This document shows, piece by piece, positions 1 to 21,418 of a stretch of DNA of 21,418 nucleotides. The stretch spans positions 1 through 21,418 of IMG/VR virus record IMGVR_UViG_3300023176_003100, one strand, 5' to 3'. Position numbers and translations under genes: made by a program. The notes under the pieces were generated by a model. It ran no database searches. It saw only the letters and a program-made list of their open reading frames with translations, and had not been told where the DNA came from. Position 1 is the stretch's first letter, and every line of letters starts with the position of its first letter. Source of the DNA: a virus.

Positions 1-1
1 A

Positions 2-262
2 GAAACCTTTAAAAATGAGCTTATGTTAGCAAAACCAAATGCTAGTGCTGATGAGATCAAAGCATATGTTGACGCTAATGTTGAAAAAGCATATGAAATG
101 AAAAAGGCAGAACACGAAAGAGGTCAAAGTCCTGTGAATGTTGTAAACAGTGTGAATCAAAACAGTTCATTTAGTTTAGGTACTGCTGTTGATACAAGTA
201 CTGGTCTAAGTTCATACAACCAGTTAGACGGAACTATCCAATCTCGATTGGCTCTGCCCTAA
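2..262 (+). CDS. C-terminal fragment of an unidentified phage protein
   Basis: The reading frame is open to the left edge, so the ATG at position 23 is probably internal and the true start lies outside the window. About 86 residues are visible. The middle is helical, charged and Ala/Lys/Glu-rich; the tail is Ser/Thr/Asn-rich, low in charge, and ends in SRLALP, as in many virion-associated proteins. I do not recognise the family. It is the only + strand gene here and it converges on the minus-strand block, overlapping the end of the next gene by 29 bases. It may mark the end of a separate, possibly structural, transcription unit, which is inference. No terminator hairpin is visible at the junction. 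Confidence 0.6.
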   Translation, partial: ETFKNELMLAKPNASADEIKAYVDANVEKAYEMKKAEHERGQSPVNVVNSVNQNSSFSLGTAVDTSTGLSSYNQLDGTIQSRLALP

Positions 263-413
263 ATCTCTTTCTATTATACTTAGTTTTATCTGTATGCACC
301 TGAATAGATGCATTAGGTGGGGTGGTTTTTCTGACAAAAATGCGATCCCAAGCATCAGCAAACTTTTTGTCTGATATAAACTGTGGTCGTCTTTTTGATC
401 CTTTACCTGACAT
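234..413 (-). CDS. Small basic conserved phage protein (MSGKGSKRRP type)
   Basis: This is a 59-residue basic protein. The frame continues upstream through the bS21 gene, but the start at 413 is preferred: it lies just after the bS21 stop, and the N-terminus MSGKGSKRRP followed by a DxxFADAWDRIF segment is a pattern I recognise from small conserved phage proteins of unknown function. The upstream in-frame residues only read bS21 in the wrong frame. Only one base separates it from bS21, so the two are almost certainly cotranslated. A purine-rich stretch (GAAGAAAA) precedes the ATG. The function is unknown. The gene is last in the minus-strand block and overlaps the convergent + strand gene. Confidence 0.7.
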   Translation of the reverse strand: MSGKGSKRRPQFISDKKFADAWDRIFVRKTTPPNASIQVHTDKTKYNRKRFRAEPIEIG

Positions 414-414
414 T

Positions 415-648
415 TTATTTTCTTCTATAACTCTTATTACTATCCCTTTTAGCATCAAGTTTTTTTCTTCGTTGAAGCTCTTGATATTTGGTATGTCTTT
501 TAGCTGCAGGTTTTTCATAGTGTTCTCTATTTCTAACTTCCTGTACAATACCTGCTTTTTCACAATCTTTTTTGAATCTTCGAAGTAATTTATCGAATGG
601 CTCGACAAATTTTGATTTCGGATGTATTCTTGGTTTTACACTTGGCAT
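415..648 (-). CDS. rpsU: Phage-encoded ribosomal protein bS21
   Basis: The 77-residue product is clearly bS21, a small-subunit protein that sits near the anti-Shine-Dalgarno end of 16S rRNA and takes part in initiation. The match includes the [18 protein letters not shown] core (residues 16-33), the [11 protein letters not shown] segment and a strongly basic Arg/Lys tail. The bacterial protein is about 70 residues, so this one is full length, with a few extra residues near the N-terminus. bS21 genes are known in marine phages, including pelagiphages; the usual proposal is that they are built into host ribosomes to favour phage messages. A 183-base noncoding leader with several inverted repeats lies upstream, and a small basic gene follows one base later. 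Confidence 0.95.
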
Positions 649-831
649 ATTTTCTCTCTAAAAGTGTATGTTCGCCCCACGCATTACAGCATTCCCGCTA
701 CATACCGATGACACCGCTTTTACACACATCATCTTACCCTTACTGAGTACCCCCATTTTTCCACGGTCTCAGTCAATGATAGTACTTTCATAGGACACAT
801 TACAAATAATACTATCACCCCTAACTAAAGA
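649..831 (-). promoter_or_regulatory. Structured noncoding leader upstream of bS21
   Basis: This is the longest gene-free stretch in the window. It is clearly richer in G+C than its surroundings, especially 670-765. Three inverted repeats line up along it: an 8 bp perfect repeat at 777-784 / 810-817; a 6 bp repeat at 742-747 / 768-773, extended by 3 more pairs across a one-base bulge; and a 6 bp repeat at 666-671 / 700-705 whose loop can pair internally. I see no open frame with a ribosome binding site, no TATAAATA late motif and no convincing -35/-10 pair. It could be an autoregulatory bS21 leader, a transcript-processing site between gp32 and bS21, or an independent small RNA. Confidence 0.5.
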
Positions 832-1734
832 TTAGCTTTCCTCTGCTAATCTTTTGAAGTAGTCCATCGCATCATCACTTTCGGATTCTGTCGAAGTGGT
901 ATCAACTGATGGGACTACAGGTTCATCTGCTACAGATGCAGTATTTACATTTGACCAAGGCACTTCATCTAGGTCTTCTGCAACTGATTCTGCAGTTGAT
1001 GTACTCACACCACCTGAGAGACCTAGCACTCTGTCTAGTTTCTCTTTGAGTTCTTCGTAAGACTTGAACTCACTTGGTGCAATGATTTCTGATAGACTAT
1101 TTAGTGAAGTATAAATTTCACTTAGTCTATTTTCATCTTCAAAAAGTGGTGAAACTGAATCAAATTCTGATTTGTCGTAGTTCCAATAACCATCAACTTT
1201 TCTGATTTTGATTTTGAAGTTCGCACCCTCTCTGAGATCGAAAGGATTGATCGCTTGTTCATCTTCAAATGCAGGTGAGATAGCTTCTTTGAGTTGTTCA
1301 AAGATTTTCTTACCATACTTGTATAAGAAGACTTTTCCCTCATTGTCAGGATTTTTAGGGTCTGAAACAACAAAGACATTAGAGACATAGTGAAGTCTTC
1401 TCTTCTGTCTCCTTGCAATTTCTTTGTTTGCTTCGATACCTGTATTCCATAATTGAGTATTATACTCACTTACAGGATCCTGTTTGTTGAGAGTAGTCAA
1501 AGACTTCTCTATGTACCAGCCACCTGGACCTTGAAAACCGTGATCCCAATATGAGACCCATGGCATTTCTTCTCCTTCTGGTGTGGGTAAAAAACGAACA
1601 ACTGCAAACCCATTACCAGATTTATCTAGTTCAGGTTTCCAATATCTATCGTCTGAGTAGGATTTTGTTTCTCCGCCTGCTTGGGGAGAAGCGGATTCCA
1701 TAGCCGCTCTGAGTTTATCTAATGATGTTGACAT
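832..1734 (-). CDS. gp32: Single-stranded DNA-binding protein gp32
   Basis: The 300-residue protein matches T4 gp32, the cooperative ssDNA-binding protein of the replication fork. Recognisable parts are the basic N-terminal segment (residues 1-20), the core with GFAVVRFLP (42-50), the WDHGFQ region (63-68), RRQKRRLHYVSNVFVV (108-123) and PDNEGKVFLYKYGKKI, then an acidic Ser/Asp/Glu-rich tail for protein contacts. The T4 zinc ligands are His64, Cys77, Cys87 and Cys90; here the His is kept (His65) but the Cys positions read Ser78, Asp86 and Ser89, and the protein has no cysteine at all. The site should therefore not bind zinc. A strong AGGAG lies 6 bases before the ATG. It follows gp59 and the GNGPS gene. 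Confidence 0.95.
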   Translation of the reverse strand: MSTSLDKLRAAMESASPQAGGETKSYSDDRYWKPELDKSGNGFAVVRFLPTPEGEEMPWVSYWDHGFQGPGGWYIEKSLTTLNKQDPVSEYNTQLWNTGIEANKEIARRQKRRLHYVSNVFVVSDPKNPDNEGKVFLYKYGKKIFEQLKEAISPAFEDEQAINPFDLREGANFKIKIRKVDGYWNYDKSEFDSVSPLFEDENRLSEIYTSLNSLSEIIAPSEFKSYEELKEKLDRVLGLSGGVSTSTAESVAEDLDEVPWSNVNTASVADEPVVPSVDTTSTESESDDAMDYFKRLAEES

Positions 1735-1758
1735 TGTATTCTCCTATTGTATGACATC

Positions 1759-2481
1759 TTATTGCATTGTATCAGATTCTAGACCGAAACCTAGAATCCA
1801 CCGATCACTACTTTCATAATAATCAAGTCCAGTATAGTCTATTTCAATATAGTCGTCAAGTGACTTTTGAAAAAATACTTTAGTATCTCTGTAATGCTCT
1901 AAAAGAGCGATAAACTGAGACCTTTGAGCATCTAAGACTCTACTTTCTTCTGTATATTTATACGGATATAAATCAGTACCAGCATATACATTATCTACAT
2001 TACCAGATTCCAATGCATCGAATCCAAATAATGCAATTTCAGGTTCTTTGTTTTCTAGAGCATACCCTAAAGCACTCATACCTGTAAATAAGTTCTTGAG
2101 CAATGGATTTTTATACATAACTATGTTATGTCTGTGAAGGGAGCTAAATCCCAAGAAATCCACAAACTCTTCATTTCCTTGGCAGACAAAAAAATCATCA
2201 TCTTCATTGAAGAAAACTCTTTGTTCTTGTCCTGAGTATTCAAATCCTGCTCTCATCATATCTAACATAGCAATCTCTAAAGGTTCCCAACCTCCAAAGG
2301 CAACTTTGTTTTCTTTGTGATAACCTGATTCAATAATCTCTGCTTGCATTGGTATATCACCTGCAAACAATAATTCTGGTGTATGGTTATCTCTGTATAT
2401 AGCATTACAACCATACCATCTTTCTATTGTAGTCAAATCAAAGTCTTTTCTACTAGGTCCATTACCTACTATTGTGAGCAT
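1759..2481 (-). CDS. Rossmann-like 'GNGPS' protein, possible glycosyltransferase
   Basis: This 240-residue protein begins MLTIVGNGPSRKDFD, then GCNAIYRDN and ELLFAGD. The glycine-rich GNGPS loop followed by a 'CNAIY' strand resembles sialyltransferase-like (GT42/GT29-type) and MptE/DUF115-type proteins, which bind a nucleotide-sugar or nucleotide donor. A later NLFTGMSALGYALE...IALFGFDA segment also fits that fold. I assign the fold with moderate confidence and the activity with low confidence. The gene lies between gp59 and gp32, which adjoin in T4. It overlaps the end of gp59 by 13 bases, and 24 bases separate it from gp32. No clear Shine-Dalgarno precedes the ATG, so it is probably translated by coupling to gp59. 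Confidence 0.6.
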   Translation of the reverse strand: MLTIVGNGPSRKDFDLTTIERWYGCNAIYRDNHTPELLFAGDIPMQAEIIESGYHKENKVAFGGWEPLEIAMLDMMRAGFEYSGQEQRVFFNEDDDFFVCQGNEEFVDFLGFSSLHRHNIVMYKNPLLKNLFTGMSALGYALENKEPEIALFGFDALESGNVDNVYAGTDLYPYKYTEESRVLDAQRSQFIALLEHYRDTKVFFQKSLDDYIEIDYTGLDYYESSDRWILGFGLESDTMQ

Positions 2482-3062
2482 AGTTCTATTAGTTTAGTTT
2501 TGTATTTCTTCTCATCTACAGTTAGAAAGGATTTGTATTTTATAATCTTCCGACAGATATCTGGAAAGACAACATTCTCTGATATCTGTTTCTTCCAATT
2601 ATCTGTAAAGTTTATAATGTTGTCCATGATAGAGATTGTTTCCAATGATACACTCTTTTTCATGTATTCTTTCAGTAGAATTGGATGTTGACCATTCTTT
2701 ACTTCTAATACTTGATTGATGTTTTTCTTTCTCAATAAGTCTGATACTTCTGTTTCAAACATATAAGATAGTTTTTGATTTCTTTTCTTCCAATCTTTAT
2801 ATGTTCTTTCTGCTTCTTCATTCAGTAGATCACCTGCCCACTGATCTTTTACAGATAGATTTGCAATGTAGAAATCTTGTAGATTGTCTTTATATGTTTT
2901 ATACAGTTTACCGAAATGGTATTTGTCTTTTCGTTTGAGAAAGGAATTTATGTCTGCTTTTACTTTACCATTGTAGCGAACAAAGTTGTAATCTTCTGAA
3001 TGAAAATGCAACTTGATTCCTAAGTAAAGTGTGTAAGCGTCAAATCCCTCTCTACTGGTCAT
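2469..3062 (-). CDS. gp59: Helicase loader gp59
   Basis: The 197-residue protein matches T4 gp59, which binds fork DNA and gp32 and loads the gp41 helicase. The N-terminal GFDAYTLYLGIKLHFHSEDYNF matches the T4 'YKLYLMIKQHM...YDVIKYN' region; RKDKYHFGKLYKTY (38-51) matches 'RRDKYFFQKLSEKY'; IANLSVKDQWAGDL matches 'ISNLVANQDAWIGDI'; and the C-terminal half keeps the all-helical pattern with SLETISIMDNIINF. The length is close to T4's 217. Its start shares one base with the stop of the preceding gene (TAATG), implying coupling. The neighbours gp33 (two genes upstream) and gp32 (downstream) match the T4 neighbourhood. Confidence 0.92.
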   Translation of the reverse strand: MTSREGFDAYTLYLGIKLHFHSEDYNFVRYNGKVKADINSFLKRKDKYHFGKLYKTYKDNLQDFYIANLSVKDQWAGDLLNEEAERTYKDWKKRNQKLSYMFETEVSDLLRKKNINQVLEVKNGQHPILLKEYMKKSVSLETISIMDNIINFTDNWKKQISENVVFPDICRKIIKYKSFLTVDEKKYKTKLIELCSQ

Positions 3063-3352
3063 TAGGTCACAATCTTAGGTTGTGCGACTGTAATACCTGA
3101 TACTGCTTGTCTGTGGCCATCAGCGACTTTATCATTAGTCTCTGCCACAAAAACATATTGGTGAAATATCTGTGATGTTGGATTTTCAACACCAGACACA
3201 CAAATACCTTTTGCAAATCCCATATTTCCTTGACCATCTGATAAGATCATTCTAGGATTCTTTAGTTCGACATAACCAGACTGGTTTTCAATTAATTCAC
3301 CGACATATTCACCAGACATAGTTACAACGGTTACGATATCACCTTTTTCCAT
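3062..3352 (-). CDS. Small beta-rich protein between gp33 and gp59
   Basis: This 96-residue protein is of unknown function. The N-terminal half (GDIVTVVTMSGEYVGELIENQSGYVELKNPRM) alternates short strands and turns, with a 'G-x-x-x-G...V-x-L-x-N-P' pattern that resembles a small Sm-like or SH3-like barrel; that is a visual impression, not an assignment. The C-terminal half is less regular. A good GGAG sits 6 bases before the ATG at 3352. It lies 9 bases after gp33 and shares one base with the gp59 start, so the three are probably coexpressed. In T4 genes 33 and 59 are neighbours without this gene. Confidence 0.75.
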   Translation of the reverse strand: MEKGDIVTVVTMSGEYVGELIENQSGYVELKNPRMILSDGQGNMGFAKGICVSGVENPTSQIFHQYVFVAETNDKVADGHRQAVSGITVAQPKIVT

Positions 3353-3361
3353 AATATACTC

Positions 3362-3598
3362 CTATTTTTTGAAAAAACCAGATAGTGATGCTTGACTGGT
3401 TTTCCCTCTATTTACTAAGTTCAATCTCTTAGCCTCTGCTTCAAGTTTTTCCTTGAGAGGCTGTGTGATCAATCTTTTTGCAGATTCAGGTTCCATATTG
3501 TTATTTTCACAAACTTTCAATATAGCACTCACTACATCTGACCTATTACCTACAAGTAGTTTTTCCACTTGTTCTGTAAATTCTTTTCTACTAATCAC
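3362..3598 (-). CDS. gp33: Late-transcription coactivator gp33
   Basis: This 78-residue protein resembles the gp33 family of marine T4-like phages (late-transcription coactivator). T4 gp33 bridges host RNA polymerase and the sliding clamp gp45 at late promoters together with gp55. The body (EKLLVGNRSDVVSAILKVCENNNMEPESAKRLI, 12-44) has the short helices and 'NNMEPESA' turn of the family, followed by PLKEKLEAEAKRLNL. The C-terminus, QASLSGFFKK, fits a canonical clamp-binding QxxLxxFF box (Gln69, Leu72, Phe75, Phe76). The start codon is GTG (3598-3596) and overlaps the previous stop as GTGA. It lies upstream of gp59 as in T4. Confidence 0.85.
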   Translation of the reverse strand: MISRKEFTEQVEKLLVGNRSDVVSAILKVCENNNMEPESAKRLITQPLKEKLEAEAKRLNLVNRGKTSQASLSGFFKK

Positions 3599-3936
3599 GA
3601 TAGTGGTGCACCTTGAACTTCATCATAATCAAAGTTCTCAATCCAATCTTGCATGACTCTATAGTATGCATAGTATGTTGGACTATGTCCGTTCATATCC
3701 ATACCTTCACCACCTTCAGCATAAGGGGTTTCTAAGTAATCCATAAGTGCTTGACATTCGTCTAAGTGAACTTCGGTAAGTTCGTCTTCACTTCCTATTT
3801 CAAGATACTCTAACATATTGTCATATGCATTATCGTATGCTTGTTGATGAATCCAATCATCTGCTTTGTGAAATATCTTACCCCAATTCCAATCTTGTTT
3901 TAGATTGAATTTATTTTCATCATAAAAATCTGCCAT
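3595..3936 (-). CDS. Hypothetical acidic protein (113 aa)
   Basis: I do not recognise the family. The protein is acidic and rich in Tyr, Trp and Asp/Glu: QDWNWGKIF near residue 15, an AYDNAYDNMLEYLEI helix (about 34-48), then alternating acidic helices and a SPTYYAYYRVMQDWIENFDYDE segment. There is no signal peptide or membrane segment. The ATG shares a base with the stop of the preceding acidic gene (TAATG) and its stop overlaps the gp33 GTG, so it is translated in a coupled string just ahead of gp33. Together with its upstream neighbour it forms a pair of very acidic proteins; a DNA-mimic or inhibitor role is possible but unsupported. Confidence 0.75.
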   Translation of the reverse strand: MADFYDENKFNLKQDWNWGKIFHKADDWIHQQAYDNAYDNMLEYLEIGSEDELTEVHLDECQALMDYLETPYAEGGEGMDMNGHSPTYYAYYRVMQDWIENFDYDEVQGAPLS

Positions 3937-4388
3937 TAAAATACCCTCTTTTCTGTTTCTTCTACACGAATTGGACCATAAAATAGATATTCACAATCTA
4001 CAGTATCCCAATTATTATCAAAGAAATAACCAGTTCCTTCTTCGTATACATTTTCTTCTAACTGTTCTCTGGCTTCTTCATCACCATCAAACTCTAATAT
4101 TTCCATGTCGAATGAACACCCATCCCAACATTCTAAGAACTCATTTTCCTGAAATGCTTGTGGTTCAAACCAATCAGAATCTCCTTGAGTCATTGCAGCT
4201 GTTAGCATTTCGACTTCATCTTCATCTTGTGGTGTAATCAACCATTCGCCATTTCGCCACATTGTTTCTGTTTTGACACGATTTTTATCGTTATCATTAT
4301 CAGTCCAATACTCTAACTCATATACACTCTTTTTATTCATGCATGAGATTTCGTATGTTTTACCAATTTCAATTTTTATTTCACTCAT
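3936..4388 (-). CDS. Hypothetical strongly acidic protein (150 aa)
   Basis: I do not recognise this 150-residue protein. Asp/Glu is dense throughout, with clusters at DNDNDK (30-35), PQDEDEVEML (53-62) and EFDGDEEAREQLEENVYEEG (98-117), plus several Trp residues (43, 49, 73, 88, 126). The N-terminal strand (IEIGKTYEISCMNKKSVYELEYW) looks beta-rich. No membrane segment or catalytic motif stands out. A GGAG sits upstream of the ATG at 4388. It ends in a TAATG junction with the next acidic gene, so the two are coupled. Strong acidity and small size are traits of phage DNA-mimic proteins, but nothing in the sequence proves that role. Confidence 0.75.
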   Translation of the reverse strand: MSEIKIEIGKTYEISCMNKKSVYELEYWTDNDNDKNRVKTETMWRNGEWLITPQDEDEVEMLTAAMTQGDSDWFEPQAFQENEFLECWDGCSFDMEILEFDGDEEAREQLEENVYEEGTGYFFDNNWDTVDCEYLFYGPIRVEETEKRVF

Positions 4389-4390
4389 TA

Positions 4391-5071
4391 TTATACTCCA
4401 TAAACATTTTCATATCTTCGTCTCAAATCAAGCAACTCTGTCACATGCTCCTGAGGATCTGTCACAAACAATTGAAATGCATTCATACCTTCTACTGCTA
4501 CAATAGCACAACACTCATGAACTGGTTGACCAGTGAGTTCTTCTACCATAATTGCATATGCAGTCATTTGTAGAAACCATGGTTTTGCATATTTCTCTTC
4601 TTTGTACTTTGAACTTGTTTTGAAATCTATAATTGCAATAGCGTCCTCGAACACACCCACACAATCTACACGACCTGCCATCTTTAGATAATCTGAATAT
4701 AATGGTGCTTCTATAGCAAGAGGAACTATTTCGTCTAACACTGGTTGAACTGACTTGAACATACTTTCTTGTAGTATGTTGTCGAACTCTATATAATCTT
4801 TTTCTTTTCTAAGATATTCTTCTACTAAGGCGTGAAACTTTGTACCACGATTTGCTGCCATGGTAGATATCTTGTTAGCTTCTTCTTCACCGACTCTTTT
4901 TCTCCAGAGTTTTATATGATCTCTAGTTGATAACCCAACAACTGTAGTGACACTTGGATATTTTCTGCCCAATTCATCACAATAGAATCTTTGGCCATTC
5001 TCTTGTACTGTATTCAACTCTATGTTTTCAAGTTCAGTTATATCCATAAGTTGTGTTCTAATTTTTGTCAT
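4391..5071 (-). CDS. PD-(D/E)XK nuclease, RecB/Cas4-like
   Basis: The 226-residue protein has the ordered motifs of RecB/Cas4-type nucleases: RGTKFHALVEEYL with the conserved His80; AGRVDCVGVF with Asp136; AIIDFKTSS with Asp149 and Lys151 (the DxK core); and QMTAYA with Gln168. These nucleases cut DNA, usually exonucleolytically, with two metal ions, and marine phages use such genes in recombination or host DNA degradation. No Cys cluster for a Cas4-type Fe-S centre is visible (Cys31, Cys137, Cys187 and Cys188 are scattered), so it is more likely a plain RecB-like exonuclease. The start at 5071 lacks a strong Shine-Dalgarno; Met9 (MDITELEN) is an alternative. The gap to the next gene is two bases. 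Confidence 0.85.
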   Translation of the reverse strand: MTKIRTQLMDITELENIELNTVQENGQRFYCDELGRKYPSVTTVVGLSTRDHIKLWRKRVGEEEANKISTMAANRGTKFHALVEEYLRKEKDYIEFDNILQESMFKSVQPVLDEIVPLAIEAPLYSDYLKMAGRVDCVGVFEDAIAIIDFKTSSKYKEEKYAKPWFLQMTAYAIMVEELTGQPVHECCAIVAVEGMNAFQLFVTDPQEHVTELLDLRRRYENVYGV

Positions 5072-5080
5072 GGTAGTATT

Positions 5081-5386
5081 TTACTTGCCTTTGTTCTGTT
5101 TGTCTATATGCTTTTTGACAACTTGTTCTGCTTTGATTCTTTTGATTGATTTATTACCATGTGTTTCTGCTAGTTTGGAGGCAGGATTTGCCTCACCAAT
5201 TCTAGATAAAACTTCATTGAAACCACCAGTCCTATCTTTGATAGTGACTCTACCAACGATATTAGGTGTACCAATCTGTTGTTTTAGGTGGGGATTGTTT
5301 TCTTTGAATTCGTCTAACTTAGTGTAAGACATGAAGTGATCTTCCACTTCACCTGTTTCATTATTTAAAAATTCGTATGTTGGCAT
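5081..5386 (-). CDS. FmdB-like N-terminus conserved phage protein, zinc ribbon lost
   Basis: The frame is open to 5425, but the start at 5386 is preferred: it gives MPTYEFLNNETGEVEDHFM, the usual opening of this T4-like phage family, and it forms a TAATG overlap with the previous stop. The product is 101 residues. The first residues copy FmdB-type zinc-ribbon proteins (MPTYEF..), but the cysteines expected there are absent (NNETGE), so no zinc site is present. The second half (GGFNEVLSRIGEANPASKLAETHG, then a basic KSIKRIKAEQVVKKH tail) resembles a conserved protein of marine T4-like phages of unknown function. Confidence 0.8.
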   Translation of the reverse strand: MPTYEFLNNETGEVEDHFMSYTKLDEFKENNPHLKQQIGTPNIVGRVTIKDRTGGFNEVLSRIGEANPASKLAETHGNKSIKRIKAEQVVKKHIDKQNKGK

Positions 5387-5931
5387 TATGCTCTCATAAA
5401 AGATGGCACTGGTCTGTTTGTCCATCTAGCAAAATCTTTTTTGTAAAGACGATAGTATTTATGATATGCCTCAATGACATTTTTGGTGTACTTTTTACAA
5501 TCATCTGGCATGGCTCTTGGTGGTGCATAAAATCTTCTATCAGGTATGTTCATTGGGGCTGCTTCTAGTAATTGTCTAAGTTTAGAATCTGTCATGTGAA
5601 CTTTACCATATCGATAAGTATATTCGTCACATAATGCACAAAAGAGATCATATAGATAACGATAGTTACCATACGAACCTCTGGCCCATACTGCAGTTGG
5701 ATGATTGATATGTGATGCCTTGTATAAGACACCATCCATGTTATTGTTTGGATGTTTCCATCTTCTGATCTTTCTACCTAGTTTTGTTTTGTCTTGGTAC
5801 TCAATGCCGTCAAGCATACGGTGTGCAGTAGACATGAGTTGTGCATATTCAATGATCATCTTGACCACATGTTTATCACAATGCAGAGTTGCACATCGCT
5901 CAGGTCTTGTATCTAAGTAGAATAGATTCAC
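5386..5931 (-). CDS. PF03013-like (Pyr_excise) conserved phage protein
   Basis: The 181-residue protein carries LHCDKHVVKMIIEYAQLMSTAHR (residues 16-38), SHINHPTAVWARGSYGNYRYL (73-93) and EYTYRYGK (103-110). I recognise these as a family spread through phages and often labelled pyrimidine-dimer DNA glycosylase-like (PF03013, the T4 endonuclease V domain family). The conserved CDKH and NHPxxVW motifs suggest a catalytic or metal-binding site, but glycosylase activity for this branch is unproven; overall similarity to T4 DenV is not obvious by eye. The start codon is GTG at 5931-5929, overlapping the previous TGA as GTGA. The neighbouring RecB-like nuclease fits a DNA-repair setting. Confidence 0.75.
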   Translation of the reverse strand: MNLFYLDTRPERCATLHCDKHVVKMIIEYAQLMSTAHRMLDGIEYQDKTKLGRKIRRWKHPNNNMDGVLYKASHINHPTAVWARGSYGNYRYLYDLFCALCDEYTYRYGKVHMTDSKLRQLLEAAPMNIPDRRFYAPPRAMPDDCKKYTKNVIEAYHKYYRLYKKDFARWTNRPVPSFMRA

Positions 5932-6128
5932 GATATACTGCTTTCAATTGAATTGACAGAACTTTCAAGTGAACTTATTGTGCTGTCAACAATATCCATA
6001 GAACTTGTAAGTGAGTTCATTTCACTTTGTAGAGAAGATATTTGATACTCTATATTTTCCAATAGGGTTTGATTATTCTCTATTCTTTCTTGTAATGCTT
6101 TTAGTAATTCTTCCATTATAGTCTCCAT
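5928..6128 (-). CDS. Short coiled-coil protein
   Basis: This 66-residue protein is almost entirely heptad-repeat sequence. The N-terminal part is charged (MEELLKALQERIENNQ) and then a long Ser/Ile/Leu/Glu coiled coil follows (LENIEYQISSLQSEMNSL and onward), ending in repeated SSxxSxxSS units. There are no Cys residues and no membrane segment. It probably forms a homo-oligomeric helical bundle. Such low-complexity coiled coils occur in phage accessory genes and in spanin- or antiholin-like roles, but nothing here selects one. The stop overlaps the next gene as GTGA. Met4 (MEELLKAL) is an alternative start. Confidence 0.7.
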   Translation of the reverse strand: METIMEELLKALQERIENNQTLLENIEYQISSLQSEMNSLTSSMDIVDSTISSLESSVNSIESSIS

Positions 6129-6132
6129 TATA

Positions 6133-6387
6133 TTATAGTTTTTGTATTTCGTCTAGGGTGTTTTCAACATCTTCCCATGATAGATGCCCTAGCACATCAT
6201 CTGTTATATGGGATGTATAACATAGCGAATGTCCTTTTAGTACTGCAAGTTCCCAAAGTCCATCTTTACCACCATATGTGTGTGGACCTTTGATTACACT
6301 TGCACCATAACCATTCTCAAAGGCAAACTCTAATGATATGCCATCGTTCCTCTCATATGTTCGTGTTAGATTGTCAATATGTCTCAT
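6133..6387 (-). CDS. Conserved hypothetical phage protein (84 aa)
   Basis: This is an 84-residue soluble protein. The pattern MRHIDNLTRTYERNDGISLEFAFENGYGASV, then GLWELAVLK and an acidic end EDVENTLDEIQKL, is one I recognise from many tailed phages of different hosts, where it stays unnamed. The aromatic/Gly-rich core suggests a small alpha/beta fold. No catalytic motif is visible. The ATG overlaps the stop of the cell-wall hydrolase gene (ATGA), so it is coupled to it, and a 4-base gap leads to the coiled-coil gene. Confidence 0.8.
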   Translation of the reverse strand: MRHIDNLTRTYERNDGISLEFAFENGYGASVIKGPHTYGGKDGLWELAVLKGHSLCYTSHITDDVLGHLSWEDVENTLDEIQKL

Positions 6388-6944
6388 TTGTAAAATATAT
6401 GATTGTCAATTGTTGTTGTTCGATTCAGACTAGATGCCCAATATGGTACTGTATAGTCTGCATGATAGTGTGTTGCACCCTCTGTAATATCAGACCATTC
6501 ACCTTGTATTATTCTTCGTGCAAGTTGCATAGATGCAATCCATGTTTTACTGTCTACAGGATCATCCGATTTGCCATCACAATACCAACTAAACTGACAT
6601 TGGTTTCTGATTGGTACCATATTACCAAGCCAGTTCTCTCGGTATTTTGCCTGATAGATAACATCACAAATGGTATCTGGATAGAGATCACTCTCTACAC
6701 GATTGAGAACTACATGTGATACTGCAATCTTACCGACCATAGGTTGATTACCACTCTCAAAGTAAATGTTCTGAGCAAGACAAAATGCTTCGCCGTTTTC
6801 ATCTGAAGCCTTTAGTGAAAAGGATACAAATAACAAGAAGGCAGCAAAACTAGCCCCAAAAAGGGTACCTGCAATTCCTATGAATAAACGAATTTTAGCT
6901 TCTCGTGCTGCCATTTCTCCCATTATACCAAATTTATTCTTCAT
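6384..6944 (-). CDS. Membrane-anchored SleB-like cell-wall hydrolase
   Basis: The 186-residue protein has a single hydrophobic segment near the N-terminus (about residues 19-46), followed by a SleB/Hydrolase_2 (PF07486) domain: FCLAQNIYFESGNQ (54-67) with the likely catalytic Glu63, KIAVSHVVLNRVESDLYP, TICDVIYQ, NQCQFSWYCDG, and GATHYHADYTVPYWASSL near the end. The family hydrolyses peptidoglycan. The N-terminal anchor would place the domain in the periplasm, as in signal-anchor (SAR) endolysins, or keep it as a membrane-bound murein enzyme. A GGAG 7 bases before the ATG supports the start. It could be the phage endolysin or an entry-related muramidase; no holin is recognised beside it, apart from a 25-residue membrane peptide immediately upstream. 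Confidence 0.88.
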   Translation of the reverse strand: MKNKFGIMGEMAAREAKIRLFIGIAGTLFGASFAAFLLFVSFSLKASDENGEAFCLAQNIYFESGNQPMVGKIAVSHVVLNRVESDLYPDTICDVIYQAKYRENWLGNMVPIRNQCQFSWYCDGKSDDPVDSKTWIASMQLARRIIQGEWSDITEGATHYHADYTVPYWASSLNRTTTIDNHIFYK

Positions 6945-7011
6945 CGTCTTTCTCCAAAAACATGTAATAACCTGCTAATGCTCCTAAAACTCCAATTATT
7001 AGAATTTCCAT
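6934..7011 (-). CDS. 25-residue single-pass membrane micropeptide
   Basis: This short frame encodes one hydrophobic helix (MEILIIGVLGALAGYYMFL) and a charged tail EKDDEE. The ATG overlaps the stop of the upstream gene (TAATG) and the end runs 11 bases into the hydrolase gene, so it fills exactly what would otherwise be a gap between two genes in a region with almost no gaps. That placement supports it as a real gene. A single TM helix with an acidic cytoplasmic tail directly before a membrane-anchored hydrolase would suit a holin- or antiholin-like partner or a small regulator; this is inference. Translation probably depends on coupling, as no strong Shine-Dalgarno is present. Confidence 0.5.
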   Translation of the reverse strand: MEILIIGVLGALAGYYMFLEKDDEE

Positions 7012-7172
7012 TAGAAACCACTCGTTGTATGTGCATAGGCATCAGCACAGTTCTTTTCACCACAAACACAAACATTTGTTTCTGGTGTTTGATCAAGAGC
7101 AGCATCAACATGAACTTGCTCTGCTTCAGATAGATTGTTATAATTTTTTATAGCGTCTTCTAACCATTTCAT
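7011..7172 (-). CDS. Small protein with Cys-rich C-terminus (53 aa)
   Basis: The frame extends to 7196, but the ATG at 7172 is preferred: AGGAG lies 7 bases upstream and the ATG overlaps the previous stop (ATGA). The 53-residue product starts MKWLEDAIKNYNNLSEAEQVHVDAALD, an amphipathic helical region, and ends in VCVCGEKNCADAYAH. Three cysteines and one His in a C-x-C-x4-C-x5-H array could bind one metal ion, but this is short for a stable zinc domain. I do not recognise the family. A membrane micropeptide follows, coupled by TAATG. Confidence 0.75.
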   Translation of the reverse strand: MKWLEDAIKNYNNLSEAEQVHVDAALDQTPETNVCVCGEKNCADAYAHTTSGF

Positions 7173-7459
7173 AGATTTTCTCCTAGTTTTTTCCAAAACT
7201 CGTCTGTCTCTTTCTCTTTGAGTTCACAAGACTTTCGAACTTGTTTTGGTGTTATTAGTAATGCTTCAGCGAAGTCTAGTAAGAGATCACCAAAGGGTAT
7301 TTGATTGTTTGAATGCCAACGAACTATGTCGCCTGGTGCCACATAGAACTTGTCTTTGTATTTCTCTACTGCATTTTCTGTAGTAGAGAAAGTGTCTGTC
7401 ACTGACCATCTTTTGTAGTCTCGACCTGCAATGTTTACTGTATTGTGAAATCTAGCCAT
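7169..7459 (-). CDS. Conserved hypothetical phage protein (about 96 aa)
   Basis: Three consecutive ATG codons (7465, 7462, 7459) follow AGGAG at spacings of 2, 5 and 8 bases; the second or third is most likely used, and the third is given here. The protein begins ARFHNTVNIAGRDYKRWSVTDTF and has a PGDIVRWHSNNQIPFGDLLLDFAEALL segment (from about residue 42), a motif I have seen in small phage proteins without known function. The C-terminus is charged and helical. No membrane segment or catalytic triad is visible. The stop overlaps the next start as ATGA. Confidence 0.75.
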   Translation of the reverse strand: MARFHNTVNIAGRDYKRWSVTDTFSTTENAVEKYKDKFYVAPGDIVRWHSNNQIPFGDLLLDFAEALLITPKQVRKSCELKEKETDEFWKKLGENL

Positions 7460-7471
7460 CATCATTTCTCC

Positions 7472-7840
7472 TTATATCAAGTAATCTGGACCGTATTTTC
7501 TATTACCAAAAACGGTATAACCATCAAAGAGGTTACCTCGTGGTGCATTTAGAGTTGGTGTTGCCCAACCTGCAGCCTTTAGAACATCGCCAGCACGAAA
7601 CTTCACGCCTTTTTTATTGACGAACTCTGCAAGATTGATAAAACCCCAAACACTTCTTTGATATTTGTTGTTTTGAATAACTTTGATATACTTACGACCA
7701 ACTTCGTAGTTCCAGTTGTAATCGTTTAGAGTAGGGAATTGCTTGATGTGTTCATCAGTAAGGTCTTTACATAGTTTGTCAACCAACTGATACAACTCTT
7801 GTTCTTGGTTTACTTCGTTTACTAATTGGGATAATTTCAT
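7472..7840 (-). CDS. Conserved phage protein (GRKYIKV...FRAGDVLKAAGWA type)
   Basis: The frame is open to 7867, but the ATG at 7840 has GGAG 6 bases upstream, and the nine extra residues would be encoded by the ribosome binding site and promoter spacer. The 122-residue product has an acidic N-terminal helix, then YEVGRKYIKVIQNNKYQRSVWGFIN (about 45-69) and FRAGDVLKAAGWATPTLNAPRGN (about 83-105), ending FGNRKYGPDYLI. This is a widespread conserved phage protein of unknown role, possibly a small beta-sheet nucleic-acid binder. It is the first gene after the sigma70-like promoter at 7874-7902, which suggests early expression. Confidence 0.82.
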   Translation of the reverse strand: MKLSQLVNEVNQEQELYQLVDKLCKDLTDEHIKQFPTLNDYNWNYEVGRKYIKVIQNNKYQRSVWGFINLAEFVNKKGVKFRAGDVLKAAGWATPTLNAPRGNLFDGYTVFGNRKYGPDYLI

Positions 7841-7844
7841 AGTG

Positions 7845-7910
7845 TCTCCTTTTTTATTTCTCATCATATGGATAAGGTATCAAAAACGGACAGCAATGTC
7901 AAGCTTTTAT
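7845..7910 (-). repeat. Promoter repeat, copy A
   Basis: This 66-base segment matches the 67-base segment at 8447-8513 apart from one extra T in a T-run and one substitution (c to a just before 'gg'). It contains a full -35/-10 promoter, a conserved spacer and the Shine-Dalgarno of the following gene. The two copies are direct repeats about 600 bases apart and bound a two-gene cassette (7936-8441). Near identity in otherwise unrelated surroundings points to recent duplication or to conservation by recombination. Confidence 0.92.
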
Positions 7911-7926
7911 AGTATCTTTTTTTCAT
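7864..7926 (-). CDS. Possible 20-codon leader ORF over promoter A
   Basis: An ATG at 7926 follows AAGGAG at good spacing and opens a 20-residue frame ending at 7864. The frame crosses the -35 and -10 of promoter A. The start context, bases 7921-7937, matches 16 of 17 bases of the start context of the next real gene (7835-7851). It may be the surviving start of a lost gene, or a leader peptide of the upstream transcript that terminates before the next start. Low confidence. Confidence 0.25.
   Translation of the reverse strand: MKKRYYKSLTLLSVFDTLSI
7874..7902 (-). promoter_or_regulatory. sigma70-like early promoter A
   Basis: Reading on the minus strand, TTGACA (7902-7897) is followed after 17 bases by TACCTT (7879-7874). 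The -35 box is a perfect consensus, and the -10 has the three most important positions (T1, A2, T6). The ATG of the 122-residue gene lies 34 bases further on, behind GGAG. It would be read by unmodified host RNA polymerase, as expected for early phage genes. Confidence 0.75.
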
Positions 7927-7935
7927 ACTGTCTCC

Positions 7936-8220
7936 TTATGCTACTAGTGATTCCCAACAACCACTCACACCGATTGCAGAGTTGTCACAACCTTGTCCGT
8001 AGAACCAAAATTCCATATCTAAACCTTTGAATGATTCAGCATAGATGATACCTGTAAAAGGTTTTGTATCCAGTCTTTTACTATAACTGGTTGTTTCATA
8101 AACCTTAGCTTCGATAAATGGAAAGTCATTGTTGACAACTTTGGTAATTGTACCTTCGTAAAACTTACCACTTTGTTTGTATCTGATTGAATCGTATTCT
8201 TTTAGATAACCTATATCCAT
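7936..8220 (-). CDS. Hypothetical protein of repeat-bounded cassette (94 aa)
   Basis: I do not recognise this 94-residue protein. It starts MDIGYLKEYDSIRYKQSGKFYEGTITKVV and has strand-turn-strand patterning (KFYEGTITKVVNNDFPFIEAKVYE) that suggests a small beta-barrel, such as an SH3- or KOW-like fold, then FWFYGQGCDNSAIGVSGCWESLVA with two cysteines. No membrane segment is present. It follows the 72-residue gene by two bases, and both are driven by promoter B. Its stop is followed by an AAGGAG and a possible leader ORF. With its partner it forms the cassette between the two promoter repeats. Confidence 0.7.
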   Translation of the reverse strand: MDIGYLKEYDSIRYKQSGKFYEGTITKVVNNDFPFIEAKVYETTSYSKRLDTKPFTGIIYAESFKGLDMEFWFYGQGCDNSAIGVSGCWESLVA

Positions 8221-8222
8221 AA

Positions 8223-8441
8223 TTAGATTCCCATTTCCATTTTTTCTTCAAACAACTGTTCAGAGATTTTGCTGATTAGAAAATCTCTTGCTTCATCAAG
8301 ATTCAGTTTCCACATTGGTATATTGATACCGAAGTTTAGATGAAGAACTTGTTTTACTTTTATGTCTGACATTTCATTTACAATGTCAATTGCATCACTG
8401 ATTGCATTGTCGGCAATCATATCGTTTATTGGGTGACTCAT
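8223..8441 (-). CDS. Hypothetical protein of repeat-bounded cassette (72 aa)
   Basis: This is a 72-residue, mostly helical protein beginning MSHPINDMIADNAISDAIDIVNEMSDIKVKQVL. The central FGINIPMWKLNLDEARDFLISKISEQLFEEK region is amphipathic. I do not recognise the family and see no catalytic or metal motif. A strong AGGAG 7 bases before the ATG and the sigma70-like promoter B just upstream make it a first-in-operon early gene. The two-base gap to the 94-residue gene implies coexpression. Confidence 0.75.
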   Translation of the reverse strand: MSHPINDMIADNAISDAIDIVNEMSDIKVKQVLHLNFGINIPMWKLNLDEARDFLISKISEQLFEEKMEMGI

Positions 8442-8446
8442 AATTT

Positions 8447-8513
8447 TCTCCTTTTTTTATTTCTCATCATATGGATAAGGTATCAAAAAAGGACAGCAAT
8501 GTCAAGCTTTTAT
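8447..8513 (-). repeat. Promoter repeat, copy B
   Basis: This is the second copy of the promoter repeat described at 7845-7910; they differ by one substitution and one T-run indel. The repeat begins in the last codons of the 59-residue gene upstream (its TAA lies at 8512-8510) and ends in the Shine-Dalgarno of the 72-residue gene. The match stops abruptly on both sides, so the promoter and leader are the duplicated unit, not the coding sequence. Confidence 0.92.
8477..8505 (-). promoter_or_regulatory. sigma70-like early promoter B
   Basis: TTGACA (8505-8500), a 17-base spacer and TACCTT (8482-8477) on the minus strand, identical in boxes and spacing to promoter A. It directs transcription into the 72- and 94-residue genes. 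The -35 lies just beyond the stop codon of the upstream gene. Confidence 0.75.
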
Positions 8514-8689
8514 TCGCCTTTTGCGAAATGCAATCTTCGTTCTACATGTTCAATAACATCTTTTTCTTTATACCAAAGGCCAGAAAAAATTTCAGTTTTG
8601 AACCCCCAATCAACGATATATCGTTTATACCCAAATGGTCGTTCACTAAAGATACGAACATCACCGTAATGTTCTACTAATACTCTCAT
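8510..8689 (-). CDS. Small hypothetical protein (59 aa)
   Basis: This gene fills what would otherwise be a 170-base gap. The ATG at 8689 overlaps the stop of the upstream gene (ATGA), and the TAA at 8512-8510 lies at the edge of promoter repeat B. The product starts MRVLVEHYGDVRIFSERPFG, has VDWGFKTEIFSGLWYKEKDVIEHVERR, and ends in AKGE; it is rich in aromatic and charged residues and looks like a compact alpha/beta protein. I do not recognise the family. Coupling to the upstream gene and the exact fit between it and the promoter support it as real. Confidence 0.7.
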   Translation of the reverse strand: MRVLVEHYGDVRIFSERPFGYKRYIVDWGFKTEIFSGLWYKEKDVIEHVERRLHFAKGE

Positions 8690-8955
8690 CTTGTGAATGC
8701 ACCTGTTAGATCAGTCTCTTCTAAAAACTTCTTTCCTAGTTTAGACTGAATGAATCCAAGAACTGCTGACTTCTCATCATTAGATAAATCTCGTAATGAT
8801 TTAAATTGAGTCCATGTTGTACCTACTGTGGTCATTTTGTTTCCTGCTGTCACAGCACAATTCCACATGTGGTCGTCTTTTGGATAAATTTGATTTTCTT
8901 CTGCTAGATCAATAAGTTTTCGACCTAACTTTATGTAGCCATCTTCTGATAACAT
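8686..8955 (-). CDS. Hypothetical early protein (89 aa)
   Basis: I do not recognise the family of this 89-residue soluble protein. It begins MLSEDGYIKLGRKLIDLAEENQIYP, has MWNCAVTAGNKMTTVGTTWTQF in the middle (about 30-51), and a helical C-terminus DLSNDEKSAVLGFIQSKLGKKFLE. AAGGAG sits 7 bases before the ATG at 8955, and a sigma70-like promoter lies immediately upstream. It is the first gene of a short early unit with the 59-residue gene. Confidence 0.75.
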   Translation of the reverse strand: MLSEDGYIKLGRKLIDLAEENQIYPKDDHMWNCAVTAGNKMTTVGTTWTQFKSLRDLSNDEKSAVLGFIQSKLGKKFLEETDLTGAFTR

Positions 8956-8977
8956 ATTATACTCCTTGGTTATTCAA

Positions 8978-9012
8978 GTAATATATTACAAAAAAAGTGG
9001 ACCCAAAGTCAA
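8978..9012 (-). promoter_or_regulatory. sigma70-like early promoter C with a palindrome at the -10
   Basis: TTGACT (9012-9007), an 18-base spacer and TAATAT (8988-8983) on the minus strand, about 30 bases before the 89-residue gene. A perfect 12-base palindrome, GTAATATATTAC (8978-8989), covers the -10 and could be an operator for a dimeric repressor, or may reflect the AT-rich -10 by chance. The spacer also carries a T-run, as in promoters A and B, so all three share one design. Confidence 0.65.
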
Positions 9013-9018
9013 GTACTT

Positions 9019-9267
9019 TTACAGATTATTTTGGATATCGTTTAGTTCTTGTATTTTCTTATTGATGATTTCTACTCTATTGGGCCAATAGATGTAGTCC
9101 TTGTCTGAATCTTTAGCAAGATTTTCAAGGAGAGGTCTGATAAAGTTATCTAGTTTGTTGATAACTTCTGTTGCACTGGCGGTCTTTTCTACAATCTTAG
9201 TATCTACAGATGCTAATTCATCTGCATCCATAGCAGTAAAACCGAAGTCGTTATATTCTATACTCAT
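9019..9267 (-). CDS. Conserved T4-like phage protein (82 aa)
   Basis: The 82-residue protein has FGFTAMDADEL near the N-terminus, a helical middle and IRPLLENLAKDSDKDYIYWPNRVEIINKKI near the C-terminus (about 43-72). The 'PLLxNLAKDxxKDYIxWPNRV' run is one I recognise from marine T4-like phages, where the protein is conserved but unnamed. No Shine-Dalgarno is evident; it follows the SDR gene by eight bases. It is the last gene before promoter C. Confidence 0.78.
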   Translation of the reverse strand: MSIEYNDFGFTAMDADELASVDTKIVEKTASATEVINKLDNFIRPLLENLAKDSDKDYIYWPNRVEIINKKIQELNDIQNNL

Positions 9268-9275
9268 ACTGGTAT

Positions 9276-9908
9276 TTAGTCAATGTTACCTGTGTTAGGG
9301 TAGAGTTCCCATTGCATTTTTTCTGTGTCTTTTATAGATTCTTTTAGGGTTTGGACATCTCTATAATTAGCACGATCACACATTGTGACTTCTGTAAATT
9401 CTATATCAGGATATGATGTAATAAGTTGATAGATATATCCTGCAACAAATGTGTAGTTCATACTAGGTAAATCACTGTTCATCAATCCTAGATTTAGTGT
9501 AGTCATCTTGTATTGTCTGTCTGAGTTGTAAGTTAGATTGTTTGCAAAATGGTTTAGTGCAGCTTTTTGAGAAGCATACAAATGTCCTTTAGAGATATTT
9601 GGTTGTGCAGCTCTAGATGATATATTGATAATCATCTTATCAGGATTGTTTCGCCATACCCTATCTGCAATATCTAATATCTTTACTTGATCAAAGTCTT
9701 TGTGTGCATGGTTGATAAGAATATCACAACATGATTTCTTATTGTTCTCATCAAATATCCAACAATTAGTTCCATTGACTAAGATGTCTTCTATACGAAG
9801 TTGTTTGATCTCAAAAGTTCCACCCATCCAAGGTGATGCCTCAAATGTTCTTTTGATAAAGTCTGCGAGTTTAGTTGTTCCTGTTATTGCTATTCTTTTG
9901 TTCGGCAT
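9276..9908 (-). CDS. Short-chain dehydrogenase/reductase-like protein
   Basis: The 210-residue protein opens with a beta strand and glycine turn (KRIAITGTTKLADFI, residues 4-18) typical of NAD(P)-binding Rossmann folds, has a CDILINHAHKDF segment where classical SDRs have NNAG, and INISSRAA (94-101) plus YASQKAAL (111-118), giving the SDR active-site Ser97/98, Tyr111 and Lys115. It is short for the family (about 250) and the first glycine motif is degenerate (TGTTKLA, not TGxxxGxG), so cofactor use is uncertain. The gene starts inside the radical SAM gene (38-base overlap) and probably works in one pathway with it, acting on a sugar or a peptide-like substrate; that link is inference. Confidence 0.78.
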   Translation of the reverse strand: MPNKRIAITGTTKLADFIKRTFEASPWMGGTFEIKQLRIEDILVNGTNCWIFDENNKKSCCDILINHAHKDFDQVKILDIADRVWRNNPDKMIINISSRAAQPNISKGHLYASQKAALNHFANNLTYNSDRQYKMTTLNLGLMNSDLPSMNYTFVAGYIYQLITSYPDIEFTEVTMCDRANYRDVQTLKESIKDTEKMQWELYPNTGNID

Positions 9909-10815
9909 AATATTTCTCTATTAGTTCAAATGATGGTTTACCAAATAGTGAACCATCTACACTGCATTTATTACAAGGTGACATACTTCTATCACCTTTC
10001 ATCAATCTCTTTCTAATCTTGTTCATAGGTTTTGAGAACCAAACATCATGTAGACTCTGTTGTAATAGATTGCCTACAACATGTTCTCTACCCCAATCGT
10101 TAGAACAAAATAATACATCTCCGTTCCAATCAACAAACATTTTATAGAATGGATAATGACATGGTTTACCTTGAAGAGACTTGATATCAGCTTCTTCAAT
10201 ACCAACCCAATCAATAGTGCCACTTCTATTGTTGAGTATTAGTCCGTGTTTCTCAAAGTCACCCCAATGCATACGGAACTTATATTGATCTTGTCTAATC
10301 TCTGCCCATAGAATCATTTCATCAAACTTCTCTATCTGTTCAGGTCCATCATACAGATTGATGTAGATCAAATCTAATCCTGCATAGTGAATCAAGTCTC
10401 TGAGATATTTGTCTGTAAGTTTGTCACCGTTAGTATTACACTCAAGTGTTGCATAAGGCAATGCTGTTTTGAATGTCTTTACGATTTCTACAAAATCTGG
10501 ATTGAGTAGATTCTCACCGAATCCACTAAACGAAATCTTGCCGTTATAACCCTCTTCTGCTAATTCTTCTGCAATGGTTTCAGCACCTTTAATCGTAAGA
10601 TGGAGATTCCTGTTGGGAAAAACTGATGGGTCATGTCTTGGGCAAAAGACACAGGTGCGATTGCACAACTCAGTAGTATTAATTTCAACTGTAAGAATCG
10701 AGTCAAGAGGTTTACCACTGAGGCTGTTTTTGTTCCAGTGTTTTCTTTCCTGTTCTCTTCTATGCTCAAGAAACTCATATTGATCTACCTTAGTCGTTGT
10801 TATAATTTCTGACAT
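9871..10815 (-). CDS. Radical SAM/SPASM-domain enzyme
   Basis: This 314-residue protein has the radical SAM Cx3Cx2C motif (Cys51, Cys55, Cys58 in LCNRTCVFCP), a following GFGENLLNPDF (98-108) and NTNGD strand, and a C-terminal SPASM-like region with Cys219, Cys237, Cys281 and Cys284 (CHYPFYKMFVDWNGDVLFC, then SPCNKC) that should hold an auxiliary Fe-S cluster. Such enzymes make radical modifications of peptides, sugars or small molecules. 'W-x-G-D-V-L-F-C' followed by 'GN...DVWFS' is typical of SPASM proteins outside RiPP clusters. No precursor peptide is visible nearby. It overlaps both neighbours (16 and 38 bases). Confidence 0.9.
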   Translation of the reverse strand: MSEIITTTKVDQYEFLEHRREQERKHWNKNSLSGKPLDSILTVEINTTELCNRTCVFCPRHDPSVFPNRNLHLTIKGAETIAEELAEEGYNGKISFSGFGENLLNPDFVEIVKTFKTALPYATLECNTNGDKLTDKYLRDLIHYAGLDLIYINLYDGPEQIEKFDEMILWAEIRQDQYKFRMHWGDFEKHGLILNNRSGTIDWVGIEEADIKSLQGKPCHYPFYKMFVDWNGDVLFCSNDWGREHVVGNLLQQSLHDVWFSKPMNKIRKRLMKGDRSMSPCNKCSVDGSLFGKPSFELIEKYYAEQKNSNNRNN

Positions 10816-11240
10816 ATAACTCTTCTTTCTCTATCTAAACCACCTTCGTCAAATTCCATAATGATCTCGTCTCCTATTTCAAAAGTAGACAAATGTTTTG
10901 GCACTAAAAAAAAGATAGCATCATCGTCTGGATCTAGTTGAGTAGTCTTTGGATATCCAGATTCTTTGTATAAGAACCCCCTTACACTGGTACCATTTAT
11001 TAGATCAGTTAGTCGTGTCATAGAGAAGACTAATGCTTTTTCGTCTTTATGACAAAAAAGAAACCTTCTGAAATTGCAACCTAATCTTATGCCGTAGTCT
11101 GCAGGAAAGTTTATCCTCTGAAAGGAATGATCATCAAAATCTATTTGATTATAATATAAGGGGCTTATGTTTTCTGCGTCTACTGCTAAAACTTTTGTCT
11201 TAGAAGTAACCGCCGTCTCTGATATCGTCTTTGCCATCAT
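10800..11240 (-). CDS. Hypothetical protein before the radical SAM enzyme (146 aa)
   Basis: The frame starts with GTG at 11261, but ATG codons at 11240 and 11237 look more likely; either way the start lies inside the end of the 412-residue gene. No strong Shine-Dalgarno is present, so translation is probably coupled. The product is alpha/beta: ISPLYYNQIDFDDHSFQRINFPADYGIRLG, then CNFRRFLFCHKDEKALVFSMTRL, and an IGDEIIMEFDEGGLDRERRVICQ end that resembles a small beta-barrel. I do not recognise it. The stop lies 16 bases inside the radical SAM gene. Confidence 0.65.
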   Translation of the reverse strand: MMAKTISETAVTSKTKVLAVDAENISPLYYNQIDFDDHSFQRINFPADYGIRLGCNFRRFLFCHKDEKALVFSMTRLTDLINGTSVRGFLYKESGYPKTTQLDPDDDAIFFLVPKHLSTFEIGDEIIMEFDEGGLDRERRVICQKL

Positions 11241-12438
11241 CTTCACTTGTTTCACTTGCACTTACGAATTCACCACTCTCTTGTAGATTGGTAATAAATG
11301 ATTCTGTCTCTTTTATGAAGTTCTCTATCATTACATCTTTGGTTGTATTAGTATTTACACTTTCGAAACCTAACACTTTAGCTGTATCTGATATTTCAGA
11401 CTTGGTCATAGCACGAAGTTCACTTTCAGATGGTATAGTCACCTCTTCAAACTCTTCTTCACTTTCTTTAGATGCATCAATTCTAGCTTGAGCATCAGCA
11501 AGTAATTCTTCTTCTGAATCAAATGATTTTATAGATTTTTTTTCTGTATCAACTTTAGCTTGAATTGATGGTGCTAACTCAACAGCTGCTTTTAGGTTTG
11601 GTGCATTACCACCTGTGATTTTAGGACCAGAAAAAGAAGGTTTTGTTTCTTCATCTTCTTCGACAAATTTAAATTCAGATTCTTCCTTTTCCTCAATTGC
11701 AGCTGCAAGGTCTGAAAGAACTTCCTCTCTGCGAGATTGTACCTCTTCGTCTACCAGTTGATCTGCGGAATCAACAAGTTCTTGTACAGACTCAACTTCT
11801 TCGAAGAAGTCTTTTACAGTCTTTGCATCTTCTGGTATTTCTTCTGGTATTTTGAATTGATCTAAAGTTGGTAAGTCTTCACCAAGGTCTTGTACAGGTT
11901 CTTCAACCTGAGGTCTACCTGCACGAACCATTTCCCATGCTTTTGATTTGGGTTTACTTACTTTAGGTGCATGTGGTTGTTCGACTGGTATAGGTGATTG
12001 TGTCACATTACCTGCAACACCTGAAAGTGCTTCGAGTTGTGCTTTGAGAATTCGCACTTCGTCTTCTGCTTTCTTTCTTCGTTGCCTTTCGTCTGTGATT
12101 TCTTGTGTTCTTTCAGCTTCTCGTTTTGCAAGTTCTTCTTGTTTTGCAACAAGTTGTTCTTCTTGCAATTCTTTCATTCTGTTTTGTGCAACTTGAATTT
12201 GGGTATTATATTCAATAACACCTTTGTTTACTTCTTCTCTGATTGCTACTAAAGCATCTACTTCATTTAGTTTGAAAATGCCATTTGATAAACCCTTTTC
12301 TAAGATAGTGTTGACTGTTTGAGCATTTGATGGTGTAAGACCAACTTTGAAATTGTTGATGCGTTCAGTTATTCTATCGAACTCGGATGGTTCGGGCTTT
12401 TCAGTTGAAAATGTTGGTTGATTCAATTCATTTGTCAT
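11200..12438 (-). CDS. Long acidic coiled-coil protein, likely late-expressed
   Basis: The 412-residue protein has a globular N-terminus, a long coiled coil (about residues 75-138: repeated Glu/Lys/Arg/Gln/Leu with RMKELQEEQLVAKQEELAKR), a Pro-rich linker (SPIPVEQPHAPKVSKPKSK), and long acidic, low-complexity stretches (about 170-330). Near the C-terminus (339-379) a SELRAMTKSEISDTAKVLGF segment followed by TTKDVMIENFI resembles the HeH/LEM or Rho-N type of small helical DNA- or protein-binding motif. AAGGA sits before the ATG, and a T4-type late promoter and hairpin-rich leader lie upstream. It may be a scaffold or virion-associated protein; this is not established. Confidence 0.75.
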   Translation of the reverse strand: MTNELNQPTFSTEKPEPSEFDRITERINNFKVGLTPSNAQTVNTILEKGLSNGIFKLNEVDALVAIREEVNKGVIEYNTQIQVAQNRMKELQEEQLVAKQEELAKREAERTQEITDERQRRKKAEDEVRILKAQLEALSGVAGNVTQSPIPVEQPHAPKVSKPKSKAWEMVRAGRPQVEEPVQDLGEDLPTLDQFKIPEEIPEDAKTVKDFFEEVESVQELVDSADQLVDEEVQSRREEVLSDLAAAIEEKEESEFKFVEEDEETKPSFSGPKITGGNAPNLKAAVELAPSIQAKVDTEKKSIKSFDSEEELLADAQARIDASKESEEEFEEVTIPSESELRAMTKSEISDTAKVLGFESVNTNTTKDVMIENFIKETESFITNLQESGEFVSASETSEDDGKDDIRDGGYF

Positions 12439-12472
12439 AATATATCCTTTATAAAATCCATGGAGTCCTGCT

Positions 12473-12514
12473 CGACTATAGAAGCTACATTAGTCGAAGT
12501 TATCTAATAACTTC
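12473..12514 (-). promoter_or_regulatory. Hairpins in the leader of the coiled-coil gene
   Basis: A perfect 8 bp stem with a 3-base loop lies at 12496-12503 / 12507-12514 (GAAGTTAT and ATAACTTC). A second 6 bp repeat (12473-12478 / 12491-12496) shares its last base with the first. Both are downstream of the late promoter and 35-76 bases before the ATG. There is no T-run on the minus strand, so this is not a typical terminator; a transcript-stability or translation-control role is possible. Confidence 0.45.
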
Positions 12515-12554
12515 CTATTTCTATATATAGTCTCTGAGGACTAGTACTAATATT

Positions 12555-12562
12555 TATTTATA
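12555..12562 (-). promoter_or_regulatory. T4-type late promoter
   Basis: The minus strand reads TATAAATA, the T4 late-promoter -10 element, exactly. It overlaps the stop codon of the DUF6433 gene and lies about 117 bases before the ATG of the long coiled-coil gene. With gp33 in this window, a gp55/gp33/clamp-dependent late system is expected. The same eight bases occur inside the GNGPS gene (1955-1962), so the match alone is not proof. Confidence 0.6.
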
Positions 12563-13079
12563 CTTGTATCTCAGGAAATGCTTCAGCAGCTATTTCCTTA
12601 GTTATATTTGGAAAAGGATTTTTCTTATCCTTTACCAATTCCATCATTTCTGCCTCTTTAGCAGGAACTCCTTCTAACAGTTGTATCCACATGTTTTCTC
12701 TTTTCAGTTGAGGAACTTGTTCGGTACAAAAGTACTTAAACTGTTTTACTTCAAATCGTAATGAAGTCTCTGCCAAATCTGTGCTTGGTGCTGGGTTAGG
12801 TGTATATGGTGTTTTGCCTTCTGGTAAAAAAGACTTTACATTTTTATCATGTATCCACTGTAAGACATATCTAACAGCTGCATTTCTCCCATTGAATACA
12901 CGAAGACCATTGATTGCTTTTTCTTTGTCTTCACCTGCAACGATATTTGCTTGACACAAAATTTCAAAACAATCGGCATTGTTAGTGAGATTCTTTCTCT
13001 CAGTGATCAACTCCATTTTTGGTTTATTAGGAGCACCTTTTGGTCTTCCTCGACCTTTTTTCTTTTTTTCTTCTGTCAT
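12558..13079 (-). CDS. DUF6433-like protein with N-terminal AT-hook
   Basis: The 173-residue protein begins with a lysine run and GRGRPKGAPNK (9-19), a good AT-hook core (GRGRPKG), then has a VRYVLQWIHDKNVKSFLPEGKTPYTPNPAPS region (about 69-99) and FKYFCTEQVPQLKRENMWIQLLEGVPAKEAEMM and KNPFPNITKEIAAEAFPEI at the end. These match the T4-like phage family DUF6433, of unknown function. The AT-hook would bind the minor groove of AT-rich DNA. The start overlaps the RNase H stop (ATGA), suggesting joint expression. A late promoter overlaps its stop codon. Confidence 0.85.
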   Translation of the reverse strand: MTEEKKKKGRGRPKGAPNKPKMELITERKNLTNNADCFEILCQANIVAGEDKEKAINGLRVFNGRNAAVRYVLQWIHDKNVKSFLPEGKTPYTPNPAPSTDLAETSLRFEVKQFKYFCTEQVPQLKRENMWIQLLEGVPAKEAEMMELVKDKKNPFPNITKEIAAEAFPEIQV

Positions 13080-13918
13080 AATCTAAAATCCTCTACATTT
13101 TCTAATAACATATTGAGTCTATGTTTTGTCAAATAGTTGAACACCTTACCAGTTGGTGGTTCACTAGCTTCAAATTCACCAATGATTGTGTTTTCTAAAT
13201 CGTTTGGTATAAAATCCAAATCAATTAGTGTTTGGTTTCTCAAATAGTTTCTATAGTATTTATCATCATTTTCAACACTAATCCTAAGATATTTTTCTAG
13301 TATTGCCCTTTTCAATGGTGTTTGTCTGATGCCTTGTTCCAAACAGTTGTCATTAGAAAGTATATTTGGTATACCATCTGACTTATCACCTTTGAGTATA
13401 TGTTCTTTTAGAAACAAATCTGGTTCATCACACTGAACCATTTTATTTAGGTTAGGTGAAAATTGTTTCACACCTTTGTACTTATGTAATTGCTGAAAGT
13501 CTTTATCACCACTGACAATTAGAATGTCTTCTTGTTCATAATACTTTTTGGTAAGAACTGCAATGATGTCATCTGCCTCTGCACTCTCTACATACATATA
13601 ATGGAATGGAAAGTTATCTCTAATCTCTTCTTTTACTTTCTGTAATGATTGAAAGATTACATCCCAATCCAAATCTGATTTCTCTCTTGTTTTCTTTCTG
13701 TTTGCTTTGTAAAGAGGAAAGTATTCTCTACGCCAAGGTCTTGCAGAATCGGTACATAAAACTATGTCACCATAATCGTCTGCATATCGTTTAGCATAAT
13801 TACGAATTGAGTTTAGAATCATGTGTCTCAACATGTCTTCATTTATCTCACCGTCATTATACTTCATCTGAGCCATCATACCTGCAATGATGGTCTGTGT
13901 GAAATCTATAAGTATCAT
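13076..13918 (-). CDS. rnh: RNase H / 5'-3' exonuclease (T4 Rnh, FEN family)
   Basis: The 280-residue protein matches T4 RNase H, the FEN-family nuclease that removes RNA primers and adjacent DNA from Okazaki fragments. Key acidic residues can be placed: Asp5 (LIDF), Asp57 (VLCTDSA), the ESAEADD cluster (111-117), SGDKDF (136-141, Asp138/Asp140) and LKGDKSDGIPN (175-185, Asp178/Asp181). RRHxxx-type helices and the YWKKNR-like YKANRKKTRE region (70-79) of T4 are also recognisable. It is about 15 residues shorter at the N-terminus. Its end overlaps DUF6433 by ATGA. In T4 rnh lies close to gene 33; here about 9.5 kb separates them. Confidence 0.93.
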   Translation of the reverse strand: MILIDFTQTIIAGMMAQMKYNDGEINEDMLRHMILNSIRNYAKRYADDYGDIVLCTDSARPWRREYFPLYKANRKKTREKSDLDWDVIFQSLQKVKEEIRDNFPFHYMYVESAEADDIIAVLTKKYYEQEDILIVSGDKDFQQLHKYKGVKQFSPNLNKMVQCDEPDLFLKEHILKGDKSDGIPNILSNDNCLEQGIRQTPLKRAILEKYLRISVENDDKYYRNYLRNQTLIDLDFIPNDLENTIIGEFEASEPPTGKVFNYLTKHRLNMLLENVEDFRL

Positions 13919-14616
13919 TTAATCACTTTTACTAATAATGTATTTTTGGTAATTCTATTGTTTCCTTCTTTTTCTTTTGATCTAGGGATTTCATCCATAA
14001 ATTTAGAAGCAATAACATTACCACCTGACACCAGTCTATCAAGTAATTTCAAATCTGTCAAGGTCTTTTCTGTACATTTATAGTATCCTATAATCTTTGA
14101 TCCCTTGACTGATAAACCTTGTGATTCAAAACAGGTCATCTTCTTACTTGCAGTGTTATAGGTAAATAACATTCTTGCTCTTATTATTTCTATTGGGTCT
14201 ATTGATTCGTACTTAGCGAATCTTTGTTGATATGGTAATCTTTTGACTAGTTGTGCAGGTGTTTTGATTCTTACCTTACGAACTGGTTTGTATTCATCAC
14301 AAAATTTCTCTATGTCTTTCTCTATATTTCGTAAGAACTGTATAGCATATTTCTTTTGGCTATTAGATAGAAAACTATAGGCTTCTTCCAGTTGTTCACA
14401 ATCTTCTTCATTCTTTAGTTCGTACACCATTTCGTTTGTATAACCTTTCATGTACTGTACAACTTTACCAGAATAGTCTAGTTGTCTAAGATACTTGTAC
14501 ATTGAGAATGAAGACTTTTTATTGTCCATCAGTTTGTCAATTTCGAACTCGACATGATCCATGGCCTCAAGTGCCTTGTTTCTCATTCTGTCTTGTATGC
14601 TAATCTTCTGTGTCAT
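13915..14616 (-). CDS. Conserved T4-like phage protein (233 aa)
   Basis: The longest frame would begin with TTG at 14619, but the ATG at 14616 is preferred. The protein has helical, charged stretches (for example NEEDCEQLEEAYSFLSNSQKKYAIQFLRN), basic VRKVRIKTPAQLVKRLPYQ (about 115-134), then IDPIEIIRARMLFTYNT and FESQGLSVKGSKIIGYY, ending RITKNTLLVKVIK. I recognise the 'GLSVKG' and 'ITxxTLLxKV' patterns from a conserved T4-like phage protein without known function. It starts 17 bases inside the RimK gene and its stop overlaps the RNase H start (ATGA). Confidence 0.78.
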   Translation of the reverse strand: MTQKISIQDRMRNKALEAMDHVEFEIDKLMDNKKSSFSMYKYLRQLDYSGKVVQYMKGYTNEMVYELKNEEDCEQLEEAYSFLSNSQKKYAIQFLRNIEKDIEKFCDEYKPVRKVRIKTPAQLVKRLPYQQRFAKYESIDPIEIIRARMLFTYNTASKKMTCFESQGLSVKGSKIIGYYKCTEKTLTDLKLLDRLVSGGNVIASKFMDEIPRSKEKEGNNRITKNTLLVKVIK

Positions 14617-15988
14617 CAATCTTATTAGTCAACATAAATTTGCGAGCAGGATTTATCATCAGGTTTGCTCGTCTCATAAAGTCACGGTTTGCTAAAAACG
14701 GTATCTGATTTCTTTCATCAAGTGATACCTCAACCTCGTAAGTCGTATTTAGAAATTTTACTTCCATAAGAACAACTGGTCTTTTCTCAGCAGGTTTAAT
14801 AAGTTCGACATATCTGTGTAATGGTTTTTTGTGTTTGGTTCCATTTGTTTGCCAAGTGACAACTTTACCTTTCACTTCAACTTCTGTAGCGTGTAATGCA
14901 CAAGTAGACACATTGTTACCTGTGTCCATCTTTACAGTCATTTCATCGCCCTCAACTTCGATAGTCTCAAGTACGCCACATTCCATTGCTGCCTTCTTCC
15001 AGATATCTCTGCTCATAAATTCATTCAATACTAATTCTACTACATCTTCACCAATAGCTTTGGATAAACCTTCAGTTCCTGGTGAATGGTTGACTTCGAT
15101 AATATATGGATCACCTGTCTCTCTATTCTTTGCAGGCATGAAGTCAACACCAACCCACTGACCGTTTACAGCTTTAGAAGCTTTTAGAACTGCCTCTTCT
15201 TCTTTTGGTGTGAGTTTTATTTTTTCTGGTACAGAACCTTGTGATACATTTGACCTGAAGTCATTGATCACCATAGGTCTCTTCATTGCACCTATAATCT
15301 TTTTATTGACAACTACTGTTCTTACATCATAGTCTTGTTCTATGTATTCTTGGAGTAATAGGTCTGCATAAGGATCAATTTTATTGATCAACTGAACTGT
15401 AGACTGCAATGATCTTTCCGTTTCGATTAGGAGAACTCCTACACCTTTTGCACCTTGTAGTGTTTTGAGTACCATAGGGAAGTCATTATCTAATGCCTCA
15501 TGAGCACGATCAACTGCCTTTGGTTCATCACTTGGTATGAGAACAGTTTTAGGTTGGGTCATACCAACTTCTTGGAGTCTTATGTATGTTCTAAACTTAT
15601 CTGAACAAACTTCTATTGTTTCACGGAAGTTATTAACAGATGCACCGTATCTTTCTAATTGTGAGATAAGGTCTAAGTAAGAATCTTTTGCAGTGACATT
15701 ACCACGAACAAAGACGATTGTATCTTCATCTAATTCAAAACCCTTTTCATCACCTTCATTATGTAAGCTTACAATACCTGAATCTGGATCTCTTTCGATA
15801 TATGCACCAGAGATACGACAATTGTAAACTTCATGTCCCATTTTCTCTGCTTGTTTGGCAAGTTTGAATGATGTGGACTCTTCTCTTTGTTTTATGGGTC
15901 TCTGCGCGAGAACTACCAAGCGAAAAGGATTATCTTTCACTTCTTCTTTTAGTAATATATCGCTAAAGCTTTTTATCATTGTTGTCAT
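14600..15988 (-). CDS. rimK: RimK-like ATP-grasp ligase fused to a retropepsin-like (RimB/PF05618) domain
   Basis: The 462-residue protein has a RimK-type ATP-grasp enzyme in residues 1-330: MVLKTLQGAKGVGVLLIE (172-189), LLQEYIEQDYDVRTVVVNKKIIGAMKR (211-237), FRSNVSQG (244-251), VGVDFMPAKN (279-288) and IIEVNHSPGTEGL (296-308). RimK adds glutamate to the C-terminus of ribosomal protein bS6. From about 335 comes a second domain with MDTGNNVSTCALHA (354-367, the DTG of retropepsins) and IPFLANRDFMRRANLMINPARKF (429-451), as in the RimB/ATP-dependent protease family (PF05618). In bacteria the two are separate neighbouring genes. It is probably translated by coupling; no clear Shine-Dalgarno precedes it. 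Confidence 0.88.
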   Translation of the reverse strand: MTTMIKSFSDILLKEEVKDNPFRLVVLAQRPIKQREESTSFKLAKQAEKMGHEVYNCRISGAYIERDPDSGIVSLHNEGDEKGFELDEDTIVFVRGNVTAKDSYLDLISQLERYGASVNNFRETIEVCSDKFRTYIRLQEVGMTQPKTVLIPSDEPKAVDRAHEALDNDFPMVLKTLQGAKGVGVLLIETERSLQSTVQLINKIDPYADLLLQEYIEQDYDVRTVVVNKKIIGAMKRPMVINDFRSNVSQGSVPEKIKLTPKEEEAVLKASKAVNGQWVGVDFMPAKNRETGDPYIIEVNHSPGTEGLSKAIGEDVVELVLNEFMSRDIWKKAAMECGVLETIEVEGDEMTVKMDTGNNVSTCALHATEVEVKGKVVTWQTNGTKHKKPLHRYVELIKPAEKRPVVLMEVKFLNTTYEVEVSLDERNQIPFLANRDFMRRANLMINPARKFMLTNKIDDTED

Positions 15989-16607
15989 TCGGTTCGTATA
16001 ATGAGATATTTCCTGCTACACTAATTCTTTCAACGCCCTCTTTGTAGAAAGGCATAACCATGTGTGTCAGCCAAGATGGAAAAAATATAACTTTGCCTTC
16101 TTTTGGAAAGAATTCAAACACATGGTTATTTAGATAACTTGCTGTTCCATATCTGAACTCTAATATACCACCAACTTGTTTTCTAGTTTCATCGTGTTGA
16201 TTTCTTTTGTCATGAGGATTATTTGTGCAGTCTTCTGGTTCTATTCCACTTTGTACATATGCTACAAAAGAAAGAATGCCTGTGTGTTCATGTGGTGGAT
16301 TTACTTCGTGTGGTTTTTGAATATTCATCCATATACCATCACATGCAAATGGAAATTCTGGTTGGTTTCTTTTGTCGAAGTAATCAGTAGCACTCTCAAA
16401 GATGTCGTTCATCAACTCTTGGTTGACCATAGTAGTAATGTCGTATTGCTCTTCTATAATACCTGCAAGATATTTTCCTGCATCATCTACATTTGCAGTT
16501 CTGACATTCTTTGCTATATCTTTGAATGCACTAAGTGTTTCTGGTTTGAGATCATAGATTCCTATTGAAGGCCCAAATGGTGAGTAGATTCCGTTTTCGT
16601 ATAACAT
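15963..16607 (-). CDS. 2OG-Fe(II) oxygenase (PF13759-like)
   Basis: The frame is open to 16652, but the ATG at 16607 is preferred: it follows AAGGA at good spacing and starts just after the previous stop. The 214-residue protein has IWMNIQKPHEVNPPHEHTGILSFVAYV (92-118), FPSWLTHMVMPF (176-187) and RISVAGN (194-200), giving a likely iron site of His106/His108 (and Glu107) with His182, and Arg194 for 2-oxoglutarate. This matches the T4-like 2OG-Fe(II) oxygenase family (PF13759), widespread in marine myophages; its substrate is not known. It overlaps RimK by 26 bases. Confidence 0.87.
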   Translation of the reverse strand: MLYENGIYSPFGPSIGIYDLKPETLSAFKDIAKNVRTANVDDAGKYLAGIIEEQYDITTMVNQELMNDIFESATDYFDKRNQPEFPFACDGIWMNIQKPHEVNPPHEHTGILSFVAYVQSGIEPEDCTNNPHDKRNQHDETRKQVGGILEFRYGTASYLNNHVFEFFPKEGKVIFFPSWLTHMVMPFYKEGVERISVAGNISLYEPNDNNDKKL

Positions 16608-16608
16608 A

Positions 16609-16941
16609 TTAGTCCTTGTGTAGTTGTAAAAAGAATTCTGCATCAAGTACAACCAAAGGTTTGTGATTATTTCTTTTGATCACTAATAAAGGTTCGTAGC
16701 CTTTACAATTATCAGTTGCCTGTTCGTATGATTTCCATACATTGACCGATTCTTGATTCTTACATTCTACACTATAGGGAAATATTTGTCTAGTCTCTTT
16801 TCCCATTATTATGTCTTCACCTTGGGAACCCATAGGCCTGGATTCTAGGTCTTCTGAATCAACTTCTAGGTGTTCTACTAGTTTATTTGCAAACCACTGT
16901 TGTAGTCTACGCCCCTTGGCTTTTGCACTGCTTGTTTTCAT
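16609..16941 (-). CDS. PD-(D/E)XK nuclease, resolvase-like
   Basis: The 110-residue protein has a helical, basic N-terminus (SSAKAKGRRLQQWFANKL), then SRPMGSQGEDIIMG (35-47, Asp43), FPYSVECKNQ (54-63, the ExK with Glu59 and Lys61), and SYEQATDN (71-78, Gln74), followed by PLLVIKRNNHKPLVVLD. This is the standard PD-(D/E)XK order in a minimal length, as in small phage Holliday-junction-resolvase-like and homing-type nucleases. Whether it cuts junctions, nicks or ends is not readable from the sequence. It starts inside the small membrane gene (35-base overlap), and one base separates it from the oxygenase gene. Confidence 0.8.
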   Translation of the reverse strand: MKTSSAKAKGRRLQQWFANKLVEHLEVDSEDLESRPMGSQGEDIIMGKETRQIFPYSVECKNQESVNVWKSYEQATDNCKGYEPLLVIKRNNHKPLVVLDAEFFLQLHKD

Positions 16942-17071
16942 TTAATATCTCACTTGCTTTCCATTCCCAAACATCTGGTAATACACCATGTACAATCAAA
17001 ATGAACGCAACTTTCCATGCGTGCCATAAATGTTTGAAGTAATTCATATCTATTTGTTTTAGATGATTCAT
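16907..17071 (-). CDS. DUF6356-like small membrane protein
   Basis: The frame is open to 17095, but ATG at 17071 gives a 54-residue protein that starts just after the Fe-S carrier stop. Met9 of this form (17047) is another option. The sequence MNHLKQIDMNYFKHLWHAWKVAFILIVHGVLPDVWEWKAS resembles DUF6356: a helix with His/Trp, a hydrophobic stretch, 'IVHGVLPDVW', then a charged tail. It is probably an inner-membrane protein of unknown role. The end overlaps the PD-(D/E)XK gene by 35 bases. Confidence 0.65.
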   Translation of the reverse strand: MNHLKQIDMNYFKHLWHAWKVAFILIVHGVLPDVWEWKASEILNENKQCKSQGA

Positions 17072-17075
17072 AATA

Positions 17076-17390
17076 TTATATATCAAATTGTACACTTACA
17101 CCACAACCACAAGAAGACTTTTCTTTTGGGTTGATAAATTTGAAATACTCGTTGAGTCCTTCTTCGACAAAATCTAAAGTCATTCCGTCTAAGTATGGTT
17201 GACTAAGGGGATCGATAACAAACTGGAATCTTCCATAATCTATAACTAAGTCATCGTCATTTGGAACAATAGCATCTTTGAATACATATTCAAATCCTGC
17301 GCAACCACCACCAGTCACACCTAGTCTAACAAACTCTACTTTCTTTTCTAATAATTTTTGTATAGCTATATCTGTTACTTCAACTTCCAT
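17076..17390 (-). CDS. A-type Fe-S cluster carrier (HesB/IscA/ErpA-like)
   Basis: The 104-residue protein has the three conserved cysteines of A-type Fe-S carriers: Cys30 in VTGGGCAGFEY (25-35) and Cys94/Cys96 in SSCGCG (92-97). The length and order match IscA/ErpA/HesB, which receive Fe-S clusters and pass them to target enzymes. Such genes recur in marine T4-like phages. In this phage, likely recipients include the radical SAM/SPASM enzyme, though that link is inference. The gene overlaps the carbamoyltransferase C-terminal gene by 11 bases and is coupled to it. Confidence 0.93.
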   Translation of the reverse strand: MEVEVTDIAIQKLLEKKVEFVRLGVTGGGCAGFEYVFKDAIVPNDDDLVIDYGRFQFVIDPLSQPYLDGMTLDFVEEGLNEYFKFINPKEKSSCGCGVSVQFDI

Positions 17391-17994
17391 TTTCTTGCAT
17401 GTTGTGTAAATCTTTTGGTTTTATACACTCAAAAGGTATTTCTATGTCCTGATCTTTCGGTACATAAAGATAATTTATTTCACAACGATTGCAGGTATCA
17501 ATAGCATCGTATATAGTTTCTACTAATGCCTCACCACCTAGATTGAATGAAGTATTGAAGATAATAGGAACATCTGTTATCTTATAAAACGCCTCTATAA
17601 GTTCGTAATAGTTTTTGTTCTGTTCTCTTGTGACTGTCTGAATACGGCAAGTGCCGTCTGCATGAACTAAAGATGGAATATCTCTATATGCCTTTTCTTT
17701 TGCCTGAATAGCAAAGGACATCCAAGGAGACTCTTTCAGTTGCAACATGTGAAAGTATTCATCAGCATGTTCAGCAAGAATTGATCCTGCAAATGGCCGA
17801 TAGTCTTCTCTTCGTTTGATCGTGTTTACTATTTGTTTTGCTTCGGGATGCCTTGGATCAAAAAGAATAGAACGATTGCCCAATGCTCTTGGACCCCACT
17901 CTGATTCTCCTTGGAACATAGCAACGATCTGCTCTTTGTCAATGATAAGGTCTAAGACCATATCTAATTCTCTAACAACTTGTGTCAAAATCAT
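17380..17994 (-). CDS. Carbamoyltransferase C-terminal domain protein (split gene)
   Basis: The 204-residue protein is the C-terminal domain of NodU/TobZ-type carbamoyltransferases (PF16861): GESEWGPRALGNRSILFDPR (29-48), KRREDYRPFAGSIL (59-72), VHADGTCRIQTV (109-120) and FNTSFNLGGEALV (146-158). The enzymes normally carry this after an ASKHA-type N-terminal domain in one chain. Here the N-terminal domain is the gene immediately upstream, and the two overlap by four bases (ATGA), so they are probably made in equal amounts and form one heterodimer. The missing piece is not simply lost: both halves look intact. Confidence 0.92.
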   Translation of the reverse strand: MILTQVVRELDMVLDLIIDKEQIVAMFQGESEWGPRALGNRSILFDPRHPEAKQIVNTIKRREDYRPFAGSILAEHADEYFHMLQLKESPWMSFAIQAKEKAYRDIPSLVHADGTCRIQTVTREQNKNYYELIEAFYKITDVPIIFNTSFNLGGEALVETIYDAIDTCNRCEINYLYVPKDQDIEIPFECIKPKDLHNMQENGS

Positions 17995-19130
17995 GATTCA
18001 TTCTCCAATTTTCTTTTCAACCATAATGCAGCTCCTAATGCTGTACCACCATCGTGTGGTATTGGATCAACAAAGAACTCATAATCAGGATTTGCTTCTA
18101 AGTACTTGTAATTATTTGTACAGTTCAATGAGTAACCACCAGACAAGAGAATCTTGTTGATGTTTGGTATCAACTCTTTAGCCTTGTCAATAATGTTGAG
18201 AGAGTTTGCTAATGCTTCCTCTTCACATTGTTGAGCAACGGTGAATTGATTGAAAGTGTTTGGTCTAGTTGTACCATAACTTGCCATGCCCATAACTTTA
18301 CCAGATGCTCTGCCTTCTTCATCACAACCTAAGGCTGCTGAGAGTTGAGAGAAGTTCATACCACTAGATGGTTTACTTGAAAAGATAATCTCTGCACCGT
18401 CAATCTCTTTGACATCATCTTCCCAACACATGAGACAATCGTATGTCATGTTAGGAAAATCATAGCTTTGGTCATTCAATGTTCGATTGTTCGATAGTCT
18501 TTGCCATTTGATTTCAGGTACTTTGCCTGGTACACAATGAAAGATTGTTTCCATTTCTTGGTAACCTGGATATTCATCGAAGAATCTCATGGCACCACCA
18601 CCATCCCAAACGATTGCTATACACTCTTCTCCTTTCCAAGGTGATAGTGCATGAACACACTCTGCATGGTATAAATGGTGTTGACTCTGATCAAGTGTAT
18701 AACCCTCATCGTCTTTGTATAATTGTTTTGAAAGAGTTTCAGCAATGTATTCATCTGCACCCTCTTCAAGAGTAAAGGTAAATGAACCCTCATACTTCTT
18801 TGCTAATTCTTGGAGACGAACTGTTGATAACTGTGCATCTCGCATGTCAGCACAAAACTCTTCTGCTAAAATTCTGTTGTATACCAAACTGTCTTTATCG
18901 AAATGCAGTTTGACATTTCTCCTATCGAATGTAGTAAAGATCAGGTGATCTGGTTTTTCTATGTTTCGTTGTGCTACACATTGAAGACCATAATCGTCAT
19001 CACGAAGCAATCTTGGATCCCAATACTTGTGCCTGCGAAATCTTGCTTCGTCAAAAACAAAGTCTATGGTATCGTCTGTGATTTGTGCGACACTTGTGTC
19101 GTGTGAAGTGTTTACTCCTAAAATTCTCAT
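17991..19130 (-). CDS. Carbamoyltransferase N-terminal domain protein (split gene)
   Basis: The 379-residue protein is the Kae1/ASKHA-like N-terminal domain of the NodU/TobZ carbamoyltransferase family (PF02543): MRILGVNTSHDTSVA (1-15), QHHLYHAECVHALSPW (about 150-165), VWDGGGAMRFF, GKVMGMASYG, and LLSGGYSLNCTNNYKY and IPHDGGTALGAAL near the end. It would activate carbamoyl phosphate with ATP and pass the carbamoyl group to a hydroxyl. Phage enzymes of this superfamily are reported to act on 5-hydroxymethylcytosine in DNA, but no hydroxymethylase is in this window, so the substrate is open. AAGGAATATATT precedes the ATG. The stop overlaps the C-terminal gene as ATGA. Confidence 0.93.
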   Translation of the reverse strand: MRILGVNTSHDTSVAQITDDTIDFVFDEARFRRHKYWDPRLLRDDDYGLQCVAQRNIEKPDHLIFTTFDRRNVKLHFDKDSLVYNRILAEEFCADMRDAQLSTVRLQELAKKYEGSFTFTLEEGADEYIAETLSKQLYKDDEGYTLDQSQHHLYHAECVHALSPWKGEECIAIVWDGGGAMRFFDEYPGYQEMETIFHCVPGKVPEIKWQRLSNNRTLNDQSYDFPNMTYDCLMCWEDDVKEIDGAEIIFSSKPSSGMNFSQLSAALGCDEEGRASGKVMGMASYGTTRPNTFNQFTVAQQCEEEALANSLNIIDKAKELIPNINKILLSGGYSLNCTNNYKYLEANPDYEFFVDPIPHDGGTALGAALWLKRKLENES

Positions 19131-19143
19131 AATATATTCCTTT

Positions 19144-19311
19144 TTATGAACCGTATTTATCTTTCAATTGTTTGACGGTAATAAGTTTGTCGTCTAAAAA
19201 CTGTTCTATCACTCGAGCAGAACCATTCTTTTCACCGTAAAGAAAGCCTGCAATCCATGATCCAGTCACACATGCAGAAATAAAAACAAAATGTATAATG
19301 TATAAGTCCAT
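19144..19311 (-). CDS. Small single-pass membrane protein (55 aa)
   Basis: The ATG at 19311 is preferred over the frame start at 19329: it sits 6 bases after AGGAGG and shares a base with the upstream stop (TAATG). The 55-residue protein has one membrane helix (LYIIHFVFISACVTGSWIAGFLYG, about residues 3-26) and a charged, helical tail (ARVIEQFLDDKLITVKQLKDKYG). The function is unknown. It is the last of three consecutive small membrane genes and lies just upstream of the carbamoyltransferase pair. Confidence 0.72.
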   Translation of the reverse strand: MDLYIIHFVFISACVTGSWIAGFLYGEKNGSARVIEQFLDDKLITVKQLKDKYGS

Positions 19312-19505
19312 TATTTTCCTCCTGCCCAATCTTCTGGATCGGTGAGTTCGTTATGTTCTCTGTTGACTTCTCGCATTCGCTGTATATAACCTTTGATGCC
19401 TTCCCATAGAATAAAGTACATCACACCTGCAATTGATAGCCAAAAGAAAAGCACCACTGCAGTGTGTAGTAAAAATAAAGGTAATTCATATATAAAACTC
19501 ATCAT
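19311..19505 (-). CDS. Small single-pass membrane protein (64 aa)
   Basis: The 64-residue protein opens MMSFIYELPLFLLHTAVVLFFW, has one long hydrophobic segment (about residues 9-35) and a charged tail ending EDWAGGK. Two ATG codons lie at 19505 and 19502. The first overlaps the upstream stop (ATGA). No family is recognised. Together with its two neighbours it forms a compact membrane-protein set, possibly for host envelope modification or superinfection control; that is inference. Confidence 0.72.
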   Translation of the reverse strand: MMSFIYELPLFLLHTAVVLFFWLSIAGVMYFILWEGIKGYIQRMREVNREHNELTDPEDWAGGK

Positions 19506-19756
19506 ATAACTCCGTACAACTTTTGTATAAATGTATTTAGTAGAATTGCAAAACCTATTCCGTTGAGTAATATCAATGCTCTATCTTTCCAAATAATGCC
19601 AACGACTAGCCAACCGAATACACCAACAAGCGATAGATACAAGTCGTAGTCTGCTAACTCTTTTACACCTCGCATAGACATAGAACACAACAAGAGGACA
19701 CTTGCGGTCCATTTGATGTACCAGTCGATTGTAAATTTAGGTGTTATGCTTTTCAA
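19502..19756 (-). CDS. DUF6552-like membrane protein (84 aa)
   Basis: The protein begins KSITPKFTIDWYIKWTASVLLLCSMSMRG with TTG as start at 19756, inside the upstream gene; no in-frame ATG is available before the first hydrophobic segment. It has about three hydrophobic stretches and the run YDLYLSLVGVFGWLVVGIIWKDRALILLN (about 39-67), which I recognise as DUF6552, a small phage and bacterial membrane family of unknown function. The start context has GGA but no strong Shine-Dalgarno. The stop overlaps the next gene by 4 bases. Confidence 0.7.
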   Translation of the reverse strand: MKSITPKFTIDWYIKWTASVLLLCSMSMRGVKELADYDLYLSLVGVFGWLVVGIIWKDRALILLNGIGFAILLNTFIQKLYGVI

Positions 19757-19970
19757 TTTTTTCCATACTCAATATTGTTTTCACTTCGATATCGTGCCAT
19801 CTACTTTCTTCTGGTAGAAACACAAGTATCTTATCACTGTCTGATTGAAACATGTTCACATTCAATAATGACCCAATCACTTCGTTGATCTTTCCTTTCG
19901 TTGTCAAAGATTCAAATCGAATTAGGTGTTTGCCGTGAAGGAGTTTTTCTCTTACTTGATTGAATGTCAT
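19737..19970 (-). CDS. Conserved hypothetical phage protein (77 aa)
   Basis: This is a 77-residue soluble protein. The segment LTTKGKINEVIGSLLNVNMFQSDSDKILVFLPEESRWHDIEVKTIL (22-67) looks like a small beta-sheet domain with a conserved 'FLPEESRWHDIEV' run that I have seen in marine phage genomes without a function. No catalytic motif is evident. The end overlaps the TTG start of the membrane gene by 20 bases, and four bases separate it from the preceding Cys-His-Asp gene. Confidence 0.75.
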   Translation of the reverse strand: MTFNQVREKLLHGKHLIRFESLTTKGKINEVIGSLLNVNMFQSDSDKILVFLPEESRWHDIEVKTILSMEKIEKHNT

Positions 19971-19974
19971 TCAA

Positions 19975-20358
19975 CTATTTAGTAAAATCTTCCAACGACT
20001 CCAATCCTAATTCATTTAGAACTCTTTGTTCTAACAGTCTTGCTTTATCTCTATAACTAAACCCTAAAGGGCCTTTCTTCTCACCCTTTTCATAGGGTGG
20101 TGTAAACCCTTTACTTGTGTATTGTTCTGCTGTGATGTCTATGATGTCACCACTCTTTGTCTGACACCACCAATGATACTCGCCTTCGTGATCTACACCA
20201 CGATACAACATCACCTCTTTAGGGTAAAACCTTTTCAACACAGCAGAGGCATAATAACAATAGCCTGCCATGGGATTACCAATGTTCTTTTCTTTCCATT
20301 TCCGTGTCAGGAGATCAACGGTCAGATTGTTTTTGATAATCTCTATAATCTCATTCAT
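19975..20358 (-). CDS. YunG-like Cys-His-Asp protein, possible papain-fold enzyme
   Basis: The 127-residue protein has AGYCYYASAVLKRFY (31-45, Cys34), HEGEYHWWCQT (57-67, His62) and GDIIDITAEQY (70-80, Asp71/Asp74). The order Cys, His, Asp with the 'G-x-C..AS' and 'H-x-W...DIID(I/L)T..Q(F/Y)' patterns resembles the YunG family and other small papain-fold proteins. Protease, amidase or transferase activity is possible, but none is shown. It is coupled to the methyltransferase by ATGA. A role in immunity evasion or substrate processing is speculative. Confidence 0.6.
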   Translation of the reverse strand: MNEIIEIIKNNLTVDLLTRKWKEKNIGNPMAGYCYYASAVLKRFYPKEVMLYRGVDHEGEYHWWCQTKSGDIIDITAEQYTSKGFTPPYEKGEKKGPLGFSYRDKARLLEQRVLNELGLESLEDFTK

Positions 20359-21119
20359 GCCATAAATTCCGTGATGCCTTGGTGCAAGGAGATTCGTTCC
20401 AAGGATTTGTTATAATACTCTTCGAAGAGTTCACAACCTAGAAAGTCTCTGTTCGTTTCAATGCAAGCTAGTGCTGTTGAACCTGAGCCAGAGAAACAAT
20501 CTAAGACACTTTCATTCGGTGGGCAATAAGCATGAATCATGCGTTGCAGAACAAACTGTGGCTTGACTGTTGGATGAAAGTTAGATTCTTTTGCCTCTTT
20601 GCTATTGGTGGTAAGATTGCCTTCCCATATAGTCGTGGGGATTGTTCCGTTGGTATACTCTTCACCAGTACGAACATTGATCTTCATCTTTCGTGGTACC
20701 TCTACATGTGTGCGATCAAAGAAGAAGTCTTTGCCTTTTGAATAACACCATGCTGTTTCGAACTTGTGTGCAAAATTATTGCGTGGGCGTCCACCCCAAT
20801 TGTACGACCAGTGAATGGCTGATTGTGCATGTAGGCCTTCAATGTGATTCAATACTTCCAACTTGAGACGAAAGAATAGATCCGTCTTTTGTGTACCCCA
20901 TACACATAACATACGGCCAGGTTTCAACACACGAGCACACTCAGTCAGCCATTGCTTTGACCACTCTAAGTATGCATCTTCGGTTGCAAAGGTATCCCAA
21001 CCATCACCACCATCATACCCTATGTTGTAAGGGGGATCACAATTGATATGCCCTACAGAATCGTTCGGTACAGACTTTAGGAATTCCAGACAATCTTTGT
21101 TTTGTAAATCTATGTTCAT
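20355..21119 (-). CDS. Beta-class DNA methyltransferase (N6-adenine or N4-cytosine)
   Basis: The 254-residue protein has the catalytic DPPY (28-31) near the N-terminus, a HPTVKP (182-187, motif X) and VLDCFSGSGST (205-215, motif I) near the C-terminus, the order of beta-class amino-methyltransferases (PF01555). DPPY fits either N6-adenine or N4-cytosine; the target sequence cannot be read from the protein. SAR11-type hosts carry related methyltransferases, so the phage enzyme may copy host methylation or block host restriction. No restriction endonuclease is next to it, so it is probably an orphan. Its start overlaps the incomplete gene upstream as ATGA. Confidence 0.93.
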   Translation of the reverse strand: MNIDLQNKDCLEFLKSVPNDSVGHINCDPPYNIGYDGGDGWDTFATEDAYLEWSKQWLTECARVLKPGRMLCVWGTQKTDLFFRLKLEVLNHIEGLHAQSAIHWSYNWGGRPRNNFAHKFETAWCYSKGKDFFFDRTHVEVPRKMKINVRTGEEYTNGTIPTTIWEGNLTTNSKEAKESNFHPTVKPQFVLQRMIHAYCPPNESVLDCFSGSGSTALACIETNRDFLGCELFEEYYNKSLERISLHQGITEFMA

Positions 21120-21418
21120 ATAAGTTCCTCATAAGTAGCACCACTATCGTAGACCACTTCGTAATCGTCTGTATTACCTAGATTGATACGAACAGTATTA
21201 CAGTTCGTGGTAGCACCAGGTTTACGATTTGCATTGTTCTCAGTCAACTGCTGAATCACAAGATCAGTGCGAGGTTTGATCACCATAAGATTCCTTTCTT
21301 TATAATGAATAGAGAAGTAATGATCGATCTTACTGTACTTATCAATCGCCTCTTGTTTGTATGCACCATTGTATACACCTGTGACGACCAGAGGTGCAAA
21401 AGTCTTACCATTACCACG
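21116..21418 (-). CDS. C-terminal part of an unidentified protein, cut by the window edge
   Basis: From the right edge the minus strand is open for 100 codons and ends in TGA overlapping the methyltransferase start (ATGA). The visible part begins RGNGKTFAPLVVTGVYNGAY and later has YFSIHYKERNLMVIKPRTDLVIQQLTENNAN and TVRINLGNTDDYEVVYDSGATYEELI. The mix of strands, Gly/Thr and acidic residues fits a soluble enzyme or DNA-related protein, but I do not recognise it. Nothing visible joins it firmly to the methyltransferase beyond coupling; it may be a methylation partner. Confidence 0.65.
   Translation of the reverse strand, partial: RGNGKTFAPLVVTGVYNGAYKQEAIDKYSKIDHYFSIHYKERNLMVIKPRTDLVIQQLTENNANRKPGATTNCNTVRINLGNTDDYEVVYDSGATYEELI

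What the first reader, a model, noticed from the sequence alone, without database searches (positions are those of the whole stretch)
649..831. Structured, G+C-richer noncoding leader ahead of phage bS21
In a window with almost no gaps, 183 bases between gp32 and bS21 hold no gene. They contain three consecutive inverted repeats (777-784/810-817; 742-751/765-773 with a bulge; 666-671/700-705) and a local rise in G+C. Ribosomal protein leaders often bind their own product. This could be a phage bS21 autoregulatory element, a processing site, or a separate small RNA that interacts with host rRNA or ribosomes.
Basis: partly seen in the sequence, partly recalled or inferred. Interest (0 to 1): 0.7.

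Follow-up and report, generated by a model that had tools for sequence, protein, structure and literature searches.

The report
New phage RNA family behind gp32
The gap is not simply a control switch for the phage's ribosomal protein gene: it encodes a previously uncatalogued folded RNA that marine T4-like phages keep directly behind their single-stranded-DNA-binding protein gene, and related phages place a late-type promoter in front of it.

Summary
Window 649-831 (minus strand) holds a highly structured RNA. In 28 diverse relatives, 24 of 31 base pairs show compensatory changes, and an unguided search recovers the same four helices. A fifth hairpin, P0, spans the gp32 stop codon. Nothing in Rfam 15 matches, and no reading frame is conserved.

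The bS21-leader reading is not supported. In 87 distinct sequences of the window's clade the RNA always follows gp32. Next comes bS21, or a DNA methylase and then bS21. Where the gap to bS21 is long, a sigma-70-type promoter sits just before bS21, after the RNA. A pattern-independent gp32 search found more divergent members (types II and III) in 50 further contigs. There the RNA again follows gp32, but the next gene is convergent or unrelated, and bS21 (six contigs tested) lies upstream of gp32. All 50 carry a T4-type late promoter motif (TATAAATA) between the gp32 stop and the RNA.

Best reading: a new phage noncoding RNA family, genetically tied to gp32. It is probably a discrete late RNA of about 150-190 nt in types II/III. 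In the window's clade it is part of, or released from, the gp32 transcript. Its molecular target is unknown. Transcription was not observed.

The parts
827..854 (-). P0 hairpin: 5' arm 854-845 is the last gp32 codons, 3' arm 836-827 lies at and after the stop codon
   Evidence: 10/10 complementary arms; hairpin present in 72 of 72 distinct relatives, mean z -4.7 with the coding arm held fixed
777..817 (-). P1 hairpin, arms 817-810 and 784-777, loop containing AUGUGUCC
   Evidence: 8 of 8 pairs with both-sided changes
742..773 (-). P2 hairpin, arms 773-768 and 747-742, with invariant CCGUGGA (766-760) and GGGGG (754-750)
   Evidence: 97.8% of cells paired, 2 pairs with both-sided changes, 5 never vary
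733..741 (-). Conserved P2-P3 junction, A-R-GGG-N-AAG
   Evidence: Alignment A1; a matching RGG-N-AAG junction recurs in types II/III
707..733 (-). P3 hairpin, arms 733-727 and 713-707, loop with invariant GCGG (717-714)
   Evidence: 7 of 7 pairs with both-sided changes; G-U 22 against A-C 1
666..705 (-). P4 hairpin, outer arms 705-700 and 671-666, inner pairs 698-697/675-674, conserved CGGG, GCUGUAA and GGGG
   Evidence: 7 of 8 pairs with both-sided changes
660..664 (-). C-U-U-U-U tail after P4, probable RNA 3' end; the U run tends to be longer in relatives with a separate bS21 promoter
   Evidence: Sequence; function inferred
835..1734 (-). gp32 single-stranded DNA binding protein, the gene the RNA always follows
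   Evidence: PF08804 4e-38, phrog_224 3e-106
415..648 (-). bS21, downstream neighbour in this clade only
   Evidence: PF01165 2e-15

Best explanation
The region encodes a structured noncoding RNA belonging to a new family found directly downstream of gp32, on the gp32-sense strand, in marine T4-like phages. Shown: a conserved, covarying fold (P0-P4 in the window clade; a P3-P4 core shared by all types) and fixed linkage to gp32 rather than to bS21. Inferred: in types II/III a late RNA of roughly 150-190 nt starts at the TATAAATA promoter and ends after P4. In the window clade the RNA is made by read-through from gp32 and either ends or is processed there. It probably acts in trans late in infection, with its G-rich conserved loops as the working surface; its partner is unknown.
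For: Covariation: 93.9% of cells paired, 24 of 31 pairs with both-sided changes, score 0.571 against 0.199 shuffled and at most 0.105 slid. The same helices were found without guidance and by RNAalifold. Type III has its own covarying fold, 40 pairs with 22 both-sided. G-U far exceeds A-C (type I P3+P4 26 against 2; type III 77 against 10), so the sense-strand RNA is the conserved molecule. Position: directly after gp32 in 87 distinct type I cores and 50 type II/III contigs, one copy per long contig. In most type III contigs the next gene is convergent (stop codon 2 nt from the end of the RNA match in L184). TATAAATA lies in the first 40 nt after the gp32 stop in 50 of 50, against 0.0042 per bin elsewhere. 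Homology between types: type III model R2 finds type II at E 2e-13 to 2e-4; type I core model R3, built without the gp32 tail, gives 15 matches in 265 kb, all at the type II/III RNA.
Against: No transcript data were available; the late promoter and the RNA ends are read from sequence. Type I lacks TATAAATA (0 of 87), so a discrete RNA is less certain in the window itself. R2 does not detect type I and R3 reaches only E 7e-4, so the type I to II/III link rests on position plus shared core motifs. P1 and P2 differ between types. A role as a 3' UTR of gp32 mRNA is not excluded.
Confidence: 0.7

Rival explanations
1. A 3' UTR element of gp32 mRNA: P0 and P1-P4 protect the 3' end, set processing near the stop codon and terminate transcription. 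No trans function.
For: Always directly after gp32. P0 includes gp32 codons. In T4 the gene 32 mRNA is unusually stable and has an RNase E site near its stop codon (PMC3014915). U runs follow P4.
Against: Types II/III place a promoter motif between gp32 and the RNA. The invariant loop sequences and multi-helix core exceed what a terminator or stabiliser needs. Outgroup phages manage with short simple hairpins after gp32.
Confidence: 0.2
2. A cis-acting leader that regulates bS21 (autoregulation or a riboswitch) in the window clade.
For: In most type I members bS21 starts 10-33 nt after P4 with no promoter between. All 18 RNA-bearing long contigs tested also encode bS21.
Against: A methylase gene stands between RNA and bS21 in one clade. 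14 of 14 long-gap members have a sigma-70-like promoter after the RNA. In types II/III bS21 is upstream of gp32 and the RNA faces a convergent or unrelated gene. No conserved pairing between the P0 3' arm and the bS21 start region.
Confidence: 0.08
3. A DNA element (replication origin or cruciform) rather than an RNA.
For: Covariation alone cannot separate RNA from single-stranded DNA; gp32 binds single-stranded DNA.
Against: G-U pairs outnumber A-C pairs 26 to 2 in type I P3+P4 and 77 to 10 in type III, the signature of sense-strand RNA.
Confidence: 0.02

Closest known systems
manA and wcaG motifs (Weinberg 2010, PMC2864571)
   Same: Structured RNAs from marine metagenomes, also in T4-like phages of cyanobacteria.
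   Different: Regarded there as regulatory RNAs linked to metabolic and exopolysaccharide genes; no Rfam hit here. This RNA sits behind gp32, often before a convergent gene.
CfrI of cyanophage S-PM2 (PMC2984593)
   Same: A short noncoding RNA of a marine T4-like phage.
   Different: CfrI is about 225 nt and antisense to psbA and a homing endonuclease gene; this RNA is intergenic behind gp32 with a covarying fold.
T4 gene 32 mRNA control elements (PMC3014915)
   Same: RNA structure tied to gp32 mRNA; T4 has an RNase E site near the gene 32 stop codon.
   Different: T4's known structured operator is a 5' pseudoknot; here the structure is 3' of the gene, and types II/III carry a late promoter motif before it.
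T4 stable RNAs C and D (from memory, not looked up)
   Same: Small stable phage RNAs of unknown function.
   Different: Not compared in sequence here; recalled to lie by the tRNA cluster, not by gp32.
Ribosomal protein autoregulatory leaders
   Same: Structured RNA upstream of an r-protein gene in the window.
   Different: Linkage is to the gene on the other side; bS21 is elsewhere in types II/III.

Membership tests
Any Rfam 15 family | Match at or above the family's gathering score | tested here: not met
   No match in the window or in six type I loci; permissive searches gave only chance snoRNA hits at E 1.8 and worse and nothing at E 0.05 for six type II/III loci
bS21 autoregulatory leader | RNA constantly located in the 5' leader of bS21 | tested here: not met
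   Methylase intervenes in one clade; bS21 lies upstream of gp32 in all six type II/III contigs tested
bS21 autoregulatory leader | bS21 transcript carries the RNA | tested here: inconclusive
   Possible in short-gap members; long-gap members have a promoter after the RNA; no transcripts available
bS21 autoregulatory leader | Binding of the RNA by phage bS21 | not testable with these tools
   Needs a binding assay
Independent late phage noncoding RNA | Conserved RNA structure with compensatory changes | tested here: met
Independent late phage noncoding RNA | Own late promoter directly upstream, types II/III | tested here: met
   Motif in 50 of 50 type II/III contigs; a sequence motif, not a mapped start
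Independent late phage noncoding RNA | Own late promoter directly upstream, type I (the window's clade) | tested here: not met
   TATAAATA in 0 of 87 type I members
Independent late phage noncoding RNA | No conserved reading frame | tested here: met
   Longest ATG frame in the RNA span ranges from 2 to 55 codons in type I; types II/III not tested
Independent late phage noncoding RNA | Discrete transcript in infected cells | not testable with these tools
   No RNA-seq available

The most novel reading that the evidence does not exclude
A late phage RNA with a G-run-rich core that acts in trans on the infected cell's translation machinery together with the phage's own bS21. All 18 RNA-bearing long contigs tested also encode bS21, within a few kilobases but on either side of gp32, and Mizuno et al. 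2019 reported that E. coli ribosomes carrying a pelagiphage bS21 were inactive and suggested that additional factors may be needed (PMC6375957).
Probability: 0.1. Interest if true: 0.92.

Novelty: categorically new. Interest (0 to 1): 0.75.

Why it matters
It is a new RNA family with unusually strong structural evidence, carried by several lineages of marine T4-like phages, including contigs up to about 146 kb. No RNA of this kind was found in Rfam 15, in the papers searched, or by blastn in INPHARED phage records. Its fixed place behind gp32 and, in two lineages, its late promoter motif suggest a conserved function in late infection. 'Categorically new' is meant at the level of the RNA family: no known family matches it, whereas phage-encoded structured RNAs as such are known. 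It also corrects a tempting reading: adjacency to a ribosomal protein gene does not make an RNA that gene's leader.

Tried and rejected
Rfam at gathering and permissive thresholds found nothing. blastn of type I, II and III RNAs against INPHARED phages gave no match or only chance pieces at E about 7-8. HTVC008M, Mosig, P-RSM1, P-SSM4, S-MbCM100 and AG-345-L05 lack it; the weak R1 hits in Melnitz and AG-345-E15 (12.9-16.8 bits) were not confirmed by R3. A coding explanation was rejected. A switch pairing the P0 3' arm with the bS21 start region was rejected (mean z -0.07). A promoter in the type I P1 loop was not established (best TATAAT match 4.97 against 4.32 shuffled). Three pattern hits were false: L086, L119, L124. 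In the GTDB genome scan only L401, a 121-kb contig binned with a Sphingobacteriales MAG, holds the RNA. A joint MAFFT alignment of all types misaligned the GCGG loop, so types were folded separately. Similarity of P4 to 16S helix 45 was noticed by eye only and not tested.

Full report
What was checked. Window 649-831 (minus strand) lies between gp32 (PF08804) and bS21 (PF01165) and holds no gene. The minus strand folds better than shuffled sequence, z -3.7. The G+C rise is real but modest.

Relatives of the window's clade (type I). A bS21 search returned 34 contigs, all gp32-[176-230 nt]-bS21. Together these gave 90 distinct sequences, of which three were false. The other 87 follow gp32 directly. 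Because the motif defined part of this set, its conservation in type I is partly built in; the gp32 searches described below did not use it.

Structure. On 28 diverse sequences an unguided scan for stacked pairs ranks P3, P1, P4 and P2 first, and RNAalifold returns the same helices. Counting the named structure gives 93.9% of cells paired and 24 of 31 pairs with changes on both sides. The covariation score is 0.571 against 0.199 in shuffles and at most 0.105 when partners are slid. The structure was read from this alignment, so the slid control is not fully independent. P0, a hairpin joining the last gp32 codons to the sequence at and after the stop, occurs in 72 of 72 distinct members (mean z -4.7 with the coding arm fixed). 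No reading frame is conserved in type I: the longest ATG frame varies from 2 to 55 codons.

Which strand and molecule. In type I P3+P4, G-U pairs number 26 and A-C pairs 2; in type III the figures are 77 and 10. That asymmetry is expected if the sense-strand RNA is what is conserved.

Is it a bS21 leader? Three lines say no. First, in a clade including L044, L063 and L088 a DNA methylase (PF01555) stands between the RNA and bS21. Second, the gap from RNA to the next start codon is bimodal. In the 14 members with a long gap a sigma-70-like promoter (9-12 of 12 matches, 17-18 nt spacer) lies after the RNA and a few bases before the bS21 start. In one of these, L136, the script measured the gap to an upstream ATG; its promoter is seen by eye in the sequence. 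Third, outside type I the RNA is kept and bS21 is elsewhere.

Types II and III. Searching with gp32 profiles, not with the RNA, found relatives with gp32 about 57-61% identical to the window's. Fifty contigs carry a divergent RNA directly after gp32. In type II the next gene is usually a small basic protein gene that follows bS21 in type I (WHGGKGSK), or another gene. In most type III contigs the next gene is convergent; in L184 it is a tape-measure-like gene whose stop lies 2 nt from the end of the RNA match. Some contigs end too soon to tell. In six long contigs bS21 lies about 2.3-2.7 kb upstream of the RNA, on the other side of gp32. The RNA is single-copy in every long contig that has it.

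Late promoter. All 50 type II/III contigs have TATAAATA within 40 nt after the gp32 stop, against 0.0042 per 40-nt bin elsewhere in the same loci. TATAAATA is the T4 late promoter and NATAAATA that of cyanophage S-PM2 (PMC2984593). The contigs are related, but the motif sits at several different offsets (9 to 35 nt). Type I has none in the corresponding stretch (0 of 87).

Are the types one family? Model R2 (type III) finds type II at E 2e-13 to 2e-4 in the right place. Model R1 (type I) finds L323, L325, L329 and L330 at E about 4e-6 to 3e-5, helped by gp32 tail sequence. Model R3, the type I P3-P4 core without that tail, gives 15 matches in 265 kb, all exactly at the type II/III RNA; the best E is 7e-4. 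R2 does not find type I. Shared features are the RGG-N-AAG junction, GCGG in the P3 loop, and CGGG...GGGG in P4; L074 and L080 have intermediate P4 sequences. L325-L328 seem reduced to P3 and P4. I judge homology likely, not proven for P1 and P2.

How it most likely works. Shown: a conserved RNA fold tied to gp32. Inferred: types II/III make a late RNA of roughly 150-190 nt; type I makes it within the gp32 transcript and releases or terminates it after P4. Of 38 invariant unpaired columns in type I, 22 are G, and every type carries several runs of three or more G, usually about five, which suggests a compact G-rich core or binding surface. A trans-acting role is favoured over a pure 3' UTR role because of the promoter and the invariant loops, but this is inference.

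Known relatives. None in Rfam 15, none by blastn in INPHARED, and no description in the papers searched, which cover only open-licence PMC. HTVC008M, Mosig and Melnitz encode bS21 without this RNA. bS21 occurs in all 18 RNA-bearing long contigs tested, so a functional tie in trans cannot be dismissed.

Limits. No transcript or function was observed. E-values from short calibrations are rough. All members are from uncultured phages, so hosts are unknown.

Noticed in passing
L034, L035, L036, L037, L071, L074, L075, L080, L081, L085, L120, L136, L142, L147: The phage bS21 gene has its own sigma-70-like promoter whose -10 element ends a few bases before the start codon, so its mRNA from that promoter would be nearly leaderless (L136 seen).
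   Followed up: partly
L156:2377-2500, L191, L187: Melnitz and related phages have a different long gp32 3' UTR with paired-looking segments before a strong terminator; not matched convincingly by R1 or R3.
   Followed up: no
window:14600-15988 (-): RimK-like ATP-grasp protein (PF08443, 2e-33); RimK modifies a ribosomal protein in bacteria, so this phage may carry two ribosome-directed genes.
   Followed up: no
window:17380-19130 (-): Carbamoyltransferase split over two adjacent frames (N-terminal and C-terminal domains in separate ORFs).
   Followed up: no
L401:5394-5604: The RNA occurs in a 121-kb contig binned in a Sphingobacteriales MAG; probably a phage contig.
   Followed up: no
L063:2924-3811: A DNA methylase gene inserted between the RNA and bS21, its start codon at the same short distance from P4 as bS21 has elsewhere.
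   Followed up: partly
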